A stretch of 60,586 nt of DNA from a bacterium (GTDB lineage: Bacteria; Patescibacteriota; Microgenomatia; UBA1406; GWC2-37-13), in assembly GCA_030647255.1 (NCBI GenBank), contig JAUSJK010000089.1, forward strand, positions 1 to 60,586, in the 5' to 3' direction. The notes beneath the pieces were generated by a model. That model ran no database searches, had not been told where the DNA came from, and saw only the letters and a list, made by a program, of their open reading frames with translations. The translations under genes were made by a program, and so were the position numbers. The stretch's first letter is position 1, and the number at the start of each line of letters is the position of its first letter. Shown here piece by piece: positions 1-60,586 of the stretch.

Positions 1-1199
1 CGACTACCAAAATCAAGAATTGGTTTCAATAAAGAGATGTCCAATTCAAGTAGGAAAGTTAAGGTGTTAAACCAACTCGGAAATATCTCTTTTAATTCTT
101 GGTCTATGGACAAATCAAAAACTGTTTGCTCTATATGACCAAGTCTCGTGATCTCCTTTGCGGCTAAATACTCCTGAAATTCCGTATTATCGAATTCAAT
201 GGTTTTTCCATTGTCTTTTAGAAGACTATTATCAAAAAATACTTCCAGTGGAACCTGATTTAGCAGACTAACTTTTAGATCAGAGTTTAAATCATCGAAA
301 AAGGTCATTAATTCGTCTTTGGTCAATATATTGGTTTGATAAATTTCCATTATCAAAGCCAGTTTTTCTAAAACCCGTTTTACTAAATCCTTTTTTTGCT
401 TACTTAGACGCTTATCTTCTAAATCAAGCTTTTGATAAATAAAATGCTCAAAAAGATCAGTCCTGGTTATATTCCCAATATCCTTAATTCCTTTCTCCTT
501 AATGTAGGTAAACAAAAATTCAAGATATCTAGGGGTTTGTATTATTAGATTTCGATGTCGAAATTGCAAAGAATTAATCAGTTTATCAATGTCACCATCT
601 AATAAAGACGCTTGCTTTAAATATTTCCTTATATTCTCCACAGAAAAGGGGTATATGCGAAGATACTTAAAATCAGTATCTACGAAGAGTTCCTGGTACT
701 TTTCAAAAAAGTGCCATCGACAAGATAAAGCTATAAGTACTTTTGGATAAAGTTTGCTAAAGGTTTTAATTTTAGTTATCGTTTCGGTAAAATTATCCTG
801 TTTAACCTCGTCTAATCCGTCAAGACATAGGATGATATCTTCACTGTTAACAATTTTAAATTGTTTAGATCCCTCTAATTCATCAATACACGTTCTTAAA
901 TAATCGATAAGACTTTGTTGGTTGATTGACTTCTTAAGGTCTACAAATAAAGACTTTTTTCCTAAAGACCGGCATGTAATTGAAAGTTCTTGAAGAAGTC
1001 TTGTTTTACCATATCCTGGCTCTGCAATAACAAAAGTTCTTGGATATATAAAATAATCAATTATTACTTTCTCTTCGGCTTTCTCTAGCAGAAAGCTACC
1101 ATCTTCACCTGATTTTAATTGAGCTACTTTATAAGATAAAAATAATTTTAATCGAGGAATAATATAGTCGCTATTTATCTTTGAATTAATAAAAATCAT
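1..1199 (-). CDS. NACHT-type STAND NTPase, 3' end beyond the window
   Basis: The reading frame is open from an ATG to the window edge, giving 399 visible residues. It shows a P-loop (EPGYGKT, about residue 57), a NACHT-style Walker B (IILCLDGLDEV, about residue 124), a sensor-like strand ending ALSCRW, and a winged-helix-like end with an FQEYLAAKE motif, which is typical of bacterial NACHT/Avs proteins. These proteins act as intracellular sensors of phage infection. The sensor domain that should follow lies outside the window. The start is 6 bp downstream of the HNH gene, so the two are probably co-transcribed. The family call is firm from motifs; the defence role is inferred. Confidence 0.85.
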   Translation of the reverse strand, partial: MIFINSKINSDYIIPRLKLFLSYKVAQLKSGEDGSFLLEKAEEKVIIDYFIYPRTFVIAEPGYGKTRLLQELSITCRSLGKKSLFVDLKKSINQQSLIDYLRTCIDELEGSKQFKIVNSEDIILCLDGLDEVKQDNFTETITKIKTFSKLYPKVLIALSCRWHFFEKYQELFVDTDFKYLRIYPFSVENIRKYLKQASLLDGDIDKLINSLQFRHRNLIIQTPRYLEFLFTYIKEKGIKDIGNITRTDLFEHFIYQKLDLEDKRLSKQKKDLVKRVLEKLALIMEIYQTNILTKDELMTFFDDLNSDLKVSLLNQVPLEVFFDNSLLKDNGKTIEFDNTEFQEYLAAKEITRLGHIEQTVFDLSIDQELKEIFPSWFNTLTFLLELDISLLKPILDFGS

Positions 1200-1205
1200 A
1201 TCAAT

Positions 1206-1973
1206 TTATTCAATTTTGTCTGATTTCATTAAATTATGTTTGATACATAGTAAACGAACATTGTTTACTGAAAGACTAGTTCCACCCTTGGAAAAAGGGA
1301 GGTCGTGATCAAAATGAAGATTTTTTGTTTCCCCACAAAGAACACATCTTCCCTTATCTCTTTTCCAAACTTCTTTTTTAACCTCAGTAGGGATTAGTCT
1401 TGTATGTGATAACTGAAGGTTGTGAGCCGTAGTATCTATTGATTGGTTTTCTGATAGTCTAAGTATGAATCTAAAAACATTTCTATTACCATCGTTAACA
1501 ATTTTGTAATCCAAAAGGTCAAAAAACCCTTTTAACGACCAAACTCCGTCCATAATTTTTTCATACACCTTTACCAACTCAGATATATTTTCTCCACCGG
1601 CTTTATATTTATTAATTGATTGTATAAATAATCCGTTTTGAGTAAATTTACCCGAGGGTAATCTATCCGGTTGATCTTCTACTTTGGGGTTATGAGTATA
1701 TGATTTTCTAGATACATCATGCCCCTCATACTCAATGGTTATCCCATCATCATGAATTTTATCTTTATATGGGGCATTTGATCGTTGAGACATTAAAATA
1801 ACTGAATACGAAGGACTGAGTCGAAAATTCATTCCTCTTTGAAGAGTTTGGACATTTTCTACATCGCACATTTCTCTATAGGAGAATATTTGATCAAGCA
1901 TAATATTTTTGAATAAACTTACCCATTCTTGACCGTAAAAATCTTTCAGTCTCCTTGTCAACAAAATAAACAT
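1206..1973 (-). CDS. SRA/YDG-like domain plus HNH endonuclease
   Basis: The 255-residue protein has a C-terminal HNH nuclease with paired cysteines (CVLC), the catalytic DHD of FDHDLPFSKGG, the NN and LLC..HN residues. The middle section (about 50-165) carries YEGHD, a TQNG..F element and YEKI..GVWSLKGFF, which resemble the YDG/SRA-like domain of modification-dependent restriction enzymes that flip out 5-methylcytosine. A role in cutting modified foreign DNA is inferred. It is the first gene of a two-gene unit with the NACHT NTPase, so it may be the nuclease effector or a partner. No clear Shine-Dalgarno sequence or -10 box is seen before the ATG. Confidence 0.75.
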   Translation of the reverse strand: MFILLTRRLKDFYGQEWVSLFKNIMLDQIFSYREMCDVENVQTLQRGMNFRLSPSYSVILMSQRSNAPYKDKIHDDGITIEYEGHDVSRKSYTHNPKVEDQPDRLPSGKFTQNGLFIQSINKYKAGGENISELVKVYEKIMDGVWSLKGFFDLLDYKIVNDGNRNVFRFILRLSENQSIDTTAHNLQLSHTRLIPTEVKKEVWKRDKGRCVLCGETKNLHFDHDLPFSKGGTSLSVNNVRLLCIKHNLMKSDKIE

Positions 1974-2466
1974 AACACCATCTTAAAGCCCTACTCATCA
2001 CACCTCTAAGATGTAGTATATACTACTACAATAGTATAAAAATATACATTCTGTGACATATAATCTATTGACATGGGGGAACATGCTTCTTTAAAAAGAT
2101 TATATATGCCTCTGCGACCAAGAAGTAAATATCATTCACTAAAATCCCTATTTTTGTGCCACTACTCCCGTTCCATCAGGAGTAAGAAAACGTTTGATAT
2201 TTCTTAATCCGGCTAAAGCTTTTGTTGTTTTTGTATAATAGGCCTAAACTATGAAACAACAATGGAAAATCCTCTACTATATTCCTTTGTCATGTGTAAT
2301 ACAACCTAGCTAGTACAACCTCGGGGGTTTGTTAGATTGTTATAACTTTATAAAACAGATATATGTAATTTAGCAAACCCGCAAGATATATGTTAAAGAT
2401 GTCATAGCTATTTTCCAGGCTAATGCTCCACCTGACGTAGGTGTATCAAAACCTATTATTACAACG
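1974..2466. other. Intergenic stretch without a supported gene
   Basis: The stretch is AT-rich and should hold the promoter of the HNH-NACHT unit. It contains a palindrome near 2013-2026 (GTAGTATATACTAC). On the minus strand a short open fragment near 2150-2245 reads as the possible end of a lost gene (LRNIKRFLTPDG then a stop) but has no start. At 2319-2327 lies CCTCGGGGG, a motif repeated between the next few genes. Confidence 0.5.
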
Positions 2467-2949
2467 TTAAACATTTGGTTCGTTTAACTCTTTCTCAAGA
2501 ATAGTTTCGAATGGAAGGAAGCCTTCTCGCTTATAAAATTTCATCCCTTTTTCGTTTCCAGAAAATATATTTACGGAAATTCTTTTCGCACCAATCTCCT
2601 TTGCCCAAGATGTAAAACTATCTACTAATTCTTTTCCTATTCCTTGACTTCTAAATTTTCCATCTACAACTAAATTTTCCAAATCTGCAACAATAATCAA
2701 CCTATATGTAGGAACTTCCTTTTTAGAGGCGGTGAAGTAGCCAACAATCTTTTTTCCAGTCTCTGCCACAAAACAAACACCATTTATTTCTTCAATCTTT
2801 TTAATAAAGTAATCCTTACCGTCTGGGGTATGTGCCCAATTAACATCAACGTCTTTATCGTAGGGAAGATCGGATAAAGAAAGTTTGTCGAATAACACTA
2901 ATATCGATCCCAAATCGGTCTGTGTTGCTTTCCTGATAGTCACCTTCAT
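2467..2949 (-). CDS. GNAT family N-acetyltransferase
   Basis: The 160-residue protein transfers an acetyl group from acetyl-CoA to an unknown amine. It shows the GNAT fold order: N-terminal IRKATQTDL, the acetyl-CoA loop RSQGIGKEL (about residue 114) and the C-terminal NEKGMKFYKREGF. An in-frame codon 17 residues upstream exists, but this ATG is preceded by TATACT and a 6-nt gap, the promoter/start arrangement used across the window. It stands alone in the island, next to a GIY-YIG relic on its upstream side. Confidence 0.85.
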   Translation of the reverse strand: MKVTIRKATQTDLGSILVLFDKLSLSDLPYDKDVDVNWAHTPDGKDYFIKKIEEINGVCFVAETGKKIVGYFTASKKEVPTYRLIIVADLENLVVDGKFRSQGIGKELVDSFTSWAKEIGAKRISVNIFSGNEKGMKFYKREGFLPFETILEKELNEPNV

Positions 2950-2986
2950 AATTGAAGTATAAAATAAAATATAACTTCGGGGGGAA

Positions 2987-3222
2987 TCATCTTTCTCCAA
3001 AATATTCTTTCAACATGGTTATTGGAGTTGTCTTTCCTTTATTTGATTTTAAATATAACTCTCTTCGTTTAGCATCTTTCATATTTCTATATGACTCGTA
3101 GTAAATTAACTCAAGCGGTAGATATGCTTTTATAGATAAAGTTTTTAGAGAAACTGCGGAGAATATATATGTAGCAAAATTTCATACTTGTTTCTTGCAC
3201 AGGTACCTGGCTACGTCACAAT
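2987..3222 (-). pseudogene. Internally deleted GIY-YIG endonuclease relic (mini-element copy)
   Basis: On the minus strand the start reads MKFCYIYIL and the end reads LIYYESYRNMKDAKRREL...MLKEYFGER then a stop, matching both ends of small GIY-YIG (UvrC-like) proteins. The middle is missing and the two parts are in different frames. The same deletion point is present in the copy beside tRNA-Asn. Past the start lies part of the hairpin region (CAGGTACCTGG). It is therefore a relic of a repeated element, not a working gene. Confidence 0.75.
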
Positions 3223-3274
3223 TATGTTTCTATTTTACCATAGAAATAAGCTCTCATGGAGATCAGCTAAAAAC

Positions 3275-3550
3275 TTAGTACGTCCTATATTTATCGTGTT
3301 TTCCAACATCGAGGAAAATAGTGGAAGTCTTTGATTTCCAAATAAAAAATATCCTGTCATTCCTATTTAATCTTATCGTCCAAAAAGGAGAATGTTTAAG
3401 TTTTTCTAGGTTGAGAGAAGGGTGTTGAGGATCTTTAGCAAAGAGTCTTACTACCTTTGAGTAGTCTTCATAACGGGATATATTATTTTTGACAAATTTT
3501 TTCAGTGTTCTATTAAATGTCGACGAGTACTCAATCTTGATCCTAGACAT
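3275..3550 (-). CDS. RelE/ParE-family toxin
   Basis: The 91-residue protein fits the RelE/ParE/YoeB fold: a basic N-terminal helix (FNRTLKKFVKN), HPSLNLEKLKHSPFWTIRLNRNDRIFFIW, and a C-terminal VGKHDKYR typical of plasmid-stabilisation toxins. Members cleave ribosome-bound mRNA or poison gyrase; which one applies cannot be told here. The ATG overlaps the antitoxin stop by 8 nt, and a TTG three codons upstream is an alternative start. It forms a module with the preceding Phd-like antitoxin. Confidence 0.8.
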   Translation of the reverse strand: MSRIKIEYSSTFNRTLKKFVKNNISRYEDYSKVVRLFAKDPQHPSLNLEKLKHSPFWTIRLNRNDRIFFIWKSKTSTIFLDVGKHDKYRTY

Positions 3551-3806
3551 ATGTTTCAAGTTCTCTTAAATCTTCCTCTAATTCCTTTTCAGTAGAAATG
3601 ACTTTAGTTTTACCTTCGCGAGACTCTTTTAACGCTTCTTTTAGCATAGCTTCCAGTTGAAGCTTCTCAAGAAGATCAAGACCTATGACTGCTCCTTGAG
3701 GCTGGTTATTTGACATAACAATGAGAGGCTGGTTAGTTTTATTAGCCTCCTCAAGCACCTTTTTGTATCCTCTCTGTAATTGTCGGGCCGATATTGTGTT
3801 CAGCAT
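3543..3806 (-). CDS. Phd/YefM-family antitoxin
   Basis: The 87-residue protein has the Phd/YefM N-terminal DNA-binding part (ISARQLQRGYKKVLEEANKTNQPLIVMSNNQPQGAVIGLDLLEKL) read here as separate motifs, followed by an acidic helix that would wrap the toxin. It precedes and overlaps the toxin gene, the usual order. TATATT lies 8 nt before the ATG, and a near-perfect palindrome about 30 nt upstream is a likely autoregulation site. Confidence 0.82.
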   Translation of the reverse strand: MLNTISARQLQRGYKKVLEEANKTNQPLIVMSNNQPQGAVIGLDLLEKLQLEAMLKEALKESREGKTKVISTEKELEEDLRELETYV

Positions 3807-3835
3807 ATAAACTCAATATACTAAAGCATAATCTG

Positions 3836-3852
3836 TATGTCAAGTTGACATA
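3836..3852. promoter_or_regulatory. Palindromic operator of the toxin-antitoxin pair
   Basis: TATGTCAA-G-TTGACATA is an 8-bp inverted repeat around one base, 30 bp upstream of the antitoxin start. The right arm also contains a TTGACA-like hexamer. Phd/YefM antitoxins bind such repeats, so autoregulation is inferred. Confidence 0.5.
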
Positions 3853-3953
3853 AAATAAGTCTGAACGAGTCTAAAGACCTGGTGTGTGTAAACATAGTAT
3901 AACCTCGGGGGGTTGTTAGACATGTTCAGGAACCGAGAAATTGAGTTGCCCAA

Positions 3954-4235
3954 CTACAATTCGGAAGACTTAATCACTATCACGTGTTCACTTTCATCCG
4001 GTGCTTGCCAATATTTAAGATAGCTATCGAACATTTCCCCACTTATTTCAAAAGAGTCTTCAGGTGGAATCTTACTTCTGGTAACAACCCTTTCTCTCAT
4101 TTTCTCAACAGGACATTCGACATAATAAAGAATTGGCTTTGCTCCAATTTCCTTTTCCAGTTTTCTGGCAAAAGTAGTTTTACCTGCACCGATAAATCCG
4201 CTGATAACATATGTGATCGGTTGTTTTTTATTCAT
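3954..4235 (-). pseudogene. P-loop kinase-like ATP-binding protein with internal deletion
   Basis: The 93-residue frame has a good P-loop (SGFIGAGKTT) but jumps from LEKEIGA directly to KPILYYVECPVEKMRERV. In full-length relatives (about 150-170 residues) some 60-70 residues with the Walker B and substrate region lie between these. The deletion is in frame at the two GA dipeptides. ATP may still bind, but catalysis is doubtful. TATAAT sits 6 nt before the ATG, so it may still be transcribed. Confidence 0.6.
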
Positions 4236-4311
4236 CAAAACATTATAGCAAATCGCAGTCTATTATTTTATGTTGTTATGAAGGTCTAAGATTACTCAGT
4301 TCCCCCGAGAA

Positions 4312-4456
4312 TTATCTTCCTCCGAAATATTCTTTGAGCATGATCAACAGAGTTGTCCTTCCTTCATATGATATTAAATATAACTTTCCTACCACTTTTT
4401 ACAAGCATAGATACTTTGGTTTCCCGTGGATTATTAGTCCAGAGATTGACCAAGCA
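4312..4456 (-). pseudogene. Degraded GIY-YIG relic, second copy
   Basis: The minus strand ends with GRTTLLIMLKEYFGGR and a stop, like the other relics, but the upstream part has in-frame stops and frame changes. The distal end is bordered by CCCCCGAGA at 4302-4310, matching 8 bases of the 10-bp repeat that flanks the tRNA-Asn copy. Confidence 0.6.
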
Positions 4457-5524
4457 TTACTCAATTTTTTTAGACTTCTTCTCACCCTTAATCAGTTTTT
4501 TAACAACTTTATCAAAATCTGATATCAGCAATGTATCCTGCGTTACGTTATATTTTTCGAATTCCTTTTCAGCTAAGGCCATTGCTACTTTGTGGGAAAC
4601 CTTGCCAGTATCTTGAAGTATCTCCTGCTGGTTAAATTGTAAAAAGGCATCTAATTTTTCGATCCAGTCTTTCATGTACATGATTTGTCCACGAGTTGCT
4701 TGTAACTCCGCATAATCCAAATACATAGTTACGATTCGATTGAGACGATCAAGCTCTTGTTTGTTTAGATAGTTTTTAGCGATTTCAGTATCTGTTTTTC
4801 TGATTCTTCCTTTAGGGGAATTTTTCCAATTAGTTAGTCCAATGTGTGGCTTATTGCTATCTACTCTAGCGTGAATAATTTCAGCCGCCGTTTGGTGAGA
4901 GATAGCCCAATGTAATTTGTTTTGGACTGTAGCAAAAAATTGTCTGGTAATTTCTTCATTGGGATTGTAATCGGCGCTACACTGAGCGTAAATATCGGTG
5001 ATTTTTTGATAGAACCGGCGTTCACTTGAGCGGACGTCCCGAATTCTAGCCAGTTGTTCTTCAAAATAATCCTTTCCGAAAATATGGCGCGGATCTTTAA
5101 GTCTTTCATCATCCATGGTGAAACCTTTAATGATGTACTCTTTAAGACGTTCCGTTGCCCAAATACGGAAATGGGTGGCTTTGGCTGAATTAACCCTATA
5201 TCCTACAGAGATAATAGCGTCGAGATTATAAAATTTCGTCTGGTAGTTTTTGCCGTCTCCGGCAGTACGTGCAAAATTTGCACATACTGAATTCTCTTGC
5301 AACTCACCACTTCCAAAGATATTCTTTAAGTGCTTGGTCACAACGCTTCGTTCCACCCCAAAAAGCCCAGCAATTTTTTCCTGAGTTAACCAGATATTTT
5401 CATCCTTCAAAAAAATCTCCACCTTTACATTGCCATTAGAGGTGGTGTAGAGAAGAAAATTTGGTTCACTTTTAAAGGTATCGATTTCGAGACTTTTAAT
5501 GGTCTTTGGAGTATTTTTAGTCAT
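4457..5524 (-). CDS. RhuM-family protein
   Basis: The 355-residue protein matches the virulence RhuM family: an N-terminal KilA-N-like DNA-binding part (NIWLTQEKIAGLFGVERSVVTKHLKN), then FYNLDAIISVGYRVNSAKATHFRIWATERLKEY features and the long helical C-terminal part with DYAELQATRG. The family is common in mobile and defence islands; a molecular function is not established. The length fits the family. Its 3' end abuts a GIY-YIG relic and a hairpin repeat lies behind its start. Confidence 0.85.
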   Translation of the reverse strand: MTKNTPKTIKSLEIDTFKSEPNFLLYTTSNGNVKVEIFLKDENIWLTQEKIAGLFGVERSVVTKHLKNIFGSGELQENSVCANFARTAGDGKNYQTKFYNLDAIISVGYRVNSAKATHFRIWATERLKEYIIKGFTMDDERLKDPRHIFGKDYFEEQLARIRDVRSSERRFYQKITDIYAQCSADYNPNEEITRQFFATVQNKLHWAISHQTAAEIIHARVDSNKPHIGLTNWKNSPKGRIRKTDTEIAKNYLNKQELDRLNRIVTMYLDYAELQATRGQIMYMKDWIEKLDAFLQFNQQEILQDTGKVSHKVAMALAEKEFEKYNVTQDTLLISDFDKVVKKLIKGEKKSKKIE

Positions 5525-5550
5525 ATCTCTACTATCATTTTATCAAGACA

Positions 5551-5639
5551 AGGCCACATCCGATAATACATTTATATATTCGAGGATGCGGCACAAAGGG
5601 CCGTATCCGTCCCGCTTAGCGCGACAGACGAGCCCTTAG
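5551..5639. repeat. Hairpin repeat family 2, copy A
   Basis: This 89-bp sequence starts GGCCACATCCGATAAT and ends GACGAGCCCTTAG. It contains a hairpin with arms GGATGCGGC and GCCGTATCC and a second CCGT/ACGG stem. Copies lie at 10581-10683 (opposite strand) and 43762-43857. It forms the 3' end of the small gene beside it. Confidence 0.8.
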
Positions 5640-5771
5640 TATAACTCTTTTACCGATTTTCATAATCAGTAAAAGTTTCATTGCCTTATGCAGAGCATCT
5701 TGCGGGCTTAACTCTTCACCAAAGTGGGCTTTATAAAGAGCCTTAAATTTACGTAGCCGTAATACTGTCAA
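5616..5771 (-). CDS. Small conserved-looking protein with 3' end replaced by a repeat
   Basis: The frame reads LRKFKALYKAHFGEEL then SPQDALHKAMKLLLIMK, a pattern I recall from small (about 60 aa) helical proteins of Patescibacteria with no assigned role. The TTG start chosen overlaps the 3' end of the AbiEii gene; an ATG at 5798 is possible. The last residues (ILRARLSR) come from repeat family 2, so the native end was probably lost. Confidence 0.4.
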   Translation of the reverse strand: MTVLRLRKFKALYKAHFGEELSPQDALHKAMKLLLIMKIGKRVILRARLSR

Positions 5772-6507
5772 GAGGCAGACTTTGGATGAGTGTCTCAATT
5801 TGACTGTCCTCTACCTGCTTGGAGTAATAAATCTGACCCATTTCCTGCTCTTTTTCGGTAGCAATCACCTTCCAATTAGTTTGGATGCTGGCTTTGGTAA
5901 TTGGTCTCCGAATCTCTTTCTGCTTAACATAGGAAACAATTTCATCCAGGTCTAACTGGTACTTTTCCAAAAGTAAGTAGATATCATAAAAGTCGCGGTA
6001 ACGAGCCCGATCGCTCATAGCCCTGATTTTCTCAGCACATATTTCTTTGATGTCCATGACGGCAACCGTAAAATCCACACCCCAGACGTTATGATAGGCC
6101 ATGGTTTGAGGTGGTAGCAGGACATTTTGCAGGAAATCAATTTCTACCTTGAGTGAGTTGGGCTGAATCAGTGGTCCAGTGTATTGAAGTTTTTCGAGTT
6201 TGATGGTGGCATTAGAAAGATGATCCTTCTTAATACTCAAATAATTGATGTTATTAAAGATTTTACGCACCTCTTCGAGAGGCAATGGCGTCCGGTTTGA
6301 AGAAAAATCCAAGTCCTCGGAAAAACGATACTGGTCCAGGTAACAATGATGCAGAGCTGTACCACCCTTGAAAATAAGGGTTTTTCCAGTCAAGGAAGCA
6401 GCAATAATCTGCATTATCAGAGCCAGAAAATAATCCTTTTCGGCAACATGCAATGGATAGCGCAAACTCTTACGGTTGATGATTTCGAGTTGTTGTCGGG
6501 TAAGCAT
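5749..6507 (-). CDS. AbiEii/AbiGii-type nucleotidyltransferase toxin
   Basis: The 252-residue protein has the AbiEii signature: FKGGTALHHCYLDQYRFSEDLDF (two parts: GGTAL and FSEDLDF with the catalytic aspartates) and EICAEKIRAMSDRARYRDFYDIYLL. AbiEii toxins are nucleotidyltransferases that halt growth, and the pair acts as an abortive-infection system against phage. It lies 5 bp after the AbiEi gene, as in known type IV modules. All key residues appear present. Confidence 0.9.
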   Translation of the reverse strand: MLTRQQLEIINRKSLRYPLHVAEKDYFLALIMQIIAASLTGKTLIFKGGTALHHCYLDQYRFSEDLDFSSNRTPLPLEEVRKIFNNINYLSIKKDHLSNATIKLEKLQYTGPLIQPNSLKVEIDFLQNVLLPPQTMAYHNVWGVDFTVAVMDIKEICAEKIRAMSDRARYRDFYDIYLLLEKYQLDLDEIVSYVKQKEIRRPITKASIQTNWKVIATEKEQEMGQIYYSKQVEDSQIETLIQSLPLDSITAT

Positions 6508-6512
6508 AAGGA

Positions 6513-7295
6513 TTATTTTGCTGACTGATATTTATCAAAATAGGTGTCGTAATAAAGTCGCCACTTGGCGTTAAATTTAGTATCTCCAGAGAGCATCCAG
6601 TGAGTACCCTTTAGCTTAACTTGACTGTAAAGATTACCAGAATCGATTTCTAAGAGGTCAAACAGGAAACCAAATATCTTAATGGTGGTTAAAGACATCT
6701 TACCCAAGTATTCAGTCATTTTTTGCAAATCAAGTGAACTTTTATACAACGAGAGCTTTTCCACCACTAAGTCAACAGTATATTTGCTTTTATGGAACTG
6801 GGTCATATCAACCAGGGCTTTTTCGGCAGTGGCCATACGAACGGTCTTATTATCAATACTCACCTCTTGCCAGCCAAAGAACCACTTGTCCATCACTTTC
6901 ACATAGCTGTACTCGACTGATTGCAACTGGACTGATTTGTATTGCACTCGAGAAATAGAAATGGTCTTGTTAGTAAGCTGGTCAAACATACCGTGGTAGG
7001 CCAAAGCTGACTCAAAAGAGACATAAGAATCCTTAACCAGAAGATTGGCTACTACAGAGGGAGACAAAGACAAAAACCCACGATTACTCAAGTCGGAGAT
7101 GGCGTATAAACCCCTTTTCACCCGAATCAGCCAGCCATTATGGGTCAATTTCGTGATTACCTTCTTTGTCCTTTGCTGATCCCACAAACCCTCAGCCTGA
7201 CTATAAATCTGCTCAGAGGTCACAATCTGGCCGTGTTTGACGATCAGATTCTCGAGAAGTGTGCTTTGATTAGTGTTTAGAATAGTTTGTTTCAT
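6513..7295 (-). CDS. AbiEi-like antitoxin/transcriptional regulator
   Basis: The 260-residue protein has an N-terminal winged helix (VTSEQIYSQAEGLWDQQRTKKVITKLTHNGWLIRVKRGLYAI), a SFESALAYHGMFDQ segment and MATAEKALVDM, as in the AbiEi family. It should repress its own promoter and neutralise the AbiEii toxin just downstream. A GTG nine codons upstream is an alternative start; the ATG is preferred. Confidence 0.87.
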   Translation of the reverse strand: MKQTILNTNQSTLLENLIVKHGQIVTSEQIYSQAEGLWDQQRTKKVITKLTHNGWLIRVKRGLYAISDLSNRGFLSLSPSVVANLLVKDSYVSFESALAYHGMFDQLTNKTISISRVQYKSVQLQSVEYSYVKVMDKWFFGWQEVSIDNKTVRMATAEKALVDMTQFHKSKYTVDLVVEKLSLYKSSLDLQKMTEYLGKMSLTTIKIFGFLFDLLEIDSGNLYSQVKLKGTHWMLSGDTKFNAKWRLYYDTYFDKYQSAK

Positions 7296-7500
7296 ATAGC
7301 TTAAGTACCCTTTTATGGACACTATCTACTTATAGATTAAACAATTCCAGTGGGGTTGTCAAGAGTAATGTCTGCCTTCGTGCTGACTCGTATGACACTT
7401 TCGTGCCTGGGATGACATGGTTCACTGGGGACGTTGTGAAGGTAACTTATAAGTCTGACTAGTTAAAAATAATTTGAGACGTATATATTAGATTGTCGAG

Positions 7501-7731
7501 GTGGTGTTTCTTCTGATTTTGTTCGTACCCCTCATTCAACCCAAAATAGCTGTTGCGAAGACCTTTGGGAGATCGTTACTTGGTGGAATCCTTGCACTTC
7601 TTGTCGCCGAAATTATTTTGATGTATTTTCATGTTCCGGTATTGATGCAGATAAGTATGGCTGTCTTACTAGCGACTGGGCTGTATGCACTATTTGTCTT
7701 AAAAGAGATGAAATTACTGTTGAGACTTTAG
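7501..7731 (+). CDS. Small putative membrane protein, doubtful
   Basis: The frame starts with GTG and encodes 76 residues with two to three hydrophobic segments. I do not recognise it. The codon before is open for only a few triplets, and there is no ATG, so it may be the remains of a longer membrane protein. It faces the convergent DUF305 operon. Confidence 0.3.
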   Translation: MVFLLILFVPLIQPKIAVAKTFGRSLLGGILALLVAEIILMYFHVPVLMQISMAVLLATGLYALFVLKEMKLLLRL

Positions 7732-7785
7732 AAAATCTAGACCTAAACCCAGTTATACAAATCACTTATGTTGAAAAACATATAT

Positions 7786-8007
7786 TTAGATTATCTCTCC
7801 TTTTCTCTCAAGTATGGTGTGATGAATTGTTGCAAGCTGAACCCAAATAGCAATAAGGAATACAATAATTGAACAAAAAAGCAGATGTTCTCTAGTAAAC
7901 CCAAAAACTAAGTTTGTTTGTCCAGCAATAGTGGCCATAATTAACGTTCCAATCCCAACAAACCCCACGATAACACTGATCATATGCAATACTTTTGATA
8001 CTTTCAT
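7786..8007 (-). CDS. Two-TM small membrane protein of the DUF305 operon
   Basis: The 73-residue protein has two membrane segments and a short charged end (TILERKGEII). No family is recognised. It follows the DUF305 gene by 7 bp on the same strand, so it is probably the third gene of that operon and works with the same envelope process. Confidence 0.65.
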   Translation of the reverse strand: MKVSKVLHMISVIVGFVGIGTLIMATIAGQTNLVFGFTREHLLFCSIIVFLIAIWVQLATIHHTILERKGEII

Positions 8008-8014
8008 ATTTTGT

Positions 8015-8602
8015 TCATTTTTCCCACTCTATTAACCAACCTCTCATCTGATCGATCTCATTTGTTTGAGCAGTGGTTATATCATCGGCAAGCTTTTTCA
8101 TTTCAGGTCGGTTCGTGCCATTTTTAAGCATACTCGCCATCATAACAGCCATTTGATGATGCGGAATCATCTCTTCAACAAAAGCTTTATCAAAATCTGT
8201 TGCTTGTTCCAGTCTTGTCATATCAGATACATCACCCATCATGCCCATATGCATCCCTTGTGGTTTTTGCATGCCGTGCCCACCCATCACCTTTTCGTCT
8301 TGTGGAACATCGTTTCCGTACCAATCCTTATACCAGGTCTTCATTTTGTCGATTTCCGATTGCTGCGAAGTGATTATATCTTGAGCTAATATTTTTATTT
8401 CATCATGAGTTGCCTTTTTAAGCGCCATATTCGCCATAGTTATCGCATCTTCATGGTGAGGAATCATTTGTTCTATGAAATGCTGGTCAATATTTCCCAT
8501 CATTCCAGTCTTGTTAGGACTTACAACTGTTGTCATAAGTAACCATATAACAATTCCTCCAACAAAAGCACCAACTATTCCATATTTAATTTGATCATTC
8601 AT
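8015..8602 (-). CDS. DUF305 (ferritin-like) membrane-anchored protein, two repeats
   Basis: An N-terminal TM segment (residues 6-27) anchors a domain with two DUF305 units, each with the EQMIPHHEDAI or EEMIPHHQMAV motif, and a His/Met-rich linker (GGHGMQKPQGMHMGMMG). DUF305 proteins are four-helix, often linked to copper or metal resistance. It has a strong Shine-Dalgarno sequence (AGGAGG, 9 nt before the ATG), unlike most genes here. It sits between a lmo0937-type peptide and a 2-TM protein in one operon. Confidence 0.88.
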   Translation of the reverse strand: MNDQIKYGIVGAFVGGIVIWLLMTTVVSPNKTGMMGNIDQHFIEQMIPHHEDAITMANMALKKATHDEIKILAQDIITSQQSEIDKMKTWYKDWYGNDVPQDEKVMGGHGMQKPQGMHMGMMGDVSDMTRLEQATDFDKAFVEEMIPHHQMAVMMASMLKNGTNRPEMKKLADDITTAQTNEIDQMRGWLIEWEK

Positions 8603-8669
8603 ATTTTTTTACCTCCTCCTATCTCCGCCACTATTTGATCTTCAATTGTCGTGTTAGCAGATAGACCAT

Positions 8670-8816
8670 TTATACTCCTTTTTTGATAAACCGCAATAAA
8701 AATACTATGATTGCTATAACTAACAAGATGTGAATTAATCCTCCTGCAATATGTAAAGCAAAACCTCCTAACCATAAAACCAATAAAATAATTGCGATGA
8801 TTTCAATAATTCCCAT
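8670..8816 (-). CDS. lmo0937-family small membrane protein
   Basis: The 48-residue protein (MGIIEIIAIILLVLWLGGF, then HIAGGLIHILLVIAIIVFLLR) matches the lmo0937/DUF5670 family of two-TM peptides, whose role is unknown and which are often stress-linked. It has a clear Shine-Dalgarno sequence (AAAGGAGAG). It is the first gene of the DUF305 operon. Confidence 0.75.
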   Translation of the reverse strand: MGIIEIIAIILLVLWLGGFALHIAGGLIHILLVIAIIVFLLRFIKKGV

Positions 8817-8850
8817 ATTAATATTCACTCTCCTTTCAAGCTAAATCTTA

Positions 8851-8863
8851 ACGTATAGTACGT
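8851..8863. promoter_or_regulatory. Short palindrome upstream of the DUF305 operon
   Basis: ACGTA-TAG-TACGT is a 5-bp inverted repeat about 35 bp before the lmo0937-like start, in the expected promoter zone. It could bind a metal-responsive repressor; this is inference. Confidence 0.35.
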
Positions 8864-8934
8864 AAAATAATCTCTTAAATTAGTTTCTCAAACATGATAT
8901 AAGAAGTCAAATTCAAGGTTAAAATTGTTACCAT

Positions 8935-8962
8935 TTGACTTTTGCAATAGTCAGAATATAAT
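8935..8962 (+). promoter_or_regulatory. Promoter of the PAS gene
   Basis: TTGACT and TATAAT are separated by 16 bp, and the ATG follows 17 nt after the -10 box with a weak AGGGA between. Confidence 0.55.
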
Positions 8963-8979
8963 AAAATTAGGGAATTATT

Positions 8980-9501
8980 ATGTCAGATACTAACGCAAAA
9001 AAACAACTTTCTGAAGAGGCTTTCAATATAGTTCAAGCAATGAGAGATTCCTTATTGTTACTGGATAAGGACTTAAAAGTAGTTTCTGCCAATAAATCTT
9101 TTTATTCTACCTTCAAGGTCACTGCAGAAAATACCATAGGGGAAAAAATTTACGACCTCGGCAATAAGCAGTGGGATATTCCCGAGTTAAAAGCACTTCT
9201 TGAAAAGACGCTAACTAAAGAGGAAAAAGTCCACAATTTTAGACTGAGTCATAAATTCCCTGATATTGGTGAAAGGTTGATGCTTCTTAATGCATGCCGA
9301 AACGACCACACCAATATGATTCTACTGATCATCACCGATATAACTTCTCAGGAAAAAGCCTATTCTACTCTGAAAGCGTCCGCTGAATCTGTAGATAAAA
9401 TCACTGGCTTCATGGTTGGAAGGGAAGTAAGGATGGTGGAACTTAAAGCAGAAATTGCCAAGCTTAAAAAAAGTATTTCTGAATCACTTCCAAAATCCTA
9501 A
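8980..9501 (+). CDS. Stand-alone PAS domain protein
   Basis: The 173-residue protein has one PAS domain (about 15-120) of the type found in chemotaxis methyltransferases and histidine kinases: DSLLLLDKDLKVVSANKSF, GEKIYDLGNKQWDIPELK and MLLNACR. A short helix follows with MVGREVRMVELKAEIAKLKK, the linker normally found just before a kinase. No kinase or output domain follows; the stop comes 1 bp before a repeat of the GIY-YIG mini-element. It may be a truncated kinase or a true sensor adaptor. Confidence 0.75.
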   Translation: MSDTNAKKQLSEEAFNIVQAMRDSLLLLDKDLKVVSANKSFYSTFKVTAENTIGEKIYDLGNKQWDIPELKALLEKTLTKEEKVHNFRLSHKFPDIGERLMLLNACRNDHTNMILLIITDITSQEKAYSTLKASAESVDKITGFMVGREVRMVELKAEIAKLKKSISESLPKS

Positions 9502-9645
9502 AGAATTATGGAGAACATGTATGGAGAAAAATTTCATACTTGTTTCTTGCACAGGTACCATGCGGGCAGGTACAAGACTGCACCTACCTTCGTCCCAATT
9601 CTGAATGCGTAGCAAGGCGCAGAATTGTGCCTTGCTCCCTATAGT
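9501..9645 (-). repeat. GIY-YIG mini-element, 5' part with hairpins
   Basis: On the minus strand this holds the hairpin with arms GCAAGGC/GCCTTGC (9612-9635), the GGCAGG/CCTGC-type hairpin region, GGTACC and the first codons of the GIY-YIG frame (MKFFSIHVLHNS). The rest of the gene is absent. The outer end reads GGGAG-CAAGGC, keeping a few bases of a tRNA 3' end. Confidence 0.75.
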
Positions 9646-9810
9646 AATGGAAATTCGAACTAGTTTTATAGATATTTGGTTCCATAATTTCAACGTTAAA
9701 GCTTTCTAAAATCCGACCTGGGCAGAATTTATCCTGAGCAAAGTCGAGGAACTATGCTGGATGTGTGTAAGTGTGCGAATGTATATTATTTAGGAATAAT
9801 CTGGCGTAGG

Positions 9811-10377
9811 TTAAGGCTTTGTCCACATGATACTATTTGAAGCAACTTCAACCGACTGTAAAATTTGACCAACTGGAACGAGAATGTCACGAAGTGTGAG
9901 ATTTGTAGGAGCCCCAGTTGTATTTTTGGGTTGATCATATATACCATACCTAATGATCAGCTTTCCATCTTGTCGCGTTTCATATGTATTTATTACATCA
10001 CCCCTGAAATCATATCGAATATGAATGCTTTCTGAATAAGTAGTGACAGGTAGTATGTCTATTACTAATGCTCCTCTTGCTCGTGGTTCGCTAAGAGATT
10101 GTTGTAAAAAAATGATTCTGCCGTCTGGCAATACGGAATAACCCTGCTTCCACATTGGACCGAATTTTGGTTCCCCATGGGTTATGACATTTTTTGCTAT
10201 ACTGTGGGCTGTCTCTCTTATTGACCTCGGCAATGCTATTTGTTCAGGAGGAATGACTGATGGCACGACACTGAAAAGATGGCGTTGATTTTCAGTATAT
10301 ATTCTTTCTATCACAGAAGCCTGTAGCAAAACTTCGAGTGTCGAAACCATATTATGAGTATGATAATCTCTTTTCAA
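9811..10377 (-). CDS. Hypothetical protein
   Basis: The 188-residue protein is not recognised. It appears soluble, with beta-strand-rich parts (GYSVLPDGRIIFLQQ, IHIRYDFRGDVINTYE). No signal peptide or membrane segment is seen. It is flanked on both sides by mini-element pieces, so it is likely part of the accessory island. The start could also be the ATG nine codons later. Confidence 0.55.
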   Translation of the reverse strand: MKRDYHTHNMVSTLEVLLQASVIERIYTENQRHLFSVVPSVIPPEQIALPRSIRETAHSIAKNVITHGEPKFGPMWKQGYSVLPDGRIIFLQQSLSEPRARGALVIDILPVTTYSESIHIRYDFRGDVINTYETRQDGKLIIRYGIYDQPKNTTGAPTNLTLRDILVPVGQILQSVEVASNSIMWTKP

Positions 10378-10462
10378 TCAAAAGTAAATTGTATTTATAT
10401 AGGGTATATAAAATCATAAGAGAGACTTTTAAGTACGTAGACGTAATAGAATTTCATAAACT

Positions 10463-10548
10463 TTGACAGGTACAAGACTGTACCTGGCTGCGTCACAATT
10501 CTGCGTTAGGCGAAGCAAGGCGCAGAATTGTGCCTTGCTCCCCCGAGG
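10463..10548. repeat. GIY-YIG mini-element, hairpin part with tRNA-end remnant
   Basis: It contains a perfect hairpin CAGGTACA-AGAC-TGTACCTG, the GCAAGGC/GCCTTGC hairpin (10515-10538) and then CCCCCGAGG. Read on the minus strand the edge is CCTCGGGGGAG-CAAGGC, the same junction seen at the tRNA-Asn 3' end, but no tRNA precedes it. Confidence 0.75.
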
Positions 10549-10580
10549 AACTCCCCTCAACTTTGTTCGGGATAAACTCA

Positions 10581-10683
10581 CTAAAGGCTCGTCCGTAAAT
10601 AACTTCATAGGTATTTACGGATACGGCCCTTTGCGCCGCATCCTCGAATATATAAATGATCAAGTTATTATCGGATGTGGCCT
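10581..10683. repeat. Hairpin repeat family 2, copy C (inverted)
   Basis: It matches copies A and B on the opposite strand, including GGATACGGC/GCCGCATCC. The second stem is different: CCGTAAATA and TATTTACGG replace the CCGT...ACGG region of the other copies while still pairing. Confidence 0.75.
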
Positions 10684-10701
10684 AAGTTCTTCGTTCTTAG
10701 C

Positions 10702-10826
10702 TCACTTTTCTCCAAAATATTCTTTCAACATAGTCATTAGAGTTATCCTTCCTTTATTTGATTTTAAATATAACTCTCTTCGCTTGGCATCTTTCATATT
10801 TCTATATGACTCGTAGTGAATTAACT
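10702..10826 (-). pseudogene. GIY-YIG relic, 3' part only
   Basis: The minus strand encodes IHYESYRNMKDAKRREL and MLKEYFGEK followed by a stop, the C-terminal half of the GIY-YIG protein. The 5' half is missing. Confidence 0.7.
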
Positions 10827-10892
10827 AGTGAATGATCATTATATTTAACTCATCACTGATATCAGCTTCGAAATTGATATAATTTAGCTCAT

Positions 10893-12179
10893 ATGGATAT
10901 CGTTCTTATTCTCGCTCTCATTCTTTTTAATGGGTTTTTCTCCATGGCAGAATTTGCTATTGTATCCTCACGAAAAGGTAAACTGGAGAATATGGTTTCA
11001 AGTGGAAATCAAAATAGCAAGATAGCTCTTTACCTTGCTGAGAAACCAAACATATTCCTTTCAAGCGTTCAAATTGGTATAACTCTTGTTACTGTACTGG
11101 CGGGTGCTGTGGGAGAAGATAAATTTGCTCCGCATATTGAATCTATTATAAGGCCTATACCTATTATTGGTCCATACCATGAAGGAATCGCTTTTGTAAT
11201 AATTATTTCTTGTGTGACATATCTTTCAATTGTAATTGGAGAACTTGTCCCAAAGCGAATAGCCCTGGGTAACCCTGAAAAAATTGCTACTATCGTTGCT
11301 CCGTTCATGCTTGGTTTTTCCAATATCACCTCACCACTTATCCGTCTTCTGAGTATATCGACTGAATTTGTTTTTAAAATAATTGGTCTAAAACCAGGCA
11401 CATCCCCTCGTATTACTGAGGAAGAGATTCGTATTCTTATTAGAGAAGGTGCAGATATGGGTATTTTTACCAAAACAGAAAAAAAACTGGTAGAGCGAGC
11501 ACTTATGCTCGATGATTTACGAGTTGGTATGCTCATGACTCCAAAACACAAAATGACTATTGCTCAAATTGAAAAATTTATCGAACAACCAAAAGATTAT
11601 CTATCAAATAATAGTCATTCACGTTTAATTTTTACCGAAGGAAATAAAAATAAAATATTTGGTGTGATTAATGCAAAAGACCTACTTGGTTATTCTCTTG
11701 AAGGATCTCCGTTTGAAATAGAAAACCTCAAAAAAATTGCTAATAAGCCACATATTATTCCAGAGTCTATGAAAGCAATTAAAGTACTTGAAATGTTTCG
11801 TCACTCATCTATTCATATTGCATTGGTTTTAGATGAATTTGGAAGTATCCAAGGACTTGTAACTCTCAATGATATTCTCAAAGCTCTCGTAGGTGAAATA
11901 AAACCTCAAACTCCACAGAGTTTTCCATTTACCACTAGAGATGATGGCTCCCTTCTTATTGATGGAGCTGTAGCAATTTATGATTTAAAGAAAAAACTCA
12001 ATTTAAAAGGATTAACAAACAAGGATTTAAACGTATATCAAACTACTGCTGGATTTGTTATTGCCCATCTTGAAAAGATTCCAAAAACTGGAGACATCTT
12101 TGAAAAATATGGATACCGATTTGAAGTTATTGATATGGATAATAATCGTATTGATAAGATATTGGTGAAAAAAATCTAG
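10893..12179 (+). CDS. CNNM/CorC-type transporter (DUF21 + CBS pair)
   Basis: The 428-residue protein has a DUF21/CNNM membrane domain (residues 1-180, FNGFFSMAEFAIVSSRKGKLE, IGELVPKRIAL), a CBS pair (about 200-335, VLDEFGSIQGLVTLNDILKALVGE) and a C-terminal CorC_HlyC domain (LLIDGAVAIYDLKKKL). The family moves Mg2+ or other cations, or senses Mg/ATP. TATAAT ends 9 nt before the ATG. It is full length. Confidence 0.92.
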   Translation: MDIVLILALILFNGFFSMAEFAIVSSRKGKLENMVSSGNQNSKIALYLAEKPNIFLSSVQIGITLVTVLAGAVGEDKFAPHIESIIRPIPIIGPYHEGIAFVIIISCVTYLSIVIGELVPKRIALGNPEKIATIVAPFMLGFSNITSPLIRLLSISTEFVFKIIGLKPGTSPRITEEEIRILIREGADMGIFTKTEKKLVERALMLDDLRVGMLMTPKHKMTIAQIEKFIEQPKDYLSNNSHSRLIFTEGNKNKIFGVINAKDLLGYSLEGSPFEIENLKKIANKPHIIPESMKAIKVLEMFRHSSIHIALVLDEFGSIQGLVTLNDILKALVGEIKPQTPQSFPFTTRDDGSLLIDGAVAIYDLKKKLNLKGLTNKDLNVYQTTAGFVIAHLEKIPKTGDIFEKYGYRFEVIDMDNNRIDKILVKKI

Positions 12180-12183
12180 CTCA

Positions 12184-12460
12184 CCCCGAGAGGTGTCTTT
12201 CCTTTATTGGATTTTAAATATAACTCTCTTCGCTTGGCATCTTTCATATTTCTATATGCCTCATAGTGAATTAACTCGAGTGGCAGATATGCCTTTATAG
12301 ATAAAGTTCTTTGAAGAATTATGGAGAACATATATGTAGAAAAATTTCATACTTATTTCTTGCGCAGGTACCATGCGGGCAGGTACAATACTGCACCTAC
12401 CTTCGTCCCAATTCTGAATGCATAGCAAGGCGCAGAATTGTGCCTTGCTCCCCCGAGAGG
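12184..12460 (-). mobile_element. GIY-YIG mini-element inserted at the tRNA-Asn 3' end
   Basis: The element is flanked by identical 10-bp direct repeats CCCCGAGAGG at 12184-12193 and 12451-12460. The second copy is the 3' T-stem/acceptor end of tRNA-Asn. Inside, on the minus strand, are the GCAAGGC/GCCTTGC hairpin, the second hairpin with GGTAC, and a GIY-YIG frame (MKFFYIYVLHNSSKNFIYKG) with an internal deletion and shift before LELIHYEAYRNMKDAK. It resembles a non-autonomous integrative element. Confidence 0.65.
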
Positions 12461-12519
12461 ACTCGAACCTCTAACCTTGATCTTAACAGGATCCTGCTCT
12501 ACCATTGAGCTACAGGGGA
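12448..12519 (-). tRNA. tRNA-Asn (GTT)
   Basis: A cloverleaf folds from the 7-bp acceptor TCCCCTG/CGGGGGA, D-arm GCTC..GAGC, anticodon loop CTGTTAA (anticodon GTT) and T-arm with TTCGAGT. The CCA is not encoded: the 3' end runs directly into the CAAGGC hairpin of the mini-element. Confidence 0.93.
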
Positions 12520-12725
12520 TTATTTAATCTATTTTTTAAATATTTTCTACCAAACTAATTGAGCCTCGCCCGCTAATCGCCTAAGCGATAGCTATGGCGA
12601 GCGGGTACAGGGGAAATAGATTAAAAATGTCAAAGAACACGAAAATATACCTATATATCTTACCATACAAAACCATCTCAGTGAAGGCTAAAAATGGAAA
12701 AAATAAAAGAAGTTTTCAATCTACC

Positions 12726-13085
12726 TCAGCCGTGCTTGCGAGAAGAGTCATGGTGTTTTTCCCTATCTGTCGATCGTGATTGATTATCAATTTCACTGGT
12801 TATATGTTGCATAGCCTCATTAATGCTTCTTTCTTCACTTTCTGCTATAAGTATTTTTCCATCTTCAAGTTTTATATGGAGTTTTATGATAAAGGTTTTA
12901 TTTAAAATGCCGGCAGAATTTTTTGGGGTCTCCAAATCAATCATAATACTCTGGATCTTGAGTCTTTCTCTATATCTTTTGATAAAGTGATCAAGAAGAA
13001 GGCTAAGGTCACTTATGTAAAGAAGATGAGTGCTATTATGAGGCTTTTTCCAAATGATCGGTATCTCTTCTTCCTGTTTTTCCAT
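12726..13085 (-). CDS. HPF/RaiA-like ribosome-associated protein (S30AE type), divergent
   Basis: The 119-residue protein has the S30AE-like order: basic helix (DHFIKRYRERLK), strands with IIKLHIKLEDGKILIAESEERSINEAMQHITSEI, and a charged tail (REKHHDSSRKHG) that resembles the end of ribosome hibernation factors. It would bind the 30S decoding site in slow growth. The match is at pattern level only, so the call is tentative. Confidence 0.5.
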   Translation of the reverse strand: MEKQEEEIPIIWKKPHNSTHLLYISDLSLLLDHFIKRYRERLKIQSIMIDLETPKNSAGILNKTFIIKLHIKLEDGKILIAESEERSINEAMQHITSEIDNQSRSTDREKHHDSSRKHG

Positions 13086-13131
13086 TGTGTTCTAAGTATA
13101 CCACTCACATCATAGTAGAAAGGATAATCTA

Positions 13132-14004
13132 TCAAAAAGCCGTCATAACAATACCAATCACCACCAATGTAATTCCGAATCCTTGTATTTTGTTGATTTT
13201 TTCCTTGGTAAATATCATTGCGAGTCCGACCGTTACAACCGTCAGAGCTGAAGCAATAGGGGCGACAATAATTCCATCACCATACGACTGACCAAAAGTA
13301 ACACTCAGTACACCAATTGCTTCTAGTATTCCTACCGCCGCTATAAGCGCATAGAGTTTATTATTTCTCTGTTGGACAACTAGAGATTCTTTATTAAATC
13401 TTGAGATAAGAAAGACAACGATGATAGCAGTAAGTTTTGTGATAAAGGAAACTATGAGCCAATCAGTCTTTTCGACAATAAACTCATTTAATGGCCAATA
13501 GAAGATGCCAAATATGACTGTGGATGCTAACGTTTCTTTAACACCTTTCAAAAGCGAAACTGTACCTTTACGTAAGTCATTAAGATTTACGGAAACTAAT
13601 ATTACTCCTATTAAAAGAAGAATCATTGCAGGAACTTGAATTGTCGTTAGACGTTGACCTCGTAGAAAAAAGGATATAACGATAATAAAAAGCACCTGAA
13701 GATTTATAGTTGCAGAAACAACCGATATATTCCCGATTTCGAAACCTTTATAAAATAATAAATAACCCCATGCGTATGCAACTCCGCAGAAGATAGTAAG
13801 ACTCAATAGAAAGGGGGAAATAGCGAAACGTGGCGTGGTAAAAATAATAAGAAAAATAATCAAGACTAGCCCAGCTATTTGTGACCAAAAAAAAGTTTTA
13901 TTATGACCCACCTTTTCAGAAGCGGAGTTTGCTAAAAAATCCGACACTCCCCAGCCAAACATACCACCTAAACCACTAAGTATACTTATGAATGTTTTGT
14001 TCAT
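13132..14004 (-). CDS. EamA/DMT-family transporter
   Basis: The 290-residue protein has about ten membrane segments in two EamA halves; GGMFGWGVSDFLAN opens the first, and IGVLSVTFGQSYGDGIIVAPIASALTVVTVGLA the end of the second (read as separate motifs). Members export metabolites or amino acids; the substrate cannot be told. Confidence 0.85.
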   Translation of the reverse strand: MNKTFISILSGLGGMFGWGVSDFLANSASEKVGHNKTFFWSQIAGLVLIIFLIIFTTPRFAISPFLLSLTIFCGVAYAWGYLLFYKGFEIGNISVVSATINLQVLFIIVISFFLRGQRLTTIQVPAMILLLIGVILVSVNLNDLRKGTVSLLKGVKETLASTVIFGIFYWPLNEFIVEKTDWLIVSFITKLTAIIVVFLISRFNKESLVVQQRNNKLYALIAAVGILEAIGVLSVTFGQSYGDGIIVAPIASALTVVTVGLAMIFTKEKINKIQGFGITLVVIGIVMTAF

Positions 14005-14146
14005 ATAATTATTTCTATGGTCTTACTACACTATTTACAATTATAGAAATATAAATCAAATAAAAATTGCTTCTACTATGTTCCTATTATACCTTAGCTA
14101 TATATCGTCATTCATATCCAATCATTGTTTACTGTAGAATGATTAG

Positions 14147-15496
14147 ATGAAAATAAAATTCTTAGGAGCGGCGGGAACAGTGACAGGATCTTCATATGTG
14201 CTCACTTCAGGATCGGGACAATCTCTTCTTATTGATCTTGGCATGTTTCAGGGGTTGCCCGATATTGACAGGTTAAATTACAACCCGTTTGAATACGACT
14301 GCAGTACACTTGTGGGAGCAGTTCTCACCCACGCACATCTTGATCATTGTGGAAGATTACCCTTACTTTTATCAGGGGGCTTTAAAGAAAAAATATGGAT
14401 GATTCCGGCCACTCAGGACTTGACGGAATTGTCTCTTTTAGACAGCGCTAAAATTGCCATACAAGACCACCATAAAATTCTCTATGACAAAGACCTCGCT
14501 TATAAAACCATCGATCGATTTAAAACTATTGAGTATCGTACTCCTCTTTCCATTGGCAATTTCGCAATTACCTTTCGGGACGCCGGACACATCCTGGGAT
14601 CGGCCAGTTTGGAAATAGAAGACATTAGTCCAGATTCGGAAACCAAAAAAATTGTATTTAGCGGAGACCTTGGCAATGCGCCTGAAGATTTGGTCCAGAT
14701 GACGGAGTTTATTGACGATGCCGATGCGGTCGTGATGGAGTCGACGTATGGCGACAGAATCCACCCCGAAGAAGATGCTTCGGCTATCTTACAAGCCGAA
14801 ATAAATAGCGTGGAGACATCGGGAGGAACACTTTTGATTCCTGCATTTGCTCTCGAGCGAACACAAGAGGTGCTCCATATGATTATGCATTTGAAATCAT
14901 CACAGAAAATCTCAATGCAGACACCAATTTTCCTGGATAGTCCTATGGCCGATAAAGCAACTCTTATCTATACACAGTATCCGGAATTATTTAATTCCCA
15001 CATCACGGACGATCTCAAAGAGAGCGCCGTCTTTGGATTCCCAGGACTGGAAATCATCAACGATAAAAGTGAAAGTAAAAAAATATATCGTACAAAAGGT
15101 CCTAAAGTGATCATCGCAGGAAGTGGTATGATGACGGGCGGACGAATACTCGGTCACGCTGCCCATTATCTGCCTCAGACTGTAAGCCGCCTCCTTATCG
15201 TCGGCTATCAGGGAGAAGGAACGTTGGGTCGGGAACTTATGGAAGGAAGCACACAAGTTGTCATCGATGATATAACCATACCTGTTAAAGCCCACGTTAG
15301 CACGACACACGCAATGAGTTCACATGCGGATCAGAGACAACTTATGGGCTGGCTCACTCATATTAAAAACGTAAAAAAAGTATATCTCACCCATGGAGAA
15401 GATGTATCGCGCTTAGCCCTAAGTAAAAAAATTACAAATGAATTGCCAAATGTTGAAGTGTTTGCCCCCGTACTACATCAGGAAGTACATTTATAG
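14147..15496 (+). CDS. MBL-fold beta-CASP ribonuclease
   Basis: The 449-residue protein has the metallo-beta-lactamase motif HAHLDHCG, the GHILGSAS element, FSGDLG, and the beta-CASP parts (VVMESTYGDR, SGMMTGGRILGH, SSHADQRQL, LTHGE). This is the YSH1/CPSF73-like family of RNA-processing exo/endonucleases. TAGAAT ends 6 nt before the ATG. It appears complete and active. Confidence 0.92.
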   Translation: MKIKFLGAAGTVTGSSYVLTSGSGQSLLIDLGMFQGLPDIDRLNYNPFEYDCSTLVGAVLTHAHLDHCGRLPLLLSGGFKEKIWMIPATQDLTELSLLDSAKIAIQDHHKILYDKDLAYKTIDRFKTIEYRTPLSIGNFAITFRDAGHILGSASLEIEDISPDSETKKIVFSGDLGNAPEDLVQMTEFIDDADAVVMESTYGDRIHPEEDASAILQAEINSVETSGGTLLIPAFALERTQEVLHMIMHLKSSQKISMQTPIFLDSPMADKATLIYTQYPELFNSHITDDLKESAVFGFPGLEIINDKSESKKIYRTKGPKVIIAGSGMMTGGRILGHAAHYLPQTVSRLLIVGYQGEGTLGRELMEGSTQVVIDDITIPVKAHVSTTHAMSSHADQRQLMGWLTHIKNVKKVYLTHGEDVSRLALSKKITNELPNVEVFAPVLHQEVHL

Positions 15497-15567
15497 TTTC
15501 ATTTATAAATCCCGCGGTGACTCTTGGCGCTTTTTCAATCAAGTAAGGTTCGATACTTTCTATCAGT

Positions 15568-16140
15568 CTATCTATCATTTCTGTCTTTAAATAATCTCCA
15601 CTCACAACTTTTACCATCGGCATCAACTTCTCCGCCTTTACTTACACATTCATCATAAAGCCCATTAGCTACTTGTATATTAACAACACCTTTTTTAAAA
15701 ATATCAATATAGCAATAGTCTTGACCATTCCGTACCCTAATGTCACTAGCTCCACCATGATAAGCTATACCTTCACATTCTTTTGCATTTATCGGCAATT
15801 TAAAAGAAGGGTCGATATATATCAATGTACAACCGGCCGGTTTACAACCACATCCAGAACACATGGGACAAGCTATTTGATTTATATTCCCACCCGTCTC
15901 AATACATTTTTGATAGAGTCGACTATTTTCTTCAGTAAAGTAACGACAAAAAGGAGAAGTCTCATGGTACCACCAATTAAAAATATTCTCTATAGGACGT
16001 CTATTATTACATTCTTGAAAACTTGTTGGTAGATCTTTATTTAAAAATGGTACTTTATTGTCTTGATAAAGAATGAGTCCTCCTAGAGCAGAAAGAGAAA
16101 AGAGGATACACATCACAAGAAACACTAAAACTTTTTTCAT
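15568..16140 (-). CDS. Cysteine-rich exported protein
   Basis: The protein has an N-terminal membrane anchor or signal (KKVLVFLVMCILFSLSALGG) and about 17 cysteines, with a CPMCSGCGCKPAGC cluster near residue 92. It may form disulfides outside the membrane or bind metal. No family is recognised. It converges on the ribonuclease gene. Confidence 0.65.
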   Translation of the reverse strand: MKKVLVFLVMCILFSLSALGGLILYQDNKVPFLNKDLPTSFQECNNRRPIENIFNWWYHETSPFCRYFTEENSRLYQKCIETGGNINQIACPMCSGCGCKPAGCTLIYIDPSFKLPINAKECEGIAYHGGASDIRVRNGQDYCYIDIFKKGVVNIQVANGLYDECVSKGGEVDADGKSCEWRLFKDRNDR

Positions 16141-16176
16141 AAATGTTTTGACAATTACATTCTATAATATATTCAT

Positions 16177-16437
16177 ATGGAAGAAGAGTTAATAACGTTT
16201 TTCTTTTACTTTGAAAAAGAAATTGATGCGAAAGGACTTTCGTTTCTCATCGAGAAAAAAGGATTTTATGTCAGTAATATCAGACACGATGACTATGAAG
16301 GGACGCCGTTGTGGTCAGTCATCGCCTGTAAATTTATCATCTCTGATGGTGAACTCGACTATCTTATGGATGTACTCGATATCTACGCCGAAGGCTTCGA
16401 TGGGGTATACGACGGATATGAAAGAATCCTACCCTAA
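16177..16437 (+). CDS. RraB-like protein (ribonuclease E inhibitor family)
   Basis: The 86-residue protein has an RraB/ferredoxin-like pattern that ends in ELDYLMDVLDIYAEGFDG then YDGYE, close to the YDGWE end of RraB. It may modulate an RNase, which fits the nearby beta-CASP RNase. TATAAT ends 8 nt before the ATG. It ends 2 bp from the convergent exonuclease gene. Confidence 0.5.
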   Translation: MEEELITFFFYFEKEIDAKGLSFLIEKKGFYVSNIRHDDYEGTPLWSVIACKFIISDGELDYLMDVLDIYAEGFDGVYDGYERILP

Positions 16438-16439
16438 AC

Positions 16440-17021
16440 TTAGAAAGGGAGAGTGAGAGGTATTTCTTCTTTATCGCCTGATTCTTCCAAGTACTTTCTC
16501 CAGTCGACTTTGATAGACATTTTGCCTATTTCGTTCATATAATATATCTCCCCCGTTTTCATACCATATTCAAATAGTTCTTTTGTCAGAAGAACATCGT
16601 CCATACAATATTTTTTGAGCTCGGCCCACTTCCCTTCTTTATAATAATCTATCGCCATAAGTCCATGTCCTGTTTTTTTCTTGCCAAGTGTCGCATTGAT
16701 TACATCGTTGAGCGCCAGTCTTCGGCCTATCTTTTCTTTTATATCATCTAAAATATCAAATGTAGAAAACCGCGTAGTATCCCCCGGATAGTATCCTTGC
16801 AAGACGGCCATATCGAAACTGTTGATATTATACCCCATGACATACGAACAGCGCTCCAAAATAGGAAATAGTTTAGAAAGTTCTGACTCCGTATATATTT
16901 TTTCCTGATTATCCCCGTAATCGTAGATGGCCACTACGGATATGCCTAGCTTTTTAGGATCATTGAATTCACGGAAAGTATACTTCGTTTCCAAGTCGAG
17001 CATTACGGGAAATTTTCTCAT
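16440..17021 (-). CDS. DEDD-type 3'-5' exonuclease (RNase H-like)
   Basis: The 193-residue protein shows Exo I DLET (residues about 9-12), Exo II GYNINSFDMAVL and Exo III YCMDDVLLTKELF with the final Asp, as in DnaQ/YprB-type nucleases. It probably trims DNA or RNA ends. The ATG is chosen over a TTG four codons upstream. Its 5' end nearly touches the 3' end of the preceding gene, so they form an operon. Confidence 0.75.
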   Translation of the reverse strand: MRKFPVMLDLETKYTFREFNDPKKLGISVVAIYDYGDNQEKIYTESELSKLFPILERCSYVMGYNINSFDMAVLQGYYPGDTTRFSTFDILDDIKEKIGRRLALNDVINATLGKKKTGHGLMAIDYYKEGKWAELKKYCMDDVLLTKELFEYGMKTGEIYYMNEIGKMSIKVDWRKYLEESGDKEEIPLTLPF

Positions 17022-17029
17022 ATGAAGAC

Positions 17030-17428
17030 TCAATTTGCTTTGGCCGTTTTATCTTTGAAAATTTCCACTTCGAAGAATGGAGGTGTTTCCTTTTCGTTTT
17101 CCAGCCGTAAGTTCACCATATTGAGGTTATTCTGCGTTTTTTGGTAAAGATCATCAAATAATCGAAAAAACATCTGCTTCTGTTTTATGGGAACCTTATG
17201 AATATATTCATGATAAAATTCGTCCAGTTTTCCGAGTTCCCACAACGTCTCGATGAACTTCGTATTCCTGAGATCCAGCATGGAGATGTCTCCCTGGATC
17301 GGTTTCAACCTGAACTTCATCATACGAACTTCCACAAACATCTGAGGTTGTTCCGGCTTTTTTTCCAGAATATTTCTCTTGAACCGTGTAATTGTTTCAA
17401 CGACATCTTCTCCACTATGTTTTCCCAT
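17030..17428 (-). CDS. Hypothetical protein
   Basis: The 132-residue soluble protein is not recognised; it is rich in charged helices with FRLKPIQGDISMLDLRNTKF in the middle. It is the first gene of a unit with the DEDD exonuclease. Its start is only 16 bp from the start of the divergent yqeY gene. Confidence 0.6.
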   Translation of the reverse strand: MGKHSGEDVVETITRFKRNILEKKPEQPQMFVEVRMMKFRLKPIQGDISMLDLRNTKFIETLWELGKLDEFYHEYIHKVPIKQKQMFFRLFDDLYQKTQNNLNMVNLRLENEKETPPFFEVEIFKDKTAKAN

Positions 17429-17444
17429 AAGGTATAATTATGAA

Positions 17445-17888
17445 ATGATTCAACAAAAAATGCAAGCAGACCAGCTTGCGGCACTCAAATCAGGTGATAA
17501 AACAAAATTGGAGATACTACGGTACATTTTAGCACATATCAAAAATAAAGAAATAGATAAAAAAGCTCCTCCGACTGACGAAGAAGTCGTCGCAATCGTA
17601 CGAAAGCAGGTCAAAGAACTCCAAGAATCTATCGACGCATTTAAAAAAGGAGGAAGAAACGATTTGGTTCTGCAAAACGAGGCACAGCTTGCCATTGTTT
17701 CAATATATCTTCCTGTGGAAATATCAGATGACGAACTCAAAAAAGAGATACAGAGAGTCATGGAACAAAATAAAACGATCTATGAACAAAACCCCAAAGC
17801 CCTGATGGGTATCTGTGTCAAAGAGCTCAAAACCAAAGCCAATCCTCAGCGTATCGTAGCAACCCTCAACCAGATCGTCGCCTCCTAA
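17445..17888 (+). CDS. yqeY: GatB/YqeY domain protein
   Basis: The 147-residue protein matches YqeY: LRYILAHIKNKEIDK, IDAFKKGGRNDLVLQNEAQLAIVSIYLP and the end MGICVKELKTKANPQRIVATLNQ. It resembles the tRNA-binding tail of GatB; the exact role is not settled. TATAAT ends 6 nt before the ATG. Confidence 0.9.
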   Translation: MIQQKMQADQLAALKSGDKTKLEILRYILAHIKNKEIDKKAPPTDEEVVAIVRKQVKELQESIDAFKKGGRNDLVLQNEAQLAIVSIYLPVEISDDELKKEIQRVMEQNKTIYEQNPKALMGICVKELKTKANPQRIVATLNQIVAS

Positions 17889-17910
17889 CTGTTGGTATAC
17901 TTACGTATAT

Positions 17911-18243
17911 ATGACAGCCAGAAGAATATTGTTTTTTTTTCTATTTATTTTTCTTCTTTACTCTCTGAGTAAAAATATATTTGAGTATAAAAAAAACTAC
18001 GATTTTTACCTCAGTTTTAAAAATGAATACGAAAGAGAGAGACGAAAGAATACCAATCTCAAAACACAGACTATCAAAAATGCCGATCCTCATGAGATAG
18101 AAAAAACTATCCGTAATAAACTCAATCTGTCTAAACCCAACGAGATGACAGTCATATTGGCCAACCCCACTCCTGTTCCAACTATATTCACTCCCACCCC
18201 AGCGCCTAACTATATACAGTGGTGGAATGTATTTTTTAAATAA
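17911..18243 (+). CDS. FtsB/DivIC-like septum formation protein
   Basis: The 110-residue protein has an N-terminal TM helix (RRILFFFLFIFLLYSL), a coiled coil (NEYERERRKNTNLKTQ), and ADPHEIEKTIRNKLNLSKPNE, the usual end of FtsB/DivIC proteins, then a Pro/Thr-rich tail. It should join the divisome. TATACT precedes the ATG by 9 nt. Confidence 0.72.
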   Translation: MTARRILFFFLFIFLLYSLSKNIFEYKKNYDFYLSFKNEYERERRKNTNLKTQTIKNADPHEIEKTIRNKLNLSKPNEMTVILANPTPVPTIFTPTPAPNYIQWWNVFFK

Positions 18244-18245
18244 AA

Positions 18246-18273
18246 GTAGGGGACGCAGATCTGCGTCCCCTAC
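18246..18273. terminator. Perfect 28-bp palindrome after the FtsB-like gene
   Basis: The arms GTAGGGGACGCAGA and TCTGCGTCCCCTAC are fully complementary. There is no T-tract, so it may be a transcription-stop hairpin or a protein site. Confidence 0.5.
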
Positions 18274-18334
18274 AATTGATTTACCAATCATTGACGACGT
18301 GAGGCTCATTGAGTATAATAGAGACACACAATAT

Positions 18335-18404
18335 TACGGGGTAGTGTACGGTTGCACGGAAGGCTCATAATCTTCCAGACCGGGTCCAACTCCCGGCCCC
18401 GTAA
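18335..18404 (+). tRNA. tRNA-Met or tRNA-Ile2 (CAT)
   Basis: The cloverleaf has acceptor TACGGGG/CCCCGTA, D-arm GTGT..GCAC, anticodon loop CTCATAA and T-arm CCGGG/CCCGG. The T-loop TCCAACT has C where T55 is nearly universal. Initiator features (unpaired 1-72, three G:C in the anticodon stem) are absent, so it is an elongator Met or a lysidine-type Ile. Confidence 0.85.
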
Positions 18405-18443
18405 CAAGGTACCTGTCATAAAGAATCTGCTACAATATATTTC

Positions 18444-19373
18444 ATGAAGTCATTTCTTCTTTCCCTCGTTATACCCGTGTTTAATGAGGAACACAATGTA
18501 AAACCTCTTCTTGAGAGAGTTCTCCCTATTTTGGAAAGCTACAACTACGAGATTATTTTTGTCGACGACGGATCAAAGGATAAAACTATCGAAGTTATAA
18601 AAAGCGCCGCTTCTCACAATACGCATATCAAGCTCATCTCTTTTTACAGAAATTTCGGCCACCAGATGGCACTTGAGGCCGGGTACGAAGCGGCTCGGGG
18701 TGATTGTGTGATAAGTATTGATGCCGATCTCCAAGATCCGCCTGAAATTATACCCCAAATGATAGAAGAGTGGCAAAAAGGACATAAAATCGTCTATGCG
18801 AAACGAAAAAAAAGAGAGGTAGATAATTTCTTTAAAAAAGAAACAGCCCGACTGTTTTACTCATTTATCAACTTTCTTTCCGATACTCCCATCCCCCAGG
18901 ATGTGGGAGATTTTCGATTGATAGATCGCGAAGTGGTTACTTTCATTACCGAGCTTCCCGAACGGGCACGATTTCTACGAGGGCTCGTCGCCTGGGGAGG
19001 CTTTTCTTCTTCGTACGTCTATTTTGAACGGGAAAAAAGGCACGCCGGAAAAACACACTACACTCTTTCCAAAATGATCAACTTCGCTCTTGACGGAATT
19101 ACCTCATTCTCGAGCAAACCCCTGCGTATCGCCTCTTACTTTGGTTTTTTGAGTGCTACATTTGGTTTCTCGGGTATTCTTTATGCTTTCATAGGAAAAA
19201 TATTTCTCCCCAGTCACCTGGTAACGGGGTGGACGGGACTTTTTGTGGGTATTATGTTCCTCGGGGGTGTACAGCTCATTACCATCGGCATTATCGGTGA
19301 ATATATAACCAAAATATACCATGAAGTCCAAAAAAGACCCCAGTACCTCGTCAAGGAAAAGGTTAATTTTTAA
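18444..19373 (+). CDS. Family 2 glycosyltransferase, DPM1/GtrB-like
   Basis: The 309-residue protein has the GT-A fold (VIPVFNEEHN, FVDDGSKD, DADLQDPP) and two C-terminal membrane helices, as in the polyprenyl-phosphate sugar transferases GtrB/ArnC. It would load a sugar on a lipid carrier for surface polymers. TACAAT ends 7 nt before the ATG. Confidence 0.9.
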   Translation: MKSFLLSLVIPVFNEEHNVKPLLERVLPILESYNYEIIFVDDGSKDKTIEVIKSAASHNTHIKLISFYRNFGHQMALEAGYEAARGDCVISIDADLQDPPEIIPQMIEEWQKGHKIVYAKRKKREVDNFFKKETARLFYSFINFLSDTPIPQDVGDFRLIDREVVTFITELPERARFLRGLVAWGGFSSSYVYFEREKRHAGKTHYTLSKMINFALDGITSFSSKPLRIASYFGFLSATFGFSGILYAFIGKIFLPSHLVTGWTGLFVGIMFLGGVQLITIGIIGEYITKIYHEVQKRPQYLVKEKVNF

Positions 19374-19384
19374 GAACACCGCGT

Positions 19385-19540
19385 ATGAATATGAAGTCAG
19401 TAGGCGTCGTACTTATCGGGATTGGGATAGCAATGTTTTTATTTGTCATCTACACATTCGTCTCCGAACAGAGTAGTCTCGTTTCTCCTATTCCCGACGA
19501 GCAGGGGGTAAAAGTCATCTTCGTCTCACCGGGAAAGTAA
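19385..19540 (+). CDS. Small single-TM protein
   Basis: The 51-residue frame follows the glycosyltransferase by 11 bp. It has one TM helix (VGVVLIGIGIAMFLFVIYTF) and a short outer tail. It is unrecognised but fits an envelope peptide co-transcribed with the transferase. Confidence 0.55.
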   Translation: MNMKSVGVVLIGIGIAMFLFVIYTFVSEQSSLVSPIPDEQGVKVIFVSPGK

Positions 19541-19689
19541 GTTCGTCAAGTTATAAAGTTTGTAAAGAAGAAGGATATCAAGATGATCAGAATAACAGAT
19601 GGAGACTACCGGGTTATCAGATATTCAGGTATTCTTTCTCTCGATACTCTTGATATTCAGATATTCTTCTACGTTCCACGTTGAATGTT

Positions 19690-20034
19690 TTATGGTGTGG
19701 GGGGACATTGAGTTGTCGCGGCGGTTGAGCCGATTTCGAATTTGAAGATCTTGCCGCAGTTACCCAAAAAAAGAAAGTCGATTGTTTTTAAAATGAGAAA
19801 CGAGCTTATAAAAAGTAAAAAACCAATGAGCGCAAATCGGATGGTGCCTTGGGCTTTTTTTATCTTCTCAGGACTGCCAAACGACGTCATGTAGCTGAAA
19901 GACCCGATAACAAACATGATAAAAAGGACGATTATAACGAGGCTGACAGACATAAAAAGAAGATTGCCTACGAGTACTTCGGCGCATTTAAGAGTCGGAA
20001 CTCCGTCAACGACACAATCTCCCCAAGGTTTCAT
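19690..20034 (-). CDS. T4SS_pilin-like membrane protein
   Basis: The 114-residue protein has two TM segments around a short charged loop (SPEKIKKAQGTIRFALIG), the VirB2/TrbC-like pilin pattern common in Patescibacteria. No clear signal peptide is seen. It lies next to two larger proteins of the same fold, so it is likely part of the same surface machine. Confidence 0.65.
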   Translation of the reverse strand: MKPWGDCVVDGVPTLKCAEVLVGNLLFMSVSLVIIVLFIMFVIGSFSYMTSFGSPEKIKKAQGTIRFALIGFLLFISSFLILKTIDFLFLGNCGKIFKFEIGSTAATTQCPPTP

Positions 20035-20080
20035 ACGAATTCAGTATACATGAAAGAATAAGTACTATAAATAAGAAAGT

Positions 20081-20578
20081 TCAATTTTGGGTAGGAGGGA
20101 CATTCAAATTCACACATTGATGACTATTTTGATCATAATATTGTATGGCGGGATCGCATTTATCTTTTATCAGTTCGGGTATCGTCACGGGACACGTGAT
20201 ACCGATACAAATGGCTTGTCGAAAGACGACTTGTTCCATCGTGACGATGATCGCGAGCACGGCGACGATGAGAATAAGACCGACGATAGCGGCCTGTATT
20301 TTCTTCTGAGCGGCATCAACTGCCTCTTTTGATCCGCCTGATGTCACCCAGGCAAACGCACCCAACAATAGGTAAATTAATGCAGCAAGTCCGGCGAGAA
20401 CAAAAAAGAAACGAATAAAGAATGTGAGAAGATCTCCGAGTGAAGGAACGGAAAAAGGAAGTTTCGCACTTAATGACGACGTTACATTCACAGCCGCCGC
20501 CCCTCCAGGAGGATCTCCCGGCTGTGCTGCATACACCGTCTTTATAAGGAAAGAGTTAATAAAATCAAGTAGTTTCAT
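20081..20578 (-). CDS. T4SS_pilin-family protein, paralogue 1
   Basis: The protein has a signal-like start (KLLDFINSFLIKTVYAAQ), then two TM helices (FFIRFFFVLAGLAALIYLLL; IQAAIVGLILIVAVLAIIV) separated by the loop AFAWVTSGGSKEAVDAAQKK, typical of VirB2-like pilins. A Cys-rich tail follows (CIGITCPVTIP). Its middle is nearly identical to the next gene. It probably forms a pilus or secretion channel. Confidence 0.8.
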   Translation of the reverse strand: MKLLDFINSFLIKTVYAAQPGDPPGGAAAVNVTSSLSAKLPFSVPSLGDLLTFFIRFFFVLAGLAALIYLLLGAFAWVTSGGSKEAVDAAQKKIQAAIVGLILIVAVLAIIVTMEQVVFRQAICIGITCPVTIPELIKDKCDPAIQYYDQNSHQCVNLNVPPTQN

Positions 20579-20584
20579 AATATA

Positions 20585-21049
20585 TTACGCTGGTGCACAT
20601 CCTGACGTATCTGCTTGAGGATGATTAGGATTGTAAATAGGCTTGTCATCCGGACATTTGTGAATCAAATTGGGTATCGTCACGGGACACGTGATACCGA
20701 TACAAATGGCTTGTCGAAAGACGACTTGTTCCATCGTGACGATGATCGCGAGTACGGCGACGATGAGAATAAGACCGACGATAGCGGCCTGTATTTTCTT
20801 TTGGGCGGCATCAACGGCTTCTTTTGATCCGCCTGAGGTAACCCAGGCAAATGCACCGAGGAGTAAATAAATCAATGCAGCAAGTCCGGCAAGAACAAAA
20901 AAGAAACGGATAAAGAACGTAAGAAGATCTCCGAGGGAGGGAACGGAAAAAGGAAGTTTTGCCATCAGCTCAGGCAATGTCGGCGTCGCTGTTTGCGCAA
21001 ACACACTACTTGCAACCAGACGACTCAAAAACTCAACTACTCTTTCCAT
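20585..21049 (-). CDS. T4SS_pilin-family protein, paralogue 2
   Basis: Like paralogue 1 it has a signal-like start (ERVVEFLSRLVASSVFAQ), the same two TM helices and loop, and the CIGITCPVTIP tail ending CPDD...CAPA. The tandem copies agree almost completely over about 105 residues. The ATG is chosen because a TTGACA-17-TACTAT promoter ends 7 nt before it. Confidence 0.8.
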   Translation of the reverse strand: MERVVEFLSRLVASSVFAQTATPTLPELMAKLPFSVPSLGDLLTFFIRFFFVLAGLAALIYLLLGAFAWVTSGGSKEAVDAAQKKIQAAIVGLILIVAVLAIIVTMEQVVFRQAICIGITCPVTIPNLIHKCPDDKPIYNPNHPQADTSGCAPA

Positions 21050-21056
21050 ATAAGTA

Positions 21057-21085
21057 ATAGTAGCCATACTAAAACACTTTGTCAA
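21057..21085 (-). promoter_or_regulatory. Promoter of the pilin-like pair, leaderless
   Basis: TTGACA (21080-21085) and TACTAT (21057-21062) are 17 bp apart. The ATG is 7 nt past the -10 box, so the transcript would start at or next to the start codon. Confidence 0.65.
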
Positions 21086-21100
21086 TGACATATATATATT

Positions 21101-22621
21101 TTATTCTTCCTTGGCTCTATACTGCAATGCTTCCGCCACAAAAGATACCTCTATTTCATTTTTTTCGGACAAATCTGCGATCGTCTGCGCCACTTTGATA
21201 ATCTTAAAATACGATCTCGCCGACAAGGATAAGCGGGAGATCGCCTGCTTGAGCAGTTCGATCGCCTCGGGGGTAAGATGGCAGAATTTTTTGATATCCG
21301 TGTTCTGCATCTCGCCATTGGCCACCAGTTTTGTATTTGTAAACCTTGCATGTTGTCTTTTTCTTGCTTTGATTACCCGCACTCGCACATCTTCACTTTT
21401 TTCTCCATCGCTTATTTCAGTCAATTTTGCTTCGTCTATGGGAAATACATCGACATGTAGATCAATCCGGTCAAGTATGGGACCGGATAATCTTTTTTTA
21501 TACCTGAGTATTGATCCTGGCATACACCGACAATGCCTTTTTGGATGTCCCAGATACCCGCAGGGACACGGATTTGAAGCCGCCAAAAGTAAAAACCGGG
21601 ACGGAAACGTGAGACTACCTGATGCGCGTGATATCGTCACCATACCGTCCTCTATGGGTTGGCGTAGAGATTCCAAAACCGAACGGGGAAATTCGGGAAA
21701 TTCGTCCAGAAACAATACTCCCCGATGAGCGAGCGTGATCTCCCCCGGGGTAGGATTCGTACCACCTCCGATGAGACCGATACGCGATGTCGTATGATGG
21801 GGAGATCGGTAGGGTCGATACGTCACCAGATTTTCCTGAGACAAAAGACCGGCGACAGAAAAAATTCTTGATACCTCAAGCATTTCTTCTCTTGTCATGG
21901 GCGGTAAGATCGATGGAAAAGCCCGTGACAGCATCGTTTTCCCCGTGCCCGGTGGTCCTTTGAGATGGACATTATGAAATCCGGCGGCAGCTATTTCGAG
22001 AGCGCGCTTCGCATGTTCTTGCCCTTTCACATCGGCAAAATCGAAGGCAGAGAGAGCTGTCGACGCTATATCTTCTATACTCACAGGTTCATATTGAGAA
22101 ATAAGTTTGATGGTATTGAGATGTAAAACCAAATCTGACAATGAATACAAAGGAAATATCTGGAGATTATCTATCAGAGCGGCTTCTTTGGCATTTTCTA
22201 TAGGAAGGAATATATTTTTAATTTTTTTTGCCCTCGCCATCATCGCCACCGAAATAACACCGGGTATTTTTCTCAGCTTACCTTCCAAAGAGAGTTCTCC
22301 TATAAATACGCTCGATGCCAATAACTCTTTATTCACTAATCCCGAGGCTGCCAGTACCCCGACAGCAATAGGTAGATCAAAACTTGAACCGACTTTGGGA
22401 ATATCGGCAGGAGCCAGATTGACAGTGATTCGAGAATCAGGCATCTCAAACGAAGTATTTACGATCGCAGTGCGTACTCGTTCTTTGGCTTCGTCGACGG
22501 CTTTACTCGGCAGTCCAACGATAGTCACTGTCGGAAATCCCCTTCCGGCTACATCTACCTCTACTTCAATCAGTACACCATCCAAACCAATCGTCGTACC
22601 CGAAAAAACTTTGGCAAGCAT
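21101..22621 (-). CDS. comM: ComM/YifB-family AAA+ ATPase (Mg-chelatase-like)
   Basis: The 506-residue protein has the N-terminal ChlI-like domain (residues 1-180), Walker A GPPGTGKT, Walker B LFLDEFPEF, the Cys cluster CPCGYLGHPKRHCRC and the C-terminal domain (LSLSARSYFKIIKVAQTIADL). ComM is a DNA helicase for branch migration in natural transformation. Its place beside pilin-like and VirB6-like genes fits DNA uptake. TACAAT ends 8 nt before the ATG. Confidence 0.93.
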   Translation of the reverse strand: MLAKVFSGTTIGLDGVLIEVEVDVAGRGFPTVTIVGLPSKAVDEAKERVRTAIVNTSFEMPDSRITVNLAPADIPKVGSSFDLPIAVGVLAASGLVNKELLASSVFIGELSLEGKLRKIPGVISVAMMARAKKIKNIFLPIENAKEAALIDNLQIFPLYSLSDLVLHLNTIKLISQYEPVSIEDIASTALSAFDFADVKGQEHAKRALEIAAAGFHNVHLKGPPGTGKTMLSRAFPSILPPMTREEMLEVSRIFSVAGLLSQENLVTYRPYRSPHHTTSRIGLIGGGTNPTPGEITLAHRGVLFLDEFPEFPRSVLESLRQPIEDGMVTISRASGSLTFPSRFLLLAASNPCPCGYLGHPKRHCRCMPGSILRYKKRLSGPILDRIDLHVDVFPIDEAKLTEISDGEKSEDVRVRVIKARKRQHARFTNTKLVANGEMQNTDIKKFCHLTPEAIELLKQAISRLSLSARSYFKIIKVAQTIADLSEKNEIEVSFVAEALQYRAKEE

Positions 22622-22677
22622 GTAGTAGGATTGTAGACATAATTCCAGACCTTGTCTATGGATTATATGCTACAAAA

Positions 22678-24579
22678 TCACTGCATTCCTCCGCCTATAT
22701 CCGTTGGCTCAGACTGCTTTTTCTTGAGTGCATAAAGAGTCAAAACAGTTCCCGCTACACCGATAAATATAAGAACAATGACTACAAGTAAAAGGGTTGA
22801 CGATGTATTCGAAGGCGAATAACTTCCAGGGGTCTCTCCTCCTGTTGTAATCCCACTTGGTCCATTCGCTCCGGGTGCACCCGTTCCATTTGATCCGGGT
22901 TCATTGCCCGAGGGACTTGTTGAAACACGGGCAAGTGGAGACACGGGCGGTTTTGTATTTCCACTGGCATCCTTATACTCGTATGGGTTCACTTTCTTCT
23001 GCACTATCAATTGCTCATTTTTAGCAATATACTGAGCCGGCTGTTGTACTGTAACGGCACCCGTCGCACTCGTAAACTTCAGATAATATGGCTGTCCGGG
23101 AAGGTATTCTGATGTCATTTTAAAGTATCCCGTTGAGTCCGTTGAAGTCGTAGAATAAGGAGTCGTAAAACCGGTTGGGTATACTCCCACCTGTGCGTTG
23201 GCAATGGTTTTACCCGCCCCATCATACGCATAACCTTCAACATATCTTGGCACAACAGGTACCGAGATCGTATACGACTGTTGTTGAGCGGAAACGGCCT
23301 TCACCATACTTCCTATCATAGTCACAACTCTATCCATCAGACCATTCTTGGCTTGGGATTTAAGCGTTGCCGGATCAATTTTTTCTACTACGACGTCGTA
23401 CTTTGTCACAACATCATTTTGTAATTTGGCTACCGGAATTTCCAATCGATATATGCCATCTTTATCCGGTTCTGTCATCGCTAAGACATCTGTTTTTTTA
23501 CCGTCCGCACGGATTCCAAAGACGGATACTTTTGTCAATGGATGAGATAATTTACCCGTGATGATCTGGGCGATATCTTTTGTTGTTCCCGGATACGCAT
23601 CCCAAAAATTCTTTACCGGTCCGACAAATACGTTAGCAGGATTCTTTGGCGTCATAGGAATATCAAGATGCGCCCCGCCCGGCTTTTCTTCAAATGTTTC
23701 TCCGTAGTTCAGATCTGTATACTTATTTGTTTTGAGAGTCTTTCCAAAGTCGGGTGATGCAAACGTATGAGTCGACAAACTGGGTTTTACTTTATAAAAA
23801 CCCGTGGGTACGACGAATGAGTACCATCCATCTTCATGAGTCGGATTGGAAGGGTTCTTCACCGTATTCTGTTGATCTACATACATTGTCTCTATTCCAT
23901 TGGCAACATTATAAAGAGTGACAGATGTTCCGCTGATGGGTTCGAGTGATACCGTGTCAAAAACTCTTCCGTACGGATCCCATTTGATGATGGTGCAGTT
24001 GTCCGTACTAGCTGTCATTGTCCATGTCGCTTGTTGTAGTCCGCCGTCGCCCCCTGTGGAGGCTTTGGTTAAAAAGGGAACTTTAGCATATACTCTTCGA
24101 CCTACGGCTTGTTCAGTTTCACTTGACCAGTCCAGATCTATCGAGCCCGTGCTGTTAAAAGGGTTTGGGTGGCCCGTTTTCATATCCTTTTCGAGAAGTC
24201 CATATGGTGCATGACGTCCGGGATTTTGGTTGTATTTATAGTTAGTTTGCAGATAAGAAAGATTTGTAGGGTCTAGTCCTGCTGCCGCATCTGTCTGCGC
24301 ATTCCCTGTCGTAGATACCGGCCCTTTTTCTGTAACGAGCGTTTCGAAAATAAGCACCTTGAGAGGATTACCCGTGCCGTCCACTGTAGGGATAGTAAAT
24401 CCAGTGCTTGTTTTGATAGTGGCGACATGTGTACCGGGAATTTGTACCGCCTCCAGACAAATATACTGTTCTGAGAGTTGAGGAGAGTTTGGCTGAGTAT
24501 CCGCGGCAAATACACCGTAGGGAACTACTGTTATCAATGCAAATAATATACTGAAGTAGGACAGAATTTTCTTATACAT
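22678..24579 (-). CDS. Large exported surface protein with Ig/carboxypeptidase-regulatory-like domains
   Basis: The 633-residue protein begins with a signal peptide (KKILSYFSILFALITVVPYGVFA), has several beta-sandwich parts, one like the carboxypeptidase regulatory domain (VEGYAYDGAGKTIANAQVGVYP), a Gly/Pro/Ser-rich linker (GNEPGSNGTGAPGANGPSG) and a C-terminal TM helix with KKKQ. It would be anchored outside the cell. A TTGACA-17-TAATCT promoter lies upstream and the gene is divergent from the next surface gene. Confidence 0.7.
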   Translation of the reverse strand: MYKKILSYFSILFALITVVPYGVFAADTQPNSPQLSEQYICLEAVQIPGTHVATIKTSTGFTIPTVDGTGNPLKVLIFETLVTEKGPVSTTGNAQTDAAAGLDPTNLSYLQTNYKYNQNPGRHAPYGLLEKDMKTGHPNPFNSTGSIDLDWSSETEQAVGRRVYAKVPFLTKASTGGDGGLQQATWTMTASTDNCTIIKWDPYGRVFDTVSLEPISGTSVTLYNVANGIETMYVDQQNTVKNPSNPTHEDGWYSFVVPTGFYKVKPSLSTHTFASPDFGKTLKTNKYTDLNYGETFEEKPGGAHLDIPMTPKNPANVFVGPVKNFWDAYPGTTKDIAQIITGKLSHPLTKVSVFGIRADGKKTDVLAMTEPDKDGIYRLEIPVAKLQNDVVTKYDVVVEKIDPATLKSQAKNGLMDRVVTMIGSMVKAVSAQQQSYTISVPVVPRYVEGYAYDGAGKTIANAQVGVYPTGFTTPYSTTSTDSTGYFKMTSEYLPGQPYYLKFTSATGAVTVQQPAQYIAKNEQLIVQKKVNPYEYKDASGNTKPPVSPLARVSTSPSGNEPGSNGTGAPGANGPSGITTGGETPGSYSPSNTSSTLLLVVIVLIFIGVAGTVLTLYALKKKQSEPTDIGGGMQ

Positions 24580-24703
24580 ATACAAAATGACCAAATAATA
24601 ACGGGTCTAGTATTAGATTAAACGAATAAAATTGTTTTGTCAATGATTATTTTCTACTTGCTACTGTTTACCTATATATGTATATTTACATATATATCCT
24701 TTT

Positions 24704-25315
24704 ATGGGACGACTTGGCATTTTCTCTAAACTAGTTTTGTTATTTATTGGAGCATATATTTTATTGCTCCCCTCTTCTGTGGCAGCCGGAACACGATTCA
24801 CCCTCGTCGCTCCTACAGAACCTGCGGGAGGTTTCAAAACAGGAGACACGATTAAGTTTACTGTAAATGTAGACACTCAAGGAGAAACCGTATACTCGAC
24901 TCAAGTTGGCATAAACTACCAGTCCCAGTATATTCAATTTCAGACCACTACAGCCGGAAACACGTTTACTTCCATCACTTCCTCGGCTGACAGTACAGGA
25001 GGCTTACTCGTTAAAGGATCAAGTTCCAGCGGTTTTAGCGGAACAGGAGTCTATTCATATGTAGATTTTAAAATTGTGGCAACGGCACCCGGCTCAACCC
25101 AACTCTGTTCACTTTATGCTCCCTCGGCCACGCCCACGGTGGCACCTACTACTCCTATCGTTTCCACGGGCACGCCACTGCCAACTTCCGTCCAGCCGAC
25201 AGTTCCCGTTCCTACAGCATTACCTCAAACGGGATCGTTTGAACAATTAAGTACAGTCGCATTGGTGGGACTTGTCCTTATCTCCTTCCGTTTTATTCTG
25301 ATGATCAAACCTTAA
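24704..25315 (+). CDS. Cohesin-like exported protein with LPQTG and C-terminal TM
   Basis: The 203-residue protein has a signal peptide (residues 1-28), a cohesin/CBM-like beta domain (FTLVAPTEPAGGFKTGDTIKFTVNV), a Thr/Pro-rich stalk (TPTVAPTTPIVSTGTPLPTS), then LPQTG and a TM helix with a short KP end. LPXTG suggests sortase sorting, though the positive tail is weak. It starts 9 bp before the VirB6-like gene. Confidence 0.68.
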   Translation: MGRLGIFSKLVLLFIGAYILLLPSSVAAGTRFTLVAPTEPAGGFKTGDTIKFTVNVDTQGETVYSTQVGINYQSQYIQFQTTTAGNTFTSITSSADSTGGLLVKGSSSSGFSGTGVYSYVDFKIVATAPGSTQLCSLYAPSATPTVAPTTPIVSTGTPLPTSVQPTVPVPTALPQTGSFEQLSTVALVGLVLISFRFILMIKP

Positions 25316-25323
25316 AAGACAGT

Positions 25324-28257
25324 ATGAAAAAAATGGTGAAGATAGGAATCCAGATATGCTTTCTTTTAGTACTCGTGCTACGATTTCTTCCTTTATGGAA
25401 TATATTGCACGCACAAGATCTTCCTCCCACAAGCTCAGGCGTTGATGTCGTCGTCTGTCAAAGCGGCTGTATTGAACAGTTGGGTAGCGGAGGATATTAT
25501 CCGGGAAAAGAAAAATGTGTCTCTACGTATGAGGAGTACAAAAAGGATACGTTCAATAATCATTTATGGGTTTACGATCAAGAAGTCTTCAACCAAGGAA
25601 AAGCTGATGAAAGAGCTCGCCAATTTTTGTATTGGGTACTCACTCACCCTTCGATCGACGACCATCCAACACTTAAAAATATCTGGTCTTTCACCCGTAA
25701 TATTGCCTATTTTTTTATACTTCTTATCAGTGTGGTCATGGGTATAGGCATCATTATTGCTCAAAGACAAAACTTCAGTACCAAAATTGAGATCTCGCCT
25801 CTCGTCGTCAAATTATTAGTCGGCCTTCTCTATATCACCTTCTCGGGGGCGATTGTGATCACCATCATTCAGTTTTCTGAGATTCTGATGAAATTCTTTA
25901 TCGAAACACTTGGAGGAAAAGATCTTTTTAATATTTATTTCACGGGCGTCAGTGAAGAAAAAAACTATATCGAATGGATAGGCTGTCGAGACTTGAATAT
26001 ACACGTGCAGGAGGCGGCCAACGCGGAAATGTTTCTTCTCAAAGTCACCAATATCACGTATTACATCATGGGGATCATGTTGCTTCTGCGTAAAATATTG
26101 CTCTGGTTTTTACTTTTCGTTTCACCTTTCCTGGCACTTCTTATGCCTTTTATTTTCATACGTAATACCGGTTGGATATGGATCGGAGTATTTTTTCAGT
26201 GGGTATTTTACGGACCTCTTTTTGCGCTTTTCTTAGGAGGACTGGCGCGCATTTGGAAAAACGGCATTCCTTTCCCCTTTAATTTTTCCAGGGTCAACCA
26301 AGTCATCGGATATATATACCCGACAGGAATCAACATCGGGTATGGAGGTCCGGCTCAAGTGTGGAACGATAGTACCAAACCCGTCTATACGAATAACGGC
26401 AACTACGTTGACACATTTGCGGAATATATCATCACGCTTATCATGTTGTGGGCTGTCACTTTCTTCCCGTGGTGGCTTTTGAGAATATTTAGAGATTATT
26501 GTTGTGATGGTATCTATGCGATGAAAAATATTTTGCTTTCTATGTATGATCAGATGCGAGGCGGACCTTCCCCATCGGGTCCCGGACCCGTACCGACTCC
26601 TTCTACAACCAATACCGGGTCAGCGATGAATATACCGAAAGAGATCGAAACACCCGTACACATAAAACTGGAAACAATCGAAGAAATTAAAAAAACACAG
26701 ACAGAACAGATCACCCGCTCTCTCAATCTTTCTGCAAGCAAATTGACGGATATCGCCCGTTTCGAAACAAATAAACAGACACAGGAAAATGTGGTACGCA
26801 ATATCAATATGCTTTCCAATCCGATGAAGGCCGAAACACCAACAGAAAGACAAAAGTATATGAATATCCGTACCGAACTTTATAGTAGATCGGTGAAAGA
26901 AGATAAGATCGCCACACAAATTCTCTCGGCGACTTCCACATCGAGGGTAGAGCAGTTACAAAAGCGTGAAGAATTCCTCAGCACAAAAACAGAACTCAAA
27001 CCGGTAACCCATGTAATATCGGTCAAAGTCCAGATGCCAACACAGAAAGTATCATCGATCAGTTCTCAAATGCTTAGATCCGTCACGAATAATACCTCGA
27101 TCATCAATGCGGTTTCTCAAACCACTCACATGCCACAACAGCAGGTACAGACGATCGTGACGTCATTCATTCAACATATCCAGGAAGCGCCGACAAAAAT
27201 AGTCGAAAGTATCACGAAAGAAACAGGTATCGAGAAAGAGAAAGTAAAACAGGTTGTCACCAATGTTGCGACAGTGCTCAAGATGGGAACACAGGTCAAA
27301 GACGCAAGCACAGTGCAAAATATTTCTCAGACGACAAATATACCCATTCAACAAGTCAGAACTATCCTTAGCTCCTACACACAGCACGTCCACGACACTC
27401 CCGCCAATAAAGTTGACACGATTACGAAAGAAACAGGTATCGAGAAAGAGAAAGTGATGCAGGTCGTAACTCATACAGACACTATCCTCAAGACAAACAG
27501 AGATCTTTTCAAAGAAGTGGCACAAAAAGAAAATATCAAAGAGACAGAAGTGGAAAAGGTCATTCACTCACAGATGGAGATCGTCGCCGAACCGGAAAAA
27601 CACGTCGAACAAAGTATTTCCATACCTTCAACCGTATCCATAGAAGACTATGAAGAAGTAAAGAAAATGTGGACACAACAATATGAAAAAGGAGAAGTAC
27701 CTGTAAACGAAAATATTACGACAAGAGAGCAATGGGTCGATCAAGATACTGTCTTTATCACAAACACGCTCAATAAACTTCTTTCTCCCGATGATAAAAT
27801 CCGGAATAACGGACTCGATGACCTTGGCTATATCTTGCCTATATTTATGATCAATAACCTAAAAGGTGAAGAACTCATGGTCTATCTCAAGGCCAAACTC
27901 GAAGCCGCCAAGGCAGTCACCGAACAGATCGCCAAAGAAAAAGAGTTGACAGAACAAATAAAAGCGAAGGTGGGCGCCGAAGAAGAGTTTGTCGAAGTAG
28001 AACGACCAACCGAAGCCAAGACGGCCAAAACAATGCCTCTCCAAGAGGAACTCGAGATAGATGCAGAAAAGACCCCATCACAACCTCAAACTCCCATTCC
28101 GCCTCGAGAAAATAAGAAACCAGAAGCCGTTCCTTCACCTGAAGATAAAAAGGAAGAAGAAGTAAAAAAAGATGATACTAATGTAGAAGAACCAGGAGAA
28201 AAACCGGAAGAAACCCTACAACCTCCCGTGGAAAATAAAGAAGAGAAAATAGGTTAA
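25324..28257 (+). CDS. VirB6/TrbL-like membrane protein with long helical tail
   Basis: The 977-residue protein has a signal-like start, then about 6-7 TM helices between residues 120 and 400 (VirB6/TrbL pattern: LLLRKILLWFLLFVSPFLALLMP, FFPWWLLRIF). The remaining 550 residues are helical and charged, including two similar units of about 67 residues (SITKETGIEKEKVKQVV; TITKETGIEKEKVMQVV) and a Pro/Glu/Lys-rich end. It is a likely channel part of a type IV secretion-like machine with the pilins. Confidence 0.72.
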   Translation: MKKMVKIGIQICFLLVLVLRFLPLWNILHAQDLPPTSSGVDVVVCQSGCIEQLGSGGYYPGKEKCVSTYEEYKKDTFNNHLWVYDQEVFNQGKADERARQFLYWVLTHPSIDDHPTLKNIWSFTRNIAYFFILLISVVMGIGIIIAQRQNFSTKIEISPLVVKLLVGLLYITFSGAIVITIIQFSEILMKFFIETLGGKDLFNIYFTGVSEEKNYIEWIGCRDLNIHVQEAANAEMFLLKVTNITYYIMGIMLLLRKILLWFLLFVSPFLALLMPFIFIRNTGWIWIGVFFQWVFYGPLFALFLGGLARIWKNGIPFPFNFSRVNQVIGYIYPTGINIGYGGPAQVWNDSTKPVYTNNGNYVDTFAEYIITLIMLWAVTFFPWWLLRIFRDYCCDGIYAMKNILLSMYDQMRGGPSPSGPGPVPTPSTTNTGSAMNIPKEIETPVHIKLETIEEIKKTQTEQITRSLNLSASKLTDIARFETNKQTQENVVRNINMLSNPMKAETPTERQKYMNIRTELYSRSVKEDKIATQILSATSTSRVEQLQKREEFLSTKTELKPVTHVISVKVQMPTQKVSSISSQMLRSVTNNTSIINAVSQTTHMPQQQVQTIVTSFIQHIQEAPTKIVESITKETGIEKEKVKQVVTNVATVLKMGTQVKDASTVQNISQTTNIPIQQVRTILSSYTQHVHDTPANKVDTITKETGIEKEKVMQVVTHTDTILKTNRDLFKEVAQKENIKETEVEKVIHSQMEIVAEPEKHVEQSISIPSTVSIEDYEEVKKMWTQQYEKGEVPVNENITTREQWVDQDTVFITNTLNKLLSPDDKIRNNGLDDLGYILPIFMINNLKGEELMVYLKAKLEAAKAVTEQIAKEKELTEQIKAKVGAEEEFVEVERPTEAKTAKTMPLQEELEIDAEKTPSQPQTPIPPRENKKPEAVPSPEDKKEEEVKKDDTNVEEPGEKPEETLQPPVENKEEKIG

Positions 28258-28258
28258 T

Positions 28259-29347
28259 TTATATTTCTTTCGGAAACTTTGTTAGTACGTCAACGCCATT
28301 CTCTTTTACTACGACTAGGTCCTCTATTCTCATCCCCCATTGCCCTTCCTTATATATTCCCGGCTCAACCGTCACTATATGATTTTCTTTTAGCCTTTCA
28401 TTCGAAACCGCTGAAAGTTTTGGAAACTCGTGCACTTCAAGACCTACTCCATGCCCGGTTGAGTGAGAGTACATAGGAAGTGATGTATCAATAAGGCTCC
28501 GACAATATGTATCTATGTCTTTACCTTTTTTTCCTACTTTCACATAAGCAAATGTTTTTTTCTGAGCATTAAGAAGTACATCATATGCATGTCGTTGTTC
28601 ATCCGTAGGAGTCCCAACAAAAAACATCCGGGTAATATCTGAACAGTAATCTTTATACTTCACTCCCATGTCTATGAGAATGATGGAATTTTTGGTAAGT
28701 CGACCGTCTCCCGCGCGGGTATCATAGTGAGGAAGAGCCGAGTTTTTATCACAGGCCACGATTGGATAAAACGAATAGTCATACCCTTTTTCTTTTATCC
28801 AGAACTCGATTTTGAACGCAATCTCTTTTTCCGTAACACTTTTACGGATCAACGATTTTATTTCCTGTAGACAATTATCCCCCATCTCACATGCCTTCTT
28901 TATATTTTCTATTTCTTCCATATCTTTTATCTCTCTGAGTCTCATACCCAGCTGTATTGTCTGAGTCAAAGTTATTTCCGGTAATTTTTCCTGGAGATGA
29001 GAATATTCCAGATATGTAAGATCTTCCGATTCAAATCCAAGTTGTCCGCTTTTATCTTTAGTAAGTATCTCTTGTAGATGATAGACAAGAGGATGTTCTC
29101 TCTCGATAAGTAAAAGTTGCATGTTGTTACTCTTACACTTTTCGACGAGTTCTTTATTCAAATACCTGCCATCAGTCAGTAGATATACTTCACTCAGTGT
29201 AACGAGGAGATATCCCTCTCTTTCTTCGGGAGATAAAGGGCGAAATCCGGAAAAGTAAAGAATATTATAGAAGTTGGTAATGAGAAGCGACGGGAGATTG
29301 GCTTCTTTCATCAGTTCCTGAAGCTGTGCTATTCGATGATTTAACAT
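28259..29347 (-). CDS. M24 family Xaa-Pro aminopeptidase
   Basis: The 362-residue protein has the creatinase N-domain (1-130) and the pita-bread fold with all metal ligands: the two Asps of LIDMGVKYKDYCSDITR, His of GHGVGLEVHE, Glu of VEPGIY and Glu of RIEDLV. It removes N-terminal residues before proline. TATAAT ends 6 nt before the ATG. It ends 1 bp from the convergent VirB6-like gene. Confidence 0.93.
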   Translation of the reverse strand: MLNHRIAQLQELMKEANLPSLLITNFYNILYFSGFRPLSPEEREGYLLVTLSEVYLLTDGRYLNKELVEKCKSNNMQLLLIEREHPLVYHLQEILTKDKSGQLGFESEDLTYLEYSHLQEKLPEITLTQTIQLGMRLREIKDMEEIENIKKACEMGDNCLQEIKSLIRKSVTEKEIAFKIEFWIKEKGYDYSFYPIVACDKNSALPHYDTRAGDGRLTKNSIILIDMGVKYKDYCSDITRMFFVGTPTDEQRHAYDVLLNAQKKTFAYVKVGKKGKDIDTYCRSLIDTSLPMYSHSTGHGVGLEVHEFPKLSAVSNERLKENHIVTVEPGIYKEGQWGMRIEDLVVVKENGVDVLTKFPKEI

Positions 29348-29379
29348 AGGAGAATTATATCGTATTATTTTCTATCCAT

Positions 29380-29501
29380 CGTCATTCTGGGGAGGAATAG
29401 TTCGACAAGCTCACTATGACGACTCCAGAATCGTAGTCAATATTAATCCAATTAACAACGATCCTGGACAAGTATCGCTTCGCGATACAAGCCAGGATGA
29501 C
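29380..29501. repeat. MITE-like palindromic element, copy 1 (inverted)
   Basis: The ends are CGTCATTCTGG and CCAGGATGACA. The inner hairpin is GTATCGC-GAA-GCGATAC (minus strand). It carries the extended GAGGAATAGTTCGACAAGC arm shared with copy 5. Confidence 0.8.
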
Positions 29502-29514
29502 ATATTAGAATAAC

Positions 29515-29544
29515 TTGACAAATTTATAAGTAGTTGTCTATAAT
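29515..29544 (+). promoter_or_regulatory. Promoter of the FTR1 gene
   Basis: TTGACA and TATAAT are separated by 18 bp, about 30 nt before the ATG, so this gene has a short leader. Confidence 0.6.
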
Positions 29545-29574
29545 TCAAACTATTACTACTAGAGTACAAGTTAC

Positions 29575-30402
29575 ATGATACCCACACTCATCATCTCACT
29601 CAGAGAATTTTTAGAAGCGTTCCTTATAATAGGAGTATTTCTAGGAATCTCGAAAAAACTGAGGTTAAAAAGAGAGAAAGAAATTCTTCTCGCCAGTCTT
29701 ACGGGTATCATAATCTCTTTGACGCTTCCGACAATTGTATTTTCTCTCGGCGACAAGGCTCATATTATATTCAGTGAAAATAATGCAGAACTTCTGGAAG
29801 GATATCTTATGATTTTTTCAGGATTCTTTATTGCATATGTCGTATTTTCACTTCATAACTTTTTTGTTTTCAAAAGGTCAAAAGCGATTATATCCGCTCA
29901 CCAAAAACTGCAGAAAAATGTGTTTGATTTATCGCTTTTCCTAACTATCGTTTTTTTTATCATACGTGAAGGATTCGAGATAGCTCTTTTTACCGCAACT
30001 ACATCTCTTTTCTCGCGGTTTGTAGAGAATATGGCAGGACTCATCATAGGATTTACTATTTCTGCAATAGTGGGAGTCGCTACGTTTTTTGCGTATACCA
30101 AATTTCCTGTCGCCAAAATATTCAAAATCACAGAATATATGATTATTCTTTTAGGGGCGGCTTTTGTGAAAAATGGTCTGGGAGAACTGATGGAAGTGTA
30201 TTTTGATATTCATCTTTCCACTATTCTTCCTTTTAAACTTGCCTTCCTTCCTGAAAAATCTACATTCATCGGCCATATGGTAAATAGCTTTGTGGGTCTA
30301 GAACAAAATTTCAGTCTCGCCAAACTGGCTATTATGGGAGTCTACATCGTAAGTATCTATCTAATTTTTCTTAGGAAAAAAGTTTCTCTTAGTCATTCTT
30401 AA
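29575..30402 (+). CDS. FTR1-family iron permease
   Basis: The 275-residue protein has seven TM segments and two REXXE motifs: REFLE at residue 10 and REGFE at about 130, which bind Fe(III) in FTR1/EfeU. It would bring iron through the membrane. No oxidase partner (EfeO/B) is seen next to it. It overlaps the convergent sigma factor gene by 4 bp. Confidence 0.9.
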   Translation: MIPTLIISLREFLEAFLIIGVFLGISKKLRLKREKEILLASLTGIIISLTLPTIVFSLGDKAHIIFSENNAELLEGYLMIFSGFFIAYVVFSLHNFFVFKRSKAIISAHQKLQKNVFDLSLFLTIVFFIIREGFEIALFTATTSLFSRFVENMAGLIIGFTISAIVGVATFFAYTKFPVAKIFKITEYMIILLGAAFVKNGLGELMEVYFDIHLSTILPFKLAFLPEKSTFIGHMVNSFVGLEQNFSLAKLAIMGVYIVSIYLIFLRKKVSLSHS

Positions 30403-31253
30403 TTTTTTTGGTATTCTTCACCTATCCTTATTACTGTTCTGTGATATAGAGATTTTATCGCTCCTTCTGTTCTGCCCATAATTGTGCCTATTTCAGCGTT
30501 AGACAAGTCTGTATTCAGTTTCAGACCCACTAGCATTCGCTCATCATTACTTAAGCCCATTACAATCCTTTGCAATAAAGCACGATCCATTTTCCTCATT
30601 GCCTCTTGTTCAGCTGAATCTGAATAGGTAGATCCAAATAATTCTTCAGGCAAAGAATCTGGATCAAAAGCATCTAATGGGATTTGTCTTGAACGGTTTT
30701 CAGATCTATAGTAGTTTTTTAGAAGGTTCTTACTAATTGTTGCTAACCACCCAAAAAATTTTCCTTCATCATGATAACTATCAAGATGAGTAAATGCTCT
30801 AGTTAGTGCCTCCTGTATTATATCTTCTCTTACTTGTTTCAATCTCTCTCCATTCCTATATAAGAGAATATGAAGGGGGCCAGAATACTTCATGTATAAA
30901 ATGTGAGCGCTTTCTATTGCTAGAGCTTGCATATCTTTTTCTTTTGCTTTGATTTGAGCAGCTGTTTGAATTAGGATAGGTTCAATTCTTTTCCATTCTT
31001 CTTTTTTATTTATTTCTCTCAATTGTTCCACCGCTAGACGGACGTCTTCTATCAATCCCAAACTCGTTTCTTCATACTCTCTTTGAACGCCTGTTTTATG
31101 TATCATTCTTTGATATGCAATCTTCCCAATGAGCGCTCCCCCAACTAAAAGTGCTAGCTTTATTTCAAAATTAGGATCACCTTTTCTTATTTCTATATAT
31201 CTATCTTGCACATCTTTAATTACTGATGTATTTTCAATTTTGTTTCCTGCCAT
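30399..31253 (-). CDS. ECF-type sigma-70 factor with N-terminal extension
   Basis: The C-terminal 175 residues hold sigma region 2 (REDIIQEALTRAFTHLDSYHDEGKFFGWLATISKNLLKNYYR, read as motifs) and region 4 (LSNAEIGTIMGRTEGAIKSLYHR). The first 105 residues are an unusual extension with a hydrophobic stretch (LALLVGGALIGKIAYQ) that could touch the membrane. No anti-sigma gene is next to it. Confidence 0.85.
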   Translation of the reverse strand: MAGNKIENTSVIKDVQDRYIEIRKGDPNFEIKLALLVGGALIGKIAYQRMIHKTGVQREYEETSLGLIEDVRLAVEQLREINKKEEWKRIEPILIQTAAQIKAKEKDMQALAIESAHILYMKYSGPLHILLYRNGERLKQVREDIIQEALTRAFTHLDSYHDEGKFFGWLATISKNLLKNYYRSENRSRQIPLDAFDPDSLPEELFGSTYSDSAEQEAMRKMDRALLQRIVMGLSNDERMLVGLKLNTDLSNAEIGTIMGRTEGAIKSLYHRTVIRIGEEYQKN

Positions 31254-31297
31254 ATTGATTTTTATTTTTGCCCTCGCTATACTTACGGGATCTTTAT

Positions 31298-31840
31298 ATG
31301 AACGACTATTATTCTCAAACCCAGTACATCGCTCAAGTTGATAAAGAAAATAATATCGTGGGGAAAATTGAAAAGTGGGAAGCGCACGAGAAACGCATTC
31401 TCCACCGCGCTTTTACCGTCGTATTATACTATACGGACTCTATTGTACTACAACATCGCCGACATCCGGTATTCGACGGCTATTTTGATCTTTCCTTTTC
31501 TTCTCATCAGATATATCAAGGTGAAACATTACAACCCGATTTGGAAGCCATCTACGATGCGTTGAAAAGAGAATGGAATATAGGAGAAAATGATTTAAAA
31601 ACTCCCCCCGTTTTGAAAGGGCAGATATATTACGACGCCCAGGATAGCGGTAGTAAATATGGAGATCATGAAATTGACATAATATATACTGCGCTTCTTA
31701 AAAATAAACCTTCGCCAAATTTTGATTTTGCATATGGATACTCCCTCATGAAAAAAGAAGATCTGCTGAAGCCTTCTCAACCGATTCATTCAATATTCGC
31801 TCCATGGGTCAATGTGATGATAAAGGAAAATTGTTTCTAA
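31298..31840 (+). CDS. Nudix hydrolase, IPP-isomerase-like
   Basis: The 180-residue protein resembles type 1 isopentenyl-diphosphate isomerase: AHEKRILHRAFTVVLYY, LQHRRHPVFDGYFDLSFSSHQIYQGE and a Nudix box ending ALKREW. The catalytic Cys expected in the CCSHP-like segment is absent (SFSSHQ). It may be a Nudix hydrolase of another substrate. TATACT lies 14 nt before the ATG. Confidence 0.75.
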   Translation: MNDYYSQTQYIAQVDKENNIVGKIEKWEAHEKRILHRAFTVVLYYTDSIVLQHRRHPVFDGYFDLSFSSHQIYQGETLQPDLEAIYDALKREWNIGENDLKTPPVLKGQIYYDAQDSGSKYGDHEIDIIYTALLKNKPSPNFDFAYGYSLMKKEDLLKPSQPIHSIFAPWVNVMIKENCF

Positions 31841-33540
31841 CCAAATGTGAAAGCGAAAAGTTTTGTACCCGGAGTAACAAATTCAAGCTTGAGCAAATGA
31901 TATTGCCCGTCATTTTTTAGATGTACCAAGTCATACAATCTTTCCTTAAAATCATTGGTTGAAAATTGGACCAAACCATTTCTGACATCGGCACCCGCAT
32001 TTTCCCCACTGATAAGCTTTCCGTCAAGATATACTTTGACTTCACTTTTTTCGTCCCGCGGCATCATCACCAAAAAAACTTTATTTCCGATAAAACGTAA
32101 AGATAAAGAAGCATTATTCCCCGATATGGAATACTCGGGTGAACCGTCCCAGGTACCTGTAAATGCAATATTGTCTTCCGGAATATCCCGAGGAGAAGTA
32201 TAGACATGTGCTCCATTTTGTATAGATTCAGGTGAAGCAAATCGATCAATTCTTGCCGTACCTAGATATGTTTCGGGAGTAAGCCGTCCCTGAGGGGTTT
32301 GCTCTTGAAGAGGAACATAAGATGAACCCGTAGTTTGACCTGCTTCTTTCAAAAGTTCCTGTATCGCTTTTTCTGTCTCCTCATACTGTCCCTCACCGAA
32401 ATGAGTGAGACGCAGATTTCCCTGTACATCTATCAAATATTTTGCTGGCCAATACTGATTATTATACGCCTTCCATGTCGCATAATCATTATCCTGTCCT
32501 ACGGGATAATGAATGTTATATTCCTTGATCGCTTTTTCCACATTGGTTGTTTTTTTCTCAAACTCAAACTCGGGCGTATGTATCCCTATGACAATAAATC
32601 CTTTATCTTTATATTTCTCATACCAACCAGTAACGTAAGGCAATGTTCGAATACAGTTAATGCATGTATACGTCCAAAAATCGACAAGTACCACTTTCCC
32701 TTTGAGCTGGGCTAAAGTGAGAGGTTCCGAGTTAAGCCAATGTGTGATGCCTATAAATTCCGGGGCTTTGCCCAAATTGAGAACCGCCCCCCTTTGCCCT
32801 TTGAGAGAATCGAGTTGTTTTTTAACCGCTTGATTACTTTCAAGTGAATAAAGAAAGTTCGAATATGAAGGAAATACGTCGAGAAGTTTTGTTTGAAGAG
32901 TTCTGTCATACCCTGTCCCTATGGCGATGGCTGTCAGTATCATAATGAGACCAAATGCCTGTTGGATACGACCCGTATAAGGAGAAAGAGATTTGCTTTT
33001 TGAAAATATCCGTTGGCCCAAAACAGCAAAAAGAAACAATGGGATACCAACGCCGATGACATATATAACGGTGACCAAAACCACATTGGCTGAAACTGCT
33101 TGAGTCGCCGCGAGCGTTGCAATAGTAGCGAGTATAGGACCGGCACAAGGAGACCAGACGATACCGAGAGAAAAACCCGTAATATATCCTCCAACAAATC
33201 CCGACCTATTTTTATTTCCTCCCGCTTTGCCGCTGATACGACTAACATACCCTTCCAAAATCTGTGAAAGCTGGGGAATAAGCAATGTGAATCCTAAAAA
33301 TCCGATAATGATGACCGCAAATATCCGCAGCGAGTCCGGATCAAAAGGAATAATTTTGACAATATAGGAAATTGACAATGTCAGCAAAGTAAAACTCGTC
33401 ATGAGTCCCAACGTGACACCTAGAGGTTTATATTTTCCGCCCGATGTAGTTGAGGAAAGAATGATAGGCAGAAGGGGCCAAATACAGGGAGCAAATATAG
33501 TGACGAGTCCCGAAAGAAAGGCAAATAACAGAAGAACCAT
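31837..33540 (-). CDS. DipZ-like thiol-disulfide protein (CcdA + thioredoxin + C-domain)
   Basis: The 567-residue protein has a CcdA-like membrane half (six TM, paired Cys in FAPCIWPLLPI and WSPCAGPIL), a thioredoxin domain (WTYTCINCIRTLPYV with CINC, about residue 300) and a C-terminal beta-sandwich (about 420-567). It moves electrons to the outside, as DipZ does in mycobacteria. TACATT ends 6 nt before the ATG. The neighbouring thioredoxin-like gene is a likely partner. Confidence 0.85.
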   Translation of the reverse strand: MVLLLFAFLSGLVTIFAPCIWPLLPIILSSTTSGGKYKPLGVTLGLMTSFTLLTLSISYIVKIIPFDPDSLRIFAVIIIGFLGFTLLIPQLSQILEGYVSRISGKAGGNKNRSGFVGGYITGFSLGIVWSPCAGPILATIATLAATQAVSANVVLVTVIYVIGVGIPLFLFAVLGQRIFSKSKSLSPYTGRIQQAFGLIMILTAIAIGTGYDRTLQTKLLDVFPSYSNFLYSLESNQAVKKQLDSLKGQRGAVLNLGKAPEFIGITHWLNSEPLTLAQLKGKVVLVDFWTYTCINCIRTLPYVTGWYEKYKDKGFIVIGIHTPEFEFEKKTTNVEKAIKEYNIHYPVGQDNDYATWKAYNNQYWPAKYLIDVQGNLRLTHFGEGQYEETEKAIQELLKEAGQTTGSSYVPLQEQTPQGRLTPETYLGTARIDRFASPESIQNGAHVYTSPRDIPEDNIAFTGTWDGSPEYSISGNNASLSLRFIGNKVFLVMMPRDEKSEVKVYLDGKLISGENAGADVRNGLVQFSTNDFKERLYDLVHLKNDGQYHLLKLEFVTPGTKLFAFTFG

Positions 33541-33562
33541 ACTACAAATGTAACACAACCTT

Positions 33563-33697
33563 CGTCATCCTGGTAAGTCCCGATGTTACTTCGGGACGCA
33601 TCCAGGATCGTAGTCAATGTTCATCTTGTAACTCGCAACATGTAACTTGTAACATTTTAAATTTATTCACAACGATTCTGGACTAGCCAGAATGACG
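33563..33697. repeat. MITE-like palindromic element, copy 2
   Basis: The ends are CGTCATCCTGG and CCAGAATGACG. Hairpins: GTCCCGA...TCGGGAC, the CCTGG/CCAGG pair around it, and ATTCTGGACTAGCCAGAAT. It separates the DipZ and thioredoxin genes. Confidence 0.85.
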
Positions 33698-33706
33698 GGG
33701 AGCTTT

Positions 33707-34354
33707 CTAATTCGTCGGTGCGGCGCACGTAGAGATCTGAGCTAAATTGGAAAAAGGCCGATACCCGACATATAATTTTCCCGTGCTATCTTCCCAAGTG
33801 GGATATGTTTTCACACCTTTTTGGTTACAGACAGAGCTCTGACGTAAACAATCGATGTACGTAATGTAGGAAAAGTCTGAGCCGAACATATCTTTTTGAC
33901 TATCACAGGCATTACAGTTCTCCGCTCCATACATCTTCATTCCCCGGATAGTCAGACATTGAGCAAACTGTGCCCGAGTCACTGTCTGAGGAGTCATGGG
34001 TGTCGCTGTAGGATACACAATCGGAGTTGCTGTCGGGAGCGGGGAATTTTGTCCTGGTCTGGGAGTGGTGGTAGGATACTGACGATTAGTTTTATCTGTG
34101 GGAAATCTCGAAGTTCCTCCTCCTGATTTTCCCGAAGAAGTAGGTTCCGGTGGAGTATTCGTCCGAGTCGTCAAACGGGTAAGTAAATCCACTGTGCTTA
34201 TTTGTAATTGTTGTGGAAGCTTCAAAAGTTCTACCTGTGCCTCCGCTTTGACAAGAGGAGTGTTGGGCATAAAAATAGCATTGTTCAAATATGTCGCTAA
34301 AAGAAAAGATATCAGTAAAGCTATACCGATACGTATACGTAAAGAAGAAAACAT
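33707..34354 (-). CDS. Exported thioredoxin-like protein (VKOR-type domain)
   Basis: An N-terminal TM anchor is followed by a Pro/Thr-rich stretch (about 60-125) and a thioredoxin-like domain with MYGAENCNACDSQKDMFG, TYPTWED and FSNLAQISTC, the pattern of the thioredoxin part fused to VKOR proteins. It probably makes disulfides outside the membrane and is reduced or oxidised by DipZ or VKOR. TATAAT ends 7 nt before the ATG. Confidence 0.78.
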   Translation of the reverse strand: MFSSLRIRIGIALLISFLLATYLNNAIFMPNTPLVKAEAQVELLKLPQQLQISTVDLLTRLTTRTNTPPEPTSSGKSGGGTSRFPTDKTNRQYPTTTPRPGQNSPLPTATPIVYPTATPMTPQTVTRAQFAQCLTIRGMKMYGAENCNACDSQKDMFGSDFSYITYIDCLRQSSVCNQKGVKTYPTWEDSTGKLYVGYRPFSNLAQISTCAAPTN

Positions 34355-34420
34355 ATTTTTTATTATACTCCCTCCCCTCTCTTTAGATCATGTAGTATGT
34401 ATATATATCAGTTCTCCATC

Positions 34421-35824
34421 ATGATGATTAAACGATTTTTTTTATTTCCTATTGTTTTGTTGCTCGTTATTGCTATTCCTCTATTTTTAATTACTTTTTT
34501 CCAGTATCGATCACAAGCTGAAGACGTAAAAGCCAATATCTATATCGACACTCAAAAAATAGAAGGAGCAGTTCCCGACAGGTGGAGAGCAATAGCTCAA
34601 GGAGGAGAAGAGTCGGGTACCCGGATGCTTGCCAATGTCGTCTCTCCCCTCGCCGCATTATATCCTCGTTATATACGCCTCGACCATATCTATGATTACT
34701 ACGATGTTCTCAATAGGGATGAAAACGGAAAACTTTCATACAACTGGCTCGCTCTTGACGAAACTGTCTGTGATATTTACCATACGGGAGCCAAACCATT
34801 TTTTTCTCTCGGCTATATGTCACCGGCTATATCACAGGATGGATCACTTATCTCTCTTCCTAAAAGTTGGAATGAATGGGCGGAGGTGGTACAAAAAACA
34901 ATCGAACATTATAGCGGAAAAACAACTCGACTGTGTGGACAGGTGTCGGGACAATGGATGGAAGATATATATTATGAAGTCTGGAATGAACCCGATTTGG
35001 AAACATTCGGCAAATGGAGTATCTATGGTGGGGAAAAAGATTATAAAAAATTATATTTATATTCTTCACTAGGTGCATCAAAAGCTCAGGATGTTCAAAA
35101 ATTTCTTCTCGGAGGGCCCGTCACCACACGGGCATACAAAAACTGGCTTACTACATTTTTAGATTATGTTTCTGCCAATAATCTTAAACTTGATTTTATC
35201 TCCTGGCACCATTATTCGAAGGATCCGGAAGATTTTGCCAATGACGTAAAAAGTGTCAACTCCTGGCTTTCTCCTGAAAAATATGCGAAATACAGGAGTC
35301 TTCCCAAAATCATCAGCGAGTGGGGATATGACTCCGACCCCAATCCTCTTTCAGATACCAATGTGGGAGCTGCCCACACTATTATGTCTCTACGTAATCT
35401 TATAGAACAAAATATAACTCTTGCCTTTTTATTTGAAGCGAAAGATGGAGCCACTCCCCGGTGGGGAATACTTTCTCATGAAGGGGAAAAGAAACCTCGT
35501 TATTATGCATTGAAAATGTTCAATTTACTCGAAGGAAACAGCATCCGGGTTGAAGGAGAAGGAACACACGTGAGAGCGTTTGCCTCCGCTTCACCACAGA
35601 AAACAACCGCGCTTCTTGTCAATTACGATATCGGTGCCAAAAACGTAGAACTTGTCCCCGTTACATTTACCAATCTTCCGACGGGCATATACGATCTCAC
35701 TATTACGTATCTTGAAGGAACAGAGGTGAAGTTAGACGCTATTGAAGTCACGAATAATATCTTCCGCCGAGATATACTTATGTCCCCTAACTCCGTCATC
35801 GCGCTCGAGTTAAAGAAACACTAG
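34421..35824 (+). CDS. GH39-like glycoside hydrolase, membrane anchored
   Basis: The protein has a TM anchor (FFLFPIVLLLVIAIPLFLITFF), then a TIM-barrel of the xylosidase/iduronidase type: YYEVWNEPDL holds the acid/base Glu and KIISEWGYD the nucleophile Glu. A C-terminal beta-sandwich follows. It would cut surface or host polysaccharide. The start is uncertain: an ATG at 34397 is also in frame. Confidence 0.8.
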   Translation: MMIKRFFLFPIVLLLVIAIPLFLITFFQYRSQAEDVKANIYIDTQKIEGAVPDRWRAIAQGGEESGTRMLANVVSPLAALYPRYIRLDHIYDYYDVLNRDENGKLSYNWLALDETVCDIYHTGAKPFFSLGYMSPAISQDGSLISLPKSWNEWAEVVQKTIEHYSGKTTRLCGQVSGQWMEDIYYEVWNEPDLETFGKWSIYGGEKDYKKLYLYSSLGASKAQDVQKFLLGGPVTTRAYKNWLTTFLDYVSANNLKLDFISWHHYSKDPEDFANDVKSVNSWLSPEKYAKYRSLPKIISEWGYDSDPNPLSDTNVGAAHTIMSLRNLIEQNITLAFLFEAKDGATPRWGILSHEGEKKPRYYALKMFNLLEGNSIRVEGEGTHVRAFASASPQKTTALLVNYDIGAKNVELVPVTFTNLPTGIYDLTITYLEGTEVKLDAIEVTNNIFRRDILMSPNSVIALELKKH

Positions 35825-35832
35825 TTCTATGT

Positions 35833-36141
35833 TTATCGGAATATCGACACAATGAGAGCTATGATAATCACGATCACAATAATATTAGGGAGCCCGGCAA
35901 TGGCAAAAATACCTAGTACGGAGAGAACCCATAAAAGAAGTAATACCGAAGCAATCGTCTGAAATGGACGAGGTAAAATACCTATCGCCCACCCGATGAC
36001 CGCAAGTATCAGAATCTCCCATAAAGTAACCGCGTGATTATTGATGGTAAAAAGTACAATATTTGGGATAGAGATACCTGTTATAGGAGCATACCCAAGA
36101 AACCAAAGAATGGCGAGAATAATAATGATTGTGACTATCAT
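35833..36141 (-). CDS. Small four-TM membrane protein
   Basis: The 102-residue protein is nearly all hydrophobic with 3-4 TM helices. No family is recognised. It is 3 bp after the YggT gene and so belongs to the same operon. Confidence 0.65.
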   Translation of the reverse strand: MIVTIIIILAILWFLGYAPITGISIPNIVLFTINNHAVTLWEILILAVIGWAIGILPRPFQTIASVLLLLWVLSVLGIFAIAGLPNIIVIVIIIALIVSIFR

Positions 36142-36144
36142 ATG

Positions 36145-36591
36145 TTATTGTGTTTCCACATCTTTTGATGTAATTGGGTAAATAATATCCAAGAGATAGA
36201 CGAGTCCCCAAGCGACACAAAGATATACTACGGCGGCAACTATCGTTGACCATTCAATCATAGAACTTCCGGTTACGGATATTCCCAAAATACCGCTAAA
36301 CGGACCTGCTAAAGGAGCCGTAAGAGCATAAATGAAACTCGTAAACCCGACAGATGAATTGGCACCCAGCATCTTTAGGACAACCCTAAATACGAGCAAT
36401 ACTTCAATGAATCCCAAAATATACCAAATAATTTGATTTAATCTGAAAATTGTTTTTTTCTTATCGTATACCTTTTGCGGGGCCTCTTCTTTTATTTTAG
36501 GTTCAACCTGTCTGGTAGTTTTGGTCACCACCTGTTGAGGCGATCGATTATTAATAGTCGTTACTTCTTGCACTGTGTCTGTGTCTGTCAT
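36145..36591 (-). CDS. YggT-family membrane protein
   Basis: The 148-residue protein has a charged N-terminal part (about 55 residues) and the YggT domain: IIWYILGFIEVLLVFRVVLKMLGAN, then TAPLAGPFSGILG (typical TxPLxxPF motif). YggT proteins link to cell division or turgor. The next gene on the same strand is a small membrane protein. Confidence 0.85.
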   Translation of the reverse strand: MTDTDTVQEVTTINNRSPQQVVTKTTRQVEPKIKEEAPQKVYDKKKTIFRLNQIIWYILGFIEVLLVFRVVLKMLGANSSVGFTSFIYALTAPLAGPFSGILGISVTGSSMIEWSTIVAAVVYLCVAWGLVYLLDIIYPITSKDVETQ

Positions 36592-36689
36592 AGTAAATCA
36601 AAGTTATAATTGCTAATAATGTAACTATCTTACCTCACGTGTTATAAATATGTTACAACTAATTCGCGGCACTTATCAAGTGTCTATTC

Positions 36690-37190
36690 TTAATGACCGC
36701 ACAATGTAGGGTTTTGCTGGCAGAATTGTTGCTGGGATTGTTGTACCTGCTGTTGCATCTGTTGGTTTTGTTTTGTCATATCATTCCACTGTTTCCAGAA
36801 CTGTTCATTCCATTCTTTGCTTCCCGGTTGGCCAGGCGCCACGGTAGGAAAAATCCACGTCGGATATTGATAACTTTCATTGGTTGAACTCGTTCCTTCT
36901 GCTCCAGATTGTGGAGCTACACCATTTCCGTTCGTCGGCTTTTTTGTCGGAGTGGGACTTGCCCTGAGTGGTTCGGCTTTGCTCACCATTAACGAAACCG
37001 AAGGGGTAGGCGAAGGTTCAACGCTCTTATCCATTCTGGTAAAAAAATCTTTGACTTTCGTATCCGCTTTTTTGAGTTCGTTTGGACCATAATATATTCC
37101 TAATAAAACGGCAATGACGATAAGAATAAAAATGGGGTGAGGACCACGGGAGTATTTGACGAAACCTTTTTTACTGTGAAAGCTTGACAT
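36690..37190 (-). CDS. Single-TM protein with Gln-rich C-terminus
   Basis: The 166-residue protein has one TM helix (FILIVIAVLLGIYY), a Pro/Ser/Thr-rich stretch, and a C-terminal W/Q-rich part (WKQWNDMTKQNQQMQQQVQQ). It is unrecognised. The ATG three codons after the longest start is chosen since TATAAT ends 7 nt before it. Confidence 0.6.
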   Translation of the reverse strand: MSSFHSKKGFVKYSRGPHPIFILIVIAVLLGIYYGPNELKKADTKVKDFFTRMDKSVEPSPTPSVSLMVSKAEPLRASPTPTKKPTNGNGVAPQSGAEGTSSTNESYQYPTWIFPTVAPGQPGSKEWNEQFWKQWNDMTKQNQQMQQQVQQSQQQFCQQNPTLCGH

Positions 37191-37248
37191 ACGGGTCATT
37201 ATATCAAACTATCTCACTCTTTTCAGCCTATTCTGTTACAATAATCTC

Positions 37249-37698
37249 ATGAAAACAGCCAATCGCAAATTCCAACGCGACTATGAACTGATCGAGCCGT
37301 ATGAAGCCGGCATCGTTTTGACTGGGGCAGAAGTAAAGTCCGTCAAACAAGGACATATCAAACTCGAAGATGCATTCGTCAGGATTGTCGGTTCTGAGGC
37401 ATTTTTAATCAATGCGGAGGTATCTATCTATAATTTCTCTCGGCCTCAAGGCTACGATTCCCGCCGCAGCCGGAAGCTTCTTTTACATAAAAAAGAGCTT
37501 TTGAGGCTAAAAGTCAAGATGGCCTCCTCGGGTAGGTTGACGATTGTGCCTGTGGCGTGTTATAATAAGGGGCACTTGGTCAAGCTCCAGATAGCTTTAG
37601 CCAAAGGCCGAAAAGAAGTAGAAAAGAAGAATTTGGATAAGAGAAGAGATATTGTACGAGATCAGGAACGAGAAGCGAAAGAGTATATGAAGGAGTAA
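37249..37698 (+). CDS. smpB: SsrA-binding protein SmpB
   Basis: The 149-residue protein is a full SmpB: NRKFQRDYELIEPYEAGIVLTGAEVKSVKQGHIKLEDAFV (read in parts) with the GAEVKS motif, and the C-terminal tail LDKRRDIVRDQEREAKEYMKE that enters the mRNA channel. It acts with tmRNA, encoded 52 bp downstream, in trans-translation. TACAAT ends 6 nt before the ATG. Confidence 0.96.
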   Translation: MKTANRKFQRDYELIEPYEAGIVLTGAEVKSVKQGHIKLEDAFVRIVGSEAFLINAEVSIYNFSRPQGYDSRRSRKLLLHKKELLRLKVKMASSGRLTIVPVACYNKGHLVKLQIALAKGRKEVEKKNLDKRRDIVRDQEREAKEYMKE

Positions 37699-37719
37699 AA
37701 AGATTAACATGTTCTAATG

Positions 37720-37750
37720 GGCTCGCCCTGAGCGAGCGAAGCGAGTCGAA
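37720..37750. repeat. CCTGAGCGA-type intergenic hairpin before ssrA
   Basis: GCTCGC-CCTGA-GCGAGC forms a hairpin, followed by GAAGCGAGTCGAAGG. A related fragment (CCTGAGCAAAGTCGAGGAAC) lies near 9732. Confidence 0.6.
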
Positions 37751-38180
37751 GGGGATGACAGGATTCGACGAGGAATTTGCACTTTTACACATCGTTAGGG
37801 CGGACCTATCCGTTAAATGGAAACCTTTTAAATGCAAAAGCTAATACTGCAATTGCAGATCTTAAGGCTTATGTTCTTGAAGCATATGAAAGCGCAACCG
37901 CGTCTCAGTATGCTCAAAACGCCGCATATTTATATGCGTAAAACCGTAAGATCCTCTGTATAAGTTTTCCTCTGTTCAACTTGTAGAGAGTAAACCAATG
38001 GAGGTAAGATTTTTTTGGCATTCCCGATTGGCCAGGAAAGTCGACAACTCATAATCGGCTGTATATCCATCTTTGTTTATTTATAAAGGTATACTCGAGC
38101 CCACAAATAAACTATCCCTAGCTATAAAATGTGTTTGAGTGTTTCCCCGGACCCCGGTTCAATTCCGGGCATCTCCACCA
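37751..38180 (+). ncRNA. ssrA: Transfer-messenger RNA (tmRNA)
   Basis: The 5' end GGGGATGACAGGATTCGACG and the 3' end with T-arm CCCCGG...TTCAATTCCGGG and CATCTCC-ACCA pair as a tRNA-like acceptor (GGGGATG/CATCTCC). The CCA is encoded. The tag frame runs from about 37840 (A-N-T-A-I-A) to a TAA at 37939 and ends A-A-Y-L-Y-A, about 33 residues. It directly follows smpB. Confidence 0.93.
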
Positions 38181-38184
38181 CTTC

Positions 38185-38206
38185 GTCCCGACTGAAACGT
38201 CGGGAC
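38185..38206 (+). terminator. Hairpin right after tmRNA
   Basis: GTCCCGAC and GTCGGGAC pair around a six-base loop, 4 bases after the CCA of tmRNA. No T-tract follows, so it may protect or process the end. Confidence 0.45.
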
Positions 38207-38267
38207 TACGTTAGGTGCACGGCACTCTTCTTTCTTTACGCCTCCTTGATAGTAAAATAGAAGTGGT

Positions 38268-38318
38268 GCCCCAAATCGAAGCTCGATCTTATCAGAGTGA
38301 AGTGGGGCTTTTTTTTTG
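38268..38318 (+). terminator. Rho-independent terminator
   Basis: GCCCCA pairs with TGGGGC, followed by nine or more T. The loop is long (29 nt) and may hold a small inner stem. It would end ssrA transcription. Confidence 0.55.
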
Positions 38319-38472
38319 GTGGCACGGCCACTACTAGAAATATCCACGCTTAAAATCTTTATGAGAAGTGTGTCCCTAACGAAACCCTAACGAAGCGCAG
38401 CGAAGTGGGTGAAGTGGGACTTGTAGTCTATAATCCATTGACTTCACTGTTTTTCTCTTCTATTTTTAACTT

Positions 38473-38715
38473 GTGTATTATGTATACATTCTTCTCCTAA
38501 AAAATAAAACGTACTATACGGGTTTTTCTGCTGATCTTCGTGAACGTTATAAAAACCATCAAGGAGGCAATGTTTCTCGGACCAAAAACCTGAGACCGTT
38601 ACAACTTGTTTACTATTCTGCTTTTAATTCCAAATTAAAAGCTCTACATTTCGAAAGCTATCTTAAAACTCCATCTGGTTTCGCTTTCAGAAATAAACGC
38701 CTCATTTCAAAATAG
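38473..38715 (+). CDS. Intact small GIY-YIG nuclease
   Basis: The 80-residue protein is a full GIY-YIG (UvrC-like) domain: YYVYILLLKNKTYYTG, ADLRERYKNH, LRPLQLVYYSAF and ESYLKT. It starts with GTG. Unlike the relics elsewhere it has no internal deletion, and it belongs to a different subtype. Its place after ssrA fits the frequent presence of such genes near RNA genes in this group. Confidence 0.85.
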   Translation: MYYVYILLLKNKTYYTGFSADLRERYKNHQGGNVSRTKNLRPLQLVYYSAFNSKLKALHFESYLKTPSGFAFRNKRLISK

Positions 38716-38804
38716 TAAACTCACTCTAATTAATAATAGATCGCTTGATTATGTGGAAATTATTTATATTGATTTTAATTTTCTAAAATCATATAGTTTT
38801 AATA

Positions 38805-39356
38805 ATGAAAATCTACCTTATACGGCATGGTCTCACACCTCTCAATAAACAAAAAAAGGTCAATGGAGAAGTAGATGAACCTTTAGCGACCGAAGGAATC
38901 GAACAAGCTAAAGCAATTATCTCCTTTATCCCTAAAGGTGTTACTCATATTTATAGTTCATCACTGTTACGAGCAAAACAGACAGCAAACATCATAATTT
39001 CAAAATTAAATATTCCTGTTTCTTTTCACGATGAACTTTCGGAAGTACGAATGGGCTCACTTGCTGGCAAATCATGGGAACAAATGGATGACGGGTTGGA
39101 GTTAAAGAAAAAGCATAGAACAGTACAATTTAACTATCGTCCATATGGAGGAGAATCTGTTGAAGATGTCAAGAAGAGGCTTATTCCATTTTTTAAGAAA
39201 ATTAATGCTAAGCATAAAGATAACGAAGCTTTAATTATCACACACGGAGCAATGATACGCCTTATATATCTACTTGAACATGGAGAGTCAATCTATGAAA
39301 CTGAAAAGCACGTTTCACTCTTATCGTTTGATCTCGATAAAATTTTAAAACATTAA
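38805..39356 (+). CDS. Histidine phosphatase (PGAM family)
   Basis: The 183-residue protein has the LIRHGLTPLN motif with the catalytic His, RAKQTANII, SEVRMGSLAGKSWEQM and ITHGAMIRLI with the second His. The substrate is unknown. TATAGT ends 7 nt before the ATG. Confidence 0.9.
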   Translation: MKIYLIRHGLTPLNKQKKVNGEVDEPLATEGIEQAKAIISFIPKGVTHIYSSSLLRAKQTANIIISKLNIPVSFHDELSEVRMGSLAGKSWEQMDDGLELKKKHRTVQFNYRPYGGESVEDVKKRLIPFFKKINAKHKDNEALIITHGAMIRLIYLLEHGESIYETEKHVSLLSFDLDKILKH

Positions 39357-39415
39357 ACGCTTCTACTGCCCAGATTCTCAAAAGAACCCTGAAGAAATTA
39401 ATTTGAAAACTTTTG

Positions 39416-39931
39416 TTATTTAACTACCATATACCTAAGCTCTAGTATATTTTCATTTACTCTCACACTTTCTATCAACTCCAATTTCATATCGAAACTA
39501 CCCTGAGCGAAGACGGATATGCCTTCGCCTATAATTATCGAGTTTACATCTAGTATCACTTCATCTATCAATCCCCTTTTGGCAAACTCCATATTCGTCT
39601 TTGATCCGCCAGTTACTATCACTTCCTTAAACCCTTCTTTTCGTAATATCTCGAGAGCTTCTTCTGGAAAACTTGCCAGAATAAATCCCTCTTTTAATTG
39701 AATAGAAGATCGGGAAATAATTACTTTTTTGATATCCTGAATATCTTTAAGATAGTCACCCTCCCATGAGATAACCTGTTGATATGTTTTTCTTCCCCAG
39801 ATTATACAGCCGACCTTACGAGCAAGCTCTATGAATCGAACCCAGTTGCCAGAATATAAAAAATCTTCACTCCCAGTTTTGGTCGCAATAATTCCATTGG
39901 CCGATACGGCCATGGACAGAATAACTTTCAT
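39416..39931 (-). CDS. RibD C-terminal/dihydrofolate reductase-like protein
   Basis: The 171-residue protein has the RibD_C/DHFR-like fold: MAVSANGIIATK, IIWGRKTYQQV and VIVTGGSKTNMEFAKRGLIDEVILDV. It would reduce a pterin- or pyrimidine-like substrate with NADPH. It follows the restriction enzyme gene with overlap, a surprising neighbour. Confidence 0.82.
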   Translation of the reverse strand: MKVILSMAVSANGIIATKTGSEDFLYSGNWVRFIELARKVGCIIWGRKTYQQVISWEGDYLKDIQDIKKVIISRSSIQLKEGFILASFPEEALEILRKEGFKEVIVTGGSKTNMEFAKRGLIDEVILDVNSIIIGEGISVFAQGSFDMKLELIESVRVNENILELRYMVVK

Positions 39932-39936
39932 AAAAG

Positions 39937-40728
39937 TCAAAATAGTTTATCTCTCTTCTGAAGAAATTTTTTGGACACATAATCGATTATTTTCGGCCAA
40001 TCAATTAATCCGTCTGAACCTAAATACTGATCAGAAAACTCTTTGGTCATTTCATTAACTTTGGCTACATAAGATTTCGTAAAGCTTTCATCTCTTTTTT
40101 TCGCCTCTTTATCTAAAGGAATAATAATTTTTTGGTAGAATATACTATCATCTGTCACTAGCTCCCAGAACTCTTGACCGCAATATTTATAGTAACTTTT
40201 TTCATTATCACGACGGTCTACCTTGTGGGGCTTATTATCTTTGCCGTACATACAACCGTTGACGGCTATAACTTTGTTTGATATTCCTTCATTCATTAGA
40301 ATTCTTTTTGCTTTTTTAAAATTATTTTTCATCTCAGATATCTGATCTTTATTTCCCCAATACACTCCTGATTTAATACCAACAATATAAGTTTTTTCGT
40401 CTCTCATAAATATTAAGTCTACACTTTTGAACTTTCCTTTTTCAGCCTTATATCCATTAAATACTTTTTGACACACAAATATTGCCAACTCTTCCATTAA
40501 GTTTCCGAATATTGTTTCTTCTTGAGAAGACAAATATGCATCTAAAACATACTTAACAAGCTCTTCTGAAGTTTCAATATTTTTAGCTTTAAAAAGATAT
40601 GGATTTTTTCTTCTAAGTATATAACTCAGACTTAATTCATTAAGCTTACTCACTCTTTTTTTATTAAAAGGTACGATCACCTTTTCTGCAATAAATTGTT
40701 GTAACTCATCTAGGCTTATTTTATCCAT
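39937..40728 (-). CDS. PmeII-like type II restriction endonuclease
   Basis: The 263-residue protein resembles PmeII-family enzymes: SYILRRKNPYLFKAKNI, GNLMEELAIFVCQKVFNGYK and the likely catalytic pair KSVDLIF ... YIVGIKSG. It would cut DNA at sites protected by the methylase, whose gene overlaps it by 8 bp. The target site cannot be read from sequence. Confidence 0.78.
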   Translation of the reverse strand: MDKISLDELQQFIAEKVIVPFNKKRVSKLNELSLSYILRRKNPYLFKAKNIETSEELVKYVLDAYLSSQEETIFGNLMEELAIFVCQKVFNGYKAEKGKFKSVDLIFMRDEKTYIVGIKSGVYWGNKDQISEMKNNFKKAKRILMNEGISNKVIAVNGCMYGKDNKPHKVDRRDNEKSYYKYCGQEFWELVTDDSIFYQKIIIPLDKEAKKRDESFTKSYVAKVNEMTKEFSDQYLGSDGLIDWPKIIDYVSKKFLQKRDKLF

Positions 40729-41653
40729 AAAGCTTTAATTGATTAACAAAATCTTCTTCCGCACTTAGTTTAAGATCAATTTTTATTTTGTTTACTCTTT
40801 GTTGAGTATTCTTTTTAAATCTATTTATGGCTATTTCGTAATATTCAGGGAGTATTTCTATACCAATTGAGTCTCTCTCCAATAAAGCAGAAGCTACAGA
40901 CGTAGTGCCGCTTCCTAAAAATGGATCCAATACTAGATCTCCTTCCTTTGTAAATAATTTAATAAACCATGATGGAAGCTCCATAGGAAAAGTTGCGCTA
41001 TGATTTTTGTTTGAACTTTCAGTCGCTAAGTGAAGAACATTTGAAGGATAAACTAATTCTTTACCTACCCAATTAGCAATTCGTTTGCCAAAACCACTTC
41101 CGACTCTGGAATTATCTCTTTTCATATCCGTTTCACTAAGATTTTTTAGTCGCGTCTTGGCCCAATCGCCAATAGGCACTTTAACTGCATCTTGATACAT
41201 ATTAAATTTTCGATCCTTATTAAACTGAAGCAATCTCTCCCATGCGTCTCTGAATCTATTCGGCCATTTGCCAGGATGACAATTTTTTTTATGCCAAATA
41301 AACTCTTCTGTCCATAGCCATCCTTGTTTTCGCATTTCAAGAATAAGGTTAAGTATATAAGTGTGTCTTTCTCCTTCTAGTACTTTTTCCTTAATATTTA
41401 AAATAAATGTTCCTTTAGGCTTCAGCACTCTTAAAAGCTCTTTAGTTATAGGTAAAAACCATTCTACATATCTATCTGGGTCAATCCCTCCATATGTTGA
41501 TTTCCTTTGGTCTGCATAAGGAGGTGAAGTTATTACTAAGTCGACTGTGTTATCTTTTATTTTTTTGAGCGCATCTAAACAATCGGATAGATAAAATTCA
41601 GACGTAGAATCTTTATAAGTTAAAATTTCTTTTTTAGTATCTAAAATAGTCAT
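40721..41653 (-). CDS. Type II DNA methyltransferase (TSPPY, class beta)
   Basis: The 310-residue protein has motif IV TSPPY, motif X/I LDPFLGSGTTSVA and ERDSIGIEILPEYYEIA in the class beta order. TSPPY suggests an N4-cytosine (or N6-adenine) methylase. It is the partner of the PmeII-like enzyme just downstream. Confidence 0.88.
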   Translation of the reverse strand: MTILDTKKEILTYKDSTSEFYLSDCLDALKKIKDNTVDLVITSPPYADQRKSTYGGIDPDRYVEWFLPITKELLRVLKPKGTFILNIKEKVLEGERHTYILNLILEMRKQGWLWTEEFIWHKKNCHPGKWPNRFRDAWERLLQFNKDRKFNMYQDAVKVPIGDWAKTRLKNLSETDMKRDNSRVGSGFGKRIANWVGKELVYPSNVLHLATESSNKNHSATFPMELPSWFIKLFTKEGDLVLDPFLGSGTTSVASALLERDSIGIEILPEYYEIAINRFKKNTQQRVNKIKIDLKLSAEEDFVNQLKLYG

Positions 41654-41747
41654 ATTTGTAAGATAATTTTATCATGTTATTCCTCACTTTTAATTAAATA
41701 TAGCTTAATGAGAAAACTGGAGTCGGAATGGTCTATAATACTTTCAT

Positions 41748-42254
41748 ATGATAGTTAAAAATCCAGATCAAAGGGTAGTGGTATTGGTCGATGTCCAGAA
41801 TCTTTATTACTCCGCCCGGAATTTATACAAAGCTCGCGTTAACTTCCGAAACCTGCTCGAACTTGTTCTGGCGGGAAGAACTCTCACCAGAGCCATCGCC
41901 TATGTTATACGGGCAGATGAGGAAAAAGAGGAAGAATTTTTTGAAGCACTTCATGCGGCCGGTTTTGAAATCAAAGAAAAGAAACTGCAGATTTTCTACG
42001 GCGGCGCTAAAAAAGGAGACTGGGATATCGGAATTGCGATGGACGCCATTCGCCTTGGTCATAAAGTCGACTCCATCATCCTCATCTCAGGCGACGGTGA
42101 CTATCAACCTGTCGTCAACTATTTACAACAAGCGCTTGGGTGTCTGGTAGAAGTAGCCGCATTCAGAAAAACGGCCAATAAGCAACTTGTCGAAATGGCT
42201 GACGATTTTACGAATATCGAAGACCATACCCACTCCCTGCTATTTAGGAAATAA
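41748..42254 (+). CDS. NYN/LabA-type nuclease domain protein
   Basis: The 168-residue protein has the NYN order: VLVDVQNLYY with the first Asp, KGDWDIGIAMDAIRL, and LISGDGDYQPVVNYL. NYN proteins are PIN-like RNases. TATAAT ends 8 nt before the ATG. Confidence 0.88.
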   Translation: MIVKNPDQRVVVLVDVQNLYYSARNLYKARVNFRNLLELVLAGRTLTRAIAYVIRADEEKEEEFFEALHAAGFEIKEKKLQIFYGGAKKGDWDIGIAMDAIRLGHKVDSIILISGDGDYQPVVNYLQQALGCLVEVAAFRKTANKQLVEMADDFTNIEDHTHSLLFRK

Positions 42255-42310
42255 GACGATGAGAACTTCATAGCAATCTTTTTCGTCAGTAATAGGTGTA
42301 TAATGAGAGC

Positions 42311-42892
42311 ATGATAACAATTAAAATTCTCACCGGATCAACCCGGCCTGATCGATTTAATGTTCAGCCCGTCGCCTGGATTACCAGTATTGCCAAGAAA
42401 AGAAAAACGATCAAGACGGAGCTTGTCGATTTGGAGAAACTACAGTTACCCTTCTTAGATGAACCGATGGCTCCAATGATGCATAAATATTCCAAGGAGC
42501 ATACGAAACATTTGTCAAAAATCATCAACGATGCGGACGGATTTATTTTTGTCACTCCTGAATATAATCATTCATACTCGGCTGTGCTAAAAAATGCTAT
42601 CGATTATCTTTTTTACGAATGGAACTGCAAACCGGTAAGTTTTATAGGGTATGGCTCTATCGCTGGAGGTTCACGAGGAATTGAACACTTGCGCGGTGTG
42701 GCGGCAGAGTTGAAGATGTATGACTTGCGCGAAACAATACTTCTGCCCAATTATTGGGAAAATACAGATAAGGATGGCACATATCATTTTAATGAACAAC
42801 ACGAGAAAGCCGCAAGCGATATGCTTGACTCACTTATCTTCTGGGCTGAGAGAATGAAAGAAGCGCGAAAACTAATTAATGCGAAAAAATAA
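42311..42892 (+). CDS. NADPH-dependent FMN reductase family protein
   Basis: The 193-residue flavodoxin-like protein has ILTGSTRPDRFNVQP for the FMN phosphate, FVTPEYNHSYSAVLKNAIDYL and GYGSIAGGSRG. It would reduce FMN or quinones. TATAAT ends 6 nt before the ATG. It overlaps the convergent methyltransferase by 17 bp. Confidence 0.88.
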   Translation: MITIKILTGSTRPDRFNVQPVAWITSIAKKRKTIKTELVDLEKLQLPFLDEPMAPMMHKYSKEHTKHLSKIINDADGFIFVTPEYNHSYSAVLKNAIDYLFYEWNCKPVSFIGYGSIAGGSRGIEHLRGVAAELKMYDLRETILLPNYWENTDKDGTYHFNEQHEKAASDMLDSLIFWAERMKEARKLINAKK

Positions 42893-43691
42893 GCAAAACC
42901 GCTTCGCCAGTACGGAAGATTTTATTGATAAATGAAAGAAGTCTAAAATATATTCTCTTTTTTAAAGGATAATCTCGTCTTTCATCGTCAGAAAAATATT
43001 CATGGATAACTTTTAAGCCTAATTTCTCGATAATTTTAACAACATCTCTACTACTAAAATGCCAGATATGCTGATCGGGTAAAAGTGCCTCCCAATATTT
43101 TTTACGTAGAAAGAAAATAATATTATCTCTATTTGGAACACCGATGACAAGTACACCTCCCTTTTTTAACGCATTTTTTGCCGACTTAATTTCCTTTATC
43201 GGATCTTCTATATGTTCAAGCACATGATTGTAGATAATGCAGTCAAACTTAGATCTATGTGTCTTCTGAAAATCAGCCAGAGTTCCTTCAAACATGTCCT
43301 TACCTAATCGAGATCGCGCTCTTTTATAAGCCTCTTTATTTGGCTCAATTCCTGTCACCTTAAATCCTTCCTTCTTAAGAAGCGCGAGTAAAATGCCTGT
43401 CGAACAGCCAACGTCGAGCACACTTCCACCAGGTGTATACTTTTTAATCGCCTCGACGATGGGCCGAAATAATTCAGTAAATCTATTTTCCTGTTCATCA
43501 TACAATTCACCCTTACTTTGCTTCGGATCAAATACATTTTTTTGAGAAGGGAATGTTTTAAGGAGACCGCAGTTTGTACACTTGCCGATACTAGCACCCT
43601 CAAATCGCTTAAATACCGTTTCGTTTTTATAGACGATGTATTCTTCAAATGAAGATTCATTCTTACGACAAATACACGATGAGGTCAACAT
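42876..43691 (-). CDS. Class I SAM methyltransferase with N-terminal Cys motifs
   Basis: The 271-residue protein has a C..C/C..C region (CICRK near residue 6; CTNCGLL near 38), then VLDVGCSTGILLALL for SAM binding and NHVLEHIEDP. This layout is common for methyltransferases in surface sugar or lipid clusters. TATTAT ends 7 nt before the ATG. Confidence 0.8.
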   Translation of the reverse strand: MLTSSCICRKNESSFEEYIVYKNETVFKRFEGASIGKCTNCGLLKTFPSQKNVFDPKQSKGELYDEQENRFTELFRPIVEAIKKYTPGGSVLDVGCSTGILLALLKKEGFKVTGIEPNKEAYKRARSRLGKDMFEGTLADFQKTHRSKFDCIIYNHVLEHIEDPIKEIKSAKNALKKGGVLVIGVPNRDNIIFFLRKKYWEALLPDQHIWHFSSRDVVKIIEKLGLKVIHEYFSDDERRDYPLKKRIYFRLLSFINKIFRTGEAVLLIFSH

Positions 43692-43761
43692 GGAAAAAAT
43701 AATAAAACGAAATCAAAAAGGATAGCCTATGGATATATTATACCTCATGGAGAAAGTTATT

Positions 43762-43857
43762 AGGCCACATCCGATAATAACTTGATCATTTATATATTCG
43801 AGGATGCGGCACAAAGGGCCGTATCCGTTCCGCTTAGCGCGACGGACGAGCCCTTAG
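43762..43857. repeat. Hairpin repeat family 2, copy B
   Basis: It is the same as copy A with 7 more bases (ACTTGATC region). Its GAGCCCTTAG end provides the stop of the Cys-repeat gene, just as copy A ends a gene. Confidence 0.8.
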
Positions 43858-44915
43858 TTCTTTTCCGAAGGAGTTTTGAGAAAAAAGAAGTTAAAAATTT
43901 TACCCACTAAGGAATTATCGTCAAACGCTCCTTTTATTTGATCTTCCGTCTCTCTTGTTTCTTGTGGACGCACATCTTTCCTCTCCGGCGAACGATTGTT
44001 CTTATTTTCTATTTCTTTGACAGATTGATTAGAAGGCCGAAAGTTTTGAGGAGATATCTTTCTGTCAGGTGGTAGACATTTATCCGGATTTAATTTACAA
44101 AACTCTTCACGACTAGTATCGGGAATCATCCGTTGAGAGGTAGACTCCTTTGGACGATCATTGGATTTTCCTTCACATTCTGTCGGATGTTCTTCGCAGT
44201 ATTTTTTACATGACTCCTCACTATCACATCCGCCGGGTCCGCTTTTTTGTGATTCGGAAGGAGGTGATCTTTGTTTCTCTCCTGAAAATTTCCGGCACTC
44301 GTCCGTGTGTTCTTGACAATATGTCCGACATGTTTCTTCAGATGTACAACCTCCGGGTCCAACACGGCGGACTCCTCCTTCGAGTCCGGCCTCTTTGGCA
44401 AACGCGGAACATTTTTCTTTGTTTGTTTCCTGTTCACAGACTGCTTTGCACGTTTCGGGAGAGTCACATCCGAGTATCTGTTTTGCTTTTTCGAGTGTCT
44501 GTCTATTCTCGGAATTTTTTGATTTTTCTTCAAGACCCTGTCTCTGAGCAAACTTCTGGCATTTTTTAAAGTTTTTCTCATCCTGACAAACCGCTCGACA
44601 CGACTCTTCGGAACTGCAATCTAACTCGGTTTGAGCGGCCTGGATCATCGCCTGCTTTTTTTCATTCTTCTCAGGCTCTTTATAAAATCCTTTCTTTCTG
44701 GCAAAATTCACACACGCGTCATGATGCGCACTATCTTGACAGTACTCCCGACAGGCTATAAATGTAGTGCAGTTGTCGAGTTCCGCAACCGGGAAAGTTA
44801 CCCCATATTTTTTTGCTTGTGCTTCAGGATTTTCTTGTGCCGATGTACTTCTGGAAATCAGAAGAAATGAGAAAAGAAAAAATAAAATGATGGTGAGTGT
44901 ATATATTTTTTTCAT
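43854..44915 (-). CDS. Exported protein with tandem Cys-repeat domains
   Basis: The 353-residue protein begins with a signal peptide (IYTLTIILFFLFSFLLISRSTSA) and has at least five short repeats of the type CxxxxxCxxxCxxxxxxxxC (for example LDCSSEESCRAVCQDEKNFKKC; GGCDSEESCKKYC). They are probably disulfide-linked units outside the cell. The linker is charged. The ATG overlaps the stop of the preceding gene (ATGA). Confidence 0.72.
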   Translation of the reverse strand: MKKIYTLTIILFFLFSFLLISRSTSAQENPEAQAKKYGVTFPVAELDNCTTFIACREYCQDSAHHDACVNFARKKGFYKEPEKNEKKQAMIQAAQTELDCSSEESCRAVCQDEKNFKKCQKFAQRQGLEEKSKNSENRQTLEKAKQILGCDSPETCKAVCEQETNKEKCSAFAKEAGLEGGVRRVGPGGCTSEETCRTYCQEHTDECRKFSGEKQRSPPSESQKSGPGGCDSEESCKKYCEEHPTECEGKSNDRPKESTSQRMIPDTSREEFCKLNPDKCLPPDRKISPQNFRPSNQSVKEIENKNNRSPERKDVRPQETRETEDQIKGAFDDNSLVGKIFNFFFLKTPSEKN

Positions 44916-45229
44916 TTGGCAAGTGAATCAAATGGATTATCTGTTGATGAAAATGGATTCTGGTATGTCGTTGGCTGTGCAAAAGGGTTACTATACTCTT
45001 CCTTCATCACCACTGTGGGGCTGACAATCTGAATAGGACTTATCGTAGACTCTATTATTCGAGCTGGATTGGGTTGAGGTGGACTCGGTTTCAAAAGCAT
45101 CGCTACTCCTCCGATAACGATAAGAATCAAAACGCCGATAACTACATATAAAATCATATGAACATTGGTCGGCGAAGATACGGAAGATGGAGATTGTGTC
45201 GGGCCAGTAGGAGCTACATTCTCAGTCAT
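44912..45229 (-). CDS. Small single-TM protein, operon partner of the Cys-repeat protein
   Basis: The 105-residue protein has a Ser/Pro-rich start, one TM helix (MILYVVIGVLILIVIGGVAML) and an Asn/Pro-rich outer part. No family is recognised. It shares ATGA with the Cys-repeat gene. The start is set by the TTGACA-17-CATACT promoter that ends 6 nt before this ATG. Confidence 0.65.
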   Translation of the reverse strand: MTENVAPTGPTQSPSSVSSPTNVHMILYVVIGVLILIVIGGVAMLLKPSPPQPNPARIIESTISPIQIVSPTVVMKEEYSNPFAQPTTYQNPFSSTDNPFDSLAK

Positions 45230-45235
45230 ACAATG

Positions 45236-45264
45236 AGTATGAAAGAAATTGCACAATTTGTCAA
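45236..45264 (-). promoter_or_regulatory. Leaderless promoter of the Cys-repeat operon
   Basis: TTGACA (45259-45264) and CATACT (45236-45241) are 17 bp apart, and the ATG is 6 nt past the -10 box. Confidence 0.7.
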
Positions 45265-45275
45265 ATAAAGAAAGT

Positions 45276-45914
45276 TTATTTCAATTTCACCGCCATCAAA
45301 TTGGCGGCGTCTGGGATCGGATATTCCCACGCTTTTTTGAAAAGAGTATATGGTATGAAGCGATTGGGTATTGGAGGAAGGCCGGGATCATGAAGTATTA
45401 GATTATTTTCATCGTGATCAAAAATCACCACAAAATGTCCCGTATATCCTGATTTTCCCCCAAGTATTTGCGAATTTATATTGGCAATAACCAAATATCC
45501 TTGATCAATAAATGACTTTATATCGTCTGTGGTTGGTACTGTTTTTTTATGAACATTAAATTTTAGATATTCTTTATACTGCTGTTGGCCTTGACGTATG
45601 TCACTATGAAGATCCATTTGCTGAGCTACTTCTTCCCCATAATTTTCTTTTATATATTCCACACCTCTATCTATAAAAGCCTGCATATCTATTGCGTCCA
45701 TACTAACCACCTCAAATCCCATTTTAAGAAGACTGATAAGACCCTGTGTTGGCCATGTCCATAGACCTTCTTTTTTCGCAGTCATTTTATCAAGCTCTTC
45801 AATTGTGTAATCCTTATCAGGAAGAAAATATTTGAGAACCATTTGAATAGCTGCCTGAAAACAGTGACTGTCATCTGGCGTATTTGCAAAAAAAGGTACC
45901 TGCTTTCTCTTCAT
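45276..45914 (-). CDS. C39-like papain-fold peptidase
   Basis: The 212-residue protein shows DDSHCFQAAIQMVLKYF (catalytic Cys), GYTGHFVVIFDHD (His) and LILHDPG (Asp). This is the C39-like peptidase family, without an ABC transporter part. The substrate is unknown. TATAAT ends 9 nt before the ATG. Confidence 0.82.
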   Translation of the reverse strand: MKRKQVPFFANTPDDSHCFQAAIQMVLKYFLPDKDYTIEELDKMTAKKEGLWTWPTQGLISLLKMGFEVVSMDAIDMQAFIDRGVEYIKENYGEEVAQQMDLHSDIRQGQQQYKEYLKFNVHKKTVPTTDDIKSFIDQGYLVIANINSQILGGKSGYTGHFVVIFDHDENNLILHDPGLPPIPNRFIPYTLFKKAWEYPIPDAANLMAVKLK

Positions 45915-45972
45915 ATACCCTCTATTATACCCTCTTAAACACTTAACAATTAAATTTCTTATAATAAATCGT

Positions 45973-47682
45973 ATGTTTGAAAACAGATTTGAGATATCTA
46001 TCTACGTTATTATGATTGTTTTATATTTTGTCTATGTAGCATTTGAAAATACCGTTACATTCCAAAGAAATAATAACCGATCTATTTTTTTTATACTTTT
46101 TGTCGTTTCACCAATCATTTTCTACGTAGGAATTAAGGGAGTGATAGAAAATATCGTGCCGTTTTTGAATCAGACCTCGTCACCTTTTTCACTAGCAATG
46201 TTTATCGCTTCTTCTATACTACTTATCGGTATTTATTTCCTTTTTGTCAAATATCCTTATGATATAGTCGCCCATGTACTGACTCATTTACGGCATATTT
46301 TCTCATATAAAACAATACGTTCTTCCTGGGTCTTGCTCGACGGCCTGAAAGTGAAAAGAAAACTCATCTTAGTTCTACTGGTGGCTTTTAATCTTTTGGC
46401 GCTATACGGAATTGTGCAATTTATATATCGTACATATTTACTTTCGGTCATCGAAACCAAACTGTCCTATGCTTTAATCGCCATCGGAATGACTATTATT
46501 GCCATCCATATATTTAAAATAACTCATCAAGATAGACTAAGCGATCTAGAAGAAGTTTCTCATAAAGACTATGAATCCGTTGATCAGGCTATCCAAAAAA
46601 TCAGTATTGCCTCCGGAGTTAAAGAAGTAAATTATAAAATTATCAAGCATACTGCGCCGACTGCCTTCACTCTTATCACCCCCGACGCTCACCCAACTAT
46701 CTATCTCACGACATCTCTTCTTAATATCGGAGACGCACAAGAGCTCGAGGCTGTTATTGCCTATGAAGTTGCTCAACTACAAAGTGGATTTATTAAAAAT
46801 GTTCAAATAGTTTCATTTCTTTTATCCTTACTACAATTACAGTGCGTCATCGCATTTATTTTGTTTATTTCTTCTATATCTTTTTTCTTTGGTCCCTTTC
46901 TTATTGTGTTTCTTAGCATATACGGACTTAGCTCTCTCATAGATACTCCTGTACCTTTATCTCTCAATAAAAACAATAGTATGGTATGGCTCCGTTTTTT
47001 TAATCCTCCTTATACTTTTGTAGAATTAATCGCGGCATTTATCTACTACAGTATTTCTTATAATGAAGTCTTCTACGCGGACATCCAATCCATCAACATC
47101 ACCAGAAACCCTTCTCCTTTGTATTCTATTTTAACCAAATTGAGAGATTTTAATCGTGACTATGCTCCTTTACCGGAAAAATGGATTCCTTATTATTTTA
47201 CTGGAGAAAATACTTATATTCCGTACACCATCTTACCTCAGCCATCTGTAGATGAACGATTACAAGTTTTAAGAAGTGTAGACTCTCAACTTGAAACAAT
47301 GAATGTTCGGAATAATGAAACCTTAGAGTGTCCTCGTTGCAAACTTCCTTTACTACAACACAAACGTATGGACGGTGAAATGAATACAGAATTTGATTAT
47401 TGCACACAGTGTCAAGGAATATGGTTTGATCGTATGGAACTCGCTTCAATGGCGGAACTTCCTTTACCGTTACGTGAACAGCCACCCAATTTGATCTATA
47501 CAGATGGTTCTATTCTTCATTGTCCCCGTTGCGGAAATACATTGAATACATTTATTGATCCAACTTTGCCTAAATCTGTCGTCTTACAGCGATGCGATAT
47601 CTGTTCAGGCTATTGGATGGATTTTACATCAATCAACGAATATATCAAATATAAAAAAGCCAAAAAGAAAATTATTTTTTAG
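45973..47682 (+). CDS. M48-like pseudopeptidase with two C-terminal zf-TFIIB domains
   Basis: The 569-residue membrane protein has an HtpX/M48-like core (ITPDAHPTIYLTTSLLN, ELEAVIAYEVAQLQSG), but the HEXXH zinc site is replaced by YEVAQ. At the C-terminus are two zinc ribbons of the zf-TFIIB type (LECPRCKLPLL...YCTQCQGIWFDRMEL; LHCPRCGNTL...RCDICSGYWMDF). It has at least six TM helices. TATAAT ends 7 nt before the ATG. Confidence 0.72.
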   Translation: MFENRFEISIYVIMIVLYFVYVAFENTVTFQRNNNRSIFFILFVVSPIIFYVGIKGVIENIVPFLNQTSSPFSLAMFIASSILLIGIYFLFVKYPYDIVAHVLTHLRHIFSYKTIRSSWVLLDGLKVKRKLILVLLVAFNLLALYGIVQFIYRTYLLSVIETKLSYALIAIGMTIIAIHIFKITHQDRLSDLEEVSHKDYESVDQAIQKISIASGVKEVNYKIIKHTAPTAFTLITPDAHPTIYLTTSLLNIGDAQELEAVIAYEVAQLQSGFIKNVQIVSFLLSLLQLQCVIAFILFISSISFFFGPFLIVFLSIYGLSSLIDTPVPLSLNKNNSMVWLRFFNPPYTFVELIAAFIYYSISYNEVFYADIQSINITRNPSPLYSILTKLRDFNRDYAPLPEKWIPYYFTGENTYIPYTILPQPSVDERLQVLRSVDSQLETMNVRNNETLECPRCKLPLLQHKRMDGEMNTEFDYCTQCQGIWFDRMELASMAELPLPLREQPPNLIYTDGSILHCPRCGNTLNTFIDPTLPKSVVLQRCDICSGYWMDFTSINEYIKYKKAKKKIIF

Positions 47683-47729
47683 TAAGAATATTTCACTCCA
47701 TTATAATGGCGTAATAGAGTAAGTCTCTC

Positions 47730-48569
47730 TTACTTAGGTTTGTTTGCGGTAATGATCATATATTTCCATGTTTGATTTTGTACTATGTCCTCGTATGCTC
47801 TCACGGCAAACATCATATTGATGAATTTCTTTTCCAGTTTTAAAAATTCAATCAATTTATAGGGTAAAAAACTGATCTGATAAAATCTTTTTAACATTGG
47901 CATAACTCTTTCAGTTATCTCTTCTGTGGATATATTCATAAACCCTGCTTTTTTAAGCATACGAGGAAATTGTCCATGGATAAATTGAGGTAATCCATAC
48001 ATACCTGTACCTTCCACTATATTGTTCCAGAGCTTTTTTTGATTCTCTTTCATTGTATTCATATCCGTTAAAGAATACTCAAAAAGTGTCAGTCTCCCGC
48101 CGGGTTTAAGTGCTTTATAAAAAACGCTCAATGCGTTTTGATAATCATCTACGTGTACCAATGTCTCCATGGTATAGATGCCATCAAACATAGTGGTATA
48201 GTTCAATTTTGAGTAGTCGCCTATTCTAAACTGTGTGGCTTTATCTAGGTCTGCTTCTCTTGCCTTCTCCTCCGCTCTTTTTATAGAGATAGGGAGTAAG
48301 TCGACCCCCAAAATCTTATATGCATTATGCTTTGCTAGAAAAATTGCTGTATTTCCTTCTCCACAACCCGCATCTAACACATAGGAATTTGTTGGCAGAT
48401 CCAATTTCTCAGCCAGCTTTTTTTCCATATATTTCTGTGCTTGAGAAAAAGAAATCTGAGAATTGGATCTGGGATAGTAACCAAAATGTCTATTGCCTTT
48501 CAATAAAAGAATATAGCCCCAGCGAGACTCTAATGTAGCGTAATAATCATAAATTGGTTTTCTATTCAT
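47730..48569 (-). CDS. Class I SAM methyltransferase (sterol/tocopherol-type)
   Basis: The 279-residue protein has VLDAGCGEGNTAIFLAKH, ILGVDLLPISIKRAEEKA and GIYTMETLVHV, ALKPGGRLTLFEY. It resembles small-molecule C- or O-methyltransferases. TATAAT ends 8 nt before the ATG. Confidence 0.85.
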   Translation of the reverse strand: MNRKPIYDYYATLESRWGYILLLKGNRHFGYYPRSNSQISFSQAQKYMEKKLAEKLDLPTNSYVLDAGCGEGNTAIFLAKHNAYKILGVDLLPISIKRAEEKAREADLDKATQFRIGDYSKLNYTTMFDGIYTMETLVHVDDYQNALSVFYKALKPGGRLTLFEYSLTDMNTMKENQKKLWNNIVEGTGMYGLPQFIHGQFPRMLKKAGFMNISTEEITERVMPMLKRFYQISFLPYKLIEFLKLEKKFINMMFAVRAYEDIVQNQTWKYMIITANKPK

Positions 48570-48615
48570 AAGATATTATTATACTAGCTCATGTAAATCG
48601 CTGAAAATAGAAAAT

Positions 48616-48861
48616 TCAATAAGAGTACTTGCTGTATAAGAGATGGTGGGCCATCTGATAATCCTGGGGAAGGACCAAAAGGTAAATTACCCTTATCTCC
48701 TCCTGGATCTGCTCATGAGTCTCCTGATAATTTCTCACAATAAAAGTCCGAATATGACCAAGGTTCAACACTTCCTCGGCCAACTTTGCCTCAAGAAGAC
48801 TGGAGAATTTTTTTACCACCCGATAATGCTTTGCCATGCGGCTCTTAAATCGTGTGACCAT
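48616..48861 (-). CDS. DUF2007-like small protein
   Basis: The 81-residue protein has the DUF2007 pattern: VVKKFSSLLEAKLAEEVLNLGHI and IYLLVLPQDYQMAHHLL. The family is called a putative signal-transducing domain. The ATG is chosen since TATATT ends 7 nt before it. Confidence 0.55.
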   Translation of the reverse strand: MVTRFKSRMAKHYRVVKKFSSLLEAKLAEEVLNLGHIRTFIVRNYQETHEQIQEEIRVIYLLVLPQDYQMAHHLLYSKYSY

Positions 48862-48933
48862 AGGAAAAAATATAATTGATAACATATTCAGATTACTACT
48901 CTTTCCTGAATTTATGCTGAAGAGATACGAAGA

Positions 48934-49629
48934 CTATGAAGACGGTCTATTTATAAGAATTTCGTCGGGAGAGACACCTTCTGTTTCGGAGAGAAACACA
49001 ATGATCTCGGCTACTTTTTTCGCATTCATAAATGTAGAAACGTCAGGCTTTTTCTCCAGATCGTCAAATAGGTGTGTATCCATACCTCCCGGATGAATAC
49101 TCAAAACCCGTATATTATGCGCTTTCGCTTCTTGTCTAAGAGCTTCAGTAAATCCTCGTAATCCAAACTTTGTCGCTGCATATAAAGTATGGTTTGCTTT
49201 TCCTTCTTTACCTGCTGTTGAGTTGATATTTATAATAAGTCCAGATTTTTGAGAAACCATAAAGGGGTACATTCGTTGAGTCAATAATATGGGAGCTTTG
49301 AGATTAATATCGAAAAGTTCATCGAGTTGCTTTTCTGTATTCTTTTCAAATGGCTGAGTATAAATAACACCGGCGTTATTGATCAGAATATCTACTTTCT
49401 TATATTTTTCTTCGACTACTTTTTCTATCGAATCTAATGTATCTTTTTCTCGTATATCTCCCACTATCAAATCTACCCCTTCTTTATTCTTAAACTCATT
49501 GAAACCTTCCTTGCTTCTCGCCGTCAGTATAAGATTATAACTGCCTTTTTGAAAATAGAGTTTTGCCAGTTCATTACCCAATCCTTTTGAAGCACCGGTA
49601 ATAATAATTACTTTTTTATTTGTATTCAT
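48934..49629 (-). CDS. Short-chain dehydrogenase/reductase
   Basis: The 231-residue protein has the NAD(P) motif TGASKGLG, NNAG, and the YAATK catalytic Tyr/Lys, with Ser of NINSTAGK. The substrate is unknown. TATAAT ends 7 nt before the ATG. Confidence 0.92.
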   Translation of the reverse strand: MNTNKKVIIITGASKGLGNELAKLYFQKGSYNLILTARSKEGFNEFKNKEGVDLIVGDIREKDTLDSIEKVVEEKYKKVDILINNAGVIYTQPFEKNTEKQLDELFDINLKAPILLTQRMYPFMVSQKSGLIININSTAGKEGKANHTLYAATKFGLRGFTEALRQEAKAHNIRVLSIHPGGMDTHLFDDLEKKPDVSTFMNAKKVAEIIVFLSETEGVSPDEILINRPSS

Positions 49630-49644
49630 ATAGAAGATTATACA

Positions 49645-50115
49645 TTACATCCGCGCCTGGCCTATTTCATCAAGCTTTTGACGGAGATAGGGGGTTTCGA
49701 GTTTAGATAAGTCTATCTTATCTTTATTGCACATCACCAGGGCATTGATATATCGTCTCGCTTTCACGGCGTCCGTACTCCAGAGATGTGTTATTGGAGG
49801 AGGATTCTTCTTGTAGCCCGTTGTCTCCAAAGTCAGCGTTCCAAAAAAAAGAGACGTCATCGCATCGGCTCCAATTATATTTTGGATCGGAATCGAATAC
49901 ATCTGCTCAGTCACAAAAAAAGTAGTGACAATGATATCTACTTTATTTTCATCAATAATAATTGTGTCTGGAAAAAAGTCAAATGGGAACACTGCCGTTG
50001 CTTTAAAAATGGTTCTGTACGAACCTCGGGTGAGTTTATCTATTTTCTGCTTTGCTTCTTTTACAGCTGGAATCGTACTTACCGGATCACGAGATTTAAA
50101 TATATTTATTGCCAT
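49645..50115 (-). CDS. PH-like domain protein, hypothetical
   Basis: The 156-residue protein has strand-rich parts (IIIDENKVDIIVTTFFVTEQMYSIPIQNI) like bacterial PH domains. No TM helix is seen. TATAAT ends 5 nt before the ATG. It is 6 bp after the MFS gene on the same strand. Confidence 0.5.
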   Translation of the reverse strand: MAINIFKSRDPVSTIPAVKEAKQKIDKLTRGSYRTIFKATAVFPFDFFPDTIIIDENKVDIIVTTFFVTEQMYSIPIQNIIGADAMTSLFFGTLTLETTGYKKNPPPITHLWSTDAVKARRYINALVMCNKDKIDLSKLETPYLRQKLDEIGQARM

Positions 50116-50121
50116 GCTCTA

Positions 50122-51309
50122 TTATATCTGTTTAACTTTGCTTTCTCGGCTTAGTTTTAAAACAGAAGCTGGCACTACGGCACATACCGCAAAAATTGCC
50201 GCAATATTAAATGCGTTCACAATACCATATTGTTTTGAAACAAGACCTAAGACCAAAGGAGCAAGAGTCGTGGCTATGCTCACGACGAGAGAATTGAGAC
50301 TGAATGCTTTCTCGTATCCACCATGATGGGCGACAGAGTCAGAGACCATAGTCTGAACTACAGGGACAGTACCTTTGGTAAGTGTTCCCAAGATCATAGA
50401 TACAACGATAATCATAACCGAAGAAAATGAGTTTCCTAAAAATACAATAAATAAAGCCATCAAAAGTTCTGCCACAATAAATACATTGGCGTTGCCAAAC
50501 TTATCTGTAAATCGACCAAGAAGAGTTTTTCCGAGTAAATTGCCTACAAAATATGCAGCGGTGAAAGAACCGATTATTTTTGGATCTATACCTCTATATA
50601 TAAGAAGAAAAGGAAGAAAAATATATAGTGAGGAGCTCGCAAACGAATCAAACGCTCCGATTAGAGTTGTCAAAACAAAATGTCTATTTTTAAGAAGTTG
50701 TACTATTGTGACGGCTGATGTTTTTTTCTCATCAGGAATAGCGATTTTTTCATCTTTTTTTCGCGCATCAAAAATTAAAAAAACTATAAAAATTCCTAAA
50801 GCAATAACACCATACAAAAGTGCGGTTGTTCTCCAACCTATATAGACAATAATGAATGTGATGAGTGTCGAGATGCCAATTCGTCCGACATCACCTATTG
50901 CCGTAAAGTTCCCCATCGTTTTTCCTTTACTCGTCGGATCAGAGTGTTTGGATACAAGAGCAAATGCAATAGGATGAAAAATACCGAATCCGATTCCTGA
51001 GACAAGAAACGCCAGTGCTAAAAAATAAAATGACGTTCCAAACGAAGTCAGAATATAGCCTACCGCATACAAACACATGGCAAAAATAAGAGATCTCATC
51101 CCTCCTATTTTGGCTGCAATATAGGCAGAAGGAAGTGCCAGAAATATACTGAGCATATTGAGAAGTGATCCCAAGACTCCAACTTGTGCTATATCTATAT
51201 GCAGTTCTTTTGTTACAAAAGGCAGAAGTAATGGTAAGCTCACAAGAAATCCGTCATTGAAAATGTGGAGAATATTGAGAGTTTTCAGCTTTTCTTTATG
51301 GCTTTCCAC
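50122..51309 (-). CDS. MFS transporter
   Basis: The 395-residue protein has twelve TM segments and MFS loops (GRFTDKFGNANVF; AAKIGGMRSL). A GTG start is used: TACAAT ends 6 nt before it. The start is 25 bp from the divergent msrB. The substrate cannot be told. Confidence 0.88.
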   Translation of the reverse strand: MESHKEKLKTLNILHIFNDGFLVSLPLLLPFVTKELHIDIAQVGVLGSLLNMLSIFLALPSAYIAAKIGGMRSLIFAMCLYAVGYILTSFGTSFYFLALAFLVSGIGFGIFHPIAFALVSKHSDPTSKGKTMGNFTAIGDVGRIGISTLITFIIVYIGWRTTALLYGVIALGIFIVFLIFDARKKDEKIAIPDEKKTSAVTIVQLLKNRHFVLTTLIGAFDSFASSSLYIFLPFLLIYRGIDPKIIGSFTAAYFVGNLLGKTLLGRFTDKFGNANVFIVAELLMALFIVFLGNSFSSVMIIVVSMILGTLTKGTVPVVQTMVSDSVAHHGGYEKAFSLNSLVVSIATTLAPLVLGLVSKQYGIVNAFNIAAIFAVCAVVPASVLKLSRESKVKQI

Positions 51310-51334
51310 TAGGTTATTGTACTATACTACTTGT

Positions 51335-51697
51335 ATGAAACTAAACAAACTGACACCCGAAGAAGAAAGAGTGATTGTTCATAAAGGTACGGAGGCACCA
51401 TTTAGAGGAGAATATGACACAAAGTTTGACGAAGGTACGTATGTCTGCCGCCGCTGTGAAACTCCTTTATATATGTCAACGAGTAAATTCCATTCTGGAT
51501 GTGGGTGGCCAAGTTTCGACCAGGAGATAGAAGGAGTAGTAACTCGTATATCAGACTCAGATGGTATGAGAACGGAAATTGTCTGTAATACCTGCAATGC
51601 CCATTTGGGACACGTGTTTACAGGTGAAGGATACACAGATAAAAATACCCGTCATTGTGTTAACTCAATTTCGTTAAAATTCATTCCGAAGAAATAA
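51335..51697 (+). CDS. msrB: Peptide-methionine (R)-S-oxide reductase
   Basis: The 120-residue protein has the two zinc CXXC pairs (CRRC, CNTC), SGCGWPSF and RHCVNS with the catalytic Cys. It repairs oxidised methionine. TATACT ends 6 nt before the ATG. msrA lies just downstream on the same strand. Confidence 0.95.
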   Translation: MKLNKLTPEEERVIVHKGTEAPFRGEYDTKFDEGTYVCRRCETPLYMSTSKFHSGCGWPSFDQEIEGVVTRISDSDGMRTEIVCNTCNAHLGHVFTGEGYTDKNTRHCVNSISLKFIPKK

Positions 51698-51707
51698 TTA
51701 TTTATAC

Positions 51708-51799
51708 CGTCATCCTGGTAAGTCCCGATGTTAATTCGGGACGCATCCAGGATCGTTGTCAATTTAATTAACTACGATTCTGGACAAGCCAGAATGACG
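51708..51799. repeat. MITE-like palindromic element, copy 3
   Basis: The ends are CGTCATCCTGG and CCAGAATGACG, with hairpin GTCCCGA...TCGGGAC. It lies between msrB and msrA. Confidence 0.85.
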
Positions 51800-51832
51800 A
51801 GGTATATATTGTAAATTGAAAATTAAATATAT

Positions 51833-52363
51833 ATGACTGAAACGGCTGTGTTTGGCGGGGGATGTTTCTGGTGTACGGAAGCGATTTTTGCCAGTCTCAA
51901 AGGAGTCGAGTCAGTTATGCCCGGATATGCGGGAGGCAAGATGACTCATCCAACGTACCATGATGTCTCCGAAGGAAGTACAGGACATGCGGAAGTTATC
52001 AAAATAGAGTTTGACCCTGGAGTTATTCCCTATCACGATTTACTTGATGTATTTTGGCATACTCATAATCCTACCTCCCTTAACAGACAAGGCAACGACG
52101 TCGGAACTCAATACAGATCTGTCATTTTATACACGTCTGAAGAACAGAAAAAGATAGCAGAAGAGTCTTTAAAAAAACTTGTCGATTCAAAAACATATGA
52201 GAGTCAGGTCGTAACAGAAATAAAACCTCTTGATACTTTTTACGAAGCCGAGTCGTATCACAAAGATTACTATGCCAAACATTCGGATGAACCTTATTGC
52301 GAACTTATCATCTCTCCCAAACTGCAAAAACTGAGAGAAAAATATAGCGACAAATTAAAGTAA
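51833..52363 (+). CDS. msrA: Peptide-methionine (S)-S-oxide reductase
   Basis: The 176-residue protein has GGGCFWCTEAIF with the catalytic Cys, GYAGG, HAEVIKIEFDP and the usual DVGTQYRS. It pairs with msrB to repair both methionine sulfoxide forms. Confidence 0.95.
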   Translation: MTETAVFGGGCFWCTEAIFASLKGVESVMPGYAGGKMTHPTYHDVSEGSTGHAEVIKIEFDPGVIPYHDLLDVFWHTHNPTSLNRQGNDVGTQYRSVILYTSEEQKKIAEESLKKLVDSKTYESQVVTEIKPLDTFYEAESYHKDYYAKHSDEPYCELIISPKLQKLREKYSDKLK

Positions 52364-52373
52364 AAAGTAGAGA

Positions 52374-53039
52374 TCAGTTTTCTTTTATCGCAGTAAGTCC
52401 AAGCGAACCAACTATTATTCCCCTTGACTGAGCACCAATTGTTTGTTGTCGAATTGCGTCAATCTGCATTATAAGAGAGTAAGGTGTAGGTTCTCTCCCG
52501 ACATTTATCGCTTGGAATATTGTGAGGACATTTGGCCGATAAGGTTCTTCTCCATTTTGAGGACTAATAAGGAAGGTCATCGTTTCCGAGTCTTCTTGCT
52601 TCATAATTTCCTCAAATGTTTGACGGGAGATTGTTCCTTCTCCCTTTAAATTATTAAAGAGGTCGATCTGAAGACGAATCCTATCATAGTCTCTTGTGCC
52701 AAGTGTATTAGTATATGATTCTTTTTGTATTTGGATGACTAATTTATTTTCCTGGTCACCCTGGAATAGTGAGATACCATTATTTTCTATTTGAGGCACA
52801 AAGGCTGGATACTTTACCTTTGTATCTATTTTTTTTCCCTTTATAATGTCTTTTGTAGAAAGTATTGGTGTAAATGTGTCTATCTCTCCAGGAGGCAATC
52901 TCAGATGGAAAGGTGTGGGAGTAAGTGCGGGAAGAACTACGGGAGTATTTCTTATTTGTCCACACGCGACAAGAAAAGCCAACGATAAGATAGCTAATCC
53001 TGCGCATCTTATATCTGTATATTTTTTATTTTTTTCCAT
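52374..53039 (-). CDS. Putative lipoprotein
   Basis: The 221-residue protein has a signal with a lipobox (LAFLVAC then G) at about residue 27, and a mature part without a known domain (FEEIMKQEDSETMTFLIS). It would be anchored in the outer leaflet of the cytoplasmic membrane. Confidence 0.65.
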   Translation of the reverse strand: MEKNKKYTDIRCAGLAILSLAFLVACGQIRNTPVVLPALTPTPFHLRLPPGEIDTFTPILSTKDIIKGKKIDTKVKYPAFVPQIENNGISLFQGDQENKLVIQIQKESYTNTLGTRDYDRIRLQIDLFNNLKGEGTISRQTFEEIMKQEDSETMTFLISPQNGEEPYRPNVLTIFQAINVGREPTPYSLIMQIDAIRQQTIGAQSRGIIVGSLGLTAIKEN

Positions 53040-53134
53040 AAAAAAGTGTCCGGGAGAATCCGTTTTTATATGAACAATATTTCAATAAAGCTCTCTTCAA
53101 AGAGAGTTATAAGATGCTTTATCTAAGAAGTCTG

Positions 53135-53995
53135 TTACTTTTTCAATGGTATCATTTTTGTATCCCCTTCCAGATTCAGTAGTGTTGTTATGTCTGCGGA
53201 ACTTGGGATGACAAATTTAGTATTTTTTTCTAAAACCAGCGCCGTTACTTCAAGTTTTCTCCAGATCTGAGCTTTTTCGTTAAAGTACTTATTGGCTGCC
53301 TCGGCGACTCTTTCTATCGCTTCTGCGTTGGCAGTTGCACGAAGAACCGTAGCTCTTGCGTCTCCTTCAGCTCGGAGAATAACCGCATCACTTTGTCCTT
53401 TTGCTTCAAGTGTCGCGCTTTGTTTTAATCCTTCTGATTGTAAAATAGATGCTCTTTTTTCTCGTTCCGCTTTCATCTGCAGACTCATCGCTTCAGTTAT
53501 CTCAGCCGGCGGATCGATCTTTTGTACTTCGACTCGAGTGACTTTAACTCCCCATCCGTGCGTCGCCTCATCAAGAACATCTCGTAGACTTGAGTTTATG
53601 ACATCTCGAGCGGTAAGCGTCTCATCGAGAGATTTGTCACCGATAACATTTCTTAAGTTCGTCTGAGCAAGAGTGGTCGCGGCCGTGTCAAAGTCTTCTA
53701 CTTCAAACTCTGCTTTGACGGGATCGACAACTTTATAGTAGATAACGGCGTCGACAACGACGGAGACGTTATCTTTTGTAATCACTTTTTGAGGTTCGAC
53801 ATTTATAACTCTTTCTCGTACATCGACAGTGATAAGTGTATCTATATAAGGGAGAATCAGGTTGAGGCCTGGTTCGGCGACAGATTTAAATTTGCCGAGT
53901 CTTAAAACCACGCCTTTTTCAGACTGGTTGATGATCTTAACAGAAGCCACAAGCGTTACTAATCCAAGAACCGCGATGACTATAAGTAAAGGCAT
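53135..53995 (-). CDS. SPFH/stomatin-family protein
   Basis: The 286-residue protein has an N-terminal membrane anchor, SPFH domain (NQSEKGVVLRLGKF, IDTLITVDVRERVINVEPQ) and the coiled coil with EAMSLQMKAEREKRA. It scaffolds membrane microdomains. With the NfeD gene upstream it forms the usual pair. TACATT ends 8 nt before the ATG. Confidence 0.92.
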   Translation of the reverse strand: MPLLIVIAVLGLVTLVASVKIINQSEKGVVLRLGKFKSVAEPGLNLILPYIDTLITVDVRERVINVEPQKVITKDNVSVVVDAVIYYKVVDPVKAEFEVEDFDTAATTLAQTNLRNVIGDKSLDETLTARDVINSSLRDVLDEATHGWGVKVTRVEVQKIDPPAEITEAMSLQMKAEREKRASILQSEGLKQSATLEAKGQSDAVILRAEGDARATVLRATANAEAIERVAEAANKYFNEKAQIWRKLEVTALVLEKNTKFVIPSSADITTLLNLEGDTKMIPLKK

Positions 53996-54041
53996 ACGAT
54001 TAAAATGTACAATTTATAATTTTCAATTTTCAAAAAACTCT

Positions 54042-54143
54042 CGTCATCCTGGTAAGTCTCGCAAAGCGAGACGCATCCAGGATCGTAGTTAATTCGTTAA
54101 TAACGATTCTGGAGTCGTCGTTCTACTCCTCCCCAGAATGACG
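54042..54143. repeat. MITE-like palindromic element, copy 4
   Basis: The ends are CGTCATCCTGG and CCAGAATGACG, with hairpin GTCTCGC-AAA-GCGAGAC. It lies between the SPFH and NfeD genes. Confidence 0.85.
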
Positions 54144-54223
54144 TTAAGTACTTTCTAACACCTAACTTTCCTAACACTTAACGGATTTTCTTTATAAACT
54201 TTACCAACTTTTCACTTTATAAA

Positions 54224-54655
54224 CTATTTGACTCTCAACGTTACTCCACTTACCGATTCTATCATTACTTCCACTCCTTCTTCAAGCATCTTGTCAGCGC
54301 TCGCTCTCCATATCTCTCCTTCTACTTTTACCTGTCCGGGCTTTTGTGAAGTAATTTTTTTAATAACCATGCCTTTTTTTCCGATGATGGCATCGACGTT
54401 TGTTTGTTTTGTCGCCACTGCTAGTTTATTTTTTACAAAAGCTCGTCCGACAGCAATATATATAAATGAAAAAACCGCAACCATAACCATACTTACTTCA
54501 AATGAGTTGATGACTTTACCTATGGCACCGGACACAATAAAAATTCCCCCAATGATAAAAAGATCGAATCCCGTGGCCACACCGAGAAGAATCTCTGCCA
54601 CGATGGCGAGAATTCCGAGAATGATTAAGATATAGTTCTTGTCAGAAAGATCCAT
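54224..54655 (-). CDS. NfeD-family protein
   Basis: The 143-residue protein has 3-4 TM helices and a C-terminal OB-fold (IGKKGMVIKKIT, GEIWRASADKMLEEGVEVMI). NfeD proteins work with SPFH proteins in membrane order. TATAAT ends 6 nt before the ATG. Confidence 0.88.
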   Translation of the reverse strand: MDLSDKNYILIILGILAIVAEILLGVATGFDLFIIGGIFIVSGAIGKVINSFEVSMVMVAVFSFIYIAVGRAFVKNKLAVATKQTNVDAIIGKKGMVIKKITSQKPGQVKVEGEIWRASADKMLEEGVEVMIESVSGVTLRVK

Positions 54656-54706
54656 ATGCGAATTATACCATTTTTTCTTAAAAAAATTGTCTGCTAGAAT
54701 AGAAGC

Positions 54707-55927
54707 ATGTTTTCTTTAATCTCTTCATTTCTTCTCTTTCTTTTTATTCTCCTCTTACCTACTCAACTTGGAAAACATTTTTTTATGGATTTCTCATATC
54801 TTTCCGGATCTCGGATAGATTATCTTGCCCCTACTTTATACGCGACCGACATACTGGTATTTGCACTTGCTCTTCTCAATATCAAAACAGTCATACGCTT
54901 TTTTCAAAATAAATTCGTCCTTATTGGAATAATTGCATTACTTGTCAATGTACATTTTTCTCTCTCTCCTATTATTTCACTCATTAAATTCGTAAAAATA
55001 GTCGAGCTTTGTATCATATTTTCTATTATTAAAACACGAAGAGTTCATCCCGGCCTTTTTATGGCGACCGTTACACTCGGAACATTCGGCGAATTTGTAC
55101 TCGTCGTCTTGCAGTTTATTTCAAAACATTCTCTCCAGGGTATATTTTATTGGTTTGGCGAAAGATACTTCACTCTCTCCACTCCTGACATCGCCAAAAT
55201 GTCTCTTCAGGGGATCGAGTTTCTCCGGCCCTATGGTACTTTTTCCCACCCCAATTCTATGGGAGGATTTTACCTGTTACTTTATACCCTTGTTCTCATC
55301 GACAAGCGCTTGTCACCATATTTTCTTCGCAAAATACTTTTTCTCACCCTTGCGAGCCTTCTTATCTTATTCTCGTTTTCCAAAATTGCGATCGTCATGT
55401 TTTTTGTTATCAATATCATCTATGTTTTTATTCAGAAAAAGAAATGGTGTAAGCTATGTCTCACTGCCCGTCTCATTGCACTTATTGCTCTATCGGCTCT
55501 ATTTCTCTCAGCCAAAGGTGATGTGCTGACGGTAGATAAACGCCTCACTCTTATCTCCAATTCGCTATCTATTATCGCTTCCCGTCCACTGACTGGAACA
55601 GGCATAGGCGCCTATCTTATCGCCCAACATGAGTTTCCTATCAAATATAGTTATGTTTTCCTTCAACCTGTCCATAATATTTTTCTACTCTTTTTCTCAG
55701 AGCTCGGAGTCATCATAGGTGGGATAGTTGGATACATAGGACTACGTTTTTTGAAAGAAAAAGTAGTCTTTAAAACATCCAAAAAGGGTCTGCGTAGAAT
55801 ACTCAATTACGTAGGAATTCTTTGTCTATTCGTTATAGGAGTAACTGGATTTTTTGACCATTACTGGCTGACATTACAGCAGAATATGCTCCTCATTCCT
55901 GTAGTCGTCGCATTTATTTCAGATTAA
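54707..55927 (+). CDS. O-antigen ligase/polymerase-like membrane protein
   Basis: The 406-residue protein has about ten TM segments and the Wzy_C-like loop (FSHPNSMGGFYLLLYTL; PLTGTGIGAYLIAQHEF; PVHNIFLLFFSELG). It would ligate or polymerise surface glycans. TAGAAT ends 6 nt before the ATG. Confidence 0.82.
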   Translation: MFSLISSFLLFLFILLLPTQLGKHFFMDFSYLSGSRIDYLAPTLYATDILVFALALLNIKTVIRFFQNKFVLIGIIALLVNVHFSLSPIISLIKFVKIVELCIIFSIIKTRRVHPGLFMATVTLGTFGEFVLVVLQFISKHSLQGIFYWFGERYFTLSTPDIAKMSLQGIEFLRPYGTFSHPNSMGGFYLLLYTLVLIDKRLSPYFLRKILFLTLASLLILFSFSKIAIVMFFVINIIYVFIQKKKWCKLCLTARLIALIALSALFLSAKGDVLTVDKRLTLISNSLSIIASRPLTGTGIGAYLIAQHEFPIKYSYVFLQPVHNIFLLFFSELGVIIGGIVGYIGLRFLKEKVVFKTSKKGLRRILNYVGILCLFVIGVTGFFDHYWLTLQQNMLLIPVVVAFISD

Positions 55928-55941
55928 TAAATATGTACCTT

Positions 55942-56119
55942 CGTCATCCTGGCCTGCCTGCCGGCAGGCAGGTAAGTTCCGATGATACTTCGGGACGCAT
56001 CCAGGATCGTTGTTAATGCCTTTCTTATAACTCATAACTTTTATAATCCTATTGACAACGATTCTGGAGTCGTCATAGTTTATAGTGAGCTTGCCGAACT
56101 ATTCCTCCCCAGAATGACG
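55942..56119. repeat. MITE-like palindromic element, copy 5
   Basis: The ends are CGTCATCCTGG and CCAGAATGACG. It has an extra palindrome CCTGCCTGCCGGCAGGCAGG and a longer second arm. It abuts the stop of the MFS gene. Confidence 0.85.
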
Positions 56120-57346
56120 TTAAGAAACTTTTAGGTGCTTAGGGGTGACTAGAAGAAGTAGTACGGCAATTCCTACCCCGAGAAATCCTAATAGAGAAAA
56201 TGCTCCGCCGTTCCCAAATGTATCTGCCATAAAACCGGCGGATATGGGACCCACAACATATCCTATATTCGTAAAAAAATCTTCAAGCCCTTCTATCTCT
56301 CGCGACTGGGTTGACTCGCTAATGTAATCAGCAAATGCGCCTTTGATCGCCGGCCAGGCAAGTGAGTTGAGAGCGGCAAATAAAAAAACAATAATCAATA
56401 TTAAAATAACATTATGGACAAAACCAATCATGGCCAAAAATAAAGAGCTCACGAGAAGAGAGGCGAAGGCTACTCTTTTTTTTCCATATATATGAGTTAC
56501 TTTCCCCACGATCCATCCTACAAAAAGTCCGGGCAGTATATAGACGGAGACAAAAAGTCCTCCCAACGGATGCAAGTTCGTCAAACTCTCTGAAAACAAT
56601 GGTCCGATAGTCCAAAAAAAGGAATCGATAATATTGAGGAATAATGTACATACTAATACTGGCAATATAATTTTTCCTATTCGTTTCCATGTCGCTAGCT
56701 CAGCCCATACGGTACTTTTTTTCTGAATCACTTGCTGATTTAATTTTTTCTCCGAAGTCACGTACATCAAAATCAAAAAACAAAAGTATGAGAAAAAGAG
56801 GAAAATCCATGCCAGTAGAAATATAGGCCAATCTACCATTGTCCCTATGACGAGTCCCGCCATGATCGGAGCAATCAGATACCCGAGAGATTTAAAGACA
56901 CTGATGACGCCAAAACTGGACGAGTGTTCGGTGGTTTTAGTATTTTGTTTCACAAAATCAAAGATGCTGAAATTTTGCAGATCATAATAAAATCCCCACA
57001 AAGCCATCGCAATGAAGAAAAGCCATATCGCCTTCGCCTGCCAAAGAATGAGAGGATAGACAAAACACATGGCAAACATCAGCAGGTATAAGCGGCGAAA
57101 GCTCGTCGTTGGAAAATATTTACTGACAATGAAATCAAATCCCGCTCCAGCAACAGATGACATGCCGATGATGACCCCCATGACGCTTTTACTCAATCCC
57201 GCCTGAGTGAGAATAAGAGGAGTAGCATAGGATAAAATCCCGTCAAATATCCCCCAGAAAAAAATCATTAAAGAGAGTGTGTACAGTGTGGTATGCGAAA
57301 ATCCATATTTTCTGAAGTGGATATAGAGATGTCGAAATCCAGGCAT
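56120..57346 (-). CDS. MFS transporter
   Basis: The 408-residue protein has twelve TM segments and MFS features (GFFDGILSYATPLILTQ type start; VGKVTHIYGKKRVAF loop). TAGAGT ends 8 nt before the ATG. The substrate is unknown. Confidence 0.85.
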   Translation of the reverse strand: MPGFRHLYIHFRKYGFSHTTLYTLSLMIFFWGIFDGILSYATPLILTQAGLSKSVMGVIIGMSSVAGAGFDFIVSKYFPTTSFRRLYLLMFAMCFVYPLILWQAKAIWLFFIAMALWGFYYDLQNFSIFDFVKQNTKTTEHSSSFGVISVFKSLGYLIAPIMAGLVIGTMVDWPIFLLAWIFLFFSYFCFLILMYVTSEKKLNQQVIQKKSTVWAELATWKRIGKIILPVLVCTLFLNIIDSFFWTIGPLFSESLTNLHPLGGLFVSVYILPGLFVGWIVGKVTHIYGKKRVAFASLLVSSLFLAMIGFVHNVILILIIVFLFAALNSLAWPAIKGAFADYISESTQSREIEGLEDFFTNIGYVVGPISAGFMADTFGNGGAFSLLGFLGVGIAVLLLLVTPKHLKVS

Positions 57347-57454
57347 ATATATTTACTCTAGCAGATTATGAAGTAAGTCGTCTATTCTCTAACCATCCTT
57401 TTAGCTTTCGGATGAGGGTAAATAATGATAAAATAGAATTGCTAACCTGTGCAT

Positions 57455-57525
57455 TCGGGGATCTGCTAATGGTAGGCAGCCAGACTCTGAATCTGGTAAT
57501 CTTGGTTCGAGTCCAAGTCCCCGAG
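57455..57525 (+). tRNA. tRNA-Gln (CTG)
   Basis: The cloverleaf has acceptor TCGGGGA/TCCCCGA, anticodon loop CTCTGAA (anticodon CTG) and T-arm CTTGG-TTCGAGT-CCAAG. The CCA is not encoded; the discriminator G is also the first base of the GCAAGGC hairpin. Confidence 0.92.
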
Positions 57526-57628
57526 CAAGGCACAATTCTGCGCCTTGCTACGCCTAACATACAGAATTGGAACGAAGGCAGGTGCAGTATTGTACCTGCC
57601 CGCATGGTACCTGTGCAAGAAAAGTAGC
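57525..57628 (+). repeat. Mini-element hairpin region at the tRNA-Gln 3' end
   Basis: It has the GCAAGGC/GCCTTGC hairpin (57525-57548), a second hairpin with GGCAGGT and ACCTGCC, and GGTACC, like the element at tRNA-Asn. The GIY-YIG part is absent. Confidence 0.8.
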
Positions 57629-57687
57629 GTATCAAAAACTGTTGATGACAATTAAAAGAAAAAGTTTGAGAAAGATGCTTTCCGAAT

Positions 57688-58323
57688 ATGACAAAAATAT
57701 ATGAAGTAAATATTAATGAAACTGGTAGACAAATTAAAGAACTATCATCTGGTGATTCATTCAAAATCTCCCAAATGATATTTAATCTTAAAGACCAGCT
57801 TATTAAAGCTAGCTTAGCACTTACCATGTTCGAGCGGTCTCAGATTTCCACAGACCCTTTTATTGCATCCTTACCTTTTTCATATCAAATTCATTTGCAT
57901 CTTTTGTATGCGCATGCGTTCATCTTTGCACTTGACGAGATAGATAAAACGATGTCTGTTCTTGAAAGCCCGGAAAAAATGCCTAATATTCCATTAAATG
58001 CGAGACTTCAGCTAACCAAGGCGCGGTTAGACCTTAGTACTTTGATACCTGGTATTAAATCGGTGAGGGACTCGGCACATCATGTGGAAGATCGTATTCG
58101 CCTAAAAGGTAATCATGAGAAAAAAATATTGCCCCAACCTGTCACTATTCCTGGATTATTTACCCATCAGGGAGATGTTCTTATGGTATCATGCCTTATT
58201 GATAATAGACTCTCCTATACTGCTGGCGATGGAAGTTTACAAATGATAGAAATTAGCGAAACAGTATTAAAGCACGCCCAAAGTGTGGTACAAAAAGTTT
58301 TTGACGGATTTGAGTGGTTTTAA
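57688..58323 (+). CDS. Hypothetical helical protein, HEPN-like motif
   Basis: The 211-residue protein is mostly helical. It has VRDSAHHVEDR, which fits the Rx4H motif of HEPN RNases, but this is a weak match. No other domain is recognised. It has no clear -10 box; it may be read from the tRNA-Gln side. Confidence 0.5.
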   Translation: MTKIYEVNINETGRQIKELSSGDSFKISQMIFNLKDQLIKASLALTMFERSQISTDPFIASLPFSYQIHLHLLYAHAFIFALDEIDKTMSVLESPEKMPNIPLNARLQLTKARLDLSTLIPGIKSVRDSAHHVEDRIRLKGNHEKKILPQPVTIPGLFTHQGDVLMVSCLIDNRLSYTAGDGSLQMIEISETVLKHAQSVVQKVFDGFEWF

Positions 58324-58361
58324 TCATCAATGATACTTTATTGACCAACATACAGAGCTAA

Positions 58362-58414
58362 CTTCATACTATGCCAAGTGTATGATCTGCAAACCGCTTG
58401 ATATACTTTGGTGT
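58362..58414 (+). promoter_or_regulatory. Repeated promoter P1
   Basis: CTATGCCAAGTGTATGAT and CTTGATATACTTT are aligned with P2 and P3. TATACT (58402-58407) ends 7 nt before the ATG. Confidence 0.6.
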
Positions 58415-58825
58415 ATGAAATCAAATGCTTTAATTCCGGAACTCATCGTGAATGACTTTCAAAAAAGTCTTCACTTTTATGTGAAAGTGCTCGGTTTTAA
58501 AATTGAGTACGACAGACCCGAAAGGAAATTTGCCATGCTTTCACTCCAGGGAAGCCAGATTATGATTAATGAAAAAAATGGGACGTGGGAAACTGGTAAG
58601 TTAGATTATCCGTTGGGAATAGGCATTAATTTTCAGATAAAAGTCGACGACGTCCAGTCATTACTAACACTCCTGAAAGAACAAAACTATTCTCTATACG
58701 AAGATGTAACAGAAAACTGGTATAGAAAGGGGTCCATAGAAGTGGGACATAGCGAGTTTTTAGTACAAGACCCCGACGGGTATTTACTAAGATTCTGTCA
58801 AAATTTAGGTGAAAGAGCTATATAA
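58415..58825 (+). CDS. VOC (glyoxalase/bleomycin-resistance) family protein
   Basis: The 136-residue protein has ELIVNDFQKSLHFYVKVLGFKIEY, the VOC repeat, and the C-terminal FLVQDPDGYLLRFCQ. VOC proteins bind small molecules or metals; the substrate is unknown. The ATG is chosen over one 11 codons upstream because of the promoter. Confidence 0.88.
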   Translation: MKSNALIPELIVNDFQKSLHFYVKVLGFKIEYDRPERKFAMLSLQGSQIMINEKNGTWETGKLDYPLGIGINFQIKVDDVQSLLTLLKEQNYSLYEDVTENWYRKGSIEVGHSEFLVQDPDGYLLRFCQNLGERAI

Positions 58826-58854
58826 ATTTCGTCTGCTTTAGTTCTTCGTCAACT

Positions 58855-58904
58855 TCATAATATGCCAAGTGCATGATGCAGGAACTACTTGATATAATTT
58901 CTTC
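58855..58904 (+). promoter_or_regulatory. Repeated promoter P2
   Basis: TATGCCAAGTGCATGATG and CTTGATATAATTTCTTC. TATAAT (58893-58898) ends 6 nt before the ATG. Confidence 0.65.
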
Positions 58905-59687
58905 ATGAGAAAAATAGTTGCAATAGGAGGAGGAGAAATTGGCAGACCAGGATTCCCAATAGAAACTCTTCCGATTGATAAAAAAATAGTAGGCCTATCC
59001 GGGAAAAAATCTCCTCGTTTACTTTTTCTACCTACCGCAAGTTCGGATTCGGACGGATATATAGAAGTTGTTAAAAAATATTTTGGGAACAAATTGGGTT
59101 ATAAAGTTGGGTCTCTCCTTCTTTTTAATCGCAGTTTACTCCACGAAGAAATAAAAACAAAAATACTCAGTTCCGACATTATCTATGTAGGAGGAGGAAA
59201 TACATTAAAGATGATGAGACGATGGAGATATTTAGGCGTAGACAAATTACTAAGAAAAGCGTATGAAAAAGGAATTGTTATGTCCGGAGTAAGCGCCGGA
59301 GCTGTTTGTTGGTTTAATTATGCTCATAGTGATTCGATGAGTTTCTATTCTCCCAAAAAGTGGAGCTATATCAGAGTCAAATGTCTCAACTTCGTTCCTT
59401 TTACGTTGTGTCCTCATTATGATGGAGAAAAAAGAGATGTCCATTTCAAAAAGATGATTACTAAACAAGGAGGGATAGGTATAGCGCTGGATAACTGCAG
59501 TGCTATTGAAATTATTGATGACAAATACAGAATCCTTACCTCCAAAGCCACAGCCAAAGCCTATGTCGTATACAAAAGACGAGGAAAAGTTACTCAGAAA
59601 GAGATAGAAAAGAAAGAAGAACTTGTCCCTTTAACTCAAATTTCCAAATTATGCGAGTTAAAAGATCCAAACTTTAGACTATTGTGA
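58905..59687 (+). CDS. S51 peptidase (dipeptidase E-like)
   Basis: The 260-residue protein has the S51 fold: IGGGEIG, YVGGGNTLKMMRRW, SGVSAGAVCWF with the catalytic Ser, and LCPHYDGE. It would cut aspartyl dipeptides or store peptides. TATAAT ends 6 nt before the ATG. Confidence 0.88.
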   Translation: MRKIVAIGGGEIGRPGFPIETLPIDKKIVGLSGKKSPRLLFLPTASSDSDGYIEVVKKYFGNKLGYKVGSLLLFNRSLLHEEIKTKILSSDIIYVGGGNTLKMMRRWRYLGVDKLLRKAYEKGIVMSGVSAGAVCWFNYAHSDSMSFYSPKKWSYIRVKCLNFVPFTLCPHYDGEKRDVHFKKMITKQGGIGIALDNCSAIEIIDDKYRILTSKATAKAYVVYKRRGKVTQKEIEKKEELVPLTQISKLCELKDPNFRLL

Positions 59688-59721
59688 CAAGCCTTTCAAC
59701 CTCCGAGGTTAAAAAGTGTAT

Positions 59722-59772
59722 GTAATAGTATGTCGAGTACGTTATGTAAGAACCACTTGATATAATTTCTTC
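59722..59772 (+). promoter_or_regulatory. Repeated promoter P3
   Basis: TATGTCGAGTACGTTATG and CTTGATATAATTTCTTC, the last 17 bases identical to P2. TATAAT ends 6 nt before the ATG. Confidence 0.65.
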
Positions 59773-60476
59773 ATGGCAGATGAATCTGGAAAAACTTTAG
59801 ATCAGCAACCTGAACCTTTAAGTGAATATTATGATGAAATGGCAAGAAAAGTCGAACAACTTTTAAAATCAAAGTTCGGATTTATAAAAGAGCAAGTCGA
59901 AATAAAGAAATCATTGTTAGGCACGACGCCCATTTATCCCCTTGAAGCAGAAGATGACGTAATGTTTAGATCAGAAGTGGCAAGAATAATAAACACAGAA
60001 GTACTATCTCCGACAGGAAAAACACTGATTCTTCTTGATTTAGCGACACAACATGCCATAGCAACTTTACAGATGTTTTATCTTAATGGCGTAGACTGTT
60101 ATTCGACTCTTTTCCCCCGGAAGGAGCAAATATACCTCAAGATCAATCATATTACAATGGAGAAATGGTACAAAGAGTCATGGAAGTTGCGATGAGAAAT
60201 CGGATACAAATTGAGGATGCGAAAAATTCTTTAAACGCAGATAATTTAAGAGGTATTATGCTTAACATACATTCACACGCTGGTCAAGAAGATCGAACTG
60301 GAATCTTTAATAACCACTATCCAGAAAAAGAACAGTTGGATAGACTTGGCATAACAAATGTTGCTTTATTAGCTGAAGTCTCTCCTAATAATGCTCATTT
60401 CCTATATGAAGACATAATCGACGGTCAAAGTAAAACAGGCATCGGTAAACCTGTCCCCATTGTCAAGACCAATTGA
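59773..60476 (+). pseudogene. Hypothetical gene split by a -1 frameshift at a C5 run
   Basis: The first frame (to 60195) and the second (open from before 60111 to 60476) join naturally at TTTTCCCCC (60110-60118): STLF-P then PEGANIPQDQSYYNGEMVQR. Together they would give about 233 residues. The family is not recognised. The shift may be a sequencing error, a real break or a programmed slip. Confidence 0.6.
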
Positions 60477-60499
60477 TAACGATTTTAAGGTTACGTTGT

Positions 60500-60586
60500 T
60501 CAACTGATTTGAACGGCTGCTTTTCTGAAATATATATCTTCAGGTGTTTTGTATCTTAGTGCCTGATGATATCTCTTTGTATTGTA
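60500..60586 (-). mobile_element. C-terminal end of an IS transposase (integrase-core type), cut by the window
   Basis: The minus strand reads YNTKRYHQALRYKTPEDIYF then a short tail and TGA, the typical end of rve-type transposases (IS3 or IS481 group). The rest lies outside the window. Confidence 0.75.

Follow-up and report, generated by a model that had tools for sequence, protein, structure and literature searches.

A probable tRNA-directed GIY-YIG nuclease element, decayed, at the 3' end of a tRNA-Asn gene in a Microgenomatia genome

The window analysed here is a stretch of 60,586 nt of contig JAUSJK010000089.1 (assembly GCA_030647255.1; Patescibacteriota; Microgenomatia; UBA1406; GWC2-37-13), and the feature lying against its tRNA-Asn gene is probably (at a probability of roughly 0.7) a decayed copy of a minimal, nuclease-only mobile element directed to tRNA genes, made up of a leader with two palindromes and one small GIY-YIG gene. 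The tRNA-targeted reading is supported because in many genomes intact parents lie behind the same palindrome exactly where a tRNA gene ends, because filled and empty sites occur, and because the hairpin is not a general companion of tRNA genes.

The host gene of the insertion is a tRNA-Asn (GTT) on the minus strand at 12447-12519, called by ARAGORN and matched by Rfam RF00005 at 12448-12519; all parts of the element lie on the same strand. Read in the direction of the tRNA, its 3' end is followed without a gap by the left palindrome CAAGGCACAATTCTGCGCCTTG (12426-12447), a linker, a second palindrome, the GIY-YIG frame and CCTCTCGGGG. The left palindrome, recognised by a palindrome pattern search and by co-variation of its stem across the family, begins on the first base after the tRNA-Asn discriminator, ARAGORN assigning its first C to the tRNA as the last base. 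In a loop/linker comparison the left palindrome's loop has its complement in the linker CAGAATTG (12409-12416), and the right palindrome, GGTAGGTGCAGTATTGTACCTGCC in the sequence at 12378-12401, lies ahead of the GIY-YIG start. The GIY-YIG relic occupies about 12194-12350 and matches PF01541 at 15 bits; alignment to an intact copy on contig C47 of the same genome shows an internal deletion and the loss of the C-terminal part. A repeat search found the end of tRNA-Asn again on the far side of the element, as CCTCTCGGGG at 12184-12193, followed by TGAGC (GAGC in the tRNA). The initial annotation had described a 10-bp direct repeat, CCCCGAGAGG, with two hairpins and an internally deleted GIY-YIG frame between its copies, and all three hold: the repeat copies lie at 12184-12193 and, 267 bp away and within the tRNA-Asn gene, at 12451-12460. 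The far flank of the element matches the end of its own tRNA best, with a score of 23 where the tails of the other tRNA types, taken as the null, reach at most 19 (rank 0 of 35), and the 24-base palindrome pattern has four matches in the window and none in shuffled sequence. A search for an empty site of this tRNA-Asn locus through the neighbouring CNNM-like gene in relatives gave no synteny, and no such site was found.

Further copies are present in the window. A second occupied tRNA, a tRNA-Gln (CTG) on the plus strand at 57455-57526 (tRNA call and junction comparison), is joined to a leader at 57526-57622 (plus strand; sequence search and palindrome pattern) that has both palindromes and from which the GIY-YIG gene is gone; the palindrome is the same and in the same register, as the initial annotation had reported of this hairpin region. 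The following pieces lie on the minus strand. Sequence and palindrome pattern searches revealed a copy without a tRNA at 10377-10542, with the tRNA-end remnant CCTCGGGGGAG, a leader (palindrome at 10516-10537) and the start of the GIY-YIG frame, and, together with alignment, a leader with the start of a GIY-YIG relic at 9501-9637 (palindrome at 9613-9634). The partial copies reported at 9501 and 10463 were both confirmed; the claim that they keep pieces of a tRNA end stands for the latter, but is weak for the former, which retains only GGGAG. Alignment to the intact copy identified a C-terminal part of a GIY-YIG relic at 10734-10826, and alignment likewise a C-terminal remnant at 4303-4395 that is followed by TTCTCGGGGGAAC, which resembles the tRNA-Asn end. 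A relic at 2987-3207, found by profile match and alignment, has lost its left palindrome and aligns without gaps to the 12194 relic across the deletion, so that the internal deletion is common to both, as had been claimed. On the plus strand, a GIY-YIG gene of another subfamily (38473-38715) lies 3' of the tmRNA (37751-38180), whose own 3' end is joined to a palindrome. As a separate observation, a repeat, AACCTCGGGGG(K)TTGTTAGA, at 2316-2340 and 3898-3925 brackets two small open reading frames that by eye resemble a toxin-antitoxin pair.

The shared deletion had been taken to suggest that the relics spread after it arose; the deletion is indeed shared, but the spread itself is unproven and inseparable from local duplication. 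That the copies between 2987 and 12446 arose by segmental duplication of this region, rather than by separate insertions, is a serious possibility that we rate a little under even, because all copies in the window except that at tRNA-Gln lie within 10 kb, two of them with the one deletion. Such duplication would concern only the spread and is compatible with a mobile element; against it as a full account, the tRNA-Gln at 57526 and a tRNA-Arg on C47 are separate sites occupied in the same register.

The genome to which the window belongs (1.2 Mb in 90 contigs) has 12 PF01541 matches. Among them is the intact parent that the initial annotation had proposed to look for, an element at C47:13668-13973 that adjoins the tRNA-Arg(GCG) 3' end; its intact gene (C47:13764-13973) is preceded by the same leader as the copy at tRNA-Asn. 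The GIY-YIG protein matches the Pfam profile at 58.6 bits (PF01541 cut-off 22.6) and so belongs to the GIY-YIG superfamily, its fold being beyond doubt; the catalytic residues are kept across 44 family rows (R28 in 43, E64 in all 44, G20 in 43). NCBIfam and PHROGs gave no specific family for the protein, and PADLOC gave only weak partial matches, to larger proteins. The earlier proposal of a tRNA-targeted element is upheld, but not that of a separate non-autonomous kind, since an autonomous form exists and the copy at tRNA-Asn is a decayed derivative. Three further intact GIY-YIG genes, which lie behind tRNA-Gln(TTG), tRNA-Ser(GCT) and the tmRNA, belong to other subfamilies and have different palindromes, and four GIY-YIG genes are not behind any tRNA. 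Some other arrangements were seen in this genome. Two GIY-YIG genes away from tRNAs (L003 and L004) share repeats upstream (GACGCCGGGGTCAC) and downstream, as if flanked by element ends; at L018:1896-2720 (C47) a 5' fragment of tRNA-Trp precedes a helix-turn-helix reading frame of 229 aa, the last codons of which run into a complete tRNA-Trp, seemingly another gene seated inside a duplicated tRNA; and a tRNA-Thr and a tRNA-Glu (L245 and L264) are trailed by partial tRNA-like 3' fragments.

Linkage to tRNA genes was assessed in a blind scan of 84,980 species genomes with four intact GIY-YIG proteins as queries. The scan returned 50 loci, nearly all in Patescibacteria and in both the Microgenomates and Parcubacteria groups; many of the genomes are draft metagenome-assembled genomes and some records are possibly misassigned, such as L055, labelled Verrucomicrobia. 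Enough upstream DNA was available at 44 loci, and a same-strand tRNA ended at most 212 bp upstream in 25 of these (null rate 0.3%), while no locus had an upstream tRNA on the opposite strand (0/44) or a tRNA just downstream (0/44). At least ten tRNA isotypes host elements, Trp, Gln, Tyr, Glu, Asn, Met, Arg, Ser, Asp, His and Gly among them, and on the 44-row GIY-YIG tree, which is short and only partly resolved, the isotype switches at least 14 times. Several loci without a called tRNA retain a decayed tRNA tail (L051, L063). In a family sample of the best-scoring 30 Patescibacteria loci, 8 had an upstream tRNA; linkage is common, and not universal, for GIY-YIG genes, many of which have no adjacent tRNA in these genomes. 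A study in mSystems (PMC12455944) predicts that other bacteria received GIY-YIG genes from Patescibacteria.

The palindromes have a distribution of their own. A degenerate pattern of the left palindrome matched in 24 of 144 related genomes (reversed control, 0/144), and in a non-redundant sample of 35 palindromes, 11 lay exactly at a tRNA 3' end and 24 away from tRNA genes. Those exactly at tRNA 3' ends are all of the left-end type and belong to a GGCAC/GCGCC-like class (11/19, vs 0/16 in the other class; Fisher p = 0.0002, the two classes having been defined after the list was seen). The stem co-varies, with 95.8% of cells paired vs 79.8% in shuffles and five pairs altered on both sides, and an element's linker contains a complement of its own loop averaging 7.5 bases, vs 5.0 for other loops. 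Palindromes exist also without a GIY-YIG gene, and Rfam 15 gave only tRNA and tmRNA above the gathering score, hence no known RNA family for them.

Comparison of relatives showed tRNA sites both filled and empty, for tRNA-Arg and for tRNA-Tyr. The cleanest case is L061 (Levybacteria), where the element has tRNA-Arg(TCT) on one side and on the other an exact 21-bp repeat of the 3' end of this tRNA, TTCGATTCCCTCCAGGGTCGC; at L089, L093 and L097 the same tRNA-Arg is closely followed by tRNA-His with no insert, giving matching empty sites. At L092 the same tRNA-Arg site is occupied by a different insert, which also ends in this repeat, and at L094 by a relic of another GIY-YIG subfamily. Within one genus, the tRNA-Tyr site is filled in three genomes and empty, with no recognisable insert, in eight; it bears an intact element in G046, a deleted one in G064, only palindromes in G060 and another GIY-YIG subfamily in G070. 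Occupied sites, as far as examined, retain a complete tRNA. The expectation of flanking repeats fared less evenly: a clean right-hand tRNA repeat is present, but in few Patescibacteria copies. A systematic search of these found only L061, L048 and the copy at tRNA-Asn (the repeat being partial in the latter two) clearly above the null; candidate repeats with scores of 20 to 23 at L107, L114 and L125 were rejected, as they look like neighbouring complete tRNA genes. In the majority of Patescibacteria copies no right-hand tRNA repeat could be detected, so duplication need not be part of every insertion. The same layout with a different nuclease was seen at L061:2790-3457, where a tRNA-His 5' fragment is followed by a reading frame with a weak HNH domain ending inside a complete tRNA-His.

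Duplicated tRNA pieces are frequent in the Chlorobiota-related genomes. The metagenome-assembled genome behind L084 and its relatives have many GIY-YIG genes, and in a sample of 27 such genes a same-strand tRNA lay just upstream in 12, just downstream in 2 and on the opposite strand in none, two further upstream cases having been missed by the start finder. The far side repeats part of the tRNA in about 19 of 22 Chlorobiota-type tRNA/GIY-YIG pairs, and the T or anticodon loop of the extra tRNA copy often contains a short palindrome. In three single-contig genomes (G412, G430 and G437), arrays of three to five near-identical units, each containing a tRNA fragment, stand beside one complete tRNA. 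At L131:1-4646 (G004:C2), 13 perfect tandem copies of a 357-bp unit (tRNA-Ser 5' fragment, palindromes and GIY-YIG reading frame) reach a contig end; this array may be real or an assembly artefact.

The nearest lead at the protein level is the Ssn family of Neisseria, single-strand-specific GIY-YIG nucleases that have cognate repeats in the genome, which the element resembles in its small stand-alone GIY-YIG protein and dispersed repeats; tRNA-end insertion and duplication of tRNA fragments are not known for Ssn. It is conceivable, if unlikely, that the protein is a host-adapted nuclease of this kind acting on dispersed palindromes, for which tRNA 3' sites are tolerated and not targeted. Palindromes away from tRNA genes and stand-alone GIY-YIG genes without a tRNA agree with this; a register exact to the base at the discriminator, a strand bias of 25 to 0, tRNA fragments duplicated beside the GIY-YIG gene and the recurrence of different GIY-YIG subfamilies at one and the same tRNA argue for targeting. 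Remnants of integrative islands or prophages, inserted by a tyrosine recombinase at a tRNA attachment site, are a far less probable source: the tRNA 3'-end repeats at both ends of the L061 element resemble attL and attR, but the intact units inspected are about 400 bp with GIY-YIG as the sole gene and no integrase or site-specific recombinase gene, one protein family uses at least ten isotypes, and no relatives were found in viral contigs. The least credible account takes the hairpin as an ordinary tRNA terminator or 3' trailer with a GIY-YIG frame as chance neighbour; it does lie directly at the tRNA 3' end and form a stem, but as a general terminator it is refuted by its presence behind only 3 of the 30 tRNAs of its own genome inspected, by the absence of a T-run after the stem and by the 24 of 35 palindromes off tRNA genes, and intact GIY-YIG genes behind the hairpin in many genomes and tRNA pieces repeated beyond the gene speak against it as well.

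How a tRNA-directed element of this kind might insert can be outlined tentatively from sequence comparison, in a scheme to which we give slightly less than an even chance: a GIY-YIG cut at tRNA-gene/palindrome DNA, with repair-coupled insertion that involves part of the tRNA. The protein would cut structures formed by the tRNA gene and the palindrome, perhaps or even probably in a folded, single-stranded state; during repair the element would be copied in and a part of the tRNA duplicated. Copies with an internal deletion or with palindromes alone would then have been moved in trans, or would simply reflect decay, and a palindrome in the extra tRNA copy may protect against re-cutting. The mechanism may differ among GIY-YIG subfamilies, because several of them, with different palindromes, share the habit of sitting at tRNA ends.

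Several known systems resemble the element in part. Like REP/BIME sequences with their RAYT (TnpA-REP, Y1 HUH), it consists of a single small nuclease gene and short, imperfect palindromes, some of them in inverted pairs, and has many dispersed copies that lack the gene; unlike them, it has GIY-YIG as its only gene in place of the Y1 HUH transposase and sits at tRNA genes. With GIY-YIG homing endonuclease genes (I-TevI type, free-standing) it shares a selfish-looking nuclease gene at a conserved gene, but it uses many tRNA isotypes, has a palindrome leader and no intron, and in some of its copies duplicates a piece of the tRNA. Integrative islands at tRNA 3' ends likewise keep the tRNA 3' end complete and have a repeat at the far side, as some copies of the element do, whereas the element has no recombinase, measures about 0.3-0.45 kb and uses many isotypes. 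The nearest solved sequences to its protein are UPF0213 GIY-YIG proteins (PDB 1zg2, 1ywl). No description of tRNA-linked GIY-YIG elements was found in the open literature, a search that leaves room for subscription papers.

Taken more broadly, and more tentatively still, the loci may represent a widespread class of nuclease-only elements of about 0.3-0.45 kb in Patescibacteria and Chlorobiota, in which the GIY-YIG protein would direct insertion at tRNAs of many isotypes, leaving a complete tRNA, duplicating a piece of it and carrying palindromes in the loops of the extra copy, with tandem arrays possible and palindrome-only copies as decayed derivatives. If this is true, one nuclease of 85 residues and two short palindromes would suffice for a mobile element that lands at tRNA genes with no integrase or transposase, adding a nuclease-only route to tRNA-end insertion, and the empty and filled sites and tandem arrays would be ready test cases for how such elements copy. 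It would also account for a large number of GIY-YIG genes and palindromes that stand unassigned in Patescibacteria, whose genomes are streamlined and whose mobile elements are poorly known.
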